A stretch of 64,000 bases of DNA from Halorubrum salsamenti (GTDB lineage: Archaea; Halobacteriota; Halobacteria; Halobacteriales; Haloferacaceae), in contig NZ_VCNL01000002.1 in NCBI RefSeq assembly GCF_007671685.1, forward strand, positions 1 to 64,000. The letters are read 5' to 3'. Made by a program: the position numbers and the translations under genes. Below, piece after piece: positions 1 through 64,000 of the stretch. The notes under the pieces were generated by a model, which saw only the letters and a list, made by a program, of their open reading frames with translations, was not told the DNA's origin and ran no database searches. Within the stretch, counting starts at the first letter, position 1. Every line of letters starts with the position of its first letter.

Positions 1-247
1 CATTGCAATCACCAACTACGAGCGAGGAAACGAACCGGGCTGTGAGATGCTATGAGTTGGATTCTATGACACGCTCTTTACGATTAATCCGCCATCGCCA
101 GCGGGAACGATCCAGACGAGTGATTCATATCCGATCGTAATCTCGAATGGAACTCCCGAGGGGACCGTAACTGTCCCAACGAGGTTCCTCCAGTACCGGC
201 CGGGCTACAACGAACTCGATCCGTCGTCGACGTGGTACGACGCTTCC

Positions 248-1036
248 GTGCTCTACGTCGACGCTCGCGATGACGGTGGCGGGATCGCGGTGATCGAAGA
301 CCAAGAGCTCGTCACCGACGACGGGGAGGTGAAAATCGTAGCCCTCCAGAACGAGTTCCGCCGGAGCGGGACCGGTCAGGTGACGCTCGAACTCCGCCCG
401 ACAGAGAACGTTACTGAGACGCTTCCTGAGGGGGATCTCACCGTCACCCTTCCGACGCGGTTGAGTGGGGATAACTGGAGGGACAAGACCGACCTCCCGA
501 CCGATAACGGTATCTACGGCGGCGTTACGGACGACACGAACGACGACGGCGTCTACAACCTGACGCTCAACACGACCGCCGACAACCTGACCGTGGACAC
601 GGTTGGCGTGCAAGAAACGCCGGAGGACCCGACTCAGAATGACGACGGGGCAGCCGGAGGAGGTCTAGGTAATGAGGACCCCAATCTTGGGGGACAAGCC
701 CCACCGGAGTTCTCCTCGATCGATGTTAGTTCGAGTGGGGATAGCAATAAAAACAATAAACTCACCTTCACTTACAGTACGACAGATGATGCAACTGGAG
801 TAACTCTGTTTGCCCAAACTGACAAGCAGAATGAGTTAGTTAACGATAACGCGGCGCCGACGGACGGCAGTGCGGGCGAGACATATACGTTCAGTGATAT
901 CAACATGAAGTCCAGAGATATAGATATCGAAATGACCGTCCGCAACGCGGAAGGAGATTCTAGAACCTGTACTGGTACGATCACAACTCAAGGGGGTAGT
1001 GTTGAAAAGAACGAGATGCAGTGTAGTATTGATTAA
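248..1036 (+). CDS. Secreted or surface-type hypothetical protein, 5'-incomplete or broken
   Basis: The product is acidic and rich in Thr, Asn and Asp, with many N-glycosylation sequons, like the beta-rich outer part of haloarchaeal pilin-like surface proteins. No catalytic motif is visible. The GTG at 248 is the only usable start, but the same frame is open and protein-like back to base 56, where a TGA (53-55) interrupts it. Translation before that TGA also looks protein-like. The true N-terminus, probably a pilin-type or signal segment, therefore lies off the window or has been lost by a nonsense or frameshift change. The C-terminal third (from about base 700) has lower GC and looks like a separate domain with a Cys pair. 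Function unknown. Confidence 0.55.
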   Translation: MLYVDARDDGGGIAVIEDQELVTDDGEVKIVALQNEFRRSGTGQVTLELRPTENVTETLPEGDLTVTLPTRLSGDNWRDKTDLPTDNGIYGGVTDDTNDDGVYNLTLNTTADNLTVDTVGVQETPEDPTQNDDGAAGGGLGNEDPNLGGQAPPEFSSIDVSSSGDSNKNNKLTFTYSTTDDATGVTLFAQTDKQNELVNDNAAPTDGSAGETYTFSDINMKSRDIDIEMTVRNAEGDSRTCTGTITTQGGSVEKNEMQCSID

Positions 1037-1223
1037 AACACACGAATTCTGAGAGTCTGATCTACGGGACGCGTAGCATTCTACGAATTTTACTAAACAT
1101 AATCTATTCCGGGACCATCCAATCGGCTATGGAGAGTACAGATATTGATTCTCCGATATATTTCCACGATCGACGTAAACGACCATCGACAAAGCCATAT
1201 GCCGGCCGGATGAACGACCGTGT

Positions 1224-2567
1224 ATGACCGAAGTCGGCATCGACGCCGTCGAAATCTGGACCGGGAAGCTCAAGCTCGACTTGCCGGGCACGTTCGCGCC
1301 GGAGAAGGGCGATGACCCGGAGAAGTACACGAAAGGGCTCGGACTCAACAACTCCTCGTTCCCGGACGTGTACGAGGACATCGTCACGATGGGCGCGAAC
1401 GCCGCGAAGGGGCTGATGGACCGGAAGGGGCTCGAACCGTCGGACATCGGCCGGATCGACGTGGCGACGGAGTCGGCGTTCGACCACTCGAAGCCGGTGT
1501 CGACGTACATCGCCGGCTGTCTCGAACAGGTGTACGACGGCGACTTCACCCACGCTAACAAGGGTGAGCGAAAGTTCGCCTGTCTGGCGGGCACGCAAGC
1601 CATCGACGACGCGTACAACTGGATCCGAGCGGGGCGGAACCGGGACCGTCCGGCGATCGTCATCACGACGGACACCGCGCTCTACGCCCGCGGCGACCCC
1701 GGGGAGGCGACGCAGGGCGCCGGGGCCGTCGCGATGCTGATCGACGAGAACCCCTCGATCGTCGCGCTCTCGACGGATCAGGGGTACGGCTCGAAGGACG
1801 AGACGGACTTCCTGAAGCCGAACCAGCAGTTCCCGAGCGTGGACGGGAAACGCTCCGTACAGGTGTATCTCTCTCGGATGCGTGAGGCCTTGGAGGACTA
1901 CGAGTCCGTCACCGACGACATCGAACTCGACGACTTCGCCTACGCCCCGTTCCACACGCCGTTCCCCGGCATGGTCCGGAAAGCGGCGCTACTGGCGTAC
2001 CGCCACGTCATCCGCGACACGAAGTACGAAGACCAGCTCGCCGACGAGATCGGCCGGCAGCCCCGCGAGGACGACTACGCGGACCGCGAGGCCTACGAAG
2101 AGGCCATTCGCGACTACATGGACGAACTGAAGACGACCGAGCAGTACCAGACGTGGTACGACACCGCCGTGGAGCCGACGCTCGGGCTCTCACGGGAGGT
2201 CGGTAACTGGTACACCAGCTCGGTCCACATCGCCCGCGTCAGCGCGCTGCGAGACGCCCTGACCCGCGACCGGTCGTTCGTCGACGACACGCTGCTCGTC
2301 GCCTCCTACGGCTCCGGCGCGCAGGCGGAGATCCACGCGGAGACGATCCGCGAGGGGTGGCGCGCGGAGATCGAGGAACTCGACATCGACGACCGGCTCG
2401 CCGCGCGCTACGACCTCACGTGGGAGGAGTACGAGGACGTACACGACGTTCACGAGTACGACATGGACGTCGAACGCGAGATCGAGGAGTTCACCCAACC
2501 GGAGTCGGAGTTCGTCTTCACCGGCTGGGGCCGGATGAACGAGCGGAAGTACGAGTACGTCGAGTAG
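1224..2567 (+). CDS. hmgB: Hydroxymethylglutaryl-CoA synthase
   Basis: Condenses acetyl-CoA and acetoacetyl-CoA to HMG-CoA, the committed entry to the mevalonate route to archaeal isoprenoid lipids. The 447-residue thiolase-fold protein has the expected catalytic triad: Glu83 in ATESAFDHSKP, nucleophile Cys120 in KFACLAGTQA, and His244 in APFHTPFPGM. Length fits the archaeal/eukaryotic type of family. The start is an ATG with a CATATG-like box about 28 bases upstream, consistent with a leaderless message. It stands alone, followed by rps19e on the same strand after a gap with its own promoter. Cytosolic and presumably essential. Confidence 0.96.
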   Translation: MTEVGIDAVEIWTGKLKLDLPGTFAPEKGDDPEKYTKGLGLNNSSFPDVYEDIVTMGANAAKGLMDRKGLEPSDIGRIDVATESAFDHSKPVSTYIAGCLEQVYDGDFTHANKGERKFACLAGTQAIDDAYNWIRAGRNRDRPAIVITTDTALYARGDPGEATQGAGAVAMLIDENPSIVALSTDQGYGSKDETDFLKPNQQFPSVDGKRSVQVYLSRMREALEDYESVTDDIELDDFAYAPFHTPFPGMVRKAALLAYRHVIRDTKYEDQLADEIGRQPREDDYADREAYEEAIRDYMDELKTTEQYQTWYDTAVEPTLGLSREVGNWYTSSVHIARVSALRDALTRDRSFVDDTLLVASYGSGAQAEIHAETIREGWRAEIEELDIDDRLAARYDLTWEEYEDVHDVHEYDMDVEREIEEFTQPESEFVFTGWGRMNERKYEYVE

Positions 2568-2701
2568 CTGTTCTGGGAGTCGACGGCGAGATTGTGCCTT
2601 CGCGATTCCGTTTCTGTGACTCCGCTGTCCCGTGAAAACGGGTCACACGACGCTTCTCGAATACGATGGGTTTAAACGACGTTAGGCTGAAATTCACCTC
2701 A

Positions 2702-3157
2702 ATGGTAACCATCTACGACGTGCCGGCCGACGCCCTCATCGAGGAGGTCGCCGCACGACTCGAGGACCGGATCGACGAGCCCGACTGGGTCGAGTTCGCC
2801 AAGAGCGGCGCCGGCAAGGAACTCCCGCCGGAGCAGGAGGACTTCTGGTACGTGCGTTCCGCCAGCCTCCTCCGGAAGGTCGCCCAGAACGAGCCGATCG
2901 GCATCGAGCGGCTCGCCACCGAGTACGGCTCGAAGAAGCGCGGTTCGAACCGCTACTCCGTCCGCCCCGGCGAGCACGAGGGCGGCTCCCGAAAGCTCAT
3001 CCGCACGTCGCTGCAGGCCCTCGAAGAGGAGGGGCTCGTGACGACCGCCGCCGGCGAGGGCCGTCGCGTCTCCGACGAGGGCGAGGCCTTCCTCTCCGAG
3101 GTCGCCGCCGACGTCTTCGAGGACCTCGACCGGCCGGAACTCGAACGCTACGCGTAG
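2702..3157 (+). CDS. rps19e: 30S ribosomal protein S19e
   Basis: Archaeal/eukaryotic-specific small-subunit protein of winged-helix fold, needed for 30S head maturation. Typical S19e signatures are present: the N-terminal YDVPADALIEEVA helix, the PPEQEDFWYVR segment and the YGSKKRGSNRY basic loop, ending in a C-terminal LEEEGLV winged-helix region. The 151-residue length is normal. I start at the ATG at 2702 rather than the in-frame ATG at 2666, because a TTTAAA box at about 2670 sits 28-30 bases before 2702 and would overlap the longer start. A run of six T follows the stop as a probable terminator. Confidence 0.96.
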   Translation: MVTIYDVPADALIEEVAARLEDRIDEPDWVEFAKSGAGKELPPEQEDFWYVRSASLLRKVAQNEPIGIERLATEYGSKKRGSNRYSVRPGEHEGGSRKLIRTSLQALEEEGLVTTAAGEGRRVSDEGEAFLSEVAADVFEDLDRPELERYA

Positions 3158-3168
3158 ATAGCGATTCG

Positions 3169-3174
3169 TTTTTT
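3169..3174 (+). terminator. Oligo-T terminator after rps19e
   Basis: Six consecutive T residues begin 12 bases after the S19e stop in otherwise GC-rich DNA, which is the usual form of archaeal intrinsic termination. Confidence 0.5.
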
Positions 3175-3466
3175 ACGGCATCGCTCGCTTCTGAGCCGCG
3201 GCTCTCGCACCAGATATCCGTCTACTCCCGAAAAGCGGCGTCTGAGAGGCCGCTTCCTCGTGTCGCTGTTCGGTGACGATCGTCTCGCGCCCGCCGATAT
3301 ATATCCGATACCGCTATATCGAATTCGGTAGACGGCCGATCGGCGTCGGATCGATCGTCGGAAGCCCGGTGATCGAATCGTCGGCGTCCCGGTTGTCGAT
3401 GCGGACGACGAAAAACGGTGTCCGGCGGTGTTTAGACGGGTCGGTTCGAGCGGATCGGCGGTCGAG
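3175..3466. other. Non-coding gap between convergent rps19e and ppc
   Basis: I see no gene here. It contains alternating AT boxes (ATATATA near 3298-3303 and CTATATCG near 3315) inside GC-rich sequence. A minus-strand run of five T at 3411-3415, about 52 bases past the ppc stop, is a plausible ppc terminator. Confidence 0.5.
3411..3415 (-). terminator. Possible ppc terminator
   Basis: Five T residues read on the minus strand downstream of the ppc stop, in the convergent intergenic region. Confidence 0.3.
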
Positions 3467-6169
3467 CTACCCCGTGTTCTTCATCCCGGCGGCGATGCCG
3501 TTGACGGTGAGCCGGAGGGTCCGTTCCTCCTCTTCGGTGCGGTGGGTCCGTCCGAGGAGGTTCGCCTGCAGCAGGTTCAGCGGATCGACGTAGGGGTTCC
3601 GCCGGTCGAGGCTCTCTTCGAGCCACTCGCGCCGGATCAGGTCGTCGCGGCCGCTGATCTCCAAGACGAGTTCGCGGCCGCGCTCGTACTCGCCGATCAG
3701 CTCCGGGAAGAAGCGCTCGCGGAGTTCGTCGTCCGCGAGATCGGCGTACTCGGCGGCGATCTCCGGTTCGGTGCGGGCGAGCGCGAGCGCGGCGTTGTCG
3801 AGGGTCGTGCGGAAGAACGGCCACTCCGCGTACATCTCTCGGAGGGTCTCGAGCCCCTCCTCTTCGCCGACCTCGTCGAGGTAGGCGTCGAGCCCGGACG
3901 CGAGCGAGTACCAGCCCGGGAGGATGAGCCGGGTCTGGGTCCACGAGAACACCCACGGGATCGCGCGCAGGTCCTCGACGGTGCGCTCGCCGGAGCGCGA
4001 GGCGGGCCGCGAGCCGAGGTTGAGGTTCTCGACGACCGAGATCGGCGTCGCCTGCCCGAAGTAGGAGACGAATCCGTCGGTGTTCAGGAGGTCGCGGTAC
4101 GTCTCGCGGGCCGCGGGCGCCATCGTCTCCATCGCGTCGACCCAGCTCTCGGGCACGTCCTCGGTGGGCTCCTCGTTGGCCTCCTTGCGCGCGCGGATCT
4201 GCGCGTCGAGCATCTGTTCGAGCTCTCGCTCGGCGATCCGCGGGTTGGCGTACTTCTCGGCGATCGCCTCGCCCTGCTCGGTGAACTTCACCTGTCCCGT
4301 GACGGTCTCGTTGGGGAGCGCGAGCAGCGCCTCGTTCATCGGACCGCCGCCCCGCGAGATGGAGCCGCCGCGACCGTGGAACAGCCGGAGGGTGACGTCC
4401 TCCTCGCGACAGAACCGCGCGATCTGACGCTGGTTCTCGTAGAGGTCCCAGTTCGCTGCGAGGAACCCGTTCTCCTTGTTGGAGTCGGAGTAGCCGAGCA
4501 TCACTTCCTGAATCTCGCCGCGGACCTCGAGGGCCGTCGCGTATGCCTCGTTGTCGAACAGCGTCCCGAGGATGCGCTCGGCGCCGTTGAGCGCGGACTC
4601 GGTCTCCAGCAGGGGAACGACGTCGAGCCCGCAGTGGTCCGGCAGCGAGACGACGCCGACCTGATCGGCCAAGAAGAGCACTTCGAGCACGTGGCTCGGC
4701 TCCTCCGTCATCGAGATGCAGTAGGTGTCGATCGCCTGCGCGCCGTACTCGTCCTGCCAGTTCGCGAGCTCCTGGAACCGGCGGAGCACCCGCTCGGTGG
4801 TGTCGGAGACGTCGCCGGGCTCGTCGGCGTCGACGACCGGGTCCTCTTGGAGGACCGCCTCGGTGAGAAACTCCTGCCGGGCGTCCTCGTCCATCTCGCG
4901 GTAGTCGACGCCCTCGGTCGCGACCGCCTCGGCGACGGCCTCGGTGTGGTTCTCGCGGTGGTCGCGGACGTCCAGCGACGCGAGGGTGAACCCGAACGTG
5001 TCGACCTGTCGGCGCAGCGGCTCGACGAACGACTCGCGGACCGCGTCCTGCCCGTCGGCCGCCAGCGAGTCGGCGATCACGTCGAGGTCGGCGAGGAACG
5101 CGTCGCCGTCGGGGTACTCGCCGGGTCGCACGTCGTCGACGCGGTCGAGCCGCTCGCGCATCAGGCGGAGCTTCTGGCGGTACGGCTCGTCGGGGTAGCG
5201 TTCGCGCGCCTCCTCGACGACCGTCGGGAACCGCTCGGCGTCGGCCGCCAGCGACTCGGCGAGCCGGTCGTCGACCGCGTAGCGCTCGCCGTCCTGGCTC
5301 AACACGGCCGAGAGCCGTTTACACCGGTCCCGGTACTTCTCGACGGCGACCTCGCGCTGGCGCCCCAGCGTCTCGTCGGTGACTTCCGGCGTGACGAACG
5401 GGTTGCCGTCGCGGTCGGAGCCCGCCCACGAGCGGAACTCGAAGAGCTTCGGGCAGTCCACGTCGTCGTACTCCTTCGAGATGGTCTCCTCGAACTCCTC
5501 GTAGGCGTCGCCTACGACGTCGAAGAGGGTGTTCTCGAGATACCACTGGACGTTGCGCGCCTCGTCCTCCGGCTCCGGGCTACGCTGGCGCACCTGACGG
5601 GTCCCCCAGAGGCTGGTCACCTCGGCGGTGACGTCGCGCCAGATCCCGTTGCGCTCGCGCTCGGTGAGGTTGCGCTCGTCGAGCGCCTCTAGGTGGTTGG
5701 CGATCGACCGGAGCTTCGCCTTCACGGTGGCTCGCCGGGCCTCGGTGGGGTGTGCGGTGAACGTCGGCTCGATGAGCACGTCCTGTAACAGCTCCCGGAG
5801 CTCGTCGGGCTCGACGCCGGCCTCGGAGAACTCGGCGATCGTCGCGTCGAAGGAGTCGTGGAGCGATCCGTCCTCGTCGGCGTCCCGGATGGCGCGGACT
5901 CGCTCGCGCTCTTCGGCGAGGTTGATGAGTTCGAAGTAGGTCGTGAACGCGCGGGCGACGATCTCCTCTCGGCCCGTCGACAGCCCCTCGACCGACTCGT
6001 GGAGGGCGTCCCGGCTCGCCGCGTCGCCGCGCCGGTAGTCGATCGCCGCGTTTCGGAGGTCCTCGACGGTCTCGTACGCCTCGGTGGAGGCCTGTGCGGC
6101 GAGGACGTCTCCCACGAGCGCGCCGAGCTCGCGCACGTCCGTCCGCACGTCTCGATTGTGCAACACCAT
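3467..6169 (-). CDS. ppc: Phosphoenolpyruvate carboxylase
   Basis: Carboxylates PEP with bicarbonate to oxaloacetate, refilling the TCA cycle. This is the bacterial-type enzyme of about 900 residues, not the short archaeal PpcA. Visible motifs are the catalytic His140 in FTAHPTEARR, LGYSDSNKENG near residue 555, the glycine loop GRGGSISRGGGP near residue 595, and the C-terminal signature ending MKNTG. The open frame extends upstream to 6601, but ATG 6169 is chosen because it begins the family's usual N-terminus and has a TTTTAA box 27 bases upstream on the same strand. Monocistronic. Confidence 0.96.
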   Translation of the reverse strand: MVLHNRDVRTDVRELGALVGDVLAAQASTEAYETVEDLRNAAIDYRRGDAASRDALHESVEGLSTGREEIVARAFTTYFELINLAEERERVRAIRDADEDGSLHDSFDATIAEFSEAGVEPDELRELLQDVLIEPTFTAHPTEARRATVKAKLRSIANHLEALDERNLTERERNGIWRDVTAEVTSLWGTRQVRQRSPEPEDEARNVQWYLENTLFDVVGDAYEEFEETISKEYDDVDCPKLFEFRSWAGSDRDGNPFVTPEVTDETLGRQREVAVEKYRDRCKRLSAVLSQDGERYAVDDRLAESLAADAERFPTVVEEARERYPDEPYRQKLRLMRERLDRVDDVRPGEYPDGDAFLADLDVIADSLAADGQDAVRESFVEPLRRQVDTFGFTLASLDVRDHRENHTEAVAEAVATEGVDYREMDEDARQEFLTEAVLQEDPVVDADEPGDVSDTTERVLRRFQELANWQDEYGAQAIDTYCISMTEEPSHVLEVLFLADQVGVVSLPDHCGLDVVPLLETESALNGAERILGTLFDNEAYATALEVRGEIQEVMLGYSDSNKENGFLAANWDLYENQRQIARFCREEDVTLRLFHGRGGSISRGGGPMNEALLALPNETVTGQVKFTEQGEAIAEKYANPRIAERELEQMLDAQIRARKEANEEPTEDVPESWVDAMETMAPAARETYRDLLNTDGFVSYFGQATPISVVENLNLGSRPASRSGERTVEDLRAIPWVFSWTQTRLILPGWYSLASGLDAYLDEVGEEEGLETLREMYAEWPFFRTTLDNAALALARTEPEIAAEYADLADDELRERFFPELIGEYERGRELVLEISGRDDLIRREWLEESLDRRNPYVDPLNLLQANLLGRTHRTEEEERTLRLTVNGIAAGMKNTG

Positions 6170-6195
6170 ACCACAGGTACACCCGTCGTGGTGGG

Positions 6196-6201
6196 TTAAA
6201 A
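6196..6201 (-). promoter_or_regulatory. TATA box of ppc
   Basis: Minus-strand TTTTAA centred about 28-29 bases upstream of the ppc ATG. The spacing implies a leaderless transcript and supports the chosen start. Confidence 0.5.
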
Positions 6202-6316
6202 GCGATGTCCGAACGAAAGTTTGCCTCAGTTTCGAGTAAACGTATCGACCGACCGCTCGACACCCTCGGGTGGAGGGTTCGTCACCCTTTTTACCGGCCC
6301 AACCCGAACGACGGGT

Positions 6317-7153
6317 ATGAGTCAGTCCGACAAGTATCCGGCCGAGTCCGGTCGGCGCCGCTTCGTCAAGGGCGTCGTCGGCGGCGCGGCCCTCTCGGGG
6401 GTCGGTGCGATGGGGTCGGCGACGGTGAACACCCTGACGACCTCGGGCGGCGTCGGCGGCGGGTCGACCGTCGCGATGTCGATCGCCCAGACCGGCGGCC
6501 CGGCGCCGCGCGGCCTCCCGCAGATTCCGGTGGAGGTCACCGACGACGGCTACATCCGCGGGATCTGGCCTGAGACGCAGACCGTCACGCAGGAGGGGCA
6601 AGAGATCGAGGTCGCACAGGAGCAGCTCGGCGGCCGGACCTACTCCGGCGCGTGGTTCCAGTACTGCGGCGTCGAGTCACAGGAGAACATCGCCCCGAAC
6701 TTCGAGTCGGACAACCTGTTCCGGGCGGCCCCCGGCAAGTACGAGTGGCAGGACGAGACGTACGAGGACGGCGACCAGATCCACATCGACGACTTCGACG
6801 ACTACGCCGAGTGGGGCAACGGGATCGGCGACGACGGCGTCGGGAAGCCGGCATCGGTCACGTGGCGCTCCCAGGACGCCGACGCCGACCTCAACGCCAT
6901 CGTCATCCGCTCGCCGCGGATCGAGGAGGCCGCACAGAACGACGAGTGGGTCTCCGCCTCGACGGACCAGGGGTTCATCGCGTACCTCAACGTCTGTACG
7001 CACTTCTGCTGTATCCCCGATTACAAGGTACTCGAAGAGTCCGCCCGGTACGACGCCGCCAACGGGACCTACTGCGTCTGTCACCAGTCGACGTACGACC
7101 CGTTCACCCTCGAGGAGTCGCTGTTCATCGCCCGGCCCCGTCCGGACGAGTAA
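6317..7153 (+). CDS. Tat-exported Rieske [2Fe-2S] protein
   Basis: Electron-transfer protein anchored outside the membrane, probably passing electrons from a quinol-cytochrome b part to halocyanin. The 278-residue chain opens with a twin-arginine signal (RRRFVKG, residues 13-19, then a hydrophobic stretch). Box I is CTHFCC (Cys227, His229, Cys232) and box II CVCHQS (Cys253, Cys255, His256). By analogy with bc1 Rieske proteins, the ligands are Cys227, His229, Cys253 and His256, with a Cys232-Cys255 disulfide. The first ATG at 6317 has a CTTTTTAC box about 27 bases upstream. No cytochrome b gene adjoins it. Confidence 0.9.
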   Translation: MSQSDKYPAESGRRRFVKGVVGGAALSGVGAMGSATVNTLTTSGGVGGGSTVAMSIAQTGGPAPRGLPQIPVEVTDDGYIRGIWPETQTVTQEGQEIEVAQEQLGGRTYSGAWFQYCGVESQENIAPNFESDNLFRAAPGKYEWQDETYEDGDQIHIDDFDDYAEWGNGIGDDGVGKPASVTWRSQDADADLNAIVIRSPRIEEAAQNDEWVSASTDQGFIAYLNVCTHFCCIPDYKVLEESARYDAANGTYCVCHQSTYDPFTLEESLFIARPRPDE

Positions 7154-7248
7154 CCGACGAAACCGACGAAACCGACGGAACGACGGGATCTTCGGACCCG
7201 TCCCCGACGGGCGCCGCGCTTTTCTCCCCGCTTCGCGTAGGCGTTTTC

Positions 7249-7587
7249 ATGAGCGACGACGAGGTTCCCGCAGACGGAGCGACGGCCGACGACGATCCGT
7301 TCGCCGCGGAGATCGACCGCGCCCGCGACCTCCTCGACGGTGAAGGGATCGAGGCGGTCCACGTCGGCGTCGTCCGCGACGGCGAGGTCGACACCACCTT
7401 CGCCCAGCGGAGCGACGGCGACACGGAGAACGAGGGCCTTCGTGCGCTCGCGCTCTTAGCCGCACACGTCCGACTGGTGTCGAACGAGGCGGGCGCCGAC
7501 GCCTCCACCGTCGCGGGCGACGCGGCGACGCTCGCGGGGCGGGTCGAGCGGATTCCGGCCAGCACCGACGACCTCCCCGAGGAGTAG
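7249..7587 (+). CDS. Conserved haloarchaeal hypothetical protein
   Basis: A 112-residue acidic cytosolic protein. The N-terminal 20 residues are acidic and disordered. They are followed by a small alpha/beta core with the motif VHVGVVRDGEVDTTFAQR and an alanine-rich helix LRALALLAAHVRLV. There is no catalytic signature, membrane segment or cysteine. It lies 95 bases after the Rieske gene on the same strand, convergent with the membrane protein that follows. The ATG is preceded by a TTTTC stretch rather than a clear TATA box. Function unknown. Confidence 0.75.
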   Translation: MSDDEVPADGATADDDPFAAEIDRARDLLDGEGIEAVHVGVVRDGEVDTTFAQRSDGDTENEGLRALALLAAHVRLVSNEAGADASTVAGDAATLAGRVERIPASTDDLPEE

Positions 7588-7610
7588 GCGCCGTCGGGGG
7601 AGCCCGACCG

Positions 7611-8072
7611 CTACTCGGCCGCGTCGCCGTCCCGCTGCTCGCTCCGGCGGATCCGGTAGAGCTGGTGGGCGACACCGGCGAGCGCGACGAGCAGCACCGC
7701 GAGGTTGAACGCCGCGAGGGCGATCGGATGGTACGCCGGGTCGAGCCACGTCCGGATCGCCCGCCCCGCCTGACTGTAGAAGCTCCAGCCGGCGATCAGC
7801 GCGAGCAGTATCAGCGCCGCCAGCCCGATCCGGTCGATGAGCCCGCGGAGGTCGTCGGTCGAGAGCCGACCGAAGCGGCCGTCGTCGCCGGTCGCGTCCC
7901 CTTCCGTGTCGCTCTCGTGATCGGTCGTACGCGGTGCGCGATTCGTGTCGGAACTGTCGTCGGTGTCGGTGTCGGTCATGGGTCCGGGGGGTGAGTCGGT
8001 GGTGTCGCTGTGGTCGGTGTCGTCGAGGCGGTCCGGGTCGTTCCAGTCGCCGCGGTCGCGCTCGTCGGTCAC
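7611..8072 (-). CDS. Small two-helix membrane protein coupled to a PGF-CTERM protein
   Basis: A 153-residue protein with a very acidic, Asp/Thr-rich N-terminal half (about 70 residues) followed by two transmembrane helices, around residues 83-103 and 116-138. I choose the GTG at 8072 because it overlaps the TGA of the upstream gene (GTGA overlap), the usual sign of translational coupling. An in-frame ATG at 7979 is the alternative. It probably acts with the PGF-CTERM protein at the cell surface, but no function can be assigned. Confidence 0.7.
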   Translation of the reverse strand: MTDERDRGDWNDPDRLDDTDHSDTTDSPPGPMTDTDTDDSSDTNRAPRTTDHESDTEGDATGDDGRFGRLSTDDLRGLIDRIGLAALILLALIAGWSFYSQAGRAIRTWLDPAYHPIALAAFNLAVLLVALAGVAHQLYRIRRSEQRDGDAAE

Positions 8073-9094
8073 GGTCGCCTCCGCGCGACGAGGGCCGCGG
8101 CGACGAGCGCGACGAGCGCGACGAGGGGACCGAAGCCGGGCGTCGAGTCTCCGGCGCCGTCGGCGTCTCGTTCGGGCCTGTCGGCACCGTCGGCACCCTC
8201 GCCCGCGTCGTCGCCACCACCTCCTCGCGTGAAGTCCTCGACGGCGAACTCCACCTCTTCGGTCGTCTGGTTCGCGCTGATCGTCTCTCGGGGGTTCAGG
8301 TTGGCGACGCCCTGCGTCTCGTCGATGAGCACGTCGTCGCTCCACAGCGCGGCGTCGATGTAGTAGTTGTAGTTCGCGGGCACCTCGACGGTCGTCGTCA
8401 CGGTGTCGGTCCGGCCGGGTCGGACCTCGCCGACCGTCTCGCTCGCCTCGTCGGCGATCACGTTCGACTCCGACTGCCGGAGCAGCACCCGGAGGTCGAG
8501 CGGCTCCGAGACGGCGTCGCCACGGTTCGTCACCGAGAGCGACACCGACAGCGTCGCGGTCTCGTTGTCCGCCTCGCTCACGCTGACCGCGACGGTCGGC
8601 CAGACGTTCCCCTCGGTGAAGCCGACGCGCGAGTCGGCGTAGTCGGGAGTGAGCGCGGCGACGCCGCCGACTCGGGTCGTCTGGCTCGCGCGTCGCTCGC
8701 CGTCGGCGAAGACGACGGTCTCGATCCGATAGCCGCCAACGCGGTCCACGTCGACGGACCCGTTCACGGTACGCTCGCCGCCGCCGTCGACGTCGCCGAC
8801 GTCGACCGTCGTCTCGTCGACGAGCAGCCCCGAGTCGGCGCCGATCGCGCGGTGGCGGACCGTGACGTTCTCGACCGTCGAGCCCCGGTGTCGGAGGTCG
8901 ACTCCGAGCCGGAGCTCCGCGGTCTCGCCGCGCACTTCACCCGGCGAGACGACCGTGTCGACGATGTGTACGTCGCCGGGGCGCTCGTTGGCCTCTCGCG
9001 GGTCGGTGATCGCATCCGGCGTGGCGACGGCGCCGATCGCGCCCGCGAGCAGGAGCGCGGCGGCGGCCGCCAGGAGGGCAGTTCGAGTGTCCAT
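8069..9094 (-). CDS. PGF-CTERM-anchored surface protein
   Basis: Begins with a signal peptide (MDTRTALLAAAAALLLAG) and ends with a Gly/Asp/Glu-rich linker, the tripartite PGF-CTERM signal (TPGFGPLVALVALV) and RRR. That signal is recognised by archaeosortase ArtA, which cleaves it and links the protein to lipid. The 300-residue exterior contains two or three beta-sandwich-like repeats with CARDB-type wording such as VTNRGDAVSEPLDLRV and an archaeal extracellular YNYYIDAALW segment, resembling the haloarchaeal DUF7490 type. ATG 9094 is preferred over GTG 9103. It is the first gene of a two-gene unit. Confidence 0.85.
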   Translation of the reverse strand: MDTRTALLAAAAALLLAGAIGAVATPDAITDPREANERPGDVHIVDTVVSPGEVRGETAELRLGVDLRHRGSTVENVTVRHRAIGADSGLLVDETTVDVGDVDGGGERTVNGSVDVDRVGGYRIETVVFADGERRASQTTRVGGVAALTPDYADSRVGFTEGNVWPTVAVSVSEADNETATLSVSLSVTNRGDAVSEPLDLRVLLRQSESNVIADEASETVGEVRPGRTDTVTTTVEVPANYNYYIDAALWSDDVLIDETQGVANLNPRETISANQTTEEVEFAVEDFTRGGGGDDAGEGADGADRPERDADGAGDSTPGFGPLVALVALVAAALVARRRP

Positions 9095-9169
9095 ACCCGA
9101 CACGTCTGAACGACAACATAAGTGCTTTGTCAGAGACCGGGGAGCGATTCACCCCGCTGGCGGCCCCCT

Positions 9170-9700
9170 TCAGAGCACTCGGTAGCGACCGCCCGACTCG
9201 GAGAGCTCCCCGCGGCGCGCGAGCCGCGTCAGGATCTCTCGAGCCGCCTCGGTGGGGATACCGTGGTCACCGGCGCGCGCCACGACGTTCTCTTCGGTGG
9301 GATCGTCGACGGTCTCCACTGCGTCGCGGACGATCTCGGTCCGGCTCCGCGAGTTCGATCCGCCGCCCTCGGCGCGGACGCCCGCCTCGCCGACGGCGTC
9401 GGCGTCGATCCCGGACGCTTCGAGGTACTCGCGGTCGTCGATCCCCGCCTCGTCGACGGCGCGTTCGAGCTCCGAGACGTGGTCGAGTTCGGCGAACGCC
9501 GCGCTCTCGTCGCGCTTCTTCGCGAGCAGCGCGGCCCGGGCCTCGCGGGCCGCCTCGCGGTCCTCCGACTCGAAGAACCGTTTGAGCTTCGCCGTCTGAT
9601 GCGTCTTCCCGCAGCGGGGACACCCCGCGCTGTCACTCGTCCGCGGGTCCGTGAGGAGCCACATCTCCGCGCACTCGTTGCAGCCGACGACCGCGTACAT
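9170..9700 (-). CDS. Zinc-ribbon and winged-helix protein (DUF5817-like)
   Basis: 176 residues. Two CxxC pairs at the N-terminus (CNEC near residue 7 and CPRCG near residue 27) form a zinc ribbon. The middle is a charged coiled helix rich in Ala, Glu and Arg. The C-terminal 60 residues (TEENVVARAGDHGIPTEAA, then LTRLARRGEL) look like a winged helix similar to those in MarR or MCM C-termini. This domain order recurs in haloarchaeal proteins of unknown role, possibly linked to replication or transcription. Single gene, divergent from trxA. Confidence 0.8.
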   Translation of the reverse strand: MYAVVGCNECAEMWLLTDPRTSDSAGCPRCGKTHQTAKLKRFFESEDREAAREARAALLAKKRDESAAFAELDHVSELERAVDEAGIDDREYLEASGIDADAVGEAGVRAEGGGSNSRSRTEIVRDAVETVDDPTEENVVARAGDHGIPTEAAREILTRLARRGELSESGGRYRVL

Positions 9701-9838
9701 ACCGCGCGGTTCGCCGGCCTCGGATTTGAACCCTCGGACCCGCGTCCTCGTATCGGTCGGGACTCGCTCCGATTCGATGCGCGGTATTGTGTCTTCTATC
9801 CAAAACCATTATCCGCGTGGAGCGCGTAGGATGAGGTG

Positions 9839-10180
9839 ATGAGTTCAACTAACGCCGTCCCCACGGAACCGATTCAGCTGGCCGCCCCCGACGAGTTCGA
9901 CGACTACGTCGCCGACCACGACGTCGTCCTCGTCGACTTCTACGCGGACTGGTGCGGCCCGTGTCAGATGATGGAGCCGGCCGTCGAAGCGATCGCGAAC
10001 GACACCGACGCGGCCGTCCTGAAGGTCGACGTCGACCAGCACCAGGCGCTCGCCAGCGAGTACGGCGTGCAGGGTATCCCGACGCTGCTCGTATTCGCCG
10101 GCGGCGAGCTCGCGGAACGGATGGTCGGGGCGCAGACGGAAGCGGCGCTCACCGGTGCGATCGAGGAGCACACCGCCTGA
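9839..10180 (+). CDS. trxA: Thioredoxin
   Basis: A 113-residue thioredoxin with the redox-active motif WCGPC (Cys39 and Cys42), preceded by VLVDFYADWC, and the cis-proline loop GIPTLLVF. It reduces disulfides of cytosolic proteins. ATG 9839 is chosen over the overlapping GTG at 9836. A CATTAT box lies about 30 bases upstream, and GAGGTG immediately precedes the start. The stop codon abuts the ATG of the following aminotransferase gene, so the two are likely cotranscribed and coupled. Confidence 0.95.
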   Translation: MSSTNAVPTEPIQLAAPDEFDDYVADHDVVLVDFYADWCGPCQMMEPAVEAIANDTDAAVLKVDVDQHQALASEYGVQGIPTLLVFAGGELAERMVGAQTEAALTGAIEEHTA

Positions 10181-11320
10181 ATGACGGTGTCCGAGGCCGA
10201 CTCTAGGATGACTCCGCGCGAGCTGCGCGCGGACGTGCCCGCGCTCGGCGAGGCCGCGTACTTCAACTTCGGCGCGCACGGGCCGAGCCCCGAGTACGTC
10301 GTCGAAGCCGCGTCGGACTACCTCGCTGACCACGAGTACGGCTCGGCGACGACGGACCCGTACGGCCGCGCCTTCGAGACGTACGAGACGGTGCGAGAAC
10401 GCGTCGCCGACTTCGTCGGCGCCGAGCCCGCCGAGATCGCCCTGACCGAGAGCACGACCGACGGGATCAACCGGATCGCGGGTGCGATCGACTGGGAGCC
10501 GGACGACGTGGTCGTCCGAACCGACCTGGAACACCCCGCCGGTATCCTCCCGTGGAAGCGGCTCGAACGCGAGGGCGTCGAGGTGCGCGTCGTCGAGACC
10601 GAGGGCGGTCGGATCGACCGCGAGGCGTACGCGGAGGCCGTGGCGGACGCGCGGCTCGTCTGCTTCAGCGCGATCACGTGGACCCACGGGACGCGACTCC
10701 CGGTCGCCGATCTCGTCGAGATCGCGGACGAGGCGGGCGCGTTCACGCTCGTCGACGCGGTCCAGTCGCCCGGGCAGGTCGCGATGGACGTGTCGGCGTG
10801 GGGCGCCGACGCCGTGGCGGCGGCGGGCCACAAGTGGTTGCTCGGCCCGTGGGGGGCCGGGTTCCTCTACGTCGACCGCGAGGCCGCGGCCGAGCTGGCG
10901 CCGCGCGCGGTCGGCTACCGTAGCGTCGAGGACCCGAACGGCGACGAGATCGAGTTCAAACCGGGCGCGAAGCGGTTCGAGGTCGGGTCGACGACCCCGG
11001 CCGCACACGTCGGGCTGATCGAGGCGCTCGACGCGATCGACGCGGTCGGGATCTCGACGATCGAAGACCGGGTCGCGTCGCTCACGGACCGGCTCAAGGA
11101 CGGCGTCCCCGACGACCGCCTGCTGAGCCCGCGCGAGTACGAGTCCGGGCTCGTCACGGTCGACGTCGACGACCCCGAGGCGACGGTCGAGCGGCTCGCC
11201 GACGAGGGGATCGTCGTCCGTTCGCTGCCCCACCCCGACGGGGTCCGGGCGTCGGTCCACGCCGTCTCCACCGAGGCCGAGATCGATCGGTTGGTCGATG
11301 CGCTCGCCGCCGAGTGGTGA
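10181..11320 (+). CDS. Class V PLP-dependent aminotransferase, cysteine-desulfurase-like
   Basis: A 379-residue fold-type I PLP enzyme. The Schiff-base lysine is Lys218 in AGHKWLLGPWG, and the PLP-phosphate and pyridine contacts fall in ESTTDGINRIA and LVDAVQSPGQ. It resembles SufS/NifS and isopenicillin-N-epimerase-like proteins. The C-terminal segment that carries the catalytic Cys of true desulfurases (RxGxxCA) reads VRSLPHPDGVRASVH and has no cysteine, so sulfur mobilisation is doubtful and the substrate is unknown. It starts directly after the thioredoxin stop codon. Confidence 0.85.
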   Translation: MTVSEADSRMTPRELRADVPALGEAAYFNFGAHGPSPEYVVEAASDYLADHEYGSATTDPYGRAFETYETVRERVADFVGAEPAEIALTESTTDGINRIAGAIDWEPDDVVVRTDLEHPAGILPWKRLEREGVEVRVVETEGGRIDREAYAEAVADARLVCFSAITWTHGTRLPVADLVEIADEAGAFTLVDAVQSPGQVAMDVSAWGADAVAAAGHKWLLGPWGAGFLYVDREAAAELAPRAVGYRSVEDPNGDEIEFKPGAKRFEVGSTTPAAHVGLIEALDAIDAVGISTIEDRVASLTDRLKDGVPDDRLLSPREYESGLVTVDVDDPEATVERLADEGIVVRSLPHPDGVRASVHAVSTEAEIDRLVDALAAEW

Positions 11321-11365
11321 GCGCTCGATCGGACGCGTTTTAGTGCTCCACGTGCAAGACCGCGT

Positions 11366-11938
11366 ATGGGATATCACACGTTCGACGCCGACAAGGCGGA
11401 GCGACTGGAGCGTCCCGAGGTCCGGTATCGCTGGGTCTCCGCCGAGGAGATCATCGGCGCGCTGACGGCCGAGCGCGCCGATCGCGCCGCGGCCACCGTC
11501 GCCGACCTCGGAAGCGGAACCGGCTTCTACACCGACGCGGTCGCCGCTCACGTCGAGGGCGTCTACGGCGTCGACGTGCAGGCCGAGATGCACGCGTTCT
11601 ACCGCGAGAAGGGCGTCCCCGAGAACGTCGACCTCGTCGAGAGCGACGTGGCGACGCTCCCGTTCGACGACGGCGAGCTCGACGCCGCGTTCTCGACGAT
11701 GACGTACCACGAGTTCGCGAGCGACGCCGCCATCCAGGAACTGGCCCGCGTGATCCGGTCCGACGGCCGGCTCGCGCTCTTCGACTGGTCGGCCGGGGGC
11801 GACGGCGAACACGGACCCCCGACCGACGAGCGATTCGACGCGAGCGACGCGGTCGAGGCGCTGGAGGCGGCGGGGTTCGAGGTCCTCTCCGCCTCGGAGC
11901 GCACCGAGACGTTCGCCGTCGTCGCTCGGGCTCCGTAG
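11366..11938 (+). CDS. Class I SAM-dependent methyltransferase
   Basis: 190 residues with a Rossmann-type methyltransferase core: motif I is DLGSGTGFYTD near residue 48, the acidic motif II is VYGVDVQAEM, and motif IV/post-motif is TMTYHEF. It resembles UbiE/Methyltransf_11 small-molecule methyltransferases. The substrate cannot be read from sequence. The start has a GTTTTAGTG box about 27 bases upstream, so it has its own promoter despite lying only 45 bases after the aminotransferase gene. Confidence 0.88.
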   Translation: MGYHTFDADKAERLERPEVRYRWVSAEEIIGALTAERADRAAATVADLGSGTGFYTDAVAAHVEGVYGVDVQAEMHAFYREKGVPENVDLVESDVATLPFDDGELDAAFSTMTYHEFASDAAIQELARVIRSDGRLALFDWSAGGDGEHGPPTDERFDASDAVEALEAAGFEVLSASERTETFAVVARAP

Positions 11939-11940
11939 AC

Positions 11941-12070
11941 GACTTATAAACCCGAACCGGAATTCGTTCTCGAAGGTCCGACGTCGTCGATTCGTTCTCA
12001 ATCAGTTATAGGTGAGCAGCCGGAGCCTTGGAGCCCACCGGTGATAATCGGCCGTCGACGACTTATAAAT
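11941..12070. repeat. Two TTATAA boxes in the intergenic region
   Basis: The sequence GACGACTTATAAA occurs at about 11938-11950 and again at about 12057-12069 between the convergent methyltransferase and thrB. Neither copy is correctly placed to drive a gene. They match the TTATAA-centred boxes seen at 18.26-18.32 kb and around the element at 58.75-59.08 kb. Confidence 0.5.
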
Positions 12071-12132
12071 AAACGACCGAATCACGTCATCGCCGACTCG
12101 AACTCTCCCCCGAACTCCCCGCCCTCATCGCC

Positions 12133-13014
12133 TCACTCCTCGAGTACCGTCGATCCCCGTCCGATTCGGGTCTGGTAGGCGCGGGCGTCGATGTCGGCGT
12201 CGGAGAAGGCGTCGAGCATCGCGGCGGCGACCCCCCGTCGCCGTCCGTCGCGGCAGACCGCGAGGATCGCGGGACCGGCCCCGCTGACGGTGACCCCCGT
12301 CGCGCCGGCGTCGAAGGCGGCCGCGCGCACGTCGTCGTAGCCCGTGATCAGGCGGGCGCGTTCGGGGGTGACGACGGGGTCGCTCATGCCGGCGCCCACG
12401 AGGGTGGGGTCGGAACGGCACATCCCGACCGCGAGGGTGGCGGCGTTGCCGACCGTCTCGACGAGGTCTTCCATCGAGGCCGTCTCGGGGACGACCCGGC
12501 GCGCGTCTCGCGTGGAGACGGCGATGTCAGGGAGGCACACCACGAGGGGGATCGAGGCGTCGACGGCGTGGGTCCCGTCGCTCGTCGTTACCGTGAACCC
12601 GCCGAGGATCGAGGGGGCGACGTTGTCCGAGTGGGCGACGCCGGAGACGACCGCCTCGCCCTCGGCGGCGATCGGGACCAGCTCCGAGCGGGAGAGCCCG
12701 CGGTCGTACAGCCGGTTGAGCGCGACCGCGGCGCCGGCGGCGCTGGCGGCCGAGGAGCCGAGCCCGGACGCCGGGCGGACCCCCTTGTCGATGTGGATCC
12801 GCGCGGGCGCGTCGAGCGCCTCCACGACGGCGCCGACCGTGTTCTTCTCGGGGTCCTCGGGGATGTACTGGGCCCCGACGCCGGTGACCTCGATCGTCGT
12901 CTCCGCCGCTTTCTCGACGGTGACGACGTCCGCCGGCCGTGTGAGGGCCGCTCCGAACACGTCGAACCCGCTACCGAGATTCGCGCTTGTAGCGGGTGCC
13001 CGTACCGTGACCAT
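12133..13014 (-). CDS. thrB: Homoserine kinase
   Basis: Phosphorylates homoserine to O-phosphohomoserine in threonine synthesis. A 293-residue GHMP kinase. Motif 1 is RAPATSANLGSGFDVFG near the N-terminus, the ATP-binding motif 2 is PASGLGSSAASAAGA (residues about 101-115), and motif 3 is VSGAGPAILAV near residue 242. ATG 13014 has a CTTTTTGCA box about 27 bases upstream on the minus strand. Single gene, no other threonine genes nearby. Confidence 0.95.
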   Translation of the reverse strand: MVTVRAPATSANLGSGFDVFGAALTRPADVVTVEKAAETTIEVTGVGAQYIPEDPEKNTVGAVVEALDAPARIHIDKGVRPASGLGSSAASAAGAAVALNRLYDRGLSRSELVPIAAEGEAVVSGVAHSDNVAPSILGGFTVTTSDGTHAVDASIPLVVCLPDIAVSTRDARRVVPETASMEDLVETVGNAATLAVGMCRSDPTLVGAGMSDPVVTPERARLITGYDDVRAAAFDAGATGVTVSGAGPAILAVCRDGRRRGVAAAMLDAFSDADIDARAYQTRIGRGSTVLEE

Positions 13015-13189
13015 GGCGGGGAGTGTCGCCCGGAGTGCAAAAAGAGGCGGGATCGAACAACGGCACGGCGAGGCGAAACGGCGGTGCGGAGAGACGGAGC
13101 GCCGGCGCTATCGGGAAGGGAAGGGGCGGAAGAGGGCAGAAACGGGGCGGGAGACCGCGAGAAAACGGGAGTCGGAACCGCGAACCGCC

Positions 13190-13441
13190 TCAGCTCCCGG
13201 CCATCGTCCACAGCAGTGCGCCGATCAGGATCATCGGAATGCCCGCGAGGACGTACGTCTGCGGCATCGTCGTGTACGGGGCGACCAGGAAGATCGTCCC
13301 GAAGCCGGCGACGACGGACGCAATTACCTTCTGGGACTTCAGGGGCACGGTCGCCAGGAGCGAGACGATGAACCCGAGCAGTATGACGTGCCCGAGGTGA
13401 TAATCGAGCAGGAACGTGTCGATGAACAGCGGCGAGAGCAT
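13190..13441 (-). CDS. Small conserved membrane protein
   Basis: 83 residues that are almost wholly membrane-embedded, with three predicted helices (about residues 17-32, 36-56 and 62-80). No charged catalytic site, cysteine pair or known motif is visible. It is preceded by an ACTTTAAT box about 33 bases upstream and followed by a polypyrimidine stretch on the minus strand. Short haloarchaeal proteins of this kind are conserved, but no function is known. Confidence 0.75.
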   Translation of the reverse strand: MLSPLFIDTFLLDYHLGHVILLGFIVSLLATVPLKSQKVIASVVAGFGTIFLVAPYTTMPQTYVLAGIPMILIGALLWTMAGS

Positions 13442-13605
13442 TCTTGTCTGAACGTGCGAGGGATTCGCGCATTAAAGTTCCGTTTCGCGCGGGGCGGACG
13501 AGGGTCTCACCCCCCGGTCGACCGATCGCCCGCCCCGACACTCCCGCCGAAATCGCCGCTCGCGGCCACCGTCCCTTATAAGTCGCGCCGGCGAGACGGT
13601 CGATC

Positions 13606-14898
13606 GTGCGACTCGTTCAGGTCATGATCCCGGCGGGGAAGCGCGCCGCCGTGATCCGCGCGCTCGACGACGAGGGCGTCGACTACGTCGTCACCGACGA
13701 GACGAGCGGCCGCGAGTACACCGCGGTCGCGACGTTCCCGCTTCCGACCGCCGCCGTCGAGCCGGTGCTCGAACGGCTCCGGGAGGCGGGGATCGACGAG
13801 AGCACCTACACCGTCATCATCGCGGCCGAGACGGTTATCTCCCGGCGGTTCGAGGCGCTCGAAGACGAGTACGAGGAGGAGGCCGATCACGCGGGCAACT
13901 ACATCTCTCGGGAGGAGCTGCAGGCGAAGGCCGACGACCTCGCGTCGGGGCTCCGGACGTACGTGCTGATGACCGTCATCTCCGCCGTGATCGCGACCGC
14001 CGGGCTCCTGCTCGACTCCCCGGCGACCGTGGTCGGCTCGATGGTGATCGCTCCCCTGATCGGCCCGGCGATGTCGGCCGCGATCGGAACCGTCGTGGAC
14101 GACGAGGAGATGTTCCGGCGCGGGGTGCGGATGCAGGTTCTCGGCGTCGCGGTCGCGATCGCGGCCGCGACGCTGTTCGCGTTCGTCTTGCGAACGCTCG
14201 CGTTGGTGCCGCCGGGGACCGACCCGCTCGCGCTCGCCGAGGTGTCCGAACGGCTCGCCCCGAACGTCCTGGTGCTCGTCGTGGCGATCGGCGCCGGCGT
14301 CGCCGGGATCCTCTCGCTGATGACCGGCGTCTCCGCGACGCTGGTCGGCGTGATGATCGCGGTGGCGCTCATTCCGCCCGCGGCCGCCGTCGGCATCGGG
14401 ATCGCCTTTCGGATCCCGCGGCTCGTGGTCGGCGCGGGCGTGATCGTCGCGGTGAACGTCCTCTCGATCAACCTCTCCGCGCTGGTGATGCTGTGGTACG
14501 AGGAGTACCGACCCCAGCGGTGGTTTCGCGAGGACAACGCGCGCGCGGCCTTCGTGAAGCGCGTCGCGGTCCTCGTCGCCGCCATCGCCGTGCTGTCGGT
14601 GTTCCTCGGCGGTGTCACCTACGATTCGTACGTCGCCTCGACCACCGAGGCCGACATCCGGACGGCCGCCGGCGACGAGCTCGCCGCGCTCGACTCCGAG
14701 TTCGAACTGCTGGAGCTGGAGGTCGAACGCAGCGGGACGGTCCCGCCCCTCTCCACCGAGCGCGTGATCGTCACCGTGGGGGCGCCGCCCGGCGGCGGCG
14801 TCGAGGGCGTGGCCGACGCGCTCGACCGCCGGATCGAGGCGACGATCGGGACCGACGTGCGCGTCGAGGTGCGTCTCGTGACGATCGACCGGGCCTGA
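13606..14898 (+). CDS. DUF389 family membrane protein
   Basis: 430 residues. The N-terminal domain (residues 1-80, starting MRLVQVMIPAGK) is an ACT-like alpha/beta module. It is followed by the DUF389 membrane domain with the hallmark SPATVVGSMVIAPLIGPAMS near residue 142 and about six helices, then a C-terminal soluble extracellular or cytosolic domain of about 90 residues. The family (TIGR00341-like) is of unknown transport or sensing function. The GTG start has a CTTATAAG box 28 bases upstream. Confidence 0.9.
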   Translation: MRLVQVMIPAGKRAAVIRALDDEGVDYVVTDETSGREYTAVATFPLPTAAVEPVLERLREAGIDESTYTVIIAAETVISRRFEALEDEYEEEADHAGNYISREELQAKADDLASGLRTYVLMTVISAVIATAGLLLDSPATVVGSMVIAPLIGPAMSAAIGTVVDDEEMFRRGVRMQVLGVAVAIAAATLFAFVLRTLALVPPGTDPLALAEVSERLAPNVLVLVVAIGAGVAGILSLMTGVSATLVGVMIAVALIPPAAAVGIGIAFRIPRLVVGAGVIVAVNVLSINLSALVMLWYEEYRPQRWFREDNARAAFVKRVAVLVAAIAVLSVFLGGVTYDSYVASTTEADIRTAAGDELAALDSEFELLELEVERSGTVPPLSTERVIVTVGAPPGGGVEGVADALDRRIEATIGTDVRVEVRLVTIDRA

Positions 14899-15069
14899 GA
14901 CGCGATCGACCGAGTCGGAGACGCGATCGACTGACCCCGAGACGCCGCTTCGAGGGAGCGACGTGACGGACGTTGCGATCTGCTCCGGTCTTTTCGACGT
15001 GTGGTCCGGTTTCCGCGAAATCCCTGTGGTAGCCGGTTTTTCTGACCCACATGCCGAAAGAGGAACTAC

Positions 15070-15075
15070 TTTTTA
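15070..15075 (+). promoter_or_regulatory. TATA box for the channel-Usp fusion gene
   Basis: TTTTTA centred 26 bases before the GTG at 15098. The open frame runs further upstream to 14963, but the box position argues for the shorter protein. Confidence 0.5.
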
Positions 15076-15097
15076 CCGCGCCGACAGTGATCCGGCA

Positions 15098-17350
15098 GTG
15101 ACCGACTCACAGCGACCCGACGACGATTCGATGCGCGAAGTCGTCGAGCGCTCCCGCAGCGGCGCCCCGGCGGTCGGCGAGGCCGTCCGGGACCGCTTCT
15201 CGTCCGACGAGGTGTTCCAGCGGATCATCGCGGCCGCGGACGAGGAGGTGACCTCCGGGAGCCGCGAACTCTTCTTCAGCGGGCTCGCGGCGGGGCTGGC
15301 GATCACGATCACCTTCATGCTGTACGCCTCCCTGACCGCCGCGACCGACTCCCATCCGATCTTGAGCGTGCTCCTCTACCCGCTCGGGTTCATCTACATC
15401 ATCATCGGGGGCTACCAGCTGTACACCGAGAACACGCTGCCGCCGGTCGCGCTGACCTTGGAGCGGCTCGCGAGCCTCCCCACGCTCCTCCGTCACTGGA
15501 GTATCGTGCTCACGGGCAACTTCGTCGGCGGGGGGTTCGGCGCGCTCGTGCTCTCGTACGGCGGCGTCTTCACGGGGGACACCGTCGACGCGGCGCGGTA
15601 CATCTCCGAGGGCGGGTTCGGCGTCGGCGCCGTCCCGCTGTTCTTCAAGGCCGCGATGGCGGGGCTGATCGTCGCCGGCGTCGTCTGGGTCGGCTTCGCC
15701 TCCACCGACTCCGTGAGCCGGATGCTCGTCGTCTACCTCGCGTTCCTCGCGATCCCGCTCGGCGACCTGTTCCACGTGGTCGTCTCCTTCACCGAGGTCC
15801 TCTACCTGTTCTTCGAGTACAACATCCCGCTGTACGGCGCGGAGATCAGCCTCTACTCCGGGGTCGTCGGATTCGTGATCCCCGTGCTGCTCGGGAACAC
15901 CATCGGCGGGGTGGTCCTAGTCACGCTGGTGAACTACTTCCAGACCAGCGAGGAGCGCTTGGAGGAGGCGCGCTTCGAGGGGATGACCCGCCGGCTGACG
16001 GTGCCGGAGTGGGTGCTCGGCCGCGCCGCGGGGCGCTCGTACGTCCCGATCCTCGACGCCACGGAGGCGACGCTGTTCGCCAACGAGGGCCACCGGATCA
16101 TGGTCCCGATCACGAACCCCCGAACCGACGGCCCCGTCGTCGAGCTCGCGAGCCGGCTCGCCAGCGACCACGAGGACGGGCTCGTCCACATCGTCCACGT
16201 CGTGCAGGCGCCGGAGCGGATGTCGCTGTCGGCGGGCGCCGGGCGGATCGCCGACGTCTCCGAGGAGGGAATGGCCGGGCTCCGCGAGACCGCCGAGGAG
16301 TACGACATCGACGTCTCCACCTCCACGGTCGTCTCGCACCGCTCCTTCGAGGAGGTGTTCAACATGGCCCGTCGGACCCGCCCCGACGCCGTGTTGATGG
16401 GATGGGGCGAAGACCAGCTCTGGAGCGCGGCGCGCGCCGAGCGGCCGATCGACGAGCTGACCAACCAGCTCCCCTGCGACTTCCTCATCCTGAGCGAGAG
16501 CGACCTCGACACCTCGCGGGTCCTGCTCCCGACCTCGGGCGGTCCGGACTCGGCGCTGGGCGCGGAGGTCGCGAGCGTGCTCTCCCGGACCGCGGGCGCC
16601 GAGGTGAGCCTGCTCCACGTCGTCGACGGTCCCGAGAACCGCGCCGAGGGTGAGGGGTTCCTCACCGCCTGGGCCGCGGAGAACGGGCTCTCGGACGCCG
16701 AGCGGATCGTCGACGACTCCGGCGACGTGGAGGGGGCCATCGCCCGGGAGGCCGCGGACAGCACCCTCGTCATCATCGGCGCGACGGAGAAGGGGCTGCT
16801 CTCGCGGCTCGTCTCGGACTCCCTCCACCTCGACGTGGTCCACGACGTGGACTGCTCGCTGCTGCTCGCCGAGCGCCCCAGCCGCCGCTCGTTCCGCGAG
16901 CGGCTCTTCGGCTCCGGGCGGCGGGTGTCCGGACCGCCCGACGGCGGTGTCGAGCGCGACCCGGAGGCGTCGACCGGGGCGGAGATCGGCGAGTCTCGCC
17001 CGGGGGACGACGAGGGGTCCGATATCGACGCTCTCGCGTCGGAAGACGGCGATGGCGGCGACGGGCGGAACGCCGGCGGTGCTGGCAGCGTCGACGATAT
17101 CGGTGGGGACGGCGACGGGGACCGCGACGAGAGCGACGGCGACGCGGATCGGACGGTGATCACGGATCACGAGGACCCCGACGGGGAGGACGAAGGCGAG
17201 GAAGCTGACGACGACCGCTCGCCGGAGCCCGCGGTGATCACGGATCACGACGAATCGGACGACGACGGGGACGAGAGCGGGGCGAAGGACGGCGGCGAGA
17301 CTGACGAGGAGGAAGCGGACGGGACGGACGACGAGACCGGCTCCGCCTGA
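15098..17350 (+). CDS. Formate/nitrite-transporter-family channel fused to two universal stress protein domains
   Basis: 750 residues. After an acidic cytosolic N-terminus, a FNT (FocA/YfdC-like) membrane domain occupies about residues 50-300, with signatures GFIYIIIGGYQLYTENTLPP and GNTIGGVVLVTLVNYF. The first Usp domain follows at about 325-465 (start HRIMVPITNP) and the second at about 470-595 (RVLLPTSGGPDSALG). The last 150 residues are a Gly/Asp/Glu tail with two copies of a VITDH-acidic motif. The channel probably moves a small anion, and the Usp domains may gate it in response to nucleotide or stress. GTG 15098 is chosen from the TATA position. Confidence 0.88.
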   Translation: MTDSQRPDDDSMREVVERSRSGAPAVGEAVRDRFSSDEVFQRIIAAADEEVTSGSRELFFSGLAAGLAITITFMLYASLTAATDSHPILSVLLYPLGFIYIIIGGYQLYTENTLPPVALTLERLASLPTLLRHWSIVLTGNFVGGGFGALVLSYGGVFTGDTVDAARYISEGGFGVGAVPLFFKAAMAGLIVAGVVWVGFASTDSVSRMLVVYLAFLAIPLGDLFHVVVSFTEVLYLFFEYNIPLYGAEISLYSGVVGFVIPVLLGNTIGGVVLVTLVNYFQTSEERLEEARFEGMTRRLTVPEWVLGRAAGRSYVPILDATEATLFANEGHRIMVPITNPRTDGPVVELASRLASDHEDGLVHIVHVVQAPERMSLSAGAGRIADVSEEGMAGLRETAEEYDIDVSTSTVVSHRSFEEVFNMARRTRPDAVLMGWGEDQLWSAARAERPIDELTNQLPCDFLILSESDLDTSRVLLPTSGGPDSALGAEVASVLSRTAGAEVSLLHVVDGPENRAEGEGFLTAWAAENGLSDAERIVDDSGDVEGAIAREAADSTLVIIGATEKGLLSRLVSDSLHLDVVHDVDCSLLLAERPSRRSFRERLFGSGRRVSGPPDGGVERDPEASTGAEIGESRPGDDEGSDIDALASEDGDGGDGRNAGGAGSVDDIGGDGDGDRDESDGDADRTVITDHEDPDGEDEGEEADDDRSPEPAVITDHDESDDDGDESGAKDGGETDEEEADGTDDETGSA

Positions 17351-17408
17351 TCGCGGCCGTCGGATCGCCCCGTCCGATAGCGCAAACGGCTCTTTGTCCT
17401 TTCGGCGA

Positions 17409-17415
17409 CTTATTT
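17409..17415 (+). promoter_or_regulatory. TATA box for the SIMPL lipoprotein gene
   Basis: CTTATTT about 28 bases before the ATG at 17441, standard spacing for a leaderless haloarchaeal gene. Confidence 0.5.
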
Positions 17416-17440
17416 GACGGCTCCCGACGACGGGTCGGGT

Positions 17441-18202
17441 ATGAACAGGAAACTGGTGACCGCAATCGGCGTCATGCTGCTCGTCGGGCTCGCGGGCTGT
17501 TCGGGGCTCGTCGGCTCGACCGGAAGCGCGGGCGTCGACGCGGGAGACGAATCGGCGCTCGACAGGAACATCGAGGTGACCGCGGACGGGGAGGCCACGG
17601 CCGAGCCCGACCGCGCGACGATCAGCGTCGCGGTGACCGCGACCGGCAACGACTCCGCGGCCGTCCGCGACGAGCTCGCGGCCGGCGGCGAGGATCTCGA
17701 AGCCGCGCTCACCGACTGGGGGCTCAGCGAGGACGACATCCGGACCGAGCGGTACGACGTGCGCGAGTCCTACGAGACGCGCGAGAACCCCGATCGGACG
17801 CGGTATCAGGGCGTCCACCGCTACACGATCGCGCTCGACGACGTGGACGCGGTCGGCGAGGTCATCGACGTCGCGGTCGACGCCGGCGCCGACGAGGTCC
17901 AGCGGATCGAGTTCGGGCTGAGCGAGGAGCGCGAGGCCGAGGTCCGCGAGACCGCCATCGAGAACGCGATGGCGAACGCCGAGGACGACGCCACCGTGCT
18001 CGCGGACTCCAGCGGGCTGGAGATCACCGGTGCCTACAGGGTCTCCACCGCGAACGCGGGCGTGACGCCGTACCGCGTGTCCGACGCCGCCATGATGGCC
18101 GAGAGCGACGGCGCGGACGCCGGCGCCGCCACCGGCGTCGAGACCGGTGACGTGAGCGTACAGGTCAGCGTCAACGTCGTCTACGCCGCCGAGCAGATCT
18201 GA
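17441..18202 (+). CDS. SIMPL-domain (DUF541) lipoprotein
   Basis: 253 residues. A short signal sequence ends in a lipobox LAGC with Cys20 as the lipidation site. The SIMPL/DUF541 domain follows, starting IEVTADGEATAEPDRATISVA and including a QGVHRYTIALDDVDAVGEVID strand-helix pair. DUF541 proteins are extracytoplasmic, and some bacterial members protect against oxidative stress or bind kinases. No enzymatic residues are known. ATG 17441 is preferred over the upstream in-frame ATG at 17414 because it begins the signal peptide and fits the TATA box. Confidence 0.9.
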   Translation: MNRKLVTAIGVMLLVGLAGCSGLVGSTGSAGVDAGDESALDRNIEVTADGEATAEPDRATISVAVTATGNDSAAVRDELAAGGEDLEAALTDWGLSEDDIRTERYDVRESYETRENPDRTRYQGVHRYTIALDDVDAVGEVIDVAVDAGADEVQRIEFGLSEEREAEVRETAIENAMANAEDDATVLADSSGLEITGAYRVSTANAGVTPYRVSDAAMMAESDGADAGAATGVETGDVSVQVSVNVVYAAEQI

Positions 18203-18263
18203 CGCGGCGACTTCTCGGAACGTTCCTGAACGGCGAGCCGGTCGTCGAGCCGCGCCGCTGGCC

Positions 18264-18326
18264 CTTATAACTGTCCACCTTCACCTTATAAACGACCGCT
18301 CACGGCTTATAACTGACCGCTCACTC
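18264..18326. repeat. Three TTATAA boxes with an exact 21-base period
   Basis: CTTATAA begins at 18264, 18285 and 18306. Flanking bases are also similar (CTG/CGACC-GCTCAC). The third unit runs into the NOG1 stop codon. Twenty-one bases is two helical turns, so the boxes fall on one face of the DNA. No gene start is placed to use them as TATA boxes. Confidence 0.65.
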
Positions 18327-19307
18327 CTCGCCGTCGCGGGTCGGGAGATCGGGCTCGAACGCGGCCGCCTCGACGGCCATGTCGAGCACGCGCTCGACGT
18401 TCTCGTCGTCGGTGACGCTCATCGTCGCGTCGACGGACTCCGCCTGCACCGCGTCGAAGCGGTCGTGTTTGTTCGCCACCGTGAGGAACGGGACCTCCTC
18501 GCCGAACAGCGCCCGGACCTCCTCGCGGAGTTCGAGCTGGACATTGAGGGGGTACCCGCAGTCGCCGGAGGGATCGAGCACGAACACGACCACGTCCGCG
18601 AGGTGTTCGAGGGCGCCGACCGCCTGCCGCTCGATGTCGTTGCGCTCGTCGGCCGGGCGATCGAGCAGGCCGGGAGTGTCGACGATCTGGTACCGGACGT
18701 GGTCGCGCTCGAAGTGGCCGATCTGGACGCCCTTCGTGGTGAACGGGTACTCCGCGATCTGGTTCGAGGCGCGGGTGACCCGGTTGACGAACGACGACTT
18801 GCCGACGTTGGGGTAGCCGGCGATCACGATGGCGGGCTCGTCCGGTTTGACGTCCGGCAGCACCTTCAGCTGGTCCCGCGAGTCGCCGACGTACCGCAGG
18901 TCGTCTTCGATCTGGTCCATCACGTCGGCCATGCGCGCGAACGCCTGCTTCCGGTGTTTCCGCGCGGTGTCGACGTCCGAGTTGCGGATCTTCGTCGTGT
19001 ACTCGTCGCGGAGGTCCTCGATCTGCCGGCTGGCCCACATCACCTGCGAGAGCGCCTGCCGGAGCCGGTCGACGTCGACGATGGCGTCGGCCATCTCGTA
19101 GTAGAACGGCTCCACGTCGAAGCCGAAGTCGGGCCACGACACCACGACGTTCTCGAGGTTGTCCGAGAGCACGTTGCCGGCCGTCCGCAGCATCGACTCC
19201 TGCGCCTCGTGCCCGTGTTTGGCGCGCCCCGCGCGCGCCGCCCGCGAGAACGCCTTGTCGACGAGTTCCTCCGAGCGGGGGGTCGTCGGGAGGCCCTCAA
19301 ATATCAT
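18321..19307 (-). CDS. NOG1-family GTPase
   Basis: 328 residues, related to eukaryotic Nog1, an Obg/TRAFAC GTPase for large-subunit biogenesis. The N-terminal helical domain (1-155) contains the NOG1-type FYYEMADAIVDVDRLR segment. The G domain shows G1 GYPNVGKSS (164-172), G3 DTPGLLDRP, and G4 NKHD. The C-terminal part is short compared with eukaryotic Nog1. The open frame extends to 19394, but ATG 19307 begins the conserved MIFEGLP start and has a TCTTATAC box 28 bases upstream. Confidence 0.93.
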   Translation of the reverse strand: MIFEGLPTTPRSEELVDKAFSRAARAGRAKHGHEAQESMLRTAGNVLSDNLENVVVSWPDFGFDVEPFYYEMADAIVDVDRLRQALSQVMWASRQIEDLRDEYTTKIRNSDVDTARKHRKQAFARMADVMDQIEDDLRYVGDSRDQLKVLPDVKPDEPAIVIAGYPNVGKSSFVNRVTRASNQIAEYPFTTKGVQIGHFERDHVRYQIVDTPGLLDRPADERNDIERQAVGALEHLADVVVFVLDPSGDCGYPLNVQLELREEVRALFGEEVPFLTVANKHDRFDAVQAESVDATMSVTDDENVERVLDMAVEAAAFEPDLPTRDGEE

Positions 19308-19468
19308 GTTGCCCCGACTTGGCCGCCGACCCGTATAAGACCGTCCGTTCGGCGACCCCCGCGACACGGCGGCACACGGCCGGAGGCGCGCCACATCTCC
19401 GGAGGGCGTCGCCGCTCCACGGGAAACGGCGATGAACGATCGTTATACTTTTCGCTCATATTCCGAGA

Positions 19469-19478
19469 TATATTTATG
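19469..19478 (+). promoter_or_regulatory. TATA box of nhaC
   Basis: TATATTTATG centred about 27 bases before the ATG at 19501, in a locally AT-rich stretch. Confidence 0.55.
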
Positions 19479-19500
19479 CTTCAAAGGAATATACCCGGTC

Positions 19501-20964
19501 ATGGCACGCTCGTTCACGCCCACGACCTACGAGGACCTCGATCCGGACCGTCGCCCGAGCCTGGCGCTGGCGCTGATCCCGGTTCTCGCCGTCGTGGCGT
19601 TCCTCGGCGTCGGCTCGGCCGTCCTCGGTCTCGATCCACACCCGCCGCTCCTCTGGAGCATCGCCTTCGTCGGGGGATTCGGCCTGTGGCTCGGCTACGA
19701 CTGGGAGGAGCTGTTCGACGGGATCGCGAACGGCCTCGTGATGGGGCTCCAGGCGCTCCTCATCATCTTCACCATCTACGGCCTGATCGCGACGTGGGTC
19801 AGCGCCGGCACGATTCCCGGACTGATGTACTACGGCCTCGAGATCCTCTCGCCGACGACGTTCCTCCCGGCGGCCGCGGTCGTCGCCGCCGTCGTCGCGT
19901 TCGCCATCGGCTCCTCGTGGACCACGGTGGGGACGCTCGGCGTCGCCTTCGTCGGCATCGGGGCGGGGCTCGGCGTCCCCGCCCCGATGACGGTCGGGGC
20001 CGTCCTCTCGGGCGCGTACGCCGGCGACAAGCAGTCGCCGCTCTCGGACACGACCAACCTCGCCGCCGGCGTCACCAACACCGACCTGTACGCGCACATC
20101 CGCCGGATGCGGACCGGCACCGCCGTCGCCTTCGGGCTCGCGGTGCTCGGCTTCGCCGCGCTCGGCCTCCGCGCGAGCGGCGAGATCCCGACGGGCCGGA
20201 TCGCCGAGATCCAGGGCGCGCTCGGCGAGACGTACGCGATCACGCTGCTCGCCTTCGTTCCGCTCGTCGTCACCTTCGGGCTGGCGCTGCGCGGGTACGC
20301 CGCGCTCCCGACCCTCGTCGCCGGGGTGTTCGCGGGCGTGGCCACGACGCTTCTCGTACAGGGGGTCGGCTTCGTCCCCGCGTGGGAGACGTTCATGTAC
20401 GGCACCGCGCCGGAGTCGGGCTCCGATCTGGTAAACGAACTGCTCGCGACGGGCGGGCTCACCGGCTCCGCGTGGACGATCACGGTCGTCGTCGCCGCGC
20501 TCGCGCTCGGCGGTATCTTAGAGCGCACGGGCGTCCTCGCGGTGATCGCCCACGCGTTCACGTCGTCCGTGAAGAGCCCGGGCGTGCTCGTCGCCGGGAC
20601 CGGCGTCTCGGCGATTGTCATCAACGCGCTCACCGCCCAGCAGTACATGAGCATCGTCCTCCCGAGCGTCACGCTCCGGAACACCTACGACGAGTTCGGG
20701 CTCGACACCGACCAGCTCTCTCGCGCCGTCGAGGCCGCCGGGACGCCGACGGGCGCGCTGTTCCCGTGGCACGCGGGCGCCGTCTACATGGCGGGCGTCA
20801 CCGGCGTCCCGACGCTGGAGTACGCGCCGTACTACCTGTTCGCGTTCCTGTCGCCGCTCGTGCTGTTCGCCATGGCCGCGACCGGCTACTCGCTGAACGT
20901 GACGCCGGCGCCGGCCGACGCGCCCGCCGCGGCCGACGCGGCCGCGCCGACCGACGACGACTGA
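19501..20964 (+). CDS. nhaC: Na+/H+ antiporter, NhaC family
   Basis: 487 residues with about 11-12 transmembrane helices. The core has AVLSGAYAGDKQSPLSDTTNLA, the NhaC signature with the Asp and Ser residues of the ion path, and FAIGSSWTTVGTLGVAF upstream of it. The family exchanges cytosolic Na+ for H+ across the membrane, which suits a salt-in halophile. The C-terminus is Ala/Asp rich. ATG 19501 is chosen over 19432 from family length and the TATA box. Single gene. Confidence 0.93.
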   Translation: MARSFTPTTYEDLDPDRRPSLALALIPVLAVVAFLGVGSAVLGLDPHPPLLWSIAFVGGFGLWLGYDWEELFDGIANGLVMGLQALLIIFTIYGLIATWVSAGTIPGLMYYGLEILSPTTFLPAAAVVAAVVAFAIGSSWTTVGTLGVAFVGIGAGLGVPAPMTVGAVLSGAYAGDKQSPLSDTTNLAAGVTNTDLYAHIRRMRTGTAVAFGLAVLGFAALGLRASGEIPTGRIAEIQGALGETYAITLLAFVPLVVTFGLALRGYAALPTLVAGVFAGVATTLLVQGVGFVPAWETFMYGTAPESGSDLVNELLATGGLTGSAWTITVVVAALALGGILERTGVLAVIAHAFTSSVKSPGVLVAGTGVSAIVINALTAQQYMSIVLPSVTLRNTYDEFGLDTDQLSRAVEAAGTPTGALFPWHAGAVYMAGVTGVPTLEYAPYYLFAFLSPLVLFAMAATGYSLNVTPAPADAPAAADAAAPTDDD

Positions 20965-21176
20965 CGGGCCGACGCGGTTTCGGCAAGTCCATTCGGTGAA
21001 CCACCCAGTCGGAGACGGGGTTCAGAGACTGCCACGGAACCCGATCGACGAGTGTCGGATGAAAGCAACGGCGGCCGAGTGACGGTCCAGATTCCGAGGA
21101 CTTCAACGGACACCGGGGTATGACGGGACAACATCATCCGCGATAGACATTTTTGTGTCCGTTGTGTGGCTCCGCT
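20965..21176. other. Non-coding stretch after nhaC
   Basis: I see no supported gene in this stretch. An ACATTTTTG box near 21148-21156 lies about 25 bases before the small ORF at 21177. Confidence 0.4.
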
Positions 21177-21308
21177 ATGTCCTCATGCGATAACTGCGGT
21201 AGCGATCCAAGTGAGACTGTTGCTGTTGGTCTCCAGTCAAGGACGATAATCAATATCTCTCATCTACTTCCGATGATTGTCGGCGGAGTCGTCGCTTGGA
21301 AAATGTAA
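21177..21308 (+). CDS. Possible 43-residue CxxC micro-protein
   Basis: An ATG-initiated frame of 43 codons whose product begins MSSCDNCGSD and ends in a hydrophobic stretch (LLPMIVGGVVAWKM). A CATTTTTG box lies about 25 bases upstream. Haloarchaea have many tiny zinc-finger proteins with CPxCG knuckles, but those usually carry two CxxC pairs and this has one. It could be a remnant of a longer gene. The DNA is less GC rich than its neighbours. Weak call. Confidence 0.3.
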   Translation: MSSCDNCGSDPSETVAVGLQSRTIINISHLLPMIVGGVVAWKM

Positions 21309-21466
21309 GCGGGTCGCTATCGAACTCCTCACCCAAGATAGGTTTCAGCGGCCGTACCGAATGCGACGCGTGGATTCATCACGACGCGAGATCGCGGGAC
21401 CCGATCGGAGTGAGGCGGACGTGTCGTCGGGGAAAGAATTAATCCGACTTCTGTCGAGTTCCCCCT

Positions 21467-21649
21467 ATGGACATCCGCCGCGACCTCTACATCGCCGCGT
21501 TCGTCGGGGCGTCGTTATCCTACATTTTCAACGTCCTCGCCTTCACGGGGACGTTCGACGTCTTCCGGTGGTTCGTGTTCGCCGCTATCTTCCTCGGATT
21601 CACATACGGGTTCGAGAAACTCATCGGGTGGCAAACCGGCTCGGTCTGA
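21467..21649 (+). CDS. Small two-helix membrane protein
   Basis: 60 residues with two hydrophobic helices (about 7-25 and 33-50) separated by a short loop, and a Gln/Thr/Ser C-terminus. It is preceded by an AGAATTAATCC box about 30 bases upstream, so it has its own promoter. Too small for a function call. The codon use is normal for the genome. Confidence 0.65.
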   Translation: MDIRRDLYIAAFVGASLSYIFNVLAFTGTFDVFRWFVFAAIFLGFTYGFEKLIGWQTGSV

Positions 21650-21737
21650 TTCCCTCTGCCGCCGACGTCCTCGATATCCTGCACGGCTCTTCTCTCAGCC
21701 ACGTGGGAGTTCGACTGAGCCGGCGTTCTCGGTGTCG

Positions 21738-22499
21738 TCACTCCGGAAACCGGAACGCGAGCCCGTACATCCGCCCGACGGACTCCGACCCGATATCGGT
21801 CGCCAGCCGGCGAGCGGTCGCCGCCAGCGCGTCGCACGGTTCACCGGGATGCTCCTTGGCCATGGAGACCGCTCGGTCGCCGTGTGCGGAGACGTGGCTC
21901 TCGGTCCAGGGGACCGGCTCCAGCAGCGTCCGCTCCCGCTCGAACTCCCAGCCGTGGCCCGCGAAGAACCGCCGCAGAAACGCCGCCGGGTAGAAGGTGA
22001 GCGCCGGGCGGCCGCGGGCCAGCTCCGACGCGGCGTTCTCGACGGCGAACAGCCCGCCGATCGCGGCGCCGTCGGGCAGCGGGTCGTAGTCGTCGACGAC
22101 GAGCTGCGCGCCGGGGGACGCGACCCGCGAGAACTCCTCGGCGACCGCAGAGAGCGACGCGGGATCGAGGACGTTACAGAGCCCGTGCGCGGTTATCACG
22201 CCGACGGAGTCGTCGGGAAGCGGGACCGCTCGGAGGTCCGCTTCCAGCACCGCCAGTCGGTCGCCGTCGCTCTCGTCGACTCCGTCGTCGCCGTCGCTGC
22301 CGTCCCCGTCGTCGCGGCCGACCCGCCGACGTGTCGTCCGTGCGTGGTCCCGGTCGTTCGTCACGGCGTACACCCGGGCGGCGCCGTTCGCGAGCAGTCC
22401 GGCGGTCGCGTTCCCGGCGCCCGCGCCGGCCTCCAGACAGCGCCTCCCGGCCACCGGTCGATCGTCGAGCGCGACCGTGACGGTCTGCGGAACGTCCAT
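21738..22499 (-). CDS. Class I SAM-dependent methyltransferase
   Basis: 253 residues. Motif I is LEAGAGAGNATAGLLANG near residue 22, and an acidic low-complexity insert (GDGSDGDDGVDESDG) separates strands 2 and 3. A later motif is LVVDDYDPLP. Substrate unknown. The start (ATG 22499) lies eight bases after the stop of the aldo/keto reductase, so the two genes form a short operon. The C-terminal FRFPE end is complete. Confidence 0.82.
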   Translation of the reverse strand: MDVPQTVTVALDDRPVAGRRCLEAGAGAGNATAGLLANGAARVYAVTNDRDHARTTRRRVGRDDGDGSDGDDGVDESDGDRLAVLEADLRAVPLPDDSVGVITAHGLCNVLDPASLSAVAEEFSRVASPGAQLVVDDYDPLPDGAAIGGLFAVENAASELARGRPALTFYPAAFLRRFFAGHGWEFERERTLLEPVPWTESHVSAHGDRAVSMAKEHPGEPCDALAATARRLATDIGSESVGRMYGLAFRFPE

Positions 22500-22507
22500 C
22501 CGCTCTC

Positions 22508-23392
22508 TCAGTGGTGCAGCTGTTCGGGAACCGGGCTGTCGTCGTGGCGCACCCGTTCGATCAGCGACCGCTGCGCGGCCTCGTCCATCCCGTCGTAGTC
22601 GGCGGCGGCCTCGAGGATCATGGTGACGAGCTTCGGGTCGCCGGCGCTGACGACGCTGGTGAGTCCCTGTGCCGCGGCGAAGTCGAACCGCTCGCGGACC
22701 TCGTCCGGCGCGGTGACCGGTCGGTACCAGTTCGCGAACGGTCGGTCGGACTCGGGGAGCTCGTCGGTCGGCGGCCACGACCCGCCGGCGAACGCCTTGA
22801 TCCCCAGCGTGCCGACGTTCTTTTCGTCGGCGCGAGCGAGCACCGCCTCGTAGTCGTACTCGTCGTCGTCCTTCCCGGCGACGACGGGATTCAGGGGGAA
22901 CATCAGCGACTCGAGGTCGTCGACGCGGTCGAGCGCGTCGAGGATGAGCCCCGGGTCGCCGTGGCTCGTCAGGCCGATGTGGTCGATCAGTCCCTGCTCT
23001 TTCGCCTCGCGGAACGCCGCGAGCGCCCCGTCGTCGCCCGTGATCGCGTCCAGTTCCTCGTCGTACTCGAGCCCGTGCACCTGATACAGGTCGATCGCGT
23101 CGACACCCAGGCGGTTCAGCGATCGCTCGAGCTTGCGCCACGCGCCCTCGTAGGTCCGCTCTTGGGTCTTACAGCCGAGGAAGATCTCCTCGCGGTGCTG
23201 GCGGAGCTTCGGGCCGAGCTTCAGCTCCGCGTCGCCGTACTCCGGTGCCACGTCGAAGTGGTTGACCCCGTAGTCGAGGACGTGTTCGACCAGCTGGTTC
23301 GCGCCCTCCTGTTCGAGCCAGTTGAGCGCGATCGCCCCGAACGTCATGACGGTGCTGTCGTGACCGGTGTCGCCGAGCGGGCGGGTCTGCAT
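22508..23392 (-). CDS. Aldo/keto reductase
   Basis: A 294-residue TIM-barrel NAD(P)H-dependent oxidoreductase. It has the N-terminal MQTRPLGDTG start, NHFDVAPEYGDAELKLG with catalytic Asp and Tyr, the Lys in IFLGCKTQERT, and YQVHGLEYDEEL carrying the catalytic His. The set resembles the predicted aldo/keto reductases of the MocA/YghZ type, with a short C-terminus and no ferredoxin motif. ATG 23392 is preferred over 23419 by the family start and a GTTATG box about 28 bases upstream. First gene of a two-gene operon with the methyltransferase. Confidence 0.9.
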   Translation of the reverse strand: MQTRPLGDTGHDSTVMTFGAIALNWLEQEGANQLVEHVLDYGVNHFDVAPEYGDAELKLGPKLRQHREEIFLGCKTQERTYEGAWRKLERSLNRLGVDAIDLYQVHGLEYDEELDAITGDDGALAAFREAKEQGLIDHIGLTSHGDPGLILDALDRVDDLESLMFPLNPVVAGKDDDEYDYEAVLARADEKNVGTLGIKAFAGGSWPPTDELPESDRPFANWYRPVTAPDEVRERFDFAAAQGLTSVVSAGDPKLVTMILEAAADYDGMDEAAQRSLIERVRHDDSPVPEQLHH

Positions 23393-23533
23393 ACGTACGC
23401 CATCGCGCCGGCGCGGCATAACGGTTGGCGGCCGCGAACCGCAGTCGTCGACCGCGGTCCGGGCCTCGCGACCGTCCCGGATCCGGCTCCCACTCCGGTA
23501 GGTTTACCGCCGTCGACGCCCCCCGGTTCGCAC

Positions 23534-24052
23534 ATGAGCCTCGAGGTCGCCGTCGCCGTGCCCTTCAGACAGCGAGCGACGGAGCGGTTGGGCGAGGGGG
23601 AGTTCGTCGTCGCGCTGTCGCTCGATCGGGACTGGTTCTCTCCGGATCAGGCGAAGCGGCTCGTCGACGTCGCGGTCGGGCGCGGGCTGGTCGCCGAGGA
23701 GGACGGCGACCTCGTCGCCCGGTTCGACCCGGCCGACGTGACCGTCCCGGAAGGGTTCGCGCCCGACGAGTCGATCCTCCGCGAGCAGTCCACCTTCGAG
23801 ACGGCGCTCGACGCGATCGTCGCCGCCGGCGTCGAGAAGCAGCGCGCGGTCGCCGGTATCAACGAGCGACAGCGCTCGCTCGCGATCAGCATCGAGGCGG
23901 CCGCGGTCCTCGTCGCGAAGGAACACGGCGCCGCCGTCGACCACCTCGCTGCGGACGTTCGCGAGGGGCTGGCCGCCGCCGGCGACGCGGACGGAGAGGG
24001 CGACGGAGACGCGGGGGCCGGCGCGGCGACCGACGCCACGGAGGCCGAGTGA
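23534..24052 (+). CDS. DUF2240 family protein
   Basis: 172 residues. The N-terminal MSLEVAVAVPFRQRATERL matches the archaeal DUF2240 family, followed by a winged-helix-like region (SPDQAKRLVDVAVGRGLV) and helices with EKQRAVAGINERQRSLAI. The last 25 residues are a Gly/Asp/Ala tail. The function is unknown; the fold suggests nucleic-acid binding. A GTTTACC box sits 28 bases upstream. The stop overlaps the next ATG by one base. Confidence 0.85.
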   Translation: MSLEVAVAVPFRQRATERLGEGEFVVALSLDRDWFSPDQAKRLVDVAVGRGLVAEEDGDLVARFDPADVTVPEGFAPDESILREQSTFETALDAIVAAGVEKQRAVAGINERQRSLAISIEAAAVLVAKEHGAAVDHLAADVREGLAAAGDADGEGDGDAGAGAATDATEAE

Positions 24053-24507
24053 TGGTCGACGAGCGTCTGACCGACGGCGTCCGGATCGGCCAGCTGCTCG
24101 CCTCGGAGATCTCCGGCGACGAGGGCCGCCTGCGGGACCTCACGCTGAGCGACGCCGACCCCGACGTCGAGCCGACCGCCGACGGCGCGCTCGCGTACGG
24201 GGTGGTTCGCGGCGGCGAGGGAAGCGAGGCGGAGGACAGGGGACCCGAGGACCTCGTCGCCGAGGTCTACGTCCAGCCGGACCGAGTCCGGATCGAGTTC
24301 GTCGCGGGATCCGGGGAGGCCGACGCGGACGGCGCCTCCGACCGCCCGAAAAACGCCGCCGACGCCGCCGACGACGCGGGTCTCCGCGTCAGGCCGAAGG
24401 CGGTCAGCCCGCCGCGGACGCTGGTGTTCGTCGAGGACGGCGCGCAGGTGAAGCGAGCGCTCTCGGCCTTCGAAGCCGTCGTCGACGCGATCGGAAAAAG
24501 CGAGTAG
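24052..24507 (+). CDS. Conserved haloarchaeal hypothetical protein
   Basis: 151 residues coded directly after, and overlapping by one base (TGATG), the DUF2240 gene, so the two are coupled. The sequence begins MVDERLTDGVRIGQLLASEI, with a beta-rich middle (LVAEVYVQPDRVRIEF), an Ala/Asp low-complexity insert and a C-terminal helix (AQVKRALSAFEAVVDAI). No known motif. It may be a partner of the DUF2240 protein. Confidence 0.8.
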   Translation: MVDERLTDGVRIGQLLASEISGDEGRLRDLTLSDADPDVEPTADGALAYGVVRGGEGSEAEDRGPEDLVAEVYVQPDRVRIEFVAGSGEADADGASDRPKNAADAADDAGLRVRPKAVSPPRTLVFVEDGAQVKRALSAFEAVVDAIGKSE

Positions 24508-24523
24508 CCCGCGGATCGCCGCC

Positions 24524-26464
24524 TCAGTTCGTTCGTCCGCCGTCGCCCACGGCGACGTTGCGCGCTCCCGACGCCGGCGGGTCGTCGATCGACTCCCCGC
24601 GGACCTCGAACTTCCGGAGCAGCGACCGGAGCCGCTCGGCCTGCTCGGCGAGCGACCCGGCCTCGTCGGTCGCCTGCGACATCGCGGCGAGCTGCTCGTC
24701 GGCCGCCGCGCCGACCGCGTCGGCCTCGTCGGCGGTCGACCGGCTGATCCCCGCGACCTCCTCCACCATCGACACCGTCTCCTCCGTGCTCGCGGCCTGA
24801 TCGTCGGTCGCCTTGCTGATCTCGCGGATCCCGTCGTCGGTCTCCCCGGCGTTGGCCGCCACCTCGGCGAACGCGTCGGCGGCGTCCCCGACGGCGTCGG
24901 CCCCCTCCTGCATGTGCTCTTCGGCGGTCCGGACCTCCTCGACGGTCGCCTGCGTCTGCGCCTGCGTGCCGGCGATGAGCTCCTCGATCTCTCCGGCCGC
25001 CTCCTGCGTCTCCTCGGCCAGTTGCTTGACCTCGTCGGCGACGACCGCGAACCCGTCGCTCCCGCCGCCAGCGCCGCCGGCCCGCGCGGCCTCGATGTTG
25101 GCGTTCAATGCGAGCAGGTTCGTCTGCTCGGCGATGTCGCCGATGAGGTCGACGATCTCGCCGATGTCCTCCATCCGCTCGTCGAGGACCCGCACCTTCT
25201 CCGCCGTCTCGCCGATCGCGTCCCGCGACTCCCGGACGCTGTCGATCGCCTCGCTCGCGGTGTCCTGTCCCTCGTCGGCGATCGACGCCGTCTCCTGGGC
25301 CGCGTCGGCGACGGTCTCCGTCGAGGAGGCGACCTCCTCGATCGTCGCCGAGAGGTTGTTCATCTCGCCGGAGACCTGTTCCAGCATCTCGCGCTGGTCG
25401 TCGGCGCCCTCGGCGATCTCCTCGATGGACCGGCGCACGTCCTCGCTGCGCGCCTCGGCGGCGTCGACGCCCTCGACCGTCTTCCCGCCGGCCGCGGACA
25501 CCTCGCCGGCGAACGACTGCACGTCCCGCATCGTCGCCTCCATCTCGTCCATCATCTCGTTGAACGCGGCGCCGATCTGCTCCATCGCCTCGCTCTCGCT
25601 GTCGGCGTCCAGCCGGACCGTGAGGTCGCCGTCGGCCGCGCGGTCCATCGTCGCGCTGTAGTCGTCGGCCTTCGTCTCGAGGTGTCGGTTCAGCCGTTCG
25701 ACCTCCTCGCGGCGCCGTTCGACCTCCGCCTTCGCCGCCTCGACGTCTTGGATCTCCGCCTTCTGCTCGGCGACGAGGTCGAGCTGACGCTGCGCCTCCT
25801 CGCGGGACTTCTCGATGGAGTACCAGTTGACCATCAGCGCCGCCGCGAGCGCCGTGATGAAGACCGCGTGGATCCCGCCCCAGACGATCGGGTTCGCGAT
25901 CGCGGCGGGGTGGTTGTAGACGAGGCTGGAGTCGATCAGGCTGAACGCGCCGTGTCCGATCGCCACGTACAGCATCCCCACGGCGAACGGGAGCCAGTCC
26001 TCGTACAGGGCGAGGACGGCGACGAACACGAAGAAGTGGAAGTGCGCCTCGATGTAGCCGCCGGAGAGCTTGACGAGCGCCATCGACACCGTCATCGCGC
26101 TGAACGCCGCCAGTACCGTCCGCTGGCGACGGCCGAGCCGAGACCAGTTCGCCAGCGCCGCGGTGCCGAGGACGAGGGCAGTGAACCCGCCGAGCATCCA
26201 CGCCGGCGCCGCGGGGATCTCCGCGCCCGTGAACGGTTCGGTCCCCTCGTACAGCCCAAGCGCGATCAACAGCGGCACCTGCACCGCGATCGCGATCAGG
26301 ACGTTTCGGTGTCGACCGCCCCACATCTCCTCCGGCATCGACGTCCCGTCCGGCACGTATCTGAGTACCTCTCGAACCTTCTCTATCGGTCCCGACGGAC
26401 CGCTCCGCTCCGCTTTCGACGGGTCGTAGTTCCCTCCGCTCGACCCGACCGTTGACTCGGCCAT
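24524..26464 (-). CDS. Membrane chemotaxis transducer (methyl-accepting, HtrVIII-like sensor)
   Basis: 646 residues. A cytosolic N-terminus of about 50 residues is followed by six hydrophobic helices (about 54-220) and not by a periplasmic ligand domain. Within them is the His-rich EAHFHFFVFVAVLALYEDW motif, seen in HtrVIII-type aerotaxis transducers and some bacterial receptors. A coiled linker and HAMP (about 265-320) precede the signalling domain, whose tip reads EQTNLLALNANIEAARAG. It probably senses a membrane-soluble or redox cue. ATG 26464 has an ATTAAATG box about 26 bases upstream. Confidence 0.9.
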   Translation of the reverse strand: MAESTVGSSGGNYDPSKAERSGPSGPIEKVREVLRYVPDGTSMPEEMWGGRHRNVLIAIAVQVPLLIALGLYEGTEPFTGAEIPAAPAWMLGGFTALVLGTAALANWSRLGRRQRTVLAAFSAMTVSMALVKLSGGYIEAHFHFFVFVAVLALYEDWLPFAVGMLYVAIGHGAFSLIDSSLVYNHPAAIANPIVWGGIHAVFITALAAALMVNWYSIEKSREEAQRQLDLVAEQKAEIQDVEAAKAEVERRREEVERLNRHLETKADDYSATMDRAADGDLTVRLDADSESEAMEQIGAAFNEMMDEMEATMRDVQSFAGEVSAAGGKTVEGVDAAEARSEDVRRSIEEIAEGADDQREMLEQVSGEMNNLSATIEEVASSTETVADAAQETASIADEGQDTASEAIDSVRESRDAIGETAEKVRVLDERMEDIGEIVDLIGDIAEQTNLLALNANIEAARAGGAGGGSDGFAVVADEVKQLAEETQEAAGEIEELIAGTQAQTQATVEEVRTAEEHMQEGADAVGDAADAFAEVAANAGETDDGIREISKATDDQAASTEETVSMVEEVAGISRSTADEADAVGAAADEQLAAMSQATDEAGSLAEQAERLRSLLRKFEVRGESIDDPPASGARNVAVGDGGRTN

Positions 26465-26746
26465 GGTCGGGGATCGTCGTACCATTTAATAGATTACACC
26501 CTCCGAATATTACGCCTGATACCGTCGCTCGGCGCTCGAACGGTCCCGGAGACGCGAATGGGCGTTCTTGCGTCGGGTCCCCTCGGAATGGCGCCGATCT
26601 CCGGTGACCGTTCTCCGAACGGAACTCCGGACGCGGTCACGCTCGCGAGCCGTAGATAGTTAAAAACCGTACAGTCACACAAAAAGTACATTCTCTATAC
26701 GATGAAAATAATTTATGTACCATCACGGAGTACCCGGGTTAAGGTG

Positions 26747-27022
26747 ATGATAACCGTCACGTTGCTGAGACTGATTCGCGACACCGACGAAGATCTACTT
26801 AACCAGCTCACCGGTCTCACGGGGCTCGGATGGACCACGTCGGTGCTGGGGTATCTGAGTACCGTGATCGGCTACGGGAACGGTCTGATAAGCCGGCTCG
26901 TCGCCGAGCCGCAGTCGCTCCTGTACGTCGGCGGTAGCTTCTTCCTTCTCACGCTCGGACTCGACCGATTGCAGAGTAGAACCGTGGCCGACCAGGGCAG
27001 CGAGGAGGGCGGGGGCGAGTAG
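26747..27022 (+). CDS. Small haloarchaeal membrane protein
   Basis: 91 residues with one or two hydrophobic helices (about residues 24-42 and 57-73), a charged N-terminus LRLIRDTDEDLLNQL and an acidic Gly-rich tail. I start at ATG 26747, preceded by AAGGTG. The in-frame ATG at 26702 would place the AATTTATG promoter box inside the gene. The 280 bases upstream are lower in GC and form a divergent promoter region with the transducer. Function unknown. Confidence 0.6.
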   Translation: MITVTLLRLIRDTDEDLLNQLTGLTGLGWTTSVLGYLSTVIGYGNGLISRLVAEPQSLLYVGGSFFLLTLGLDRLQSRTVADQGSEEGGGE

Positions 27023-27049
27023 CGCCGCGCGCTCGCCTGAGCCGACGTA

Positions 27050-27057
27050 TTTTATAT
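27050..27057 (+). promoter_or_regulatory. TATA box of nurA
   Basis: TTTTATAT centred 27 bases before the GTG start at 27080. Confidence 0.55.
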
Positions 27058-27079
27058 CCCTCCGAACCGCGGTACGGCC

Positions 27080-28372
27080 GTGACGCTCGATCCGATCCAC
27101 GTCGAGAACATCGCACAGCTCGCGTACGACATTGCGGGCGACGTGGACACGACCGATCACGACGACCTCGCGGGGCGAGTGTGGCGCGACTGGCTCCCCG
27201 AGCTCCGACGGGACGGCCGGGTCGTGATCGAACCCGTCGACGAGCACGAGCGCCGGCGGGCTCCCATCGACGACGCCGCCCTCACCGACCGCCCGTTCGA
27301 GACGGTCCACGGACTCGACTCGGGCACGATCAATCCGACCACTTTTAAGAACGGGCTCGTCGTCGACGTGGCTCACGCCGCGATGGCGAGCACGCCGAGC
27401 GACCTCGATCTCCACCGCGACCGGACGATCGTCGCGACCGTTCACGCCGGCGACTCGACCGCGAGCTTCGGCGGCGAGTGGCGCGAGCGCGACGGCGGTC
27501 ACACCCGTCAGCGGGTGCTCCACGCCCCCCGAGTGAACCGGTACGCGGAGGGGGTCGTCCACGCGCTCGCCTTATACCTCGCCGAGGGGACTCACGCGCT
27601 CGACCACGCCGACGAGGTCGACGACCTGCTCGTACTCGACGGGCCGATCTACCCGAAGGAGCTGTTCACGTGGGACGACCGCAACCCCGAACTCGGCGCG
27701 CTCGCCCGCGAGGCGAAGCCCCGCGCCGTGGTCGAGAAATACGTCCGGCTGGTCGAGCGGTTCGTCGAGCGCGACGTGCCGCTCGCCGGCTTCGTGAAGA
27801 ACCCCTCCAGCGGGACGATCGTCCGCGCGCTGGCCCGGAAGGGCGTCGAGCCGCCGTGGCCCGACGACACGGCGCTTTTCACCCGGCTCCTGGAGCGGCG
27901 CGAGGGCGACGGCCCGGCCGGTGGCGGCGCTCGCGGCGGCAACGCTTCCGCCGGTCGAGACGACCGCGTCGACGACGAGCTCACCTTCACCACGTGGTTC
28001 CGCAGTCGGGGCGGCGCCGACGCGACGATGGCCGCCGACGGCGACGCGCTCGGGATCGACCGCGCGCTCGACCCGGAGCTGTACGAGCCGGCGTTCATGG
28101 TCGTGTACGACCCCCGGACCGACGTGACCTACAAGCTGGAGGCGCCGTACGCGTTCGCCCGCGACCCGTCGGTCCGCGACCGACTCACCCGACAGGTCCT
28201 CGCCGACGTGGCGACGACGCGGGGGCCGCCGGAGGCGGTCGGCAAGGCCGACGAGCTGGCGCGGATCGCGGCGACGGAAAAAGCGGCGCTCCGCCGGAAG
28301 TTCGAGGAGCGCTTCGACAGCGACCAGCAGGCGACCTACGACGACCGACGGTGGGGGAAGGAGCCGTATTAA
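27080..28372 (+). CDS. nurA: DNA double-strand-break repair nuclease NurA
   Basis: A 430-residue NurA-domain nuclease that works with the helicase HerA and Rad50-Mre11 to resect DNA ends. RNase H-like core motifs include the catalytic Asp in VHGLDSGTINP, LLVLDGPIYPKE and a later Asp in the MVVYDPRTD region. An acidic Gly-rich insert falls at about residues 275-300. The GTG start is supported by the TATA box at 27 bases. No herA, rad50 or mre11 lies in the window, unlike many archaea where they cluster. Confidence 0.9.
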   Translation: MTLDPIHVENIAQLAYDIAGDVDTTDHDDLAGRVWRDWLPELRRDGRVVIEPVDEHERRRAPIDDAALTDRPFETVHGLDSGTINPTTFKNGLVVDVAHAAMASTPSDLDLHRDRTIVATVHAGDSTASFGGEWRERDGGHTRQRVLHAPRVNRYAEGVVHALALYLAEGTHALDHADEVDDLLVLDGPIYPKELFTWDDRNPELGALAREAKPRAVVEKYVRLVERFVERDVPLAGFVKNPSSGTIVRALARKGVEPPWPDDTALFTRLLERREGDGPAGGGARGGNASAGRDDRVDDELTFTTWFRSRGGADATMAADGDALGIDRALDPELYEPAFMVVYDPRTDVTYKLEAPYAFARDPSVRDRLTRQVLADVATTRGPPEAVGKADELARIAATEKAALRRKFEERFDSDQQATYDDRRWGKEPY

Positions 28373-28396
28373 GCGGGGGCTCCGCTCAGCGAGGGG

Positions 28397-29122
28397 TCAC
28401 AGCGCGCCCCACAGGAACCCCGCGAAGATGATCGCGTTGTACAGCCCGTGTGCGAACGCCGGGACCAGCACGTTCTCGGTCCACTCGTAGAGCGCGCCGA
28501 GGATCGAACCGAGGACCACCGTCACGCCCATGTACGCGGCTTGTTCGACGGCGGTGCCCTCGACGTTCCCGTGGAGCATTCCGAACATGAGGGCCGCGAT
28601 GAGGATCGCCGGGGCGGCGTCGAACGAACGTCGGAGGCCGCCCTGGACGACGCCGCGGAGTAACAGCTCTTCTGCGGGCCCCACGACCAAAATCGAGACG
28701 GCGATCATCGCGGCGTAGTAGACCGCCGGGTCGCCAGCGGCGACCGTCGCCGGGTTCTGTCCGGTCCCGAACCCGAACTCGCGGAGCGTGAGGAGGAGCC
28801 CGATCTGGAGCCCGTAGAGGGCGACCGCGGACCCCACGATGAGCCCGACTTCCCGGAGCGACGGGAGCGAGACCGAGACGAGATCCCGTTGGTCGGTGAT
28901 CAGGAGGTAGCCGACCACGGCCGGGAGGAAGCCGACGAAGCTGGCGACGGTCCGGAGGATCGTGAACGCGTTCGTGTCGGGCGCGACGACGCCGACGCCG
29001 ACCGCGGCCGAGGTGGCCAGCTGGGCGATCAGGCTGGCGACGACGAGCGAGAAAACAAGTGCGAAAACGGCGCTCGCGGCGTGGGTCAGTCGATCGACCG
29101 GGACCGGGAGGTCGTCTGTCAT
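28397..29122 (-). CDS. CPBP-family intramembrane protease
   Basis: 241 residues, about seven to eight helices. The three Abi/CPBP motifs are present: EELLLRG (catalytic Glu pair and Arg), a phenylalanine-histidine region (MFGMLHGN), and the C-terminal HGLYNAI. Related to Rce1/CaaX prenyl proteases and bacterial bacteriocin-immunity proteins; substrate unknown. The frame is open to 29221, but the ATG at 29122 is the family-like start and has a CCTAACAC box about 27 bases upstream. Confidence 0.88.
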   Translation of the reverse strand: MTDDLPVPVDRLTHAASAVFALVFSLVVASLIAQLATSAAVGVGVVAPDTNAFTILRTVASFVGFLPAVVGYLLITDQRDLVSVSLPSLREVGLIVGSAVALYGLQIGLLLTLREFGFGTGQNPATVAAGDPAVYYAAMIAVSILVVGPAEELLLRGVVQGGLRRSFDAAPAILIAALMFGMLHGNVEGTAVEQAAYMGVTVVLGSILGALYEWTENVLVPAFAHGLYNAIIFAGFLWGAL

Positions 29123-29183
29123 CGGCGACAGTTGGGCGTACGGTGTGTTAGGCGCTCCGGAAGCGCACGGTGAGGGTGCCGGC

Positions 29184-29256
29184 CGAACGCCCCACTCAGG
29201 AGCCGGATCGAACGACCCCACTCAGGAGCCGGATCGAACGACCCCACTCAGGAGCC
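29184..29256. repeat. Three tandem 25/26-base units at the pgi 3' end
   Basis: Units at 29184-29208 (25 bases, one base missing), 29209-29234 (26 bases) and 29235-29256 (diverging at its end) share CCCACTCAGGAGCC. The third unit contains the pgi stop, so the array looks like a duplication of the last codons and stop of pgi into the spacer before the CPBP gene. Confidence 0.75.
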
Positions 29257-30540
29257 GTCGATCCGCAGCTCGCGCTTGTCCGCCACGGCGTCCGCCTCGG
29301 GGAAGTCCCCGCCGCCGAGCAGCCCGCGCGCCGCCTTCTTCCCCCACTCGACCGCGGGCTGGGTGAACGTCGAGACGCTCGCGAGCTCGCCGTACAGCAC
29401 GCAGGCGGCCTCCATCTCGTACAGCAGCTCGCCGAGGTTCCGTTCGTCGACGCGGTCGATCTCGACCCGGAGGTTCGGGACGTCGGCCGCCGCGAGGCTC
29501 GCCTCGGTCGCCTCGAACTCGGCGTCGAGCAGGTCGCCGAGCGACGAGCCGCCGAGGTACGCCAGCCCGTCGAGGTCGGTCTCCGGAATCCCGGTGTCGG
29601 CGCGCTCGGTCGGCCTGATCAGCGAGACGAGCTTGTCCGGCGGGCCGGCGCGGTACAGCTGGAGCTGGGAGTGCTGGTCGGTCGCGCCGAGCGCGCGGGC
29701 GGGGGTCTGGCCGAGCCCGTCCTTCCCGAGGCTCTCGGCCCACAGCTGGGCGAACCACTCGGCGAACGTCTCCAGCGACTCCGCGTACGGCATCACGGCG
29801 TTGGTGAGCGCGCCGCGCTCGGCGAGCGCGTACGTCGCCGCGCCGTAGGCGTACGCGGGCGTCTCGAACAGCGACCCCGACAGGCTCTCCGTCCCGTCGC
29901 GTCCGCCCGCGAGGATCGCCTCGATGTCGTGGCCCTGCAGCGCCGGCACCGCGAGCCCGACCGTCGAGAGCGCGGAGAAGCGCCCCGGAACCCCGTCGGG
30001 CACGTCGAGCGCGGGGAGGTCGTGGGCGTCGGCGAGCGCGCGGAGGTTCCCCTCCTCGCCGGTCGTCACGAGGGTGCGCTCGGTCCAGTCGACGCCCGCC
30101 TCCTCCATCGCCTCGCGGACGACGAGGAAGTTCGCGAGCGTCTCCGCGGTCGTCCCGGACTTCGAGACGACGTTGACGACGGTGTCGTCGAGGGGGAGGC
30201 CGTCGAGCAGCGCGTCGACCGCGTCCGGATCGACGTTGTCGAGGAAGTACGCGTCCACGCCGCTTTCGAGGGCGTTCGCGAGCGTCGCCGCGCCGAGCGC
30301 GCTCCCGCCGATGCCGACCGTGAGGACCGCATCGGGGCGGTCGAACCGGTCGGTCGCCGCGCGGATCGCGTCCGGATCGGCCGTCTCCGGGAGGTTCAGG
30401 GCGGCGTAGCCGAACTCGTCGTCGGCCATGCCGCTCGCGATTCGCTCGTGCGCGTCCGCGACTCGGTCGTCGAGTCGCTCTAAGGTCTCCTCCGTGAGTC
30501 CCGGTGTGGTCTCCAAGGCGTTGCCGAGGTCGACGTGCAT
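29248..30540 (-). CDS. pgi: Glucose-6-phosphate isomerase
   Basis: Interconverts glucose-6-phosphate and fructose-6-phosphate, mainly for gluconeogenesis in haloarchaea. The 430-residue protein is a compact PGI of the SIS fold: VGIGGSALGAATLAN, VVSKSGTTAETLANF (sugar phosphate loop), QLWAESLGKDG with catalytic Glu, TDQHSQLQLY with the His, and VEWGKKAARG with the active-site Lys. It is shorter than the 550-residue bacterial enzymes, as is usual for the archaeal and thermophilic branch. ATG 30540 has a CTTAAG box about 26 bases upstream. Confidence 0.95.
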   Translation of the reverse strand: MHVDLGNALETTPGLTEETLERLDDRVADAHERIASGMADDEFGYAALNLPETADPDAIRAATDRFDRPDAVLTVGIGGSALGAATLANALESGVDAYFLDNVDPDAVDALLDGLPLDDTVVNVVSKSGTTAETLANFLVVREAMEEAGVDWTERTLVTTGEEGNLRALADAHDLPALDVPDGVPGRFSALSTVGLAVPALQGHDIEAILAGGRDGTESLSGSLFETPAYAYGAATYALAERGALTNAVMPYAESLETFAEWFAQLWAESLGKDGLGQTPARALGATDQHSQLQLYRAGPPDKLVSLIRPTERADTGIPETDLDGLAYLGGSSLGDLLDAEFEATEASLAAADVPNLRVEIDRVDERNLGELLYEMEAACVLYGELASVSTFTQPAVEWGKKAARGLLGGGDFPEADAVADKRELRIDGS

Positions 30541-30587
30541 ACCGGACGTGGGGACGACCGGAACTTAAGAATAGGTTTCTGAGGGAT

Positions 30588-31499
30588 TCACTGCGGCGGC
30601 TCCGGCGGCCGCAGGTCGCGCTGGAACTCGTCGAACTGGTCGAGGTCGTCGGGAAGTTCGTACTCGATCTCGCGTTCGTCCTGTCGGTCGGGGAGACGGC
30701 CGTCCTCCAGCTCGTCGGCGGCCTCCTCCCACCCCGGCTTCACCCGGACGCTCCGGGCGGGGGAGCCGACGACGACGTGGTGGTCGGGAACGTCGCCCTG
30801 CACGACCGAGCGCGCGCCGACGACGCTGTTCTCGCCGACCCGACAGCCGGCGCGGACCATGGCGTCGTAGGTGACGCGGGCGTCGTCCTCGACGATCGTG
30901 TGGAAGTTCCGGACCTCGGTCTGGTCGACGAGGTCGTGGTCGTGGCTGTAGAGGTGGACGCCGTCGGAGACGGACGCGCGGTCGCCGATCGTCAGCTTTC
31001 CGCGGTCGTCGAGGTGGACGTCGTCGTGGATCACGACGTTGTCGCCGATCTCGATGTTGTGGCCGTAGGTGACGGAGATCCCCTTGAAGAAGCGGCAGTC
31101 GTCGCCGCACTCGGCGAACAGGTGGTTGCCGAGCATCTGGCGGAACCGGAGCGCGAACTCGACGTTGTCGGCCATCGGCGTGGCGTCGAACTGCCGCCAG
31201 AGCCACTGGAGGTACTTCGACTGTTGGAACCGGTCCTCGTCCTTCTCGGCGTAATACTCCGACTCCAGCGTGGCGTTACACGGGTCGTACCCCTGCAGGC
31301 GCACGCGCTCGGCCTTCGACACCGACTCGCCGTCCTGCCACGCCTCCCAGCTCTCGCGGTCGCCGTGGAGGTCGATCAGCGTGTCTCGAACGACCTCACA
31401 GGTGTCCTCCTCCGAGGAGAGCCGCTCATCCACCTCATCGATGAACCCTCGGACCCCGGCCTCCGCGCCGTCGGGCAGGGAGACGTGTCGCTTTGTCAT
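30588..31499 (-). CDS. Hexapeptide-repeat acyltransferase
   Basis: 303 residues. The C-terminal half (about 150-250) is a left-handed beta-helix with the GISVTYGHNIEIGDNVVIHDDVHL repeat pattern, and LYSHDHD provides the catalytic His. It belongs to the LacA/maltose O-acetyltransferase-like group that acetylates sugars or related alcohols. The N-terminal 130 residues are helical and unusually long. ATG 31499 is chosen; upstream is the CCCTTTGAAT box shared with the eIF2B-like gene. Acceptor unknown. Confidence 0.85.
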   Translation of the reverse strand: MTKRHVSLPDGAEAGVRGFIDEVDERLSSEEDTCEVVRDTLIDLHGDRESWEAWQDGESVSKAERVRLQGYDPCNATLESEYYAEKDEDRFQQSKYLQWLWRQFDATPMADNVEFALRFRQMLGNHLFAECGDDCRFFKGISVTYGHNIEIGDNVVIHDDVHLDDRGKLTIGDRASVSDGVHLYSHDHDLVDQTEVRNFHTIVEDDARVTYDAMVRAGCRVGENSVVGARSVVQGDVPDHHVVVGSPARSVRVKPGWEEAADELEDGRLPDRQDEREIEYELPDDLDQFDEFQRDLRPPEPPQ

Positions 31500-31514
31500 C
31501 GTCACACCTTCGTC

Positions 31515-31535
31515 GCCATCATTCAAAGGGATTCG
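31515..31535 (-). promoter_or_regulatory. CCCTTTGAAT promoter box of the acyltransferase gene
   Basis: Located 22-32 bases upstream of the ATG. A nearly identical block (including flanking GTCGCC) lies at the same distance from the eIF2B-like gene at 39501. Confidence 0.4.
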
Positions 31536-31764
31536 GTTGTACGACGTGTGCGTGCTTGGGCCGACCGTCGGGCGTGTCACCCGCGTCGCCGACGGTCACA
31601 CCCGCGTCGCCGACGAATGCGACATCGAATCAGTTCCAGAGGGAAAGACACGCGAGTAATACGCAATTCGCGCGGGAGTGCCGTCTGACGTCCGGACTAC
31701 TCACCGCACTTGTTATTGCACCAATATTTTTGTAACCGTTCGCTGTATTGACACGCGGTACCAT

Positions 31765-33036
31765 ATGCCAGAAGTAAAATTCGAGGTCGACGTCGACAGG
31801 CCGCCGGACGAGCAGCCGACAGCCAAACCGTTCAACCGGTGGCACCCCGACATTCCGGCCGTCGTGGAGGCGGAACCCGGGGAAACGATTCGGCTCGAAG
31901 CGCTGGACTGGACGGGTGGACAGATCTCGGACAACGACGATCCGAACGAGGTCAGAGACGTGGACCTCACGCAGGTGCATTACCTCGCCGGTCCCGTCCG
32001 TGTCGAGGGGGCGGAGCCCGGCGACCTGCTGAAAGTCGAGTTTCACGACATGGGGCCGCTGAACGACCGCTCCGAATTCGGCTTCACCGGAACGTTCTCC
32101 CAGCAGAACGGCGGCGGCTTCCTCACCGACCACTTCCCGGACGCCGCGAAGTCGATCTGGGAGATCGACGGGTACACCGTCTCCTCGCGGCACGTCCCAG
32201 ACGTCCGATACGAGGGGAAGATCCATCCCGGACTCGCGGGCTGTGCGCCGAGCCAGGAGCTCTTAGAGGAGTGGAACGAGCGGGAGCAGGAGCTGATCGA
32301 CAAACACGAGGCGGACCCGAGTTCGATACCGAACCACCCGACCGGAGAGGCGGAGCCGGGCGTCGCGAACCCGCCGACCACGGAGGGAGCACAGATGGGC
32401 GAGATGGACCCGGAGGAGGCGGAGGCGGCGGCCGAGGAGGCCGCGAGGACGGTGCCGCCGCGCGAACACGGCGGAAATCACGACATCAAGGACCTCTCTA
32501 TCGGCTCGACGGTGTACTTCCCCGTCTACGTCGAGGGGGCGAACTTCGCGCTCGGCGACTTCCACGCCTCGCAGGGCGACGGCGAGATCACGTTCTGCGG
32601 CGCGATCGAGATGGCGGGCTACGCGGACGTGGAGTTCGACCTGATCAAGAACGGCATGGAGGAACACGGCGTCGACCATCCGATCTTCGAGCCGGGCCAC
32701 CGCGGTCCCAACTTCGAGGACTACATCACGTTCTGCGGCTACTCCGTCACCGAGGACGGCGAGCAGCGATACATCGACTCGCACACCGCCTACCGCCGGG
32801 CGTGTCTGCAGGCGATCGACTACCTCAAGAAGTTCGGCTACACGGGCCAGCAGGCGCTCCACATCCTCGGGACGGTCCCGGCGGAAGGGCGCCAGAGCGG
32901 CGTCGTCGACGTCCCGAACGCGTGTTCGACGCTCGCGGTGCCGAAGGGCGTCTTCGAGTTCGACATCTCCCCCGGAAACCTGGACAACCGGGCTGACCGC
33001 GGCGACCTCGTCGTCACCGACGATCCGCTCGGGTGA
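31765..33036 (+). CDS. fmdA: Formamidase/acetamidase
   Basis: Hydrolyses short-chain amides to ammonia and the acid. The 423-residue FmdA/AmdA-family enzyme carries the metal/substrate motifs LAGCAPSQELLEEWNERE, VEGANFALGDFHASQGDGE and the family C-terminus DVPNACSTLAVPKGVFEFD. An acidic Ala/Glu insert of about 65 residues falls at about 170-235, before GGNHDIKDLSIGSTVYFPV. The start is ATG 31765, about 40 bases after an AATATTTTTG box. Single gene; no urea or amide transporter adjoins it. Confidence 0.93.
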   Translation: MPEVKFEVDVDRPPDEQPTAKPFNRWHPDIPAVVEAEPGETIRLEALDWTGGQISDNDDPNEVRDVDLTQVHYLAGPVRVEGAEPGDLLKVEFHDMGPLNDRSEFGFTGTFSQQNGGGFLTDHFPDAAKSIWEIDGYTVSSRHVPDVRYEGKIHPGLAGCAPSQELLEEWNEREQELIDKHEADPSSIPNHPTGEAEPGVANPPTTEGAQMGEMDPEEAEAAAEEAARTVPPREHGGNHDIKDLSIGSTVYFPVYVEGANFALGDFHASQGDGEITFCGAIEMAGYADVEFDLIKNGMEEHGVDHPIFEPGHRGPNFEDYITFCGYSVTEDGEQRYIDSHTAYRRACLQAIDYLKKFGYTGQQALHILGTVPAEGRQSGVVDVPNACSTLAVPKGVFEFDISPGNLDNRADRGDLVVTDDPLG

Positions 33037-33172
33037 TCGGTGACGGCGGCGGACGTTCGTTCCGGGGGAATAGGAAGGGCCCGCTCGGGGCGGAGAGCGG
33101 GACCGACTTCGAGAGGCGCGCCGCGATCGACGCGATACGATCCGCGCCGCGATCGACGCGACACGATACGAC

Positions 33173-34885
33173 ATGGCATTCACGACCGACACGACAGAGG
33201 CATCGAGTAGCGAAGAGCGACCCGACGATCTGCTCGGCCCGGGAACGGCGATCGCGGCGACGCTCCGGAGTACGCTCGGACCGAACGGGCTGGACAAGAT
33301 GGTGATCGACCGGAGCGGAAGCGTCGTCGTGACGAACACCGGCGCGACCGTTCTCGACGGGTTGGAGATCGACGCCCCGATCGGACGCGTGATCCGGAAC
33401 GCGATTCAGGCGCACGCGCGACACGTCGGCGACGGGACCACCACGACGGCCCTGCTCGTCGGCGAACTCCTCGACGCGGCCGACGGGCTCGCCGAGCGAG
33501 GGCTCCACCCGACGTCTATCGTCGACGGGTACGCCAGCGCGGTCTCACACGCCCGCGACGCCCTCGACGAGCTCAGCGTCCCGGTCGATCCGGACGACGA
33601 GCGGCTCGGCGAAGTCGCGTCGACGGCGGTCACCGGCCGCTGGGACGCGGCCGCGACCGAGCGGTTCGCCGACATCACCGTCGACGCCCTGCGCGCGGTC
33701 GACTGCGACGCCGCCCGACTCACGATTCACGCGTACGCCGGCGGCGGACTGGCCGACTCCGAGCGGGTGAACGGGATCCTCGTCGACGTCGACAGCTCGT
33801 CGACGACGATCGACGGGTTCGGGACCGACGACCGCCGGGCGCTCGCCGATCCGACGGTCGCGCTCGTCGACGCCGAAGTGACGCCACCTCCTTCCGAGGC
33901 GTCGGGGACGGTGACGGTCCGGAACCCCGACGACCTCGCGGCCGTCAGGGAGCACGAACGGGCGGCCGGCGACAGGCTGATCCGATCGGTCGCGGACCGC
34001 GACGTCGACGTGCTCGTGTGTCAGAAGTCGATCGACGACGCGGTGAAGACCGACCTCGCGCGCGCCGGCGTGCTCCCCGTCGAGCGGACCAGACGCGACG
34101 AGTTCGACGCGATCGCTCGCGCCGCAGGCGCGACCGCGGTCGCCGCGGTCGCCGACCTCGATCGGGACGCGCTCGGGACGGTCGGATCGGTTCGCCGCCG
34201 GTCGGTCGGCGGCGGCGCCGTGATCGAGTTCTCCGGACTCCCGGGCGAGTCGCACGAGTCGCTGCTCCTGCGCGGCGGGACGCCGCACGTCGCCGCGGAG
34301 ACGAAGCGGATCGTCGAGGACGGTCTCGCGGTCGCGCGCCACGCCGCCAGCGGCGGCGGCGTCGTTCCGGGCGGCGGCGCCGGTATGATGGCCGTCTCTC
34401 GCGCCGTGGCTGACCGCGCATCGAGCGTCGATGACCGGTCGGCGCTCGCGCTCGAGGCGTTCGCCGACGCGGTGACCGTGGTCCCGCGAACGCTCGCGAG
34501 GAACGCGGGCGCGGATCCGATCGACGCGCTGGTCGCGCTCCGCAACCGCCGCCACGACGGGGAGACGGCGGCCGGCGTCGCGCGCTCCGGCGCGGTCCGC
34601 GACATGTTCGACGCGGGCGTAGTCGAGCCGGTCGCGGTCCCCGCGCGCTGTCTCGAGACCGCGGTCCGGACCGCGGGGCTCGTGTTGCGAATCGACGAGA
34701 CGCTGGACGCGGAGCCGATCGACGGATCCGAGGTCGACGGCGACGGACGCCGCGGACACGCTCACGGCGGTGACGACGGCCACGGTCACCGAGGCGGCCA
34801 CACCCACGGAAGCGGCCACACCCACGGCGGCGAACACGGAGGCGGCGGCCACGACGGGGGGTACCCGTGGGCGCTGAGCCACTGA
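33173..34885 (+). CDS. Divergent thermosome-like (group II chaperonin) protein with His-rich tail
   Basis: A 570-residue TCP-1/cpn60-type protein. ATPase landmarks are recognisable but altered: LGPNGLDKMVID, VGDGTTTTALLVGELL, and GVVPGGGAGMM. The N-terminal segment before GPGTAIAATLRS is shorter than in normal thermosome subunits. The C-terminus is not the usual GGM/GGF repeat but a 44-residue Gly/His/Asp tail (527-570) with 11 histidines, ending WALSH. It is probably a third, fast-evolving subunit or a specialised homologue rather than the main folding machine. The tail could bind Ni, Zn or Cu. Confidence 0.85.
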   Translation: MAFTTDTTEASSSEERPDDLLGPGTAIAATLRSTLGPNGLDKMVIDRSGSVVVTNTGATVLDGLEIDAPIGRVIRNAIQAHARHVGDGTTTTALLVGELLDAADGLAERGLHPTSIVDGYASAVSHARDALDELSVPVDPDDERLGEVASTAVTGRWDAAATERFADITVDALRAVDCDAARLTIHAYAGGGLADSERVNGILVDVDSSSTTIDGFGTDDRRALADPTVALVDAEVTPPPSEASGTVTVRNPDDLAAVREHERAAGDRLIRSVADRDVDVLVCQKSIDDAVKTDLARAGVLPVERTRRDEFDAIARAAGATAVAAVADLDRDALGTVGSVRRRSVGGGAVIEFSGLPGESHESLLLRGGTPHVAAETKRIVEDGLAVARHAASGGGVVPGGGAGMMAVSRAVADRASSVDDRSALALEAFADAVTVVPRTLARNAGADPIDALVALRNRRHDGETAAGVARSGAVRDMFDAGVVEPVAVPARCLETAVRTAGLVLRIDETLDAEPIDGSEVDGDGRRGHAHGGDDGHGHRGGHTHGSGHTHGGEHGGGGHDGGYPWALSH

Positions 34886-34987
34886 CCGGGCCGCATCACG
34901 CTCACGGACGGCCTTATAAATCCCTCCGCGATCCCGCCGCGTGAGGGAGACCGCACCCGCTAAGTGTCCCGATCCCGAAGGCCGGGT

Positions 34988-36061
34988 ATGCAACACCGCG
35001 AACTCGGGAACTCCGGCGTCGAGGTCTCGGAGATCGGTTTCGGCGCGTGGGTCGTCGGCACCGACTGGTGGGGCGACCGGTCGGACGAACAGGCGGTCGG
35101 GATGGTCGAGGACGCGCTCGACGCGGGCGTCACCTACGTCGACACCGGCGACGTGTACGGCCACGGCGACAGCGAGGAGATCATCGGGAAAGCGATCGAC
35201 AGTCGCCGCGACGAGGTAACGCTCGCGACGAAGATCGGTTACGACTTCTACAACAACCCGCAGGCCGGTCACGGGGAGCTCCCGAAGGAGCTCGACCGCG
35301 AGTACCTCGAGACCGCGTTCGAGCGCTCGCTCGACCGGCTCGACACCGATTACGTCGACCTGCTCCAGCTTCACAACGCCAACGTCGACGACGTCACGCC
35401 CGAGGTCCGGGACCTCCTCGCCGAGTGGAAGGATTCGGGACGCGTCCGCGCGCTCGGCTGGGCGCTCGGCCCCTCCATCGGTTGGCTCGCGGAGGGCGAC
35501 GCCGCCGTCGAGTACGAGGAGTTCGACGCGGTCCAGACCGTCTTCAACCTCTTCGAGCAGCAGCCCGGCCGCCACTTCGTCGACGCCATCCGCGAGTCCG
35601 GCTCCGACACCTCGGTGATCGCCCGCGTTCCGCACTCCTCGGGCCTGCTCAACGAGCAGGTGACGCCGGACACGGTCCTCGAGGACGGCGACCACCGATC
35701 GCATCGACCCAAAGAGTGGTACGAGACCGGCTGGGAGAAGCTCGAAGCGATCCGCTTCCTCGAAGACCCCGACGGCGTCGAGGGGACCCGAACGATGGCG
35801 CAGGCCGCGATCCGCTGGCTGCTCGCGCACGACGAGGTCGCCTCCGTGACGCCGACGTTCCGCGACGGCGACGACATCGCCGAGTGGAGCGCGGCGAGCG
35901 ACGTACCGTCCCTCTCTGACGCGGAGTACGACCGCGTCCAGGAGCTGTACGCGCGTAACTTCGACATCGACCGCGACGACGGGATGGACGCGCTCCGGAC
36001 CTCCGTCGACGGCGAGGACATCGAGGCCGCCGGCCTCGACAAGCGCGCCGCGTCGTACTGA
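34988..36061 (+). CDS. Aldo/keto reductase
   Basis: 357 residues with a TIM-barrel AKR fold: VTYVDTGDVYGHGDSEEIIG (catalytic Asp and Tyr), LATKIGYDF with the Lys, and VDLLQLHNANVDDV with the His. It is closest in style to general stress 69/YajO-like AKRs. The start is ATG 34988, with only a weak GCTAAGTG box about 27 bases upstream; a better CCTTATAAAT box lies at about 34912-34921, roughly 70 bases upstream. The physiological substrate is unknown. Confidence 0.9.
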   Translation: MQHRELGNSGVEVSEIGFGAWVVGTDWWGDRSDEQAVGMVEDALDAGVTYVDTGDVYGHGDSEEIIGKAIDSRRDEVTLATKIGYDFYNNPQAGHGELPKELDREYLETAFERSLDRLDTDYVDLLQLHNANVDDVTPEVRDLLAEWKDSGRVRALGWALGPSIGWLAEGDAAVEYEEFDAVQTVFNLFEQQPGRHFVDAIRESGSDTSVIARVPHSSGLLNEQVTPDTVLEDGDHRSHRPKEWYETGWEKLEAIRFLEDPDGVEGTRTMAQAAIRWLLAHDEVASVTPTFRDGDDIAEWSAASDVPSLSDAEYDRVQELYARNFDIDRDDGMDALRTSVDGEDIEAAGLDKRAASY

Positions 36062-36436
36062 ACGACCGACCCCCCCCCGTTTCCCGTCGAGACCGCCGGA
36101 CTGCGAACCCTCTGTGGCAGCACTGTCCACTTTCACCGTACTCTGTCACACGTTACCATAGCTCGCCGGTTTCACCCGGCTCGTCGGCGTCACCACAGCC
36201 CGACCCACGCACGACTGCCGTCGGTGCCGCGATGCTCGGGGACGGGGAGCGCCGCCGCTCGCGGTCTCAGAAGTGGTGGCTCGGTGGAAAACCCTCGTCA
36301 CAAGGGGCTCAGTGGGGGTAACACGTCGTCATGGCCACCGTCTGCAGCGTGGCAGTCGTCGGGTATAAACCTCCCGCGATGGACCGGCGTGGCTCGGATC
36401 GGCTCGGTCCACGGGACGGCGGCTCAAAGCCGGGGT
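36062..36436. other. Non-coding gap between aldo/keto reductase and LLM oxidoreductase
   Basis: No gene can be supported. A run of nine C occurs at 36070-36078, and a GTATAAAC box at about 36362-36369 has no good start downstream. The flanking genes are convergent, so no promoter is needed. Confidence 0.4.
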
Positions 36437-37378
36437 TCAAAGCGGCGCGACGACCTCGTCCGCGAACGTCTCCATCGCCGCCTCCGGATCGTCGCCGCGC
36501 AGGCCGACGACGACGTGATCGACCCCGAACTCGTCGAGCCGCCGGAAGTAGTCGCGGAACCACTCGACGCCGGCGCGGTAGCCGAGGTGGAGGTGTTCGG
36601 GCTCTGCGGTCGGGTCGTCGTCGAACTCGACGCCGACGGCGATGGCGAACGGCTTCGCGCCGGCCAGCTCGCGCCACTCCGCGACGTAGCTCCGGAGCGT
36701 CTCGTCCGGGAGGTGATAGAACAGCCAGCCGTCGCCGTGGTCGGCGATCCACTCGGTCGACTGCCGCGCGTTGCCCGTCGGCAACACCGGGAGCGTCTCC
36801 GTCGTCGGCTTCGGGAGCACGTCGAGGTCGCCGTCGAGCTCGCCCCACTCGCCGTCGATCTCGGGGAACTCCTCCCGCCAGCACGCGCGCATCGCCGCGA
36901 TCCGGTCGCGGACCATCTCCCCCCGTCGCTCGGGGTCGACGCCGAACGCCGGGTACTCGGGGTCGCGGTCGCCGGAGGCGACTCCCAACACGACCCGTCC
37001 GTCGGAGAGTCGGTCGACGGTCGCGGCGGATTTCGCGAGGTGGATCGGGTGCCGGAGCGGGAGGACGACGCTCGACGTGCCGAGCGCGATCTCGTCGGTG
37101 TGAGCGGCGGCGTGCGAGAGCAGCGCCCACGGGTCGAACGCCCCGCCGGCGTCGCCGAACTTCGGCCAGTAGGTCGGCACGTCCCGCGCCCACAGCCCGT
37201 CGAAGCCGAGACCCTCGGCGCGCTCCGCGAGCCGGACCTCTTCGGCGGGGTCCGGCGTGCCGCGCCGCTCGCCAGTCAGTGGAAATCCGAGTCCGAACGT
37301 GAGTTCGGAGCGGCCGAACAGCCGCCGGAAGCCGGCGTTGGCGTGGTCGGGACGCTCCCGCGCGTCGGGGTCGGTCAT
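36437..37378 (-). CDS. LLM-class flavin-dependent oxidoreductase
   Basis: A 313-residue luciferase-like TIM-barrel monooxygenase using FMN or F420. Segments EVRLAERAEGLGFDGLWARDVP and LGTSSVVLPLRHPIHLAKSAATVDRLSDGRVVLGVASGD are diagnostic of the family. The TLPVLPTGNARQSTEWIAD part places it among LLM oxidoreductases of the haloarchaeal F420 type. ATG 37378 is chosen; the frame extends to 37507 without conserved sequence. Electron donor and substrate are not resolved. Single gene. Confidence 0.9.
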   Translation of the reverse strand: MTDPDARERPDHANAGFRRLFGRSELTFGLGFPLTGERRGTPDPAEEVRLAERAEGLGFDGLWARDVPTYWPKFGDAGGAFDPWALLSHAAAHTDEIALGTSSVVLPLRHPIHLAKSAATVDRLSDGRVVLGVASGDRDPEYPAFGVDPERRGEMVRDRIAAMRACWREEFPEIDGEWGELDGDLDVLPKPTTETLPVLPTGNARQSTEWIADHGDGWLFYHLPDETLRSYVAEWRELAGAKPFAIAVGVEFDDDPTAEPEHLHLGYRAGVEWFRDYFRRLDEFGVDHVVVGLRGDDPEAAMETFADEVVAPL

Positions 37379-37552
37379 TGCCCCGTTTCCTCGCCGGAGC
37401 CGTATCGGTGTTCTGCTCGGCGCGTCGCTCGTCGTCGCGCTCGCGCGGCGATCGACGCGCCGCCGAACGCCGCCCCTGCGAGCCCCCCGCGAACAGCCAG
37501 CTTCCACCCATGACGTTCGCCACGCAGGGGGTGACAGATGAAAGCGCGGGAC

Positions 37553-38518
37553 TCAGTCGCCGCCGGCGATCCGGCTCGCGACCCGGTCGCGGTCGGTCCG
37601 GATCCGTCCGGCGATCTCCGCGATCTGGGCTAACACGGGGTAGCGCGGCCCTTCGGTCGGCCCGTACAGGTACTCGTGGAACGACCGGCGGTCCGCCTCT
37701 TCGCCCGGGGGGGCAACGTCCATCGGCGGGTCGTCGAGCGTGCGCTGACGCTCACCGGCGATCTCGTCGCAGTCGTCTTCGAGCCCGTCGAGACGCCGCC
37801 AGATGTCGATCGCGGCGTCTGTCCCGTCCCCCCTCACGCCGTCAAGGTGTTCGAGGAGCCGGCGTCGGCGCCGGTCCACGAGGGTCAGATCGGTCTCGTA
37901 CCCGGACAGCGCGTCGATCTCCGTGTCGATCGCGTCCGCCAGCGACGAGCGGGCGTCGGCCGCTTGCCGGCTCCGTCGCACCAGCGCCGACTGCGCCCCG
38001 GTCGAGAGGGTCCCGTTGGAGGCCAGCGCGGCGGCCGTATCCGGCCCCAGTTCGGCGGCGAGGCTCTCGGGGATCGTCTCGTCGTACTCCTCCCTGTAGT
38101 GGGGGAGCGACATCACCGTGTCGCGGTACGCCGCGAGCACGCGCCGGAGCCTGACGTCGTCGACCCCGTTCCCGCCGTCGACCGCGGAGACCGTGCGGAC
38201 CGCGGCCGCCGGTCCGTCGAGCGACGGCGCGGTCGACGAGGCGGGCGCGGGGTCAAGCCCGGAGACGCGGTCGGCGAACTCCTCGAAAGCGTCTTGTTCG
38301 TCACGGACCCGCCGTTGTTCGTCGCGGCAGCTCGCCTTGGCATCGCGGATGTACGCCAGCGCGACGAACGCGACGACGCCCGCGAAGACCAGTGCCGTGA
38401 CGGCGCCGGGCTCGCTCGCGATCGCGGCGAGATCACAGGAGAGGCTGGTACACTCCATCGCCGCCGGATCCGCGCTCTGGATCCGAAAGATCCCCGCTGC
38501 CCCCTGTCTCACGCTCAT
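37553..38518 (-). CDS. Membrane-anchored coiled-coil protein (DUF7260-like)
   Basis: 321 residues. One transmembrane helix (about residues 39-56) follows a short N-terminus with CTSLSCD. The rest is a charged, mostly helical cytosolic region with RRVLAAYRDTVMSLPHYREEYDETIPESLAAELG, the shared core of a halobacterial family I recall as DUF7260, and ends in a helix RTDRDRVASRIAGGD. No catalytic motif. ATG 38518 is used; ATG at residue 21 would also keep the membrane helix. Confidence 0.8.
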   Translation of the reverse strand: MSVRQGAAGIFRIQSADPAAMECTSLSCDLAAIASEPGAVTALVFAGVVAFVALAYIRDAKASCRDEQRRVRDEQDAFEEFADRVSGLDPAPASSTAPSLDGPAAAVRTVSAVDGGNGVDDVRLRRVLAAYRDTVMSLPHYREEYDETIPESLAAELGPDTAAALASNGTLSTGAQSALVRRSRQAADARSSLADAIDTEIDALSGYETDLTLVDRRRRRLLEHLDGVRGDGTDAAIDIWRRLDGLEDDCDEIAGERQRTLDDPPMDVAPPGEEADRRSFHEYLYGPTEGPRYPVLAQIAEIAGRIRTDRDRVASRIAGGD

Positions 38519-38658
38519 TGTATGGAGCTAACACGGCACACGTACAAAGCGCTTGTGGCGGATCTCGGGACCTGACACGAAGGTTTCCGGAATCGGGGGA
38601 TGGCGGGACGTCGGGTGCGGTCCGAGGCCCGAGATCCCGGGACGGAACGGGGTTCCGA

Positions 38659-39501
38659 CTACTCGACGACGCCGTCGTCGGTGACCACGGTGTCGATCAT
38701 GCCGATCGGGGTCGCGTCGTAGCTCGGGTTCTCGATCGTCACGTCTTCGACGGGTTCGCGCATCACCTCGACGGCGTCGCGGAACTCGTTCTCGAAGCGG
38801 AACTCCTCGATCTGCTTCGCGCCCGAGCCGACCGCGGTCACCGGCACGCCCAGTTCGCGGGCGGTGACGACGAGCGGGAACGTCCCGACGCGGTTGTAGT
38901 ACGTGCCGCCGGTCATGCACGTGATCCCGAGGAGGACGCGGTCGCAGTCGCGGAGGGCGTACCCCATCGCGCTGTCGACCACCATCCGGGTGTCGACCCG
39001 CGAGATGCCGGCGAGCACGCGGGCCGTCTTTCGACCGAGGGTGCGCGGGCGCGCCTCGGTGACGTACACCGTCAAGTGGGCGCCGTCGCGGGCCGCGTTC
39101 TCGATCGACTCCAGCACCGTCGTCGAGTAGTCGTGGACCAGCAGGGTGTCGCCGTCCTCGATGCGCTCGGCCGCGTTGGCGGCGGCCTCCCCCTTCGCCG
39201 TCTCGATGTCGTCGACGACGCGGGCGATGGTCTCTTCGAGCCGCTGTTTGCCGTGCTCGACGCTCGTCGCCTCGCCGACGATGGAGCGCTCGACATCGCG
39301 CATCGCGTTGTGGAGCGCGGCGTGGGAGGGGTTCGACCGCCGCAACACTCCGGCGTTGTGTTCGAGGTCGCGCTCGAACTCGTCGACTGTCACGTACTCA
39401 CGGTCGAGCAGCTCCGCGAGCGACCGCGTCGCCTTCACGGCCACCGCCGACGTGCTGTGGGTCCGCATCGCCCGGATCTCGGCGACCGTCTCGTCGATCA
39501 T
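38659..39501 (-). CDS. eIF2B-like (IF-2B alpha/beta/delta family) protein without catalytic residues
   Basis: 280 residues in the same family as the ribose-1,5-bisphosphate isomerase at 47.3-48.2 kb. At the position of the isomerase's catalytic Cys (THCHST) it reads VHDYST, and at the catalytic Asp (GADSI) it reads GITCM, so isomerase activity is unlikely. It may be a regulatory aIF2B-like or nucleotide-sensing protein. The start at ATG 39501 is chosen over 39600 because of the family start and the CCCTTTGAAT box about 23-30 bases upstream. Archaeal annotations usually call this translation initiation factor 2B-like. Confidence 0.85.
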   Translation of the reverse strand: MIDETVAEIRAMRTHSTSAVAVKATRSLAELLDREYVTVDEFERDLEHNAGVLRRSNPSHAALHNAMRDVERSIVGEATSVEHGKQRLEETIARVVDDIETAKGEAAANAAERIEDGDTLLVHDYSTTVLESIENAARDGAHLTVYVTEARPRTLGRKTARVLAGISRVDTRMVVDSAMGYALRDCDRVLLGITCMTGGTYYNRVGTFPLVVTARELGVPVTAVGSGAKQIEEFRFENEFRDAVEVMREPVEDVTIENPSYDATPIGMIDTVVTDDGVVE

Positions 39502-39514
39502 ACCCGTAGAGTCG

Positions 39515-39535
39515 TCGCCCCAATTCAAAGGGGTT
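39515..39535 (-). promoter_or_regulatory. CCCTTTGAAT promoter box of the eIF2B-like gene
   Basis: Same motif, flank and spacing as at 31515-31535 in front of the acyltransferase gene. Confidence 0.4.
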
Positions 39536-39599
39536 CCGGGGTCCCGCCGGAGCGTTGGAATGATGGCGAAATCGACCGAAGAACGCCGTGGCACACTCA

Positions 39600-39780
39600 T
39601 CTGCGGTGGCGTGCGCCCGTAAGCGGCGAAGGGTGCGAGTAGGGAGAGACCGAAGGTCCCTCTGCCAGCTGGCGGCGAAGCCGCCGGCGAGTGCGCGTGC
39701 GAGCTCGCCGGCGCGCAGCGCCGGTGATGGGGCTGTGGAGGTGTCTATCGGCGTTTCCCTGTCACGATTTATAAGCCGAT
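39600..39780. repeat. GC-rich intergenic element with nested inverted repeats
   Basis: Starts with GCGGTGGCG, contains three short hairpins (GGGAC/GTCCC type at about 39642-39662, GGCGGC-GCCGCC near 39671-39684, CGGCGAG-CTCGCCG at about 39685-39711), then GGGGCTGTGGAGGTGTC, and ends at a TTTATAAG box at 39768. No coding signal. It fills most of the 371-base gap between the eIF2B-like and rpoF genes and resembles the ends of the element at 58.75-59.08 kb. Confidence 0.5.
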
Positions 39781-39872
39781 GAGATCGAAGGCGACTCGAC
39801 GAACTAGGGCGTCGACGACGCGGCCAAGCGGAACCGGAAGACACGCGACCGAAAAAGCCGACTACCGCTTCC

Positions 39873-40229
39873 TCAGGCGTACTTCGCGACGACGTTGAGC
39901 ACGTCGTCGAGCTCGTCGCCGTCGAGCGAGTAGCGCTCCTGGGCGAACACCGAGCGCAGCTCGGTGCGGTCCTCGGGCAGGAGGTCCGCGATCTTCACCG
40001 CGGTCGGCAGGTCGATCTGGTCGAGCTCGGTCAGCTCCTCGACCAGCTCCCGGGACTCCTCGGCGTCGAGGTGGGCGAAGCGGTTGACGTGCTCGATCGC
40101 GCGGGCGAGTTCGTAGCGCAGGTCGCGGTCCTCGTCGTCCGCGCGCTCCGCTTCGATCTCCACGAGGATCTCCTTCGCTTCGGAGGTGGTGACGTACTCC
40201 TCGTCGAGCTTCTCTTTAAATATCGTCAT
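39873..40229 (-). CDS. rpoF: DNA-directed RNA polymerase subunit Rpo4/F
   Basis: 118 residues, the archaeal homologue of Rpb4. Together with Rpo7/E it forms the stalk of RNA polymerase that guides nascent RNA. The HRDC-like helical body shows the family run from YVTTSEAKEILVEIEAERA to LPTAVKIADLLPEDRTELRSVF and ends DDVLNVVAKYA. It starts six bases after the rpl21e stop, the conserved archaeal rpl21e-rpoF gene pair. Confidence 0.95.
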   Translation of the reverse strand: MTIFKEKLDEEYVTTSEAKEILVEIEAERADDEDRDLRYELARAIEHVNRFAHLDAEESRELVEELTELDQIDLPTAVKIADLLPEDRTELRSVFAQERYSLDGDELDDVLNVVAKYA

Positions 40230-40235
40230 CTCGGT

Positions 40236-40529
40236 TCAGTTCTGCTGTGCGCTCATGTGGGCGGCGGTGACGATGAGCGTCTTCGTCTTGCCGCCGTCCG
40301 GGATCTCGACTTTGAACGCGGCGCCCTGCTTGCCCACCACTGTACCGGTGCGGCCGTCGAAGCGCGGGTGGAAGCGACCCTTCTGGACGCTCGGGTCGAT
40401 CTTGAGGTGGACCTGCGACCCCTCGTCGAACTCCTGGATCGCTCGCTGCGGCGGCGACGTGCCGCGGTCGCGGGGTTTGTTCGAGAGCTTGTCGCGGGTC
40501 GCCTTCTGGGGCCCATTGGAACTCGGCAT
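40236..40529 (-). CDS. rpl21e: 50S ribosomal protein L21e
   Basis: 97 residues, archaeal/eukaryotic-type large-subunit protein. The SH3-like core carries [30 protein letters not shown] and [18 protein letters not shown], which is typical of L21e. It is the first gene of a two-gene operon with rpoF. The ATG at 40529 has a TTTATAAC box about 30 bases upstream on the minus strand. Confidence 0.96.
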
Positions 40530-40554
40530 GGTCTTGGGCGTTCTTCCGCTGCCG

Positions 40555-40565
40555 CGGTTATAAAT
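40555..40565 (-). promoter_or_regulatory. TATA box of the rpl21e-rpoF operon
   Basis: Minus-strand ATTTATAACCG, centred about 30 bases upstream of the L21e ATG. Confidence 0.5.
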
Positions 40566-40737
40566 GGTGCGTTACGGCCCTCGAACGGGAGCCGGTACCA
40601 CGATCGTTCGCGAGTCGACGCCGCGCGGGGACCCGTCCACACCGCATGGCGTTCCGGACGCGATCGGCGGCCGAGACAACCCCACGTGAATCCCCCTTCC
40701 GAAAGGGCTAATCCCCTGACTGCCCACCGTGTTCGTA

Positions 40738-41667
40738 ATGAGTCACCAGCTGCCGGACGTCCAGGCGTCGGCGCCCGACGTCTCAGTCGGGCTCTCGCAG
40801 GTCGGCGTCACCGGCGTCGAGAAGCTCGTCAAGATCGCTCGGGGCGACAAGCGTCCCATCGTCCTCATGGCGGAGTTCGAGGTGTTCGTCGACCTCCCGA
40901 GCGGCCGCAAGGGGATCGATATGTCGCGGAACCTCGCGACGATCGACGAGATCTTAGAGGAGATCACCCGCGAGGAGGCGTACCGCGTCGAGGAGGTCTG
41001 CGGCGACGCCGCGGAGCGACTCCTCGAGAAGCACGACTACACCACCACCGCCGAGGTGTCGATGTCGGCGGAGCTCGTCACCCGCGAGGACACGCCCGCG
41101 TCCGGGATCGAGACGCAGAGCACGGCGACGATCGTCGCCGGCGCCATCGCGACCGAGGAGGGGACCCGCGAGGAGATCGGCGCCGAAGTCACCGGCATGA
41201 CGGTCTGCCCCTGCTCGCAGGGGATGAGCGAGTCCCGCGCCCGCGACAAGCTCGCCGAGCTCGGCGTCGACGAGGAGACGACCGAGGAGTTCTTAGACGC
41301 CGTCCCGCAGCCGGGGCACTCACAGCGCGGCCACGCCACGCTCACCGTCACCACCGACGGACACCCCGAGATCGACCTCCGGGACGTGATCGACGTCGCC
41401 CGCGACTCGATGAGCGCCCGGATCTACAACATGGCGAAGCGGCCGGACGAGGACCACATGACCTACGAGGCCCACGCCGACGCGAAGTTCGTCGAGGACT
41501 GCGTCCGCGCGCTCGCCGAGGGCACCGTCGACGAGTTCGACCACCTCTCCGACGACGCCGTGATCCACATGAAACAGTCGAACGACGAGTCGATCCACCA
41601 GCACAACGCCCACGCCGAGCGAGAGGTCACGATGGGCGACCTGCGGGACGAGCTGGACGCGACGTAA
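40738..41667 (+). CDS. mptA: GTP cyclohydrolase MptA (type IB)
   Basis: A 309-residue Fe(II)-dependent enzyme that converts GTP to 7,8-dihydro-D-neopterin 2',3'-cyclic phosphate, first step of methanopterin- or folate-type pterin synthesis in archaea. Family motifs include [17 protein letters not shown] with the metal-site Cys, [15 protein letters not shown], and [16 protein letters not shown] with His ligands. The frame also has an upstream ATG at 40729; 40738 is chosen, giving the normal MSHQLPD start. Single gene. Confidence 0.94.
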
Positions 41668-41701
41668 GCGCGCTCAACTCACGCCCGCTGAACGGTTCCC
41701 C

Positions 41702-42508
41702 TCATCCGAACGTCAGCGGCTCCGCCTCCCCCCACTGCGGCTCGAACTGGTCTTTCACGCTCGCCGCGAACTCCGCGTCCTTCACGTCGATCATGGCGAA
41801 CGGCTCGTCGCCGGAGAGCGGGTGCGGCACCTCGATACACACCTCGATCCCGTCGAAGACGGAGAAGGTCCCGTCGACGCCGGGGGCCGTGCGTACCTCG
41901 AACCCCTCCATGTCCGAGAGGTCGGCGGTGTACCGCCGACCGACGCTTCGCGGTAGCACGTCCACCGTCTCCGGCGACAGCAACACGCGGATCTCCACGC
42001 CCCGGTCTAACGCCGACTCCAGCTCGTCGGTCACCCGCTCGCCGATCGTCCCGAGGTCGAAGCCGGTCGCGGGCGCGCCGGCGACGACGACCATCCGGCG
42101 CTCGGCGGCCGCGATCCGCTCTAAGAGGAGGTCGGTCGCATCTTCCGCGCCGACGGCCGCGGTCCAGAACTGCCCGTCGACCGGCTCGCCCGCGTCGAGC
42201 TCCGTCGAGAGGTCGTCGACGACCTCCTCGTACTGTTCCGCCTGCGTCTCCAGCTCTTGCTTCTTCTCCTCTAAGAGCCGGTCGAGTGCGGCGTCCGGTT
42301 CCACCGCCGCGTACTTCTTCGGGCGGCTGGCCGCCTGACTCCGGACCAGGTTGTGCTGTTCCAGGCTGTTGAGCACGTCGTAGACCCGCCCCATCGGGAC
42401 CTCGCTGGCCCGCGAGAGATCCTTCGCCGTCGTCGGCCCGGTGCGCAGAAGCGCGCGGTACGCGCGGGCCTCGTACTCGGAGAGTCCCAGATCGCGAAGA
42501 GATGCCAT
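41702..42508 (-). CDS. TrmB-family transcriptional regulator
   Basis: 268 residues. The N-terminal 75 residues are a TrmB winged helix (LGLSEYEARAYRALLRTGPTTAKDLSRA, then VPMGRVYDVLNSLEQHNLV). A coiled dimer helix follows (about 77-105), and the rest is a PLD-like/TrmB C-terminal domain with RMVVVAGAPATGFDLG. Such proteins respond to sugars or metabolites and control glycolysis/gluconeogenesis or transport. The promoter is a GTTTATAC box 27 bases upstream. It lacks the long maltose-binding C-terminus of Thermococcus TrmB, so its effector is unknown. Confidence 0.92.
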   Translation of the reverse strand: MASLRDLGLSEYEARAYRALLRTGPTTAKDLSRASEVPMGRVYDVLNSLEQHNLVRSQAASRPKKYAAVEPDAALDRLLEEKKQELETQAEQYEEVVDDLSTELDAGEPVDGQFWTAAVGAEDATDLLLERIAAAERRMVVVAGAPATGFDLGTIGERVTDELESALDRGVEIRVLLSPETVDVLPRSVGRRYTADLSDMEGFEVRTAPGVDGTFSVFDGIEVCIEVPHPLSGDEPFAMIDVKDAEFAASVKDQFEPQWGEAEPLTFG

Positions 42509-42653
42509 ACCGTCCGATCCGTCGGGATCCGTATAAACACGTCGCCGGTTTACACGGGATGGTGGTGGTCGTCACTCGGGCTCGTCCGGTCGGATTTGAC
42601 ACGGATACCGATCCGAAATGCTCCGGCTAGAGAGCCACGGCGCGGCCGGATCG

Positions 42654-44312
42654 CTACTCGACCGTTTCGGCGACCTCTGTCATCAACTCGTCCGGTGTTT
42701 CCGCCGGCTCGGACGCGGCGTCTCCCGCGATCACGACCGCCGACCCCGCCGGGACCGACCGCGGGGCGGGCGCGTCCTCTCGGTGCGCGTTCGGGACGAC
42801 GACCTTCTCGTGGTCGGCGACCCGCCACGCGGCGCGGTGGAGGTCGCTTCCGGGCTCGTCGCCGACCGCGACGACGGTGGTGCCGCGGAGGAGCCGCCCC
42901 GCGAGGCTGCCGTACCCGGCGACCTGCACGCTCAGCCGCTCGGTCGCGCCGGCGAACGCCTCGGCCGTCTCGCGTGCGACCGTCTCGTAGCGCTCCTCGC
43001 CCGTCAGCGCCGACAGATCGAGCAGGGCGGTCGCCATCTCCACGTTGCCGTCGAGCGGGCGGAACGGGCGGTCGAGCAGCCCCGCGCCCGACCGCGGCCC
43101 GTCGACGAAGGAGCCGTCGACGCGGAGCCGATCTATCGCTCGGTCCGCGACCGCACGGGCGATAGGGGCGCCCGCGCCGAGCACGCCGGCGGCGCGCGTG
43201 TACGCGCTCACGACGCGGGCGGCGTCGGCGAGCAGGTCCGTCTCGCCGACCTCGTCGCTCCCGCGGTAGTGGGTCACCGCTCCGGAGTCGGCGTCGATCA
43301 GGTCGCGCCCGAGCCCGTCGAGGATCCGCTCGGCGTACTCGCGAGCGCGCTCGTCGTCGGTGTAGGCGGCGATCGCGAGCAGCGCGTCGGCCGCGAGCGC
43401 GTTCCCGCCCGCGAAGACGGTCAGGTCTCGGCGGGGTGAGTCCAGATCCTCGCGGTCCGCGGCGGAGGCCGCGTAGTAGGCGCGCCCGAGCCCCGGGCCG
43501 ACGCTCCCGCCGACGCCGTAGCCGGTCCAGAGGTCGTCGGTGAGGAATTTCATCGCGTCGGTCGCCGGCGCGAGGTACGCCTCGTCGCCGGTGTAGAGAT
43601 AGGCGTTCGCGAACGCTCGGGTGACGGCCGCGTTCGTGTCGATCGGCTTCTCGTAGGCCACGTCGCCCCAGTCTGACGTCCCCGCGAACCGGAAGAAGCC
43701 GCCGGCCACGTCGTCGGCGAGGTGGTCGCGCACCGCGTCGAGCGTCCGGAGGGCGCGGTCGCGGTCGCGCTTCAGCGCGAACTCGACGGTTCGGGGAAGC
43801 GGGAACTTCGCGTCCGACCCCCAGCCGGCGTACTCCTCGTCGTACTTCGCCTCGATCTGGCCGGCGAGGTGGCTCTCGATCGCGTCCGTCACCTCCCCGC
43901 TCGGCGGGAGATCGGCGTCGAGCGCGCGGGGGATCCGACCCGCGTCTCGCCCCTTGTCGGCCCACATCTGCCGGACCGATTCGAGCACCTGCCGCATCCC
44001 GTCCACGTCGAGGTAGCCCGCGCCGGTGAGCAGTTCTCCCTCGGGCGTGAGGAAGGCTGTCGTCGGGAACCCGCCCATGTTGTACCGCTCGCGCACCCGC
44101 GGGTGGCGGTCCACGTCGACGCGGACCGGGACGAACCCCTCGTTGACGTTGGCGGCGATCCGCGGCTCCGCGTAGGTGATCGCGTCCATCTCGTGACAGC
44201 CCTCACACCACGTGGCGGAGAGCGAAAGCAGGACCGGGCGGTCCCGCTCGTCGGCCTCGGCGAAGGCCTCGGCGCTCCAGTCGCGCCACTCGACGTGCGT
44301 CTCGTCGGTCAT
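42654..44312 (-). CDS. Thioredoxin-domain, DUF255/YyaL-type protein
   Basis: 552 residues. The N-terminal 110 residues are a thioredoxin fold with WCEGCHEM (the first Cys pair) and the cis-Pro loop GGFPTTAFLTPEGE. The rest is an (alpha/alpha)6 barrel with GWGSDAKFPLPRTVEFAL, GGFFRFAGTSDWGDVAYEKPI and ETDLLADAARVVSAYTRAAG, similar to YyaL and human SPATA20. It is shorter than bacterial YyaL (about 690 residues). The barrel resembles that of N-acylglucosamine epimerases. Its cellular role is not established. Confidence 0.88.
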   Translation of the reverse strand: MTDETHVEWRDWSAEAFAEADERDRPVLLSLSATWCEGCHEMDAITYAEPRIAANVNEGFVPVRVDVDRHPRVRERYNMGGFPTTAFLTPEGELLTGAGYLDVDGMRQVLESVRQMWADKGRDAGRIPRALDADLPPSGEVTDAIESHLAGQIEAKYDEEYAGWGSDAKFPLPRTVEFALKRDRDRALRTLDAVRDHLADDVAGGFFRFAGTSDWGDVAYEKPIDTNAAVTRAFANAYLYTGDEAYLAPATDAMKFLTDDLWTGYGVGGSVGPGLGRAYYAASAADREDLDSPRRDLTVFAGGNALAADALLAIAAYTDDERAREYAERILDGLGRDLIDADSGAVTHYRGSDEVGETDLLADAARVVSAYTRAAGVLGAGAPIARAVADRAIDRLRVDGSFVDGPRSGAGLLDRPFRPLDGNVEMATALLDLSALTGEERYETVARETAEAFAGATERLSVQVAGYGSLAGRLLRGTTVVAVGDEPGSDLHRAAWRVADHEKVVVPNAHREDAPAPRSVPAGSAVVIAGDAASEPAETPDELMTEVAETVE

Positions 44313-44465
44313 ACCGACAGTCGGAGCGGGCGGTGGGTAAGCGCTTCGAGAGCGGTAAGCGGTGGCTACTCGTTCGAGGAAGGAGGTAGAGGAGGGGGAG
44401 GAGGGCGATCTCGGAGGGCGACTGTCGGTCGTCGGTGGCGATGCGATTCGGCGGGCGCGGCGGCC

Positions 44466-44687
44466 TCAGCGCTTGTAGTCGTGGCCGAGCGCGAGCGCGA
44501 GCGCGTTCGCGAACAGCAGGCCGACGAACAGCACCCCGGTGCCGCCGTCGAGCCCCATGTAGAGGAGCACGGGGTACGTGGCGGGGATGGCGATCGCCGC
44601 CCAGAAGGCGGCGGCCTTCATCGTGCCGGTCATCAGTCCGGCCACCTGTTGGCCGGAGGCGAGGCGCGTGGGAGCGGGGATGGACAT
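44466..44687 (-). CDS. Small two-helix membrane protein
   Basis: 73 residues from ATG 44687 (GTG 44693 is possible). Two transmembrane helices (about 22-40 and 46-64) and a short GHDYKR tail. Codon use fits. No family I can name. It lies between the DUF255-type gene and the lipoprotein gene on the minus strand. Confidence 0.65.
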   Translation of the reverse strand: MSIPAPTRLASGQQVAGLMTGTMKAAAFWAAIAIPATYPVLLYMGLDGGTGVLFVGLLFANALALALGHDYKR

Positions 44688-44948
44688 GGACACCTCTCTC
44701 TACGACGGGTGACCCCATATACCCCGCAGAGGGTTCGGACGATTTCATCACGTTTCTCGCGTCTCGGCGACGTTTCAAAACGCCCGCAGAATCGGTCTAA
44801 CTCTTTATCGACGCTTCTCACCCTTTTACGGCGGACCGACGACGATCGTCGATACGGCGGTTCGATCGGCGGCGAGGCCGGCATAACACAGAGAGGCGTT
44901 TGCGCCTACGGGAAGCCCTTATGTGGGGGCGTCGTAGCGACGCCCGTC

Positions 44949-46127
44949 ATGACCGAACTCACGCGTCGAACGGCGATATACGGCATCGGGACGGGAGGCG
45001 TCGCCGCACTCGCCGGCTGTACCGACGGGGGCGATCCCGGCGCGGGGAGCGGCGGAGACGGGGACGACGGGAGCGACGGCGGAACCGGTGACGGCGAGGA
45101 CGGCGGCGACGGCGCCACCGACACGGCGGTCCAGCAGGCCGGCGGCGCGTTCTCCGGTCCCGCGTGGGACCGCGAGTCGCGCCGCGGCTTCTGTGTGCTG
45201 TTCACCGAAGAGGGCGAGACCCGGTGGCTGTTCGACGACGCCCCCGCGGAGGTGAGGGAGTTCGTCGAGGCGACCGACTTCTCGTCGTCCGTACTCGCGT
45301 ACGTCGAGTCGGTCGGACCGACCACCTGTCACAGCCGGATCGCGTTCGACGACGTCGGCGTCGAGGGCGGTACGCTCGTCGCGAGCGCGACCGTCGAGAA
45401 CACCGCCGCGGACGACGAGGCCTGCGGCGAGGCGATCACCTTTTCCGGCGCGCTGCTCCGGGTCACCGCCGACCCGCTGCCGGACGCGCTCCGGCTGTCG
45501 GTGACGAACGGCTGGGGCGAGACCGCGGAGCTGACCGGTGAAGACGGGCTCCTCGACCTCGACGCGCTGCCCGGCGGCGTCCGCCCCGACGGTGATCCCC
45601 CGAACGTCCCCGCTTCGTTCGACTGCGAGACGGAAGAGTTCGAGCGGCATCCCCAGGTCTACGAGAGCGGGGTCAACTGGGGCGGCGGAGGAGGCGCCGG
45701 CAGCGACGCGGGCGGCGACGGACCGCTCGCGCTCCGAGCCGTGATCCCCGGGGACGACGACGCCGGGTCGGAGGAGCTCGCGATCGCCCGCGGAACCCGC
45801 TTCAGGATCGAGCTGACGAACGTCTCGGGCCGCGAGGTCTACATCGGCAATCAGGGGAAGTACAATCTCGAACTGCGCACGGAGTCGGGGTGGACCGAGA
45901 TCCGCGGGGCCGACGGCGACGCCACGTTCGGATACACCGACGAGGCGCTCGCCGTCCGACCGGGCGAGACGCTCGACTGGGAGTTCGAGATGACCGAGGC
46001 GGGGCTCGTCGAGAACGGCCCGCACGCTGACGCGCTCCGCGTCTGTCCCGACCTCGTACCCGGACGCTACCGGTTCGTCTTCTGGGGCGCCGCCGACCTC
46101 GCGGTGGCGTTCGACTACGTCGGATAG
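44949..46127 (+). CDS. Tat-type lipoprotein with two conserved domains
   Basis: 392 residues. The signal has Arg6-Arg7 and a lipobox with Cys24 (AALAGCTDGG), so it is likely a Tat-exported haloarchaeal lipoprotein. An acidic Gly/Asp linker (25-60) follows. Domain 1 (about 70-220) has a conserved set of four cysteines (FCVLFTEEGE, TTCHSRIAFD, EACGEAITF, FDCETEEFE). Domain 2 (about 240-392) has an Ig-like beta pattern (YIGNQGKYNLELRTESGW, PGRYRFVFWG). A CCTTATG box lies about 28 bases upstream. Function unknown. Confidence 0.8.
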   Translation: MTELTRRTAIYGIGTGGVAALAGCTDGGDPGAGSGGDGDDGSDGGTGDGEDGGDGATDTAVQQAGGAFSGPAWDRESRRGFCVLFTEEGETRWLFDDAPAEVREFVEATDFSSSVLAYVESVGPTTCHSRIAFDDVGVEGGTLVASATVENTAADDEACGEAITFSGALLRVTADPLPDALRLSVTNGWGETAELTGEDGLLDLDALPGGVRPDGDPPNVPASFDCETEEFERHPQVYESGVNWGGGGGAGSDAGGDGPLALRAVIPGDDDAGSEELAIARGTRFRIELTNVSGREVYIGNQGKYNLELRTESGWTEIRGADGDATFGYTDEALAVRPGETLDWEFEMTEAGLVENGPHADALRVCPDLVPGRYRFVFWGAADLAVAFDYVG

Positions 46128-46175
46128 GCGTCGGGCCCGGCGCCGCCGGACGCTCGCGCCAGGCGCCCGACGCGC

Positions 46176-47264
46176 TCACACCCGGATCTCGATCAGCAGG
46201 TCCGACTCGGGCGACTCGCCCATCACCGAGCGGACGCGCTCCCACGACAGCTCCGCGCGGGCGGTCACCGTCTCGGCGGCGATCGCGCCGCAGGCGTTGC
46301 CGACGAGCAGCGGCACCTGGTAGTCGCGCGGGTCGTGCGAGAACCCGCCGCCGGTGATATCGGGATCGCGGAGGGCGGCGCCGAGGAAGCCGGCCGCGAA
46401 CGCGTCGCCGGCGCCGACGGTGTCGACCGCGTCGACGTCGAACCCCGGATGCGACACGTCGCCGTGGGGGGTCCGGACCGTCGCGCCCTCCTCGCCGAGC
46501 TTGATCGCGACGACGCGGTCGTCGGGCTCCCACGGGTCGATGTCGGTCGAGTCGGCGAGCGCGTCGGCCTCCGGAGCGTTGAGGAAGAGCAGGTCCGTGG
46601 CGTGGAGCGCGGCCTCGAACTCGCGGTCGCCGACGCGGCGCCCCGGATCGAAGCTCCGGGTCGTTCCGGCCTCGGCCGCGGCGGTCGCGAGCGCGGCCGC
46701 GGTCCCCGGCTGCTGGCCCGTGAGGTGGAGGTGGTCGGCCGCCGAAAGCGTGTCGCGGTCGAGCTCGGCCGCGGTGAACGACTCGTTGGCGCCGTCGTTG
46801 GCCAGCATGAGGAGCTCTCCGCTCCCATCAACGATCGCGTACTTCACCGAGGTCGGCTCGTCCGCGGCGACGAGCACCTGTCCGGGATCGACGCCGGCGC
46901 TCGCCAGTTCGCGGAGCGCCAGCGCGCCCGACTCGTCGCCGCCGACGCTCCCGTAGACGACCGACTGGCCGCCGAGGCCGACGAGCCCGACCGCGACGTT
47001 CGCGGCGCTGCCGCCGCCGGACTGTTCGAGCAGGTCGATCCGGGTCTCCCCGTCCGGCTCCGGAAGCCGGTCGACGTGGATCGTCACGTCCCAGTTGATG
47101 TGGCCCGCCGAGACCACTTTCGGAACGCGGTCGGCGGCGTCCGGCTCGAGGTCGGGATCGCCGTCTCCCTCGTCGGCCTCCCACTCGGAGACCTCCTCGT
47201 CCCACTCCGCGATCTCCTCCTCCCAGTCGTCGGTCCCGTCGCGTCCCGGGCCGTCCCCGCTCAT
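46176..47264 (-). CDS. PfkB-family carbohydrate kinase, probable ribose-1-phosphate kinase
   Basis: 362 residues. A PfkB core (from GHINWDVTIHVDRLPEP) has the glycine motif EQSGGGSAANVAVGL and signature 2 DTVGAGDAFAAGFLGA with the catalytic Asp. It is preceded by a 47-residue acidic extension with Trp-spaced repeats (DDWEEEI, EWDEEV, EWEADE). The start overlaps the isomerase stop (ATGA). Next to R15P isomerase, the likely reaction is ATP-dependent phosphorylation of ribose-1-phosphate to ribose-1,5-bisphosphate in the haloarchaeal non-carboxylating pentose bisphosphate pathway. Ribokinase is the alternative. Substrate is inferred from context. Confidence 0.85.
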   Translation of the reverse strand: MSGDGPGRDGTDDWEEEIAEWDEEVSEWEADEGDGDPDLEPDAADRVPKVVSAGHINWDVTIHVDRLPEPDGETRIDLLEQSGGGSAANVAVGLVGLGGQSVVYGSVGGDESGALALRELASAGVDPGQVLVAADEPTSVKYAIVDGSGELLMLANDGANESFTAAELDRDTLSAADHLHLTGQQPGTAAALATAAAEAGTTRSFDPGRRVGDREFEAALHATDLLFLNAPEADALADSTDIDPWEPDDRVVAIKLGEEGATVRTPHGDVSHPGFDVDAVDTVGAGDAFAAGFLGAALRDPDITGGGFSHDPRDYQVPLLVGNACGAIAAETVTARAELSWERVRSVMGESPESDLLIEIRV

Positions 47265-48232
47265 GGTTCGGCCCACGGCTCCGCGGCGCCCTCGCCGAAC
47301 AGCTCCCGCATCAGCGTCACGATGCTCTCTGGCGGGAACTGCCCCTGTTCGGTGACGATCGCGTCCATGTACCGCGGCGGCGTCACGTCGAACGCCGGGT
47401 TCCGAACGTCGATCTCGCCGATTTCATCGCGAGTCTCGGGCCCGACCACCTCGTTCTCGTCCCGCATCTCGATCTCGACGGTGTGGCCCGTCAGCGTCTC
47501 CGGGTGGAGCTTGATCGTCTGGGCGGCGGTCATGATCGGGACGCCGCGCTCGCGGGCGTTGACCGCGAGCCCCGACGTACCGATCTTGTTGATGACACCG
47601 CCGTCCGCGGCGATCGAGTCGGCGCCGACGACGACGTGGTCGACCTCGTCGAGGTACCGGCGCGCCGCCGAGTCGACGATCAGGGTGACGGGGACGCCGG
47701 CGTCGCGGAGCTGTTCGGCGGTGATGTGGCCCTGCTGGCGCGGGCGCGTCTCCTTGACGACCGCCGAGATCGACTTCCCCTGCTCGACGGCCGCCTCGAT
47801 GCAGGCGAGCGCGTCGGTGGAGTGGCAGTGGGTCATCACCGTGTCGCCGTCGGCGAGGCGGTTCGCGCCGACCCGCCCGAGGTCCTCCTGCGCGCGGTCG
47901 AGCTGGCGGACGAACGCGTCGCTCGCGTCGACGACGCTGCGGCGCAGGTCGCCGACCGTCTCGCCCTCCATCCGCTGGAGGACGTAGCGGAGGGCGTTCG
48001 GCAGCGACACGGCGGTCGGACGGGTCTCGCGGAGGGTCCGCGCCGCGGCGCGCATCGACGCCCGGAAGGCGGCGGGATCGCTCGCGGTCTCGCCGCCCGC
48101 GGTCGCCGCCTCCGCCTGCTCGGCGAGCGCCTCCGCGGCCGCGGACGCGATGGTCGCCGCGCCTCGGATCTCCATCGTCGCGATCGATTCGGCGGTCTCC
48201 CGGACCGGGGCCGCCGGCTCCGTGTCGGTCAT
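47261..48232 (-). CDS. Ribose-1,5-bisphosphate isomerase (e2b2)
   Basis: 323 residues of the eIF2B/MtnA family. The catalytic pair of archaeal R15P isomerase is intact: Cys136 in MTHCHST and Asp205 in VGADSI, separated by 69 residues as in the Thermococcus enzyme (Cys133, Asp202). Other hallmarks are RGAATIASAAAEAL and ETRPRQQGHI. It makes ribulose-1,5-bisphosphate. There is no RuBisCO in the window, so the product presumably flows into the adjoining phosphatase and aldolase. It has its own TATA box about 28 bases upstream. Confidence 0.93.
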   Translation of the reverse strand: MTDTEPAAPVRETAESIATMEIRGAATIASAAAEALAEQAEAATAGGETASDPAAFRASMRAAARTLRETRPTAVSLPNALRYVLQRMEGETVGDLRRSVVDASDAFVRQLDRAQEDLGRVGANRLADGDTVMTHCHSTDALACIEAAVEQGKSISAVVKETRPRQQGHITAEQLRDAGVPVTLIVDSAARRYLDEVDHVVVGADSIAADGGVINKIGTSGLAVNARERGVPIMTAAQTIKLHPETLTGHTVEIEMRDENEVVGPETRDEIGEIDVRNPAFDVTPPRYMDAIVTEQGQFPPESIVTLMRELFGEGAAEPWAEP

Positions 48233-48254
48233 ACCGATCCAGTAGCCGCCTCGG

Positions 48255-48265
48255 TATTTATAAAA
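48255..48265 (-). promoter_or_regulatory. Internal promoter in front of R15P isomerase
   Basis: Minus-strand TTTTATAAATA centred 28 bases before the isomerase ATG, in the 53-base gap after the aldolase. It would allow isomerase and kinase to be expressed apart from the upstream two genes. Confidence 0.6.
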
Positions 48266-48285
48266 CCGGGCGAGAAGTTATCTGA

Positions 48286-48984
48286 CTACGAGCCGTCGCC
48301 GTCCGGCTGCTGGCCGTAGCTCTCGAACCGCTCCTCGACGGTCGCCATCTGCTCGTCGGAGAGGACGTGCGGCTCGTCGACCGCCGACGCCCGGAGGTAG
48401 AGCCGGCAGAGGTCCTCGACGTGGTGGGTGTTCTCGACCGCCGTCTCGACGTCGGGACCGGTGACGACGAGCCCGTGGTTCGCGAGGATCGCGGCGTCGG
48501 ACTCGGCCTCGGCCATCGCGGCCACCACGTTCGCGGCCAGCTCCTCGGTGCCGTACGGCGCGTAGTCGGCCAGCGGGACCTCCCGCCCCACGGCGGCGAT
48601 CATGTAGTGAACGGGGGGGAGCTTCCGGTGGAGCGTCGCCATCGTCGTCGCCCACGGCGAGTGGGTGTGGACGATCGCGCCCGGCCGGTCGTGCTTATAA
48701 ATGCCCGTGTGCATCGGCACCTCGCTCGACGGTGCCATCCGACCCGCCAGCCGCTCGCCCTCCAGCGAGACCACCGGCACGTCGGCCGCGTCGAAGGAGT
48801 CGTACGGGACGCCGGTGGGCGTCACCGCGACCGCGTCGCCGTCGCGGACGCTCAGGTTCCCGGTCCGGCCGGGCGTCAGGTCCGCGAGCGCCGGCGCGTA
48901 CTCCACGACGGCCTCGCGGGCGTCGCGCAGGAGGTCGGGGTCGGCGTTGTCGTCGGCGCCGGAATCGTCTCTCTCCCGGCTCAT
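48286..48984 (-). CDS. Class II aldolase family protein, probable ribulose-1-phosphate aldolase
   Basis: 232 residues, fuculose-phosphate aldolase/adducin family, zinc-dependent. Metal and catalytic residues line up: Glu88 in SSEVPMH, His106 and His108 in VHTHSPW, and His170 in LANHGLVV, with GRTGNLSVR near the N-terminus for phosphate binding. It would cleave ribulose-1-phosphate to DHAP and glycolaldehyde. The start overlaps the stop of the upstream HAD gene by four bases (ATGA). A fuculose- or methylthioribulose-related substrate is the alternative. Confidence 0.87.
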
Positions 48985-49694
48985 GCCGCCACCTCCGTCA
49001 GATCGGCGAACGCGTCGAGCCGGTGGTCCGGGCGCCGGTCGCCGTCGAGCTCGTCGACGGCGGGCGTCTCGCCGTCGGCGACGAACAGCGCCGTGTCCAT
49101 CCCGACCGCGTTCGCGCCGGCCACGTCGGCGCCGACGTTGTCGCCGACCATGAGCGCCTCGCTCGGTCGGCGGTCGAACGCCGCGAGCGCGGTCGTGAAG
49201 GGGATCGCGCTCGGCTTCTCGCGGCCGACCTCCTCGGAGGTGACGAGTCGGTCGATCCGGTCGTCGATCGAGAGCCGCGAGAGCTTCCGCAGCTGAACGC
49301 GGGTAGTGAGGTTGGTCACGACGGCGATCTCCGTCCCCGCCTCGGTGAGGGCGTCGAAGACGCGCTCGACCCCGTCGCAGAGCTCCATCTCGCTCGCGTA
49401 CCCCTCCCAGTACGCGTCGCCGAGCGCCAGCGCGTCGGCGGCGTCGTGCTCGCCGGCGTGGAGTCGCAGCGCGCGCTTGAAGTAGATGTGTCGGTCGTGA
49501 GAGGCGGCGGTCTCGCGGGTCTCGCGTTTCGCCTCCCGCCGCGCGGTCGCGTACAGCTCGTCGAACGTCTCGCGGTGCATCTCGTACCCGCGCTCGCGAA
49601 ACGTCTCGAGGGCGGCCCGCTTGCCCGCCTCGTTGCAGGGGGCGTACGGGTACAGGGTGTTGTCGAGGTCGAAGAACACCGCCTCGTAGCTCAT
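48981..49694 (-). CDS. HAD-family phosphatase, probable ribulose-1,5-bisphosphate phosphatase
   Basis: 237 residues with all four HAD motifs: [10 protein letters not shown] (nucleophile and acid Asp), VVTNLT, the Lys of GREKPSA, and [11 protein letters not shown] helical cap lies at about residues 15-95. As first gene of the operon it would remove the 5-phosphate of ribulose-1,5-bisphosphate and give ribulose-1-phosphate for the aldolase. A CTTAAG box about 27 bases upstream of the ATG is the likely operon promoter. Sequence alone cannot exclude another phosphate-ester substrate. Confidence 0.85.
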
Positions 49695-49914
49695 GGACTC
49701 CCTCGGTCGGGCTGCGACTTAAGAGTGATTCGACGGCCGCGACGCGGCGTGCCTCTCGACGGTCCCGTCCCTTATCAACGATACCGCGGCCACCGCGCCC
49801 GTGACGTGAGCGACGCCCGCGGCGGCCGAGGCGGGAGCCCGGCGCACCGTCGCGGGGACGCGATCGCGCCGGCTGTTCGCCACCTCACAGCTGCGAATAG
49901 CTGTGACGACGCGC

Positions 49915-50787
49915 TTACTGCTCGTTCATCGCCTCGCTGGCGATGTTGCGGCCGCGGGAGTTCAGCGCCACCTCGCGGCGCACCCGCACCTCCTCGACCA
50001 CTTCGAGGTCGACGAGCCGCTCGAACGTCTCCTCGACCGCGTCGACGTCCATCCCGAGGAACGACGGGATCTCGAACGGCGAGACGCCGGAGTACAGCGC
50101 CATCAACACCTCCCGGTCGCGGCTGGAGAGGTCGACGTTCGTCGACGAGCGCTCCTCGCCCTTCCGGAGCCACGCCTCGACGAACCGCATCCGGCTGGGG
50201 TCGCCGGCGATGTGTGTCTCGATGCTGGTGCCCTCGTCGTCGGTGTGCGACACCTCGATCACGGGCTTCTTCTCGCCGTTGACGGTGCGTTTCGCGGCGT
50301 CGAGACCGCTGATGTCGTCGAGGTCGAACTGTATGAACGCGCCGCTCTCCAGGGCCGCGTTGAGCCCGTTCTCGTCGATCTTCACCCGCGCCTGTTCCCA
50401 CTCGGTCTCCTGAACGACGCCGCCCTCGATCGCGGGGTGTTTCGCGGTCACCGTTCGCTGGTCGAGCAGCGCCCGGTACACGTCGCGCTCGAACGACTCG
50501 TGGTCCGAGGCGGTGACGAGCAACACCCGATCGCCGAGGTCGAAGCTGACGTAGTTGGAGACCCGCGCGACCGACTGGTTTGCGTCGTGGCGCCCGCCGA
50601 GCCCCTCGAGATCCGAGAGCGCGACCGTGCGCTTCCCGTCGTTGCCGGCCAATATCAGCCGGCGGTTCGAGAGGAGCACGCGCCCCGGCGTCCACGAGAC
50701 GTCGCTCACCTTCCGCCCGTCGCGGACGGCGACCGCGAACCGCGCCTGGGTGTCGGCGACCTTGTACTCGCCGCTCCCGCCCGACAT
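49915..50787 (-). CDS. cheF: Archaeal chemotaxis adaptor CheF
   Basis: 290 residues. CheF proteins bridge CheY and the archaellum motor and are unique to archaea. The sequence has the family's N-terminal PH-like part (GRVLLSNRRLILAGNDGKRTVALSDLEG) and a C-terminal winged helix (LSSRDREVLMALYSGVSPFEIP). It is the last gene of the minus-strand che operon, next to the HEAT protein with no spacer beyond the stop. Confidence 0.9.
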   Translation of the reverse strand: MSGGSGEYKVADTQARFAVAVRDGRKVSDVSWTPGRVLLSNRRLILAGNDGKRTVALSDLEGLGGRHDANQSVARVSNYVSFDLGDRVLLVTASDHESFERDVYRALLDQRTVTAKHPAIEGGVVQETEWEQARVKIDENGLNAALESGAFIQFDLDDISGLDAAKRTVNGEKKPVIEVSHTDDEGTSIETHIAGDPSRMRFVEAWLRKGEERSSTNVDLSSRDREVLMALYSGVSPFEIPSFLGMDVDAVEETFERLVDLEVVEEVRVRREVALNSRGRNIASEAMNEQ

Positions 50788-51996
50788 TTACCGACCCCCC
50801 GCCCGGAGCTTCGAGACCGCCGAGAACACCCGCTTCCGGACCGCGGGGCTCTCGTCGTCGGTGAACTCTTCGAGCCGGTTGAGCGTCTCCTGACCGCCGA
50901 CCTGCCCGAGCACGAACACCGCCTTCGCGCGGGCGTCCTCGGGGTGTTCGGTACCGAGCCGGTCGAGGAGCCGATCCTCGACGATCGGCCCGCCGAGGCT
51001 CTTGAGGCTGGTGGCCGCGAACTGCGCGGTCTGCGCGTCCTCGTCGGCGAGCGCCTCGGCGAGCGCCTCGACCGCGACCGCCGACTCCGGCTCCGCGACG
51101 CGGCCGAGGATCCACGCCGCGTTCCGTCGCTGACGGCTCTGCTGGCCGTCGGTGAGGATCTCGACGAGCGGCTCGACGACGGTCGCGTCGTCGGCCTGTT
51201 TCAGCTCGGAGACGACCCGATCGCGGACGGCGTGGCTCTGTTGGGTCGGCACGTTCGAGAGCAGTTCGATGACCGAGTACACCGCGGCGTTGCGCACCAC
51301 CGCGCTCTCGTCGCCGAGCGCGCGCGCCAGCGGCTCGACCGGCTCCGGGTTGTTCGCCTTCCCGAGCGCGCCGGCGGCGATGCGCCGGAGCGACTCGTCG
51401 GAGTCGTCGAGCAGGTCGAGCAGCGGCGCGAGCGCCCGATCGGTGCCGATGTTGCCGAGCGCGTTCGCGGCGGCCCGTCGGACCCGCGGCTCGTCGTCGA
51501 GCCGCTCCGTCAGCCCGGGGACCGCACGCGGGTCGGCGAAGGTCCCGCAGGCCTGACACGCCCGGAGCCTGACGCGGGGGTCCTCGTCGTCGAGCGCCTC
51601 GACGAGGTGTTGGAGGCCGCTGCCGTCGTCGAGCCGACCGAGCGCGTTGGCGGCGGCCATCCGAAGCTCGGGCCGATCGGCCTGCAGCGCGCGGGCGAAC
51701 TTCCGGGCGGTGACCCACTCCGCCTCGGAGCCCTTGGTGCCGGTGAGCTCCGAGAGGAGCTGTTCGAGCGCTGCCTCGCCGATCTCGTCGAGCGCGTCGA
51801 CCGCGGCCCCGCGGACCTGCGCGTCCCCGTCGCCCGTCGCGGCGCGCAGGAGCACGTCGATGGACGGCTGGTCGTCGCGATCTGCGACCTCGCCGAGGAA
51901 CTCGGACGCCCGCTTCCGGACCGCGGCGCTGTCGCTGCCCATGGCGTCTCTGAGCCGCTCGGCGTTTCCGTCTCGTGCGTGCTGGTACAGCGACAT
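50788..51996 (-). CDS. HEAT-repeat protein of the chemotaxis operon
   Basis: 402 residues made of about twelve PBS-lyase-type HEAT repeats (pattern DxxVRxxAAxALGxxxD, for example RRAAANALGNIGTDRAL). A similar HEAT_PBS protein accompanies CheF in Halobacterium and was found to interact with Che and archaellum proteins, so this is probably a scaffold between Che and motor. The ATG overlaps the cheR stop (TGATG). No catalytic residues. Confidence 0.9.
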   Translation of the reverse strand: MSLYQHARDGNAERLRDAMGSDSAAVRKRASEFLGEVADRDDQPSIDVLLRAATGDGDAQVRGAAVDALDEIGEAALEQLLSELTGTKGSEAEWVTARKFARALQADRPELRMAAANALGRLDDGSGLQHLVEALDDEDPRVRLRACQACGTFADPRAVPGLTERLDDEPRVRRAAANALGNIGTDRALAPLLDLLDDSDESLRRIAAGALGKANNPEPVEPLARALGDESAVVRNAAVYSVIELLSNVPTQQSHAVRDRVVSELKQADDATVVEPLVEILTDGQQSRQRRNAAWILGRVAEPESAVAVEALAEALADEDAQTAQFAATSLKSLGGPIVEDRLLDRLGTEHPEDARAKAVFVLGQVGGQETLNRLEEFTDDESPAVRKRVFSAVSKLRAGGR

Positions 51997-52805
51997 CAGT
52001 CCCTCCGGAACACCCGTCGGCGCTTGTCGATCGATTCGTACCTGTCCGAGCGGTCCGGGGGGACGCTCTCGGTCATCCCGAGCACGAGCACGCCGTCGTC
52101 CGCGAGCGACGCCTCCAGCGTGTCGAACAGCGCCCCCTTGTGGTCCACGTCGATGTAGATCAGCAGGTTGCGGCACAACACCACGTCGAAGGGGTCGCGC
52201 GCGCCGTCGCGGATCAGGTCGTGCGTCTCGAAGTCGACGAGCCGCTTTACCGCCGAGCGCACCCGGAATGCGTCTTCGTCGCGCTCGACGTAGCGGTCGG
52301 GATCCGAGAGCGGTTCGAGCTCCGCCGCGATGTCGGTCGTGCGGGTGGTGTGGTAGACGCCCTCTCGGGCGTTGTCGAGCGCCTCCTCGCTGATGTCCGA
52401 GCCGAGCACCTCGACGCGCGACTCGTCGATCTCGGGGTCGTCGCAGGCCAACATCGCGACCGAGTACGGTTCCCGGCCGTCGGCGGAGGGAGCCGACCAG
52501 ACGCGGACCCGGCGCTGCTCGCTCGTCCGCTCGCGGAGCACGCCGCGGAGCACGTCCCACATCTCCGGGTTGCGGAAGAACTCCGTCACGTTGATCGTGA
52601 GCGCGTCCATCAGCGCCTCGCGCTCGCCGTCGTCCTCCCGGAGCAGCCGCTCGTACTCGGCGTGCGACTCGGTGTCGCGCCGGCGCATCCGGGCGGTGAT
52701 CCGGCGGTCGAGGTACGACTCGTTGTAGTAGCCGGGCTCGAACGGCACCGTGTCGTTGATCTGTCGGAGCACGCCCTCGAACTCCGTCTCGCTCTCGCCG
52801 CTCAT
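51996..52805 (-). CDS. cheR: Chemotaxis protein methyltransferase CheR
   Basis: 269 residues; methylates glutamates of transducers using SAM. It has the N-terminal helical domain (TESHAEYERLLREDDGE) and the methyltransferase part with ALTINVTEFFRNPEMWDVL, VWSAPSADGREPYSVAM as the SAM motif (haloarchaeal variant of the bacterial STGEEPYS motif), and FDVVLCRNLLIYID. The start overlaps the cheA stop by four bases (ATGA). Confidence 0.93.
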   Translation of the reverse strand: MSGESETEFEGVLRQINDTVPFEPGYYNESYLDRRITARMRRRDTESHAEYERLLREDDGEREALMDALTINVTEFFRNPEMWDVLRGVLRERTSEQRRVRVWSAPSADGREPYSVAMLACDDPEIDESRVEVLGSDISEEALDNAREGVYHTTRTTDIAAELEPLSDPDRYVERDEDAFRVRSAVKRLVDFETHDLIRDGARDPFDVVLCRNLLIYIDVDHKGALFDTLEASLADDGVLVLGMTESVPPDRSDRYESIDKRRRVFRRD

Positions 52806-55024
52806 AGGCTCACCACGTCGAGGACGGCCACGACGTCGCCGTCGCCGAGGACCGCCGTCCCGCTGAGGCCCGGCGTCCCCGACAGCGGCCCGTCGAGGGG
52901 TTTCACGACCACTTCCTCCTGATCGAGCACGGCGTCGCAGTGGAGCGCGACCTGTCGAGTCTCCTCGCGGATCCGCACGAGCATCCCCTCGTCCGTCACG
53001 CCGCCGTCGGTCGTCGCGGGGGCGGTCTCGCCTCCGGTGGTGTCGGTTTCCGTGGAGTCGCCGACTCCCGACCCGGCCGCCGCAGCGCCGCTGTCTGCGA
53101 GGCGCTCCTGCAGCCGGATCACGGGGTACAGGTCGTCCTCGTGGCGGACGATCTCGTCGCCGTGGACCTCCTCCACGTCGTCCGCGCGGGCGACCTCGGC
53201 GATCGACTTGATCGGGATCCCGTACTCCGTGCCGCCCACGTCGACGAACATCACCTTCACGATGGCGACGGTGACGGGGAGCCGGAACCGGACCGTGGTC
53301 CCCTCGCCCGGTTCGCTCTCGACCGAGACGGAGCCGTCGAGGTCGCGGGCGGTCGTCCGGACCACGTCCATCCCGACGCCGCGCCCGGAGACGTCGGTCA
53401 CCTCCTCCGCGGTGGAGAAGCCGGGGTGGAACACGAGGTCGTAGGCCTCGCCGTCCTCCATCGCTTCGACCGCCTCACGACTCTTGACGCCCTCGTCGAC
53501 CGCCTTCTCGCGGAGCTGGTCGGGATCGAGCCCGCCGCCGTCGTCGGCCACCTCGATGATGACGTGGTCGCGCTCGCGCTCGGCCGTGAGCTTGACGTGC
53601 CCGGTCGGGGCCTTGCCGGCGGCCTCGCGCTCCTCGGGGGGCTCGATCCCGTGGTCGACCGCGTTCCGCAGGACGTGGACGAGCGGGTCGCGCATCTCCG
53701 TGAGGATGGTACGATCGAGCTCCACGTCGGCGCCCTCGATCTCGAAGTCGATCCGCTTGTCGAGGTCCCGAGAGATGTCGCGCACGAGCCGCGGGAACGA
53801 GTCCGACACCTGCGAGAACGGGATGAGGCGCATGTCCATCGCCGTGTCCTGCAGGCTGGACGCGAGCTTGTCGAGCTCGTCTAACGCGTCCGACTGCGCG
53901 TTCAGCTCCTCCAACTCCCGGCGGAGCTTGATCCGGCTCGTCACCAGCTGCTCGACGAGCCCGTACAGCTCGTCGACCTGGTCGACGTCGACCCGGATGG
54001 ACTTGATCTCGTCGCCGGACTTGGAGTCGGATTTGGAGTCGGACGAGTCGTCCTCAGCGTCTTTGGTTCCTTCGTCGTTCGCGTCCGCCGTGTGGTCGGT
54101 GTCGCCATCGGTGTCCGCGTCGGCGGCGTCTGCGGTCGCTTCGGCGGCCGCCTCGGCAGTCGCGTCGCCGTCGCTCTCGACCGCGGCGTTCTCCTCGCCC
54201 GCTTCGCCGTCTCCCACGAGGGTCGTCGCGATCGACTCGACCTGCGTGAGCGCGCCGATCCCCTCGGCGACGACCGCGGGGTCGGCGTCGGCGACGAAGG
54301 CGTCGAACCGCTCCTCGTACTCCCCGTCCTCCAGCGCCTCGGGGCCGGGCGCCGTGACGTACTCGCCGAACTGGTCGTCGAGCGCCTGCAACACGAGCGC
54401 CGCGTCGACCCCCGCCATCGCGGCCTCGCCGACCGTCACGTCCGCGTACACGACCGGGTCGTCGAGGGCGGTCGCCGAGTCGGGGAGTTCGGGGACGGAG
54501 ACGTCGTCTGTGCCGCCCTCGGCGTCCACATCGTCCGCGTCGTCCTCGGTATCAACCCCCTCCTCGGCGTCGGAGCCGGCGCCATCGTCGAGCCCCGATT
54601 CGTCGGAGTCGTTGTCGGCGGTGTCGCCGGCGTCTCCGCCGCCGACGGTCCCGTGTTCCTCCATCTCGCGGAGGCGACTCTCCAGGTCGGAGGGGTCGGT
54701 CGACACGTCTCCCGTGTCGGCGATCTCCGAGACCATCGCTTCGACGGTGTCGACCCCCTCGAAGAGCAGGTCCATCAGCTCGGGCGTCACCTCGCGGTCG
54801 CCCTGTCGAACCGCGTCGAGGAGGTCTTCGAGGGCGTGCCCGAAGTCGGAGACGTCCTCGTACCCCATCGCCGCGGCGTTCCCCTTCAGCGTGTGGGCGA
54901 CGCGGAACACGTCGTCCATCGCCTCGGTGTCCTCGGGGTCGGCCTCCAGCGCGAGCAGGGCGTTGTTCAGGTCCGTGATTCCGTCTTCGGCCTCGGCGAC
55001 GAACGCGGCGCGGTGGGAGTCCAT
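52802..55024 (-). CDS. cheA: Chemotaxis histidine kinase CheA
   Basis: 740 residues. HPt domain with phospho-acceptor His44 in VAHTLKGNAAAMG, a long acidic linker and P2-like region (about 110-340), the dimerisation domain (about 345-410), HATPase_c with N box VHVLRNAVDHGIEPPEER, G1 DDGGGLDPDQL and G2 GRGVGMDVV, and a C-terminal CheW-like domain. It receives signals from the transducers and phosphorylates CheB here and CheY elsewhere. Its ATG overlaps the cheB stop. Confidence 0.95.
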   Translation of the reverse strand: MDSHRAAFVAEAEDGITDLNNALLALEADPEDTEAMDDVFRVAHTLKGNAAAMGYEDVSDFGHALEDLLDAVRQGDREVTPELMDLLFEGVDTVEAMVSEIADTGDVSTDPSDLESRLREMEEHGTVGGGDAGDTADNDSDESGLDDGAGSDAEEGVDTEDDADDVDAEGGTDDVSVPELPDSATALDDPVVYADVTVGEAAMAGVDAALVLQALDDQFGEYVTAPGPEALEDGEYEERFDAFVADADPAVVAEGIGALTQVESIATTLVGDGEAGEENAAVESDGDATAEAAAEATADAADADTDGDTDHTADANDEGTKDAEDDSSDSKSDSKSGDEIKSIRVDVDQVDELYGLVEQLVTSRIKLRRELEELNAQSDALDELDKLASSLQDTAMDMRLIPFSQVSDSFPRLVRDISRDLDKRIDFEIEGADVELDRTILTEMRDPLVHVLRNAVDHGIEPPEEREAAGKAPTGHVKLTAERERDHVIIEVADDGGGLDPDQLREKAVDEGVKSREAVEAMEDGEAYDLVFHPGFSTAEEVTDVSGRGVGMDVVRTTARDLDGSVSVESEPGEGTTVRFRLPVTVAIVKVMFVDVGGTEYGIPIKSIAEVARADDVEEVHGDEIVRHEDDLYPVIRLQERLADSGAAAAGSGVGDSTETDTTGGETAPATTDGGVTDEGMLVRIREETRQVALHCDAVLDQEEVVVKPLDGPLSGTPGLSGTAVLGDGDVVAVLDVVSL

Positions 55025-56136
55025 CAGGCCTCACCTCCCACGATCGCGCCGGCGACGTCGTCGAGGTCGCAGACCTCGTCGACGCCGCCCGTCTCGACGG
55101 CGCGCCTCGGCATCCCGTAGATCACGCAGGTGTCCTCGCTCTGCGCGATGGTCCGCGCGCCCGCGTCCGCCATCGCCCGGATCCCCTCCGAGGCGTCCGA
55201 CCCCATCCCGGTCAATACGACGCCCACGAGCGGGTCACCGACGACCTCGGCCGCCGAGCGCATCGTCACGTCGGCGGCGGGCGTGACCGACTGCGAGTCG
55301 TCCTCGTCGAGCTTGACGCGGAGCCGCCCCGACCGGTAGCTGTCGATCCGGGTGTGGCTCCCGCCGCGGGCGACGAGCGCCTCGCCGGAGCCGATCCGGG
55401 CGCCGTCGCTCGCCTCGCGCACGTCGTACGCCGAGGCCTCGTCGAGCCGGTCGGCGAACCGCGACGTGAACGCCTCCGGCATGTGCTGGACCACGACGAC
55501 GCGGCAGTCGGCCATCGGTAGCGCCGACATGACGCGCTCGACCGCGTTCGGTCCGCCGGTCGACGCGCCGATCACGACCGTCAGCGGACCGTCGACCTCG
55601 GCGGCCGCGGTCGGCGTGGAAGGGGTCGACACTTCCGGAGTCGTCGCGTTCGGACCATCCTCGGCGGCCTCGCGCTCGCGCCGGTCTCGCGTCGCCGCGG
55701 CGAGGTCGGCGCCCGCGACCGACCGGACCGCCTCGACGAGCCGCTCCGACTCGCGGGAGACGCCGGTCGACACCTCGCCACCGGGCTTCGAGAAGAAGTC
55801 GACCGCGCCGCGTTCGAGCGCCTCGAACGTCACTTCCGCGCCCTCGGCGGTGTGCGCCGAGAGCATCAGCACGGGCGTCGGCGTCTCGTCCATCAGCCGC
55901 TCGACGGCTTCGAGTCCGCCCATTCCCGGCATCTCGACGTCCATCGTCACGACGTCCGGACGCGTCTCGGCGACCACCGACAGCGCCTCGGCGCCGTCCC
56001 CCGCCTCGCCGACGACCGCGGCCCCCGCGTCGGTCAAGAGATCGGAGATCAACCCTCGCATGAACGGCGAGTCGTCGACGACAACCACCCGCAAGGAGTC
56101 GTCGCGACCGCCTCGCCGATCCGTCGTCCTACTCAT
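55024..56136 (-). CDS. cheB: Chemotaxis response regulator methylesterase CheB
   Basis: 370 residues. The receiver domain has VVVVDDSPFMRG, phospho-Asp in VVTMDVEMPGMGG, and Lys in FFSKPGG. A Ser/Thr/Glu linker follows, then the methylesterase with the triad Ser in VIGASTGGPNAV, His in VVVQHMPEAFTSRF and Asp in LTGMGSDASEG. It removes methyl groups or deamidates transducers. First gene of the operon; ATG 56136 is preferred over 56163. Confidence 0.94.
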   Translation of the reverse strand: MSRTTDRRGGRDDSLRVVVVDDSPFMRGLISDLLTDAGAAVVGEAGDGAEALSVVAETRPDVVTMDVEMPGMGGLEAVERLMDETPTPVLMLSAHTAEGAEVTFEALERGAVDFFSKPGGEVSTGVSRESERLVEAVRSVAGADLAAATRDRREREAAEDGPNATTPEVSTPSTPTAAAEVDGPLTVVIGASTGGPNAVERVMSALPMADCRVVVVQHMPEAFTSRFADRLDEASAYDVREASDGARIGSGEALVARGGSHTRIDSYRSGRLRVKLDEDDSQSVTPAADVTMRSAAEVVGDPLVGVVLTGMGSDASEGIRAMADAGARTIAQSEDTCVIYGMPRRAVETGGVDEVCDLDDVAGAIVGGEA

Positions 56137-56238
56137 GTACGGAATCGGGCCCAGAATCAGCATAAATGCACGGACCCGGTAATCACGCCTGATAATTCAG
56201 GGGACACGGTTATTGGCCCCTTCGCCGCAGACACGCCC
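56137..56238. promoter_or_regulatory. Divergent promoter region between cheB and cheW
   Basis: About 100 bases, AT-richer than its surroundings. TTATTGG lies about 27 bases before the cheW ATG on the plus strand, and CATTTATG about 25-30 bases before the cheB ATG on the minus strand. It probably fires both che transcripts. Confidence 0.5.
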
Positions 56239-56724
56239 ATGGCAGCCATCGAGACGGACGCCGAGCCCACGAAGGTGCTGGAGTTCGGACTGGGCGACGG
56301 GACGTACTGTCTGGACATCGGGGTCATCGACGAGATCGTCGACGCCGGTGAGCTCACGCGGATCCCCAACTCCCCCGACCACGTCGAGGGCGTGATGGAC
56401 CTGCGGGGACGTACGACCACGATCGTCGACCCGAAGACCCTCTTTTCGATCGACGAGGAGGGCCCCCGCGAGCGGATCGTCGTGTTCGACGACGAGGAGA
56501 TCGACGAGGGAGGCACCGTCGGCTGGATGGTCGACGAGGTGTTCCAGGTCCGCGACGTGGCCTCGGAAGACGTCGATCAGGCGACGACCGTCGACGACGA
56601 GGGAGTCAACGGAATCGTCAAGTCCGACGATCGCTTCGTGGTCTGGGTCTCGCCGGACATCGACGAGATCGGAGACCTCGACGCCGCCGATCTCGGTGCG
56701 GAGAGCGAGGAGGTCGACGCGTAG
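56239..56724 (+). CDS. cheW: Chemotaxis coupling protein CheW
   Basis: 161 residues, an SH3-like adaptor connecting transducers to CheA. Family motifs are FGLGDGTYCLDIGVIDEIVD, PDHVEGVMDLRGRTTTIVD and IVVFDDEEIDEGG. The C-terminal GIVKSDDRFVVWVSPDID matches the last beta strands. Divergent from the cheB operon, sharing the intergenic promoter region. Confidence 0.95.
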   Translation: MAAIETDAEPTKVLEFGLGDGTYCLDIGVIDEIVDAGELTRIPNSPDHVEGVMDLRGRTTTIVDPKTLFSIDEEGPRERIVVFDDEEIDEGGTVGWMVDEVFQVRDVASEDVDQATTVDDEGVNGIVKSDDRFVVWVSPDIDEIGDLDAADLGAESEEVDA

Positions 56725-56863
56725 CGCGTCGGTCGCCCGTATCCCCTTCCGCGACGGTGGCACGTCGATCCGCCCGCGGACCGTCACGCGATCGGTCCGC
56801 GATCGTTCTCACCCATGAGAACCGGGTGGCAACCCTTATCCGATAACCGACAAGTCGATCCGT

Positions 56864-57559
56864 ATGCGCGCCTCAAGCGGCGTTCCCGGGTTCGACGACC
56901 TCGTCGACGGCGGCTTCCCGGAGAATCGCCTGTACGTTGTCAGCGGCCCTCCCGGCAGCGGGAAAACGACGTTCTGCTCGCAGTTCGCCGCGCAGGGCGC
57001 CCGCAACGGCGAGGACGTGCTGTACATCAGCATGCACGAGACGAAGGATGGGATCCGCCGCGACATGGGCGGGTACGAGTTCGGATTCGACCGCGCGCTC
57101 GACAGCGACCGGATCACCTTCCTCGACTCCTTCTCCTCGGACGGGCGACGCTTCTTCGGCCTGCCGGGCGAGCGGCGAGACCACTCGGGAGTGACGAACC
57201 GGCTCACCGGCTTCATCAACTCCCGCGACATCGATCGGGTCGTCTTCGACTCCACCATGCTGTTGCGGTTCCTCCTCGACGACGACGAGGACACGATGGT
57301 GCAGCTGCTCTCCTCGCTGAAGCGGACGGACGCGACGACCCTGCTCATCTCTGAGATGACCGACCCGAGCGCCTACTCCGAGGAGCACTACCTTGCACAC
57401 GGCGTCGTCTTCATGCACAACTACCTCGAGGACGGCGGGATGCAGCGCGGGGTTCAGGTGCTGAAGATGCGCGGGACCGACGTCGACACCGATATTCAAG
57501 GCGTCGAGTTCACCGACGGCGGGCTCCGGGTCGGCTCGGCCGCGACGGTGAGCCGCTGA
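56864..57559 (+). CDS. RAD55/KaiC-like ATPase of the chemotaxis region
   Basis: 231 residues with one RecA-like domain: Walker A GPPGSGKTTFCSQF near residue 29, Walker B IDRVVFDSTMLL, and a C-terminal LISEMTD strand. It resembles FlaH/KaiC-type single-domain ATPases, but no catalytic Glu pair typical of KaiC is clear. A CCTTATCCG box is about 25 bases before the ATG. The stop overlaps the start of the next gene. Cotranscribed with it and probably linked to signalling. Confidence 0.82.
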   Translation: MRASSGVPGFDDLVDGGFPENRLYVVSGPPGSGKTTFCSQFAAQGARNGEDVLYISMHETKDGIRRDMGGYEFGFDRALDSDRITFLDSFSSDGRRFFGLPGERRDHSGVTNRLTGFINSRDIDRVVFDSTMLLRFLLDDDEDTMVQLLSSLKRTDATTLLISEMTDPSAYSEEHYLAHGVVFMHNYLEDGGMQRGVQVLKMRGTDVDTDIQGVEFTDGGLRVGSAATVSR

Positions 57560-57945
57560 TGTACGACCGGACCTTCGGCACGGAGTGGGACGGCCTCGAC
57601 CGCGAGGAGGCGGTCGAGCGCGCGTTCGCGCTCGGCGTCGCCGACGGCGTCGGCAGCGAGCGCCCCGCCGAGCTCGACCGCGTTCTGGACGCCTTCGGGA
57701 ACGCGTACGACCGGAGCCTGATCGAGCTCTCGTACGACGAGGGGCGGACCAAGGCGCTCGAGATCGCCGCCGAGGCCGACGACGCCGAGGCGGTCTGGGA
57801 CCGGCTCGTCGACGGCGCCGGCTCTCCGCGCGGTTCCCCCGTGTCGGCCGCGCTCCCCGGTGCGATAACGGAACTGACACTCATGAGGCGCTCCCGCGAG
57901 GGCCCACCGTCCTCACTCGACCTCCCGTCGATGCTTCGGAAGTGA
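57559..57945 (+). CDS. Conserved small protein between the two P-loop genes
   Basis: 128 residues, overlapping the RAD55-like stop by one base. The sequence is alpha-helical with RTFGTEWDGLDREEAVERAFALGVADGVG and LIELSYDEGRTKALEIAAEADDAEAVW, then a Gly/Pro-rich region. It has no known domain and no cysteine. The gene order suggests it works with the two P-loop proteins. Confidence 0.75.
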   Translation: MYDRTFGTEWDGLDREEAVERAFALGVADGVGSERPAELDRVLDAFGNAYDRSLIELSYDEGRTKALEIAAEADDAEAVWDRLVDGAGSPRGSPVSAALPGAITELTLMRRSREGPPSSLDLPSMLRK

Positions 57946-57988
57946 TCCCTCGGAAGGGTTTTACCCGATACCCCCTCAAGCCAGACAC

Positions 57989-58597
57989 ATGACCGTGCTT
58001 CCCGACGCTGTCCGGGACGCCGACAGCGTGCTCGTCACCGGGCCGCCGATGAGCGGGAAGTACGACCTGTTCAACCGACTCCTCGCCGAGTGGTCGACCG
58101 GGCCGGTCGTCATCTCCACCGGCCGCACCGCGGAGAAGGTCCGCGGTGACTACGAGTCGATCACCGGCCGCGACGGCGACGACGTGATCGTCATCGACTG
58201 CGTCACTCACGAGCAGGGCGACAAGCGCGACGACACGCCGACGACGAAGTACGTCGCCAGCGCCGGTAACCTCACCGACATCGGGATCAAGTTCACGGAC
58301 GTGGTCGAGTCGTCTGCCGGCCGCGACCGCGCCGTCGGCGTCTACTCGCTGTCCCAGCTGTTGATGTACTGGGACCCCGAGCGGATCTACCGGTTCACCC
58401 GAGTCATGACCTCCCAGACGTCCGGAGAGGGGTGGCCGTTCGTCGGCGTGGTCAACTCGGCCGCCCACGACGAGCAGGTGGTCAACACCCTTCACGAGCC
58501 GTTCGACGTGATCGCCGAGACTCGCGTCGAGGGCGACGACCGGGAGTTCCGCGTCCGCGGCCGGGTCGGGAAGCCCTCCGAGTGGACCTCGTTTTAG
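57989..58597 (+). CDS. P-loop protein of the DUF7504/HTR-like type
   Basis: 202 residues. Walker A GPPMSGKYDLFNRLL begins near residue 18, with VIVIDCVTHEQG as a possible Walker B. It resembles a degenerate RecA/KaiC domain and matches haloarchaeal proteins annotated as DUF7504 or HTR-like. The second P-loop protein in 1.7 kb. A GTTTTACC box lies about 27 bases before the ATG. Substrate and partner are unknown; location next to cheW suggests a signalling role. Confidence 0.8.
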   Translation: MTVLPDAVRDADSVLVTGPPMSGKYDLFNRLLAEWSTGPVVISTGRTAEKVRGDYESITGRDGDDVIVIDCVTHEQGDKRDDTPTTKYVASAGNLTDIGIKFTDVVESSAGRDRAVGVYSLSQLLMYWDPERIYRFTRVMTSQTSGEGWPFVGVVNSAAHDEQVVNTLHEPFDVIAETRVEGDDREFRVRGRVGKPSEWTSF

Positions 58598-58749
58598 CGT
58601 ATGGGCCTTTTGAACCCCTCCTTCAGAGCCATTCTCGTCCGAGATGGTCGGTCGCTGAAGCGTGCTTCTTGCTCGATTGCGGGAGTAGGTATTGCAGATC
58701 GGCGTCTGCGTAACCGTATTTAAATAGCCGTGAGCGACGGCGACGATCG
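58598..58749. other. Non-coding spacer before the intergenic element
   Basis: Holds an ATG-started frame of 40 codons (58601-58723) without similarity or codon bias, which I do not count as a gene. A TATTTAAATA box near 58718-58727 has no clear start downstream. Confidence 0.3.
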
Positions 58750-59083
58750 CTTATAACTGACGAGTGCGGTGGCGCGTGCCTCCGAGCGCCCACCGGGCGC
58801 GAGGAGCACGCGCGAGGGACGCGGTGAGCGCTCGCAGAGCGCGAATCGCGAGGCTGGGGAGGTGTGAGGCTGCGGTGCTGTGCGGGTGGGACTCAAAGGG
58901 GCGGCCGCGAGGACGAAGCTCGGCGACGCAAGGACTGCAGGAACGAGCGCAGCGAGTGACGAGGACCGCAGCGAGCCGCGCGAGTCCTCGCGGCCGGGGC
59001 TTTGGAGGTCGTCACCACAGCGCCGATCACTTATAAACCACCAACAGCAACACCCCGATCCGACTTATAAATGACCACACCAC
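58750..59083. repeat. GC-rich intergenic inverted-repeat element flanked by TTATAA boxes
   Basis: Begins CTTATAACTGA (58750), then GCGGTGGCGCGTGCC. A hairpin pairs the arms around CGCCCACCGGGCG (about 58771-58814). Next comes GGGACTCAAAGGGG and a perfect 12-base inverted repeat, GGCCGCGAGGAC at 58903-58914 with its complement at 58984-58995, followed by GGGGCTTTGGAGGTCGTC. CTTATAAA boxes follow at 59030 and 59064. It has no coding capacity and no transposase. I remember similar sequences as recurrent intergenic elements in Halorubrum. Confidence 0.7.
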
Positions 59084-59196
59084 CACACTGAGAGACGTAC
59101 TCCCGCTATCGCTCGTCGCTGCAGAGCCGTTTTAACCTCGTCGAACGAGCGGCGCTCCGAACGGACTTCCCGCGCGCCGAGATACCGGCGACCGAG
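59084..59196. other. Short spacer after the element
   Basis: No gene seen. A GTTTTAAC stretch at about 59130-59137 may serve as the livF terminator when read on the minus strand. Confidence 0.3.
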
Positions 59197-60054
59197 CTAC
59201 CCGCCGAGGAAGTCCTTCCGCACGTCCTCGTCGCCGAGCAGTACCTCCCCGCGGTCGGTGTAGCGGTTCTCGCCGTTGACGAGGACGTAGCCGCGGTCGC
59301 AGCGTCGGAGCGCCTCCTTCGCGTTCTGCTCGACCATGAGCACCGCCGTCCCCGAGTCGTTGATCCGGTCGATACGGTCGAACATGTCGGCGACGAGGTC
59401 GGGCGCGAGCCCCGCCGACGGCTCGTCGAGCAACAGGAGGTCGGGGTCGAGCATGAGCGCTCGCCCCATCGCGACCATCTGTCGCTGGCCGCCGGAGAGC
59501 GTCCCGGCCTTCTGGTCGCTCCGCTCCCGGAGGATCGGGAAGCGGTCGTATATCTCCTCGATCCGGTCTTCTGGGACGCTGTCGAGGATGTACGCGCCCA
59601 TCTCGAGGTTCTCGCGCACGCTCAGTCCGGGGAAGACGTTGTCGTTCTGCGGGACGAACCCGATCCCCTCGCGGATGATCTGCTCGGGCGCGAGCCCGTG
59701 GATCGGCTCGCCCTCGAATTCGACGGTGCCGTCCATGTGCGTCGTGAGCCCGAAGACGGTCTTCATCACCGTCGATTTGCCGGCGCCGTTGGGGCCGACG
59801 ATGGTAACGAACTCCTCGTCGGCGACGTCGAGGTCGACGTCGGAGAGGATCTGGAGGTCACCGTAGCCGGCGTCGAGGTCGCGGAGCCGGAGGATCGCGT
59901 CGCCGTCGAGTGTGTGGTCCGTTCCCGCGTCGCTCTCGGCGGAGACGGGCGCCTCGTCATCGTCGCTCGGGGTATCGCCGGCGCCGACAGGTTCGTCGGC
60001 GGCACGTTCATCGCCGGCGTGTTCGTCGGTGGAACCGGCCTCCTCGGCGCTCAT
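59197..60054 (-). CDS. livF: Branched-chain amino acid ABC transporter ATP-binding protein LivF
   Basis: 285 residues. A 50-residue acidic Asp/Glu N-terminal extension precedes the ABC domain: Walker A VGPNGAGKST, LivF-type Q-loop FVPQNDNVFPGLSVRENLEMGA, signature LSGGQRQM, Walker B LLLLDEPSAGLAP, and His-less switch region MVEQNAKEAL. LivF uses Gln in this position. Last gene of the livHMGF operon; the ATG overlaps the livG stop by four bases. Confidence 0.93.
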   Translation of the reverse strand: MSAEEAGSTDEHAGDERAADEPVGAGDTPSDDDEAPVSAESDAGTDHTLDGDAILRLRDLDAGYGDLQILSDVDLDVADEEFVTIVGPNGAGKSTVMKTVFGLTTHMDGTVEFEGEPIHGLAPEQIIREGIGFVPQNDNVFPGLSVRENLEMGAYILDSVPEDRIEEIYDRFPILRERSDQKAGTLSGGQRQMVAMGRALMLDPDLLLLDEPSAGLAPDLVADMFDRIDRINDSGTAVLMVEQNAKEALRRCDRGYVLVNGENRYTDRGEVLLGDEDVRKDFLGG

Positions 60055-60953
60055 ATGTCCTCCCCCAGGTACGCCTCGATGACCCGTTCGTTGTCCCGGA
60101 TCTCGTCGCCGGTCCCTTCGGCGAGAACGCTGCCCTGGTGCATGACGATGACGTGTTCGCAGTTGTTCATGATGACGTCCATATCGTGTTCGACGAGGAG
60201 GAACGTGTAGCCGTCCTCGCGCAGCTGGTGGATCCGGTCGAGGATCTTCTCCTCTAGCGTGGGGTTGACCCCCGCGAGCGGCTCGTCGAGCAGGACCACC
60301 TCCGGATCGGTCATGAGCGCCCGCGCCATCTCCAAGAGCTTCCGTTGCCCCCCGGAGAGGTTGCCCGCGTGCTCGTTCGCGAGGTGGTCGATCTCGAAGA
60401 AGTCGAGCGTCTCCCAGGCGCGCTCTCGGATCGCCTCCTCCTGTTCGATCACCTCTCTCCGGAGCCCGGGCGTGACCGCCCGGATCGCCGACTCGCCGAT
60501 CTGCCCTTTCGGCGCGAGCATCAGGTTCTCCAGGACGGTCATCTCCTCTAACTCGCGGGCGATCTGGAAGGTCCGCACGAGCCCCTTCCGCGCCATCCGG
60601 TACGGTTCGAGCCCGGTGACGTCCTCGCTTTTGAAGTAGACTGACCCCGCCGTCGGCTCGTGGACGCCAGTGATGCAGTTGAACGTGGTCGACTTGCCGG
60701 CCCCGTTGGGACCGATCAGCCCCGTCAGCGATCCCCGTTCGACCTCGAAGGAGGCGCCGTCGACGGCGGTGACGCCGCCGAAGTGCTTGACGAGCCCTTC
60801 GACCCGGAGCGGCGGCGCCCCGGACGGGACGTGCTTCGCCGCCTCCTCGACGGCGCTGTCGTTCGCCTCCGGCTCGTCGGAGACCGCGTCGGTCGCGTCG
60901 ACCTCGTCTGCGGTCTCGGCGACGTCGGACGCGTCCGGAACGTCGCTACTCAT
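60051..60953 (-). CDS. livG: Branched-chain amino acid ABC transporter ATP-binding protein LivG
   Basis: 300 residues. An acidic extension of about 50 residues precedes Walker A IGPNGAGKSTTFNCITG, the LivG-type QIARELEEMTVLENLMLAPKG loop, signature LSGGQRKLLEMARAL, Walker B VVLLDEPLAGVNP, and the switch His in LVEHDMDVIM. It pairs with LivF as the ATPase heterodimer. ATG 60953 overlaps the end of livM by eight bases, so it is translationally coupled. Confidence 0.93.
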   Translation of the reverse strand: MSSDVPDASDVAETADEVDATDAVSDEPEANDSAVEEAAKHVPSGAPPLRVEGLVKHFGGVTAVDGASFEVERGSLTGLIGPNGAGKSTTFNCITGVHEPTAGSVYFKSEDVTGLEPYRMARKGLVRTFQIARELEEMTVLENLMLAPKGQIGESAIRAVTPGLRREVIEQEEAIRERAWETLDFFEIDHLANEHAGNLSGGQRKLLEMARALMTDPEVVLLDEPLAGVNPTLEEKILDRIHQLREDGYTFLLVEHDMDVIMNNCEHVIVMHQGSVLAEGTGDEIRDNERVIEAYLGEDI

Positions 60954-62289
60954 CGGTCTCACCCCCGCTGGGGCGCTCCGAGAGGTCGACGGCCGCGGCC
61001 GTCTCGATCCGGTCGCCGAGTATCCCGTCGGGCCGTCGGTGCATGATGAACACCAGGATGAGCCCGAGGAAGACGAACTGCAGCGGCGCGATGTTGTCCG
61101 TCGCGAACGCGAGGAACGCGGTCGGGTCGAGCGTGACGACCGCGTCGGCGAACGACGGCGGCGTCTCGGCGCCGATGACGTCGCGGAGCGACGACCCGAT
61201 GCGGCGTGGCCCCTCGAACAGCACCGTCGCGAAGACGATGCCGCCGAGGACGGCGCCGGCGTTCGATCCGGAGCCGCCGATGATGACGGCGATGAAGACG
61301 TAGAAGGTGAGAACGGGCATGAACTGCGGCGTCGGCGAGACGTTGCCCTGGCTGCCGAACCAGAGGATCCCGGCGAGCCCCATCAGCGCGCAGCCGATGA
61401 CGAACACCTTGATCTTGATCAGGTCCACGTTCTTCCCGAGCGAGTCGGCGACGAGTTCGTCCTCTCGGATCGCCTTGAGCGTCCGACCGAACGGCGACCG
61501 GCCGAGCCGTTCGAGCAGAACATAAAAACCGACCACGAAGGCGGCGAGCACGGCGATGTACGCCCAGTCGATGAGGATCGTGTTGGAGATCCCGAGCCCG
61601 CCCGCGCCGAGGGTGCCGAAGGCGAGGTCGCCGAACGCCGTCGGCGTCCCGGCCTGTCCGTCGACGAGGAACAGCTCGCGGACCGGGTTCTGCGGCAGTC
61701 CCATCCCGCGCCCCCCGCCGGTGCCGACGCCGAGCGTGTTCCTGAGGAACGTGTCGAACGCGCTCGACTGGAGGAACAGCCGGATGATCTCCGAGATGCC
61801 GAGCGTGACGATCGCGAGGTAGTCGGCCTTGAGCCGGAGGGCTGGCAACGCCGCCAGCAGACCGACGACCGCGGCCACCAGCATGCCGGCGACGATTCCG
61901 ACCGGGAGCGGGAGCCCGAATCCGGGCGGGCCGAACGCCGGGTCGGGGGATCGGACGACGATCCCCATCGTGTAGACGCCGAGCGCCATGAACCCGGCCA
62001 CCCCGATGTTGAACAGTCCGGCGTACCCCCACTGGAGGTTCAGCGCGAGCGCGGCGAGCGCGTACACGAGCCCGAGGAACGTCAGCGTCCGCATCAGCCC
62101 GACGACGCTGTTGAGCCCGTCGGTGAAGGTGAGCACGGTCGCGGCGAGGTACACGAGAAGCAGCGTCCCGAGTACGATCCCGAGGTCGCTCTGTCGGGCC
62201 GCGTCGAGCAGGGCGGCCGTGGCGCTCTCCGGGGCCGAGTCCTCGGCCGGCGCGTCTCCGTCGCCCGACGGTGACGAAGCGTCGCTCAT
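60946..62289 (-). CDS. livM: Branched-chain amino acid ABC transporter permease LivM
   Basis: 447 residues with about ten transmembrane helices. Family motifs are LNLQWGYAGLFNIGVAGFMALGVYT and the EAA-like cytosolic loop SPFGRTLKAIREDELVADSLGKNV. The C-terminal LVFIMHRRPDGILG matches LivM. A long loop (about 195-235) carries a Gly-rich stretch. The ATG overlaps the livH stop (ATGA). The frame extends to 62583, but that part reads as non-protein. Confidence 0.92.
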   Translation of the reverse strand: MSDASSPSGDGDAPAEDSAPESATAALLDAARQSDLGIVLGTLLLVYLAATVLTFTDGLNSVVGLMRTLTFLGLVYALAALALNLQWGYAGLFNIGVAGFMALGVYTMGIVVRSPDPAFGPPGFGLPLPVGIVAGMLVAAVVGLLAALPALRLKADYLAIVTLGISEIIRLFLQSSAFDTFLRNTLGVGTGGGRGMGLPQNPVRELFLVDGQAGTPTAFGDLAFGTLGAGGLGISNTILIDWAYIAVLAAFVVGFYVLLERLGRSPFGRTLKAIREDELVADSLGKNVDLIKIKVFVIGCALMGLAGILWFGSQGNVSPTPQFMPVLTFYVFIAVIIGGSGSNAGAVLGGIVFATVLFEGPRRIGSSLRDVIGAETPPSFADAVVTLDPTAFLAFATDNIAPLQFVFLGLILVFIMHRRPDGILGDRIETAAAVDLSERPSGGETDE

Positions 62290-63407
62290 GCGGTCGAAAC
62301 ACCTCCGAAGAGCCCCTCGGGACGCAACAGGAGCATGGTGATCATCACGGCGAAGGCGGCGGCCTCGTTGAAGTCGGAGGGGATCCAGATCGTCGACGTG
62401 GTGAAGACGATCCCGATGACGAGCCCGCCGGCGATCGCCCCGTACACCGACCCGATCCCCCCGAGGATCACGGCGGCGAAGATCAGGAGGAGGAGCAGCC
62501 AGCCGAAGTCGAACTGGATCGTCCCGCGGAGCAGGACGTAGAGGTACCCCGAGGCGCCCGCCAATCCCCCGCCGATGATCCACGTCGCGGTGACGACGCG
62601 CTCGGCCGGGATTCCGGTGACCAACGCCAGATCCTTGTTGTCGGCCATCGCCCGCATCGCGGTGCCGAGCTTCGTGTGCTGGAGCATGAAGTGCATCGCG
62701 AGCATCAGCCCGATCGCGGCGACAACGATGGACAGCTCGTGGGCGTTGACGGAGAGCCCGAGGGGGTCGAACGCCAGGTTCGAGGCCTCGACGCTCGCCG
62801 TGACGCCGCGCCGGTCGGAGCCGTAGACGAACTGGATCACGTAGCGCACGATCAGCGCGGCGCCGATCGACGCGATGAGGATCGAGATGCCGTCGCGGTC
62901 CCGCATCGGCTTGTAGAACGCGCGGTCGAGCGCCAGCGCGACGGCGGCGGTGATCGCGAACGCCGCGAGCAGCCCGACGAGTATCGCGACGGGCGTCGAG
63001 ATGATGTGCGCCCCGATATCGCCAGCAGTCGCGTCCCCGGCGTCCCGAACGCTCAGCAGTGCCCGGACCGGCACGTCGCCGAATCCGGCGATCAGGAACG
63101 CGACGCCCCAGCCGGTGAACGCCCCGGTGCTGAGCAGGTCGCCGTGCGAGAAGTTCGCGAACGAGAGGATGCTGTACGTCATCGAGAGGCCGATTCCGGC
63201 GAGCCCGATCACGAGCCCGATCACGACCCCGTTCCAGAGGTTCGAGCCGAGCCGATCGGCCGAGATCGCCCCGCCGATCGGGAGCAGCGAGAGCCCGGCG
63301 AGCTTCGCGGCGAGGTCGACGAGCAACAGGCCGCCGAGGAAAATAACGAGGAGAAGCCCCGGCCGGGCCCGAGCCGAGTCGACGATCGACGATTCAGTTG
63401 TACCCAT
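62286..63407 (-). CDS. livH: Branched-chain amino acid ABC transporter permease LivH
   Basis: 373 residues with about eight to nine helices. Family motifs include GLSMTYSILSFANFSHGDLLSTGAF and the cytosolic loop HTKLGTAMRAMADNKDLALVTGI, and it ends LLRPEGLFGG. It has an unusual hydrophilic insert (about 100-135). A GTTATTTACC box about 40 bases upstream is the probable operon promoter. No LivK/LivJ binding protein is present on either side in the window, so the substrate is uncertain. Confidence 0.92.
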   Translation of the reverse strand: MGTTESSIVDSARARPGLLLVIFLGGLLLVDLAAKLAGLSLLPIGGAISADRLGSNLWNGVVIGLVIGLAGIGLSMTYSILSFANFSHGDLLSTGAFTGWGVAFLIAGFGDVPVRALLSVRDAGDATAGDIGAHIISTPVAILVGLLAAFAITAAVALALDRAFYKPMRDRDGISILIASIGAALIVRYVIQFVYGSDRRGVTASVEASNLAFDPLGLSVNAHELSIVVAAIGLMLAMHFMLQHTKLGTAMRAMADNKDLALVTGIPAERVVTATWIIGGGLAGASGYLYVLLRGTIQFDFGWLLLLLIFAAVILGGIGSVYGAIAGGLVIGIVFTTSTIWIPSDFNEAAAFAVMITMLLLRPEGLFGGVSTA

Positions 63408-63552
63408 GTGTGCGTCTCACTGACGCAGGGTGAGTCGTGGAGAGGTAAATAACTCGCTGTTTCGACAAAAGTCGATACCTCAGAAGTGCCTGACAGCTGT
63501 CGAAACGGGGGATTTTCCGATGCGCCTAACGGGGGAAGTATCCGATCCGCCT

Positions 63553-64000
63553 TCAGTCACCGCCCGCGGCCCGCGCGTGTCGCCGGGCGTCCTCGGGCGT
63601 GCGCCCCTCCCGGAGCAGCGCCTCGACGAACAGCTCGCCGGCCTTGTACGACGAGCGGACCATCGGTCCCGAGGCGCAGTAGAGGAAGTCGAACTCCGTC
63701 TCGGCGACCGCGCGCCACGTCTCGAAGGCGTCTGGATGGACGTACTCGAACACGTCGAGGTGCGAGCGCGAGGGCTGGAGGTACTGCCCGAACGTGACCA
63801 CGTCGACGCCCACCTCGCGGAGGTCGCCGAGTGTGCGGTACACCTCGTGGTCGTACTCGCCGACGCCGAGCATGAGGCTCGTCTTCGTGTGGATGTCCGA
63901 CTCTCGATCCACCCGATCGAGCACCGCGAGCGACTGCTCGTAGTCGGCCCGCCGGTCGCGGACCGGCCACTGGAGCCGCTCGACCGTCTCGACGTTGTGG
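63553..64000 (-). CDS. lipA: Lipoyl synthase, partial
   Basis: Only the C-terminal part (149 codons) is inside the window; the gene runs off the right edge. The sequence HNVETVERLQWPVRDRRADY, then TKTSLMLGVGEYDHEV and LTFGQYLQPS-like VTFGQYLQPSRSH, is characteristic of LipA. LipA is a radical-SAM enzyme that inserts two sulfurs into octanoyl-lipoyl domains. The radical-SAM cluster and auxiliary Cys motif would be off the window. It ends ARAAGGD. Transcribed away from livH, on the same strand. Confidence 0.9.
   Translation of the reverse strand, partial: HNVETVERLQWPVRDRRADYEQSLAVLDRVDRESDIHTKTSLMLGVGEYDHEVYRTLGDLREVGVDVVTFGQYLQPSRSHLDVFEYVHPDAFETWRAVAETEFDFLYCASGPMVRSSYKAGELFVEALLREGRTPEDARRHARAAGGD

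Follow-up and report, generated by a model that had tools for sequence, protein, structure and literature searches.

The gene at positions 33173-34885 (plus strand) of the window, the 64,000-nucleotide stretch of Halorubrum salsamenti DNA analysed here, apparently belongs to a new thermosome clade dedicated to formamidase. It encodes a group II chaperonin subunit that is probably (at roughly two chances in three) specialised for a single client, the neighbouring formamidase FmdA. The genes of this clade encode the chaperonin fold and a conserved C-terminal tail, form a separate group among thermosomes, co-occur near-perfectly with fmdA, lie close to it, evolve fast and have relaxed catalytic residues.

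The open reading frame starts with ATG and encodes 570 aa. A preliminary description made from the sequence alone had called it a divergent thermosome-like protein with a tail of 11 histidines, which was borne out by the ORF, the Pfam match and the His count. Pfam Cpn60_TCP1 (PF00118) covers residues 27-514 with an E value of 2.4e-132 and a score of 442 bits against a cut-off of 34.3. A sequence search of the PDB gave an ancestral group II chaperonin and Mm-cpn as best matches, while the AlphaFold model matched Mm-cpn (5w79) with a TM score of 0.88 by target length, the top Foldseek matches all being group II chaperonins. With Cpn60_TCP1 over its full length and the group II fold, the protein is a group II chaperonin by fold and motifs, lying outside thermosome alpha or beta: it falls short of the NCBIfam thresholds for thermosome alpha (374.7 against 450 bits), thermosome beta (360.3 against 400) and thermosome_arch (370.1 against 671), has no GGM tail and falls on the non-canonical side of the thermosome tree (see below). 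The same genome holds two further chaperonin genes, both GGM-tailed, with which the window protein shares 34-36% identity, making it the third and most divergent of the set.

The N-terminus and the ATPase motifs had likewise been described as divergent. The canonical N-terminal motif PMIVLSE..QR..GKDAQ is indeed absent, and the model of the window protein has no pairing of N- and C-terminal strands such as that in the AlphaFold model of another member (L123). The ATPase motifs are for the most part intact, the ATP-binding motifs LGPxG (here LGPNG), GDGTT (GDGTTT) and GGG (GGGA) being present together with D87 and Asp383, and the divergence lies in NDG, which has become NTG. In the family alignment the incoming residue, Thr56 (33338-33340, plus strand), replaces the catalytic Asp equivalent to Mm-cpn D60 and GroEL D52, leaving the window protein with just one of the two catalytic Asp residues, the full pair being a feature of active subunits rather than of the fold family. 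The second catalytic residue, Asp383 (34319-34321, plus strand; equivalent to Mm-cpn D386), is retained here and is Thr, Asn or Gly in 15/46 relatives. Among the 46 aligned members both catalytic Asp residues are kept in 20, exactly one is lost in 25 and both are lost in one. All 46 retain the ATP-binding motifs together with D87, which indicates that nucleotide binding is under selection. W157 (in TG[RK]WD), S209 and E304 are among the residues that are 100% conserved within the clade without being shared by the two canonical paralogues.

The C-terminal tail (residues 509-570; 34697-34882, plus strand) is predicted to be disordered (AlphaFold pLDDT < 50), with the 11 His contained in a Gly/His/Asp-rich segment at residues 527-570. 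The 53-residue linker preceding GYPW has 10 His compared with 1.95% His in the body of the protein (binomial P about 7e-8), and canonical haloarchaeal thermosome tails have 0-2 His, mostly 0. The best-conserved part of the tail is its final nine residues, GGYPWALSH (residues 562-570; 34856-34882, plus strand), a motif conserved across 61 members. Members mostly end in a His-rich linker, often containing HDHDH, and then a near-invariant G-Y-P-W-[AST]-[ILV]-[GS]-H, typical ends being HDHDHDHGPGGLVRSTEGYPWAVGHSMGH and HDHDHGHDHGDGHGGVEATGGYPWAVGH. The terminal G, P, W and H are found in 61/61 members and the Y in 60/61, a conservation that is in part selected for since most members were recovered with a DNA pattern for the motif, members in G345, G003, G023, G024 and G034 having been found without it. 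Positions that the pattern left free are restricted as well, with A after W in 58/61 and just G or S before H, and the G345 member, which was found via FmdA, ends GGHPWAIGHSTDGHGH (GGHPWAIGH). Synonymous codons vary within the motif, indicating that selection acts on the protein, and the His statistics together with motif conservation under varied codons led us to reject a chance or low-complexity tail.

The earlier reading, which is supported in part, had been staked on the tail being shared by close relatives. It is kept across many haloarchaeal families, with at least one H-x-H in the linker of 40/46 members. By one delimitation the number of His in the linker runs from 1 to 10, and a few members (L095, L096 and L098 among them) have one or two His and no HxH but keep the GYPW end. 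The number of His is thus variable whereas GYPW...H is near-invariant, making metal binding unlikely as the sole job of the tail. Recognition is probably its constant function, with metal a common but dispensable addition, since some members are down to one or two His and still have GYPW..H.

When 91 thermosomes were compared without their tails in an unrooted maximum-likelihood tree from a quick search, a branch with SH-aLRT support of 100 separated all 55 GYPW proteins from three canonical types, of which two have GGM tails and one has no tail. The three chaperonin genes of Haloferax volcanii, each individually dispensable (PMC3235422), would correspond to the canonical types and make the GYPW clade the fourth haloarchaeal group II chaperonin clade. 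The window protein has the features that define this clade, namely the GYPW..H end, monophyly and an adjacent fmdA. The clade evolves fast: between the genome of the window and a Haloarcula-type genome (G053) the GYPW chaperonins are 43% identical, compared with 81% for alpha, 75% for beta and about 85% for FmdA. Haloarcula japonica and some species of Halorubrum (H. lipolyticum, H. halophilum, H. kocurii and sp. Hd13) have close orthologues, and in every close or moderately distant orthologue a usually His-rich linker leads into a terminal GGYPWALSH or a slight variant of it. The DNA pattern G-Y-P-W-x-[ILVFM]-x-H matched 61/392 genomes of the order, against about a dozen for a reversed-pattern control, and apart from a few chance matches these were the C-terminal ends of chaperonin ORFs, intact in 55 genomes and present as fragments alone in two. 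A phylum-wide search with one exact pattern gave no plausible member outside the order, its seven scattered matches looking like chance. Among genomes with all chaperonins listed, the GYPW chaperonin was never the sole one. Separately, in a genome of the same genus as the window (G031; L135:6962-9802), a canonical alpha-like thermosome has its GGM tail replaced by a roughly 380-aa C-terminal extension that found no counterpart when 51 further genomes of this genus were searched; its neighbours are a transposase gene and a DEAD-box helicase gene, the latter truncated where the contig stops.

Immediately upstream of the chaperonin gene, 136 bp away on the same strand, lies its presumed client and co-transcribed partner fmdA (31765-33036, plus strand), encoding a formamidase of 423 aa that matches the NCBIfam equivalog FormamaseFmdA (572.6 bits, cut-off 500), PF03069 (E 1.3e-164) and PDB 2wkn (E 2e-145). 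A full-length fmdA was found at most 6.1 kb from the chaperonin gene in 61/61 distinct loci, with a median of 96 bp (three named plasmid records repeat loci already counted). Clustering of neighbouring genes put the FmdA family beside nearly every member, with wider stretches resolving two apparent exceptions. The pair can be seen in public annotation, with fmdA followed by 'TCP-1/cpn60 chaperonin' in Natronomonas pharaonis PL131 and Haloarcula marismortui pNG700 (chaperonin gene RR_RS02550 in H. marismortui) and a further named locus in Natribaculum luteum; some chaperonin copies are on plasmids. The two genes occur in four arrangements, with fmdA on the same strand upstream, on the same strand downstream and in both opposite-strand forms, indicating that rearrangement has either left the genes side by side or brought them together again, and this variation rules out plain shared ancestry of one operon as the source of the linkage. 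The distances of thermosome and FmdA also correlate (Mantel r 0.50, with 0/1000 permutations as high), a value that includes shared species history and was set aside as evidence of co-evolution for that reason.

Other recurring neighbours are CrcB-like genes, uncharacterised small proteins and three kinds that at several loci fit formamide use, namely formate dehydrogenase-type genes, a second fmdA and, in 18 loci, an AmiS/UreI amide channel. Downstream of the chaperonin in the window is an aldo/keto reductase gene (34988-36061, plus strand; PF00248 E 1.1e-47), which takes this place in 10 loci, all in the window's own group, and is probably not part of the core pair. Two uncharacterised families without a Pfam match adjoin the pair, one of about 204 aa in 22 loci (for example L079:10357-10968) and one of about 88 aa in 15 loci (L123:5491-5754); both are possibly regulators of formamide use. 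A CrcB-like (fluoride channel) gene pair often adjoins the formamidase-chaperonin cluster, as at L079:5706-6445.

The association extends to the presence and absence of the two genes. Searches with PF03069 over 392 genomes separated full-length FmdA (at least 540 bits) from distant amidases (at most about 152 bits), and a control search of Haloferax volcanii gave no PF03069 match. Full-length FmdA was present in 58 genomes and the chaperonin in 56 of these, so that both genes occurred in 56 genomes, full-length fmdA alone in two, an intact chaperonin alone in none and neither in 334. Both fmdA-only genomes are incomplete MAGs, G111 being 71% complete with fmdA on a 5.9 kb contig and G150 79% complete, while in G245 and G291, without full-length fmdA, the chaperonin is present just as remnants, an ORF cut down to 196 aa and a fragment of 68 aa. 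On a slightly stricter 55/3/0/334 table Fisher's P is about 5e-64, a figure that ignores shared ancestry. By manual reading of the tables, 18 genera are polymorphic and in each, the two incomplete MAGs aside, both genes vary together. The link is not reported in the searchable papers: no open-access paper was found to treat formamidase and thermosome together, and of those on formamidase, chaperonin and archaea the two haloarchaeal ones examined use the words in unrelated contexts; a formamide review makes no mention of chaperones.

From these associations we infer a chaperone role toward FmdA. The subunit would assemble into rings, either by itself or together with canonical subunits, and these would capture newly synthesised FmdA and help it to fold or to form oligomers in high salt, with flexible 60-residue tails hanging into the chamber at the equator. 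Group II chaperonin tails point into the chamber, which would place the GYPW..H end within reach of an enclosed client or of the adjacent subunit. In the AlphaFold models of two members (the window protein and L123) the tail was left undocked. The terminal GYPW..H may act as a short recognition motif for FmdA or for the neighbouring subunit, the His-rich linker could hold a transition metal, and the loss of one catalytic Asp in many members might give a slow cycle or a reliance on partner subunits. Bacterial FmdA is made without such a partner, as for the Delftia enzyme (2wkn) and for Methylophilus FmdA, which was heterologously expressed (cited in PMC5052560), indicating that FmdA has no intrinsic need for it.

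Linkage by itself does not separate folding from regulation or scaffolding, and several other readings have to be weighed. Two are compatible with a dedicated client. The GYPW chaperonin may join a canonical thermosome ring as a client-specifying subunit, adding its tail and a formamidase-specific apical face, a reading to which we give a little under even odds. In keeping with this it never stands as the sole chaperonin in the genomes with all chaperonins listed, one catalytic Asp is lost in 25/46 members and both in 1/46, and the window protein has neither the canonical N-terminal segment nor, in its model, the paired strands that the L123 model has; the 20/46 members with both catalytic Asp residues, however, could work alone. 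A metal step may also be added, the His-rich tails gathering zinc, nickel, copper or iron for insertion into FmdA during folding inside the chamber. That the tail binds metal is plausible by analogy, the HDHDH-type linker of most members, with HxH in 40/46, resembling the Cu(II)-binding tail DHDHHHGHAH of mycobacterial GroEL1 (PMC10170517) and the nickel-binding, His/Cys-tailed GroES of Helicobacter pylori, HspA (PMC7840056). A possible destination for the metal is suggested by a review (PMC4602302) in which SCOP2 serves to relate the Delftia enzyme 2wkn to a bi-zinc formamidase, and the HGGN and GDxH..GDGE motifs are conserved across solved FmdA/AmdA. The wide variation in His, down to one or two without HxH in members that keep the GYPW end, and the independence of bacterial FmdA from any such helper nevertheless leave delivery of metal by the tails a tentative and rather unlikely addition. 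The fuller proposal, in which a single-client chaperonin both folds and metallates formamidase, with GYPW..H guiding and the HDHDH tails loading metal inside the chamber, is doubtful. The preliminary description had also raised a free metal chaperone unconnected with folding, which was rejected as the lead since the gene travels with fmdA and a client-dedicated chaperonin is the better reading.

The remaining readings dispense with folding. As a scaffold, enzyme cage or regulator the protein would sequester or stabilise mature FmdA, or sense its state, and the weakened ATPase residues of many members and the tight linkage with the enzyme speak for such a role; it is improbable given the ATP-binding motifs and D87 kept in 46/46 aligned members and a protein with no regulatory domain. 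An ordinary additional paralogue of the thermosome, its low-complexity tail drifting and its gene hitch-hiking beside fmdA on plasmids and islands, would account for the plasmid copies and for the variation in linker length and His number. Against this, GYPW..H is invariant over deep divergence, adjacency has been rebuilt in four arrangements and an intact chaperonin without fmdA was found in 0/392 genomes, making it very hard to credit.

Chaperonins are regarded as general folding machines. A chaperonin dedicated to FmdA would, if true, be a prokaryotic paralogue whose gain and loss go with those of a single metabolic enzyme. Such a pairing of one chaperonin with one client would allow the choice of client, the part played by the C-terminal tail and the requirement for ATP hydrolysis to be studied in genetically tractable archaea through a simple phenotype, growth with formamide as the source of nitrogen. 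It would also supply a proposed function for genes so far annotated just as 'thermosome subunit alpha' or 'TCP-1/cpn60 chaperonin family protein'.

Compared with known systems, the clade shares full-length Cpn60_TCP1, the chaperonin fold and the ATP-binding motifs with canonical archaeal thermosome subunits (the haloarchaeal GGM-tailed types and the tail-less third), differing from them in its separate position, its His-rich/GYPW tail in place of GGM, its catalytic Asp substitutions, its strict fmdA linkage and its accessory rather than universal occurrence. Mycobacterial GroEL1 is likewise a second chaperonin with an HDH-rich C-terminal tail in place of a Gly/Met tail, and its tail peptide binds metal (PMC10170517). 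GroEL1 is, however, a group I protein with no GYPW end and no known link to a single enzyme, and the likeness of the tails is convergence from independent origins. HspA of H. pylori is a chaperonin-system protein with a C-terminal extension that binds metal and affects hydrogenase activity (PMC7840056). It is a co-chaperonin rather than a chamber subunit and is unrelated in sequence. The BBS chaperonins MKKS/BBS6, BBS10 and BBS12 are dedicated to one task. These group II relatives evolve fast, their residues for ATP hydrolysis being altered and their ATP-binding motif retained (PMC2846930), but they are vertebrate CCT-derived, serve another client and have no His/GYPW tail. Fast evolution and an altered hydrolysis site are found in the clade described here, with a single client indicated solely by the linkage to fmdA, and by analogy the window chaperonin may in its way of working come closest to dedicated chaperonins of the BBS kind, a likeness of function that implies no common origin.
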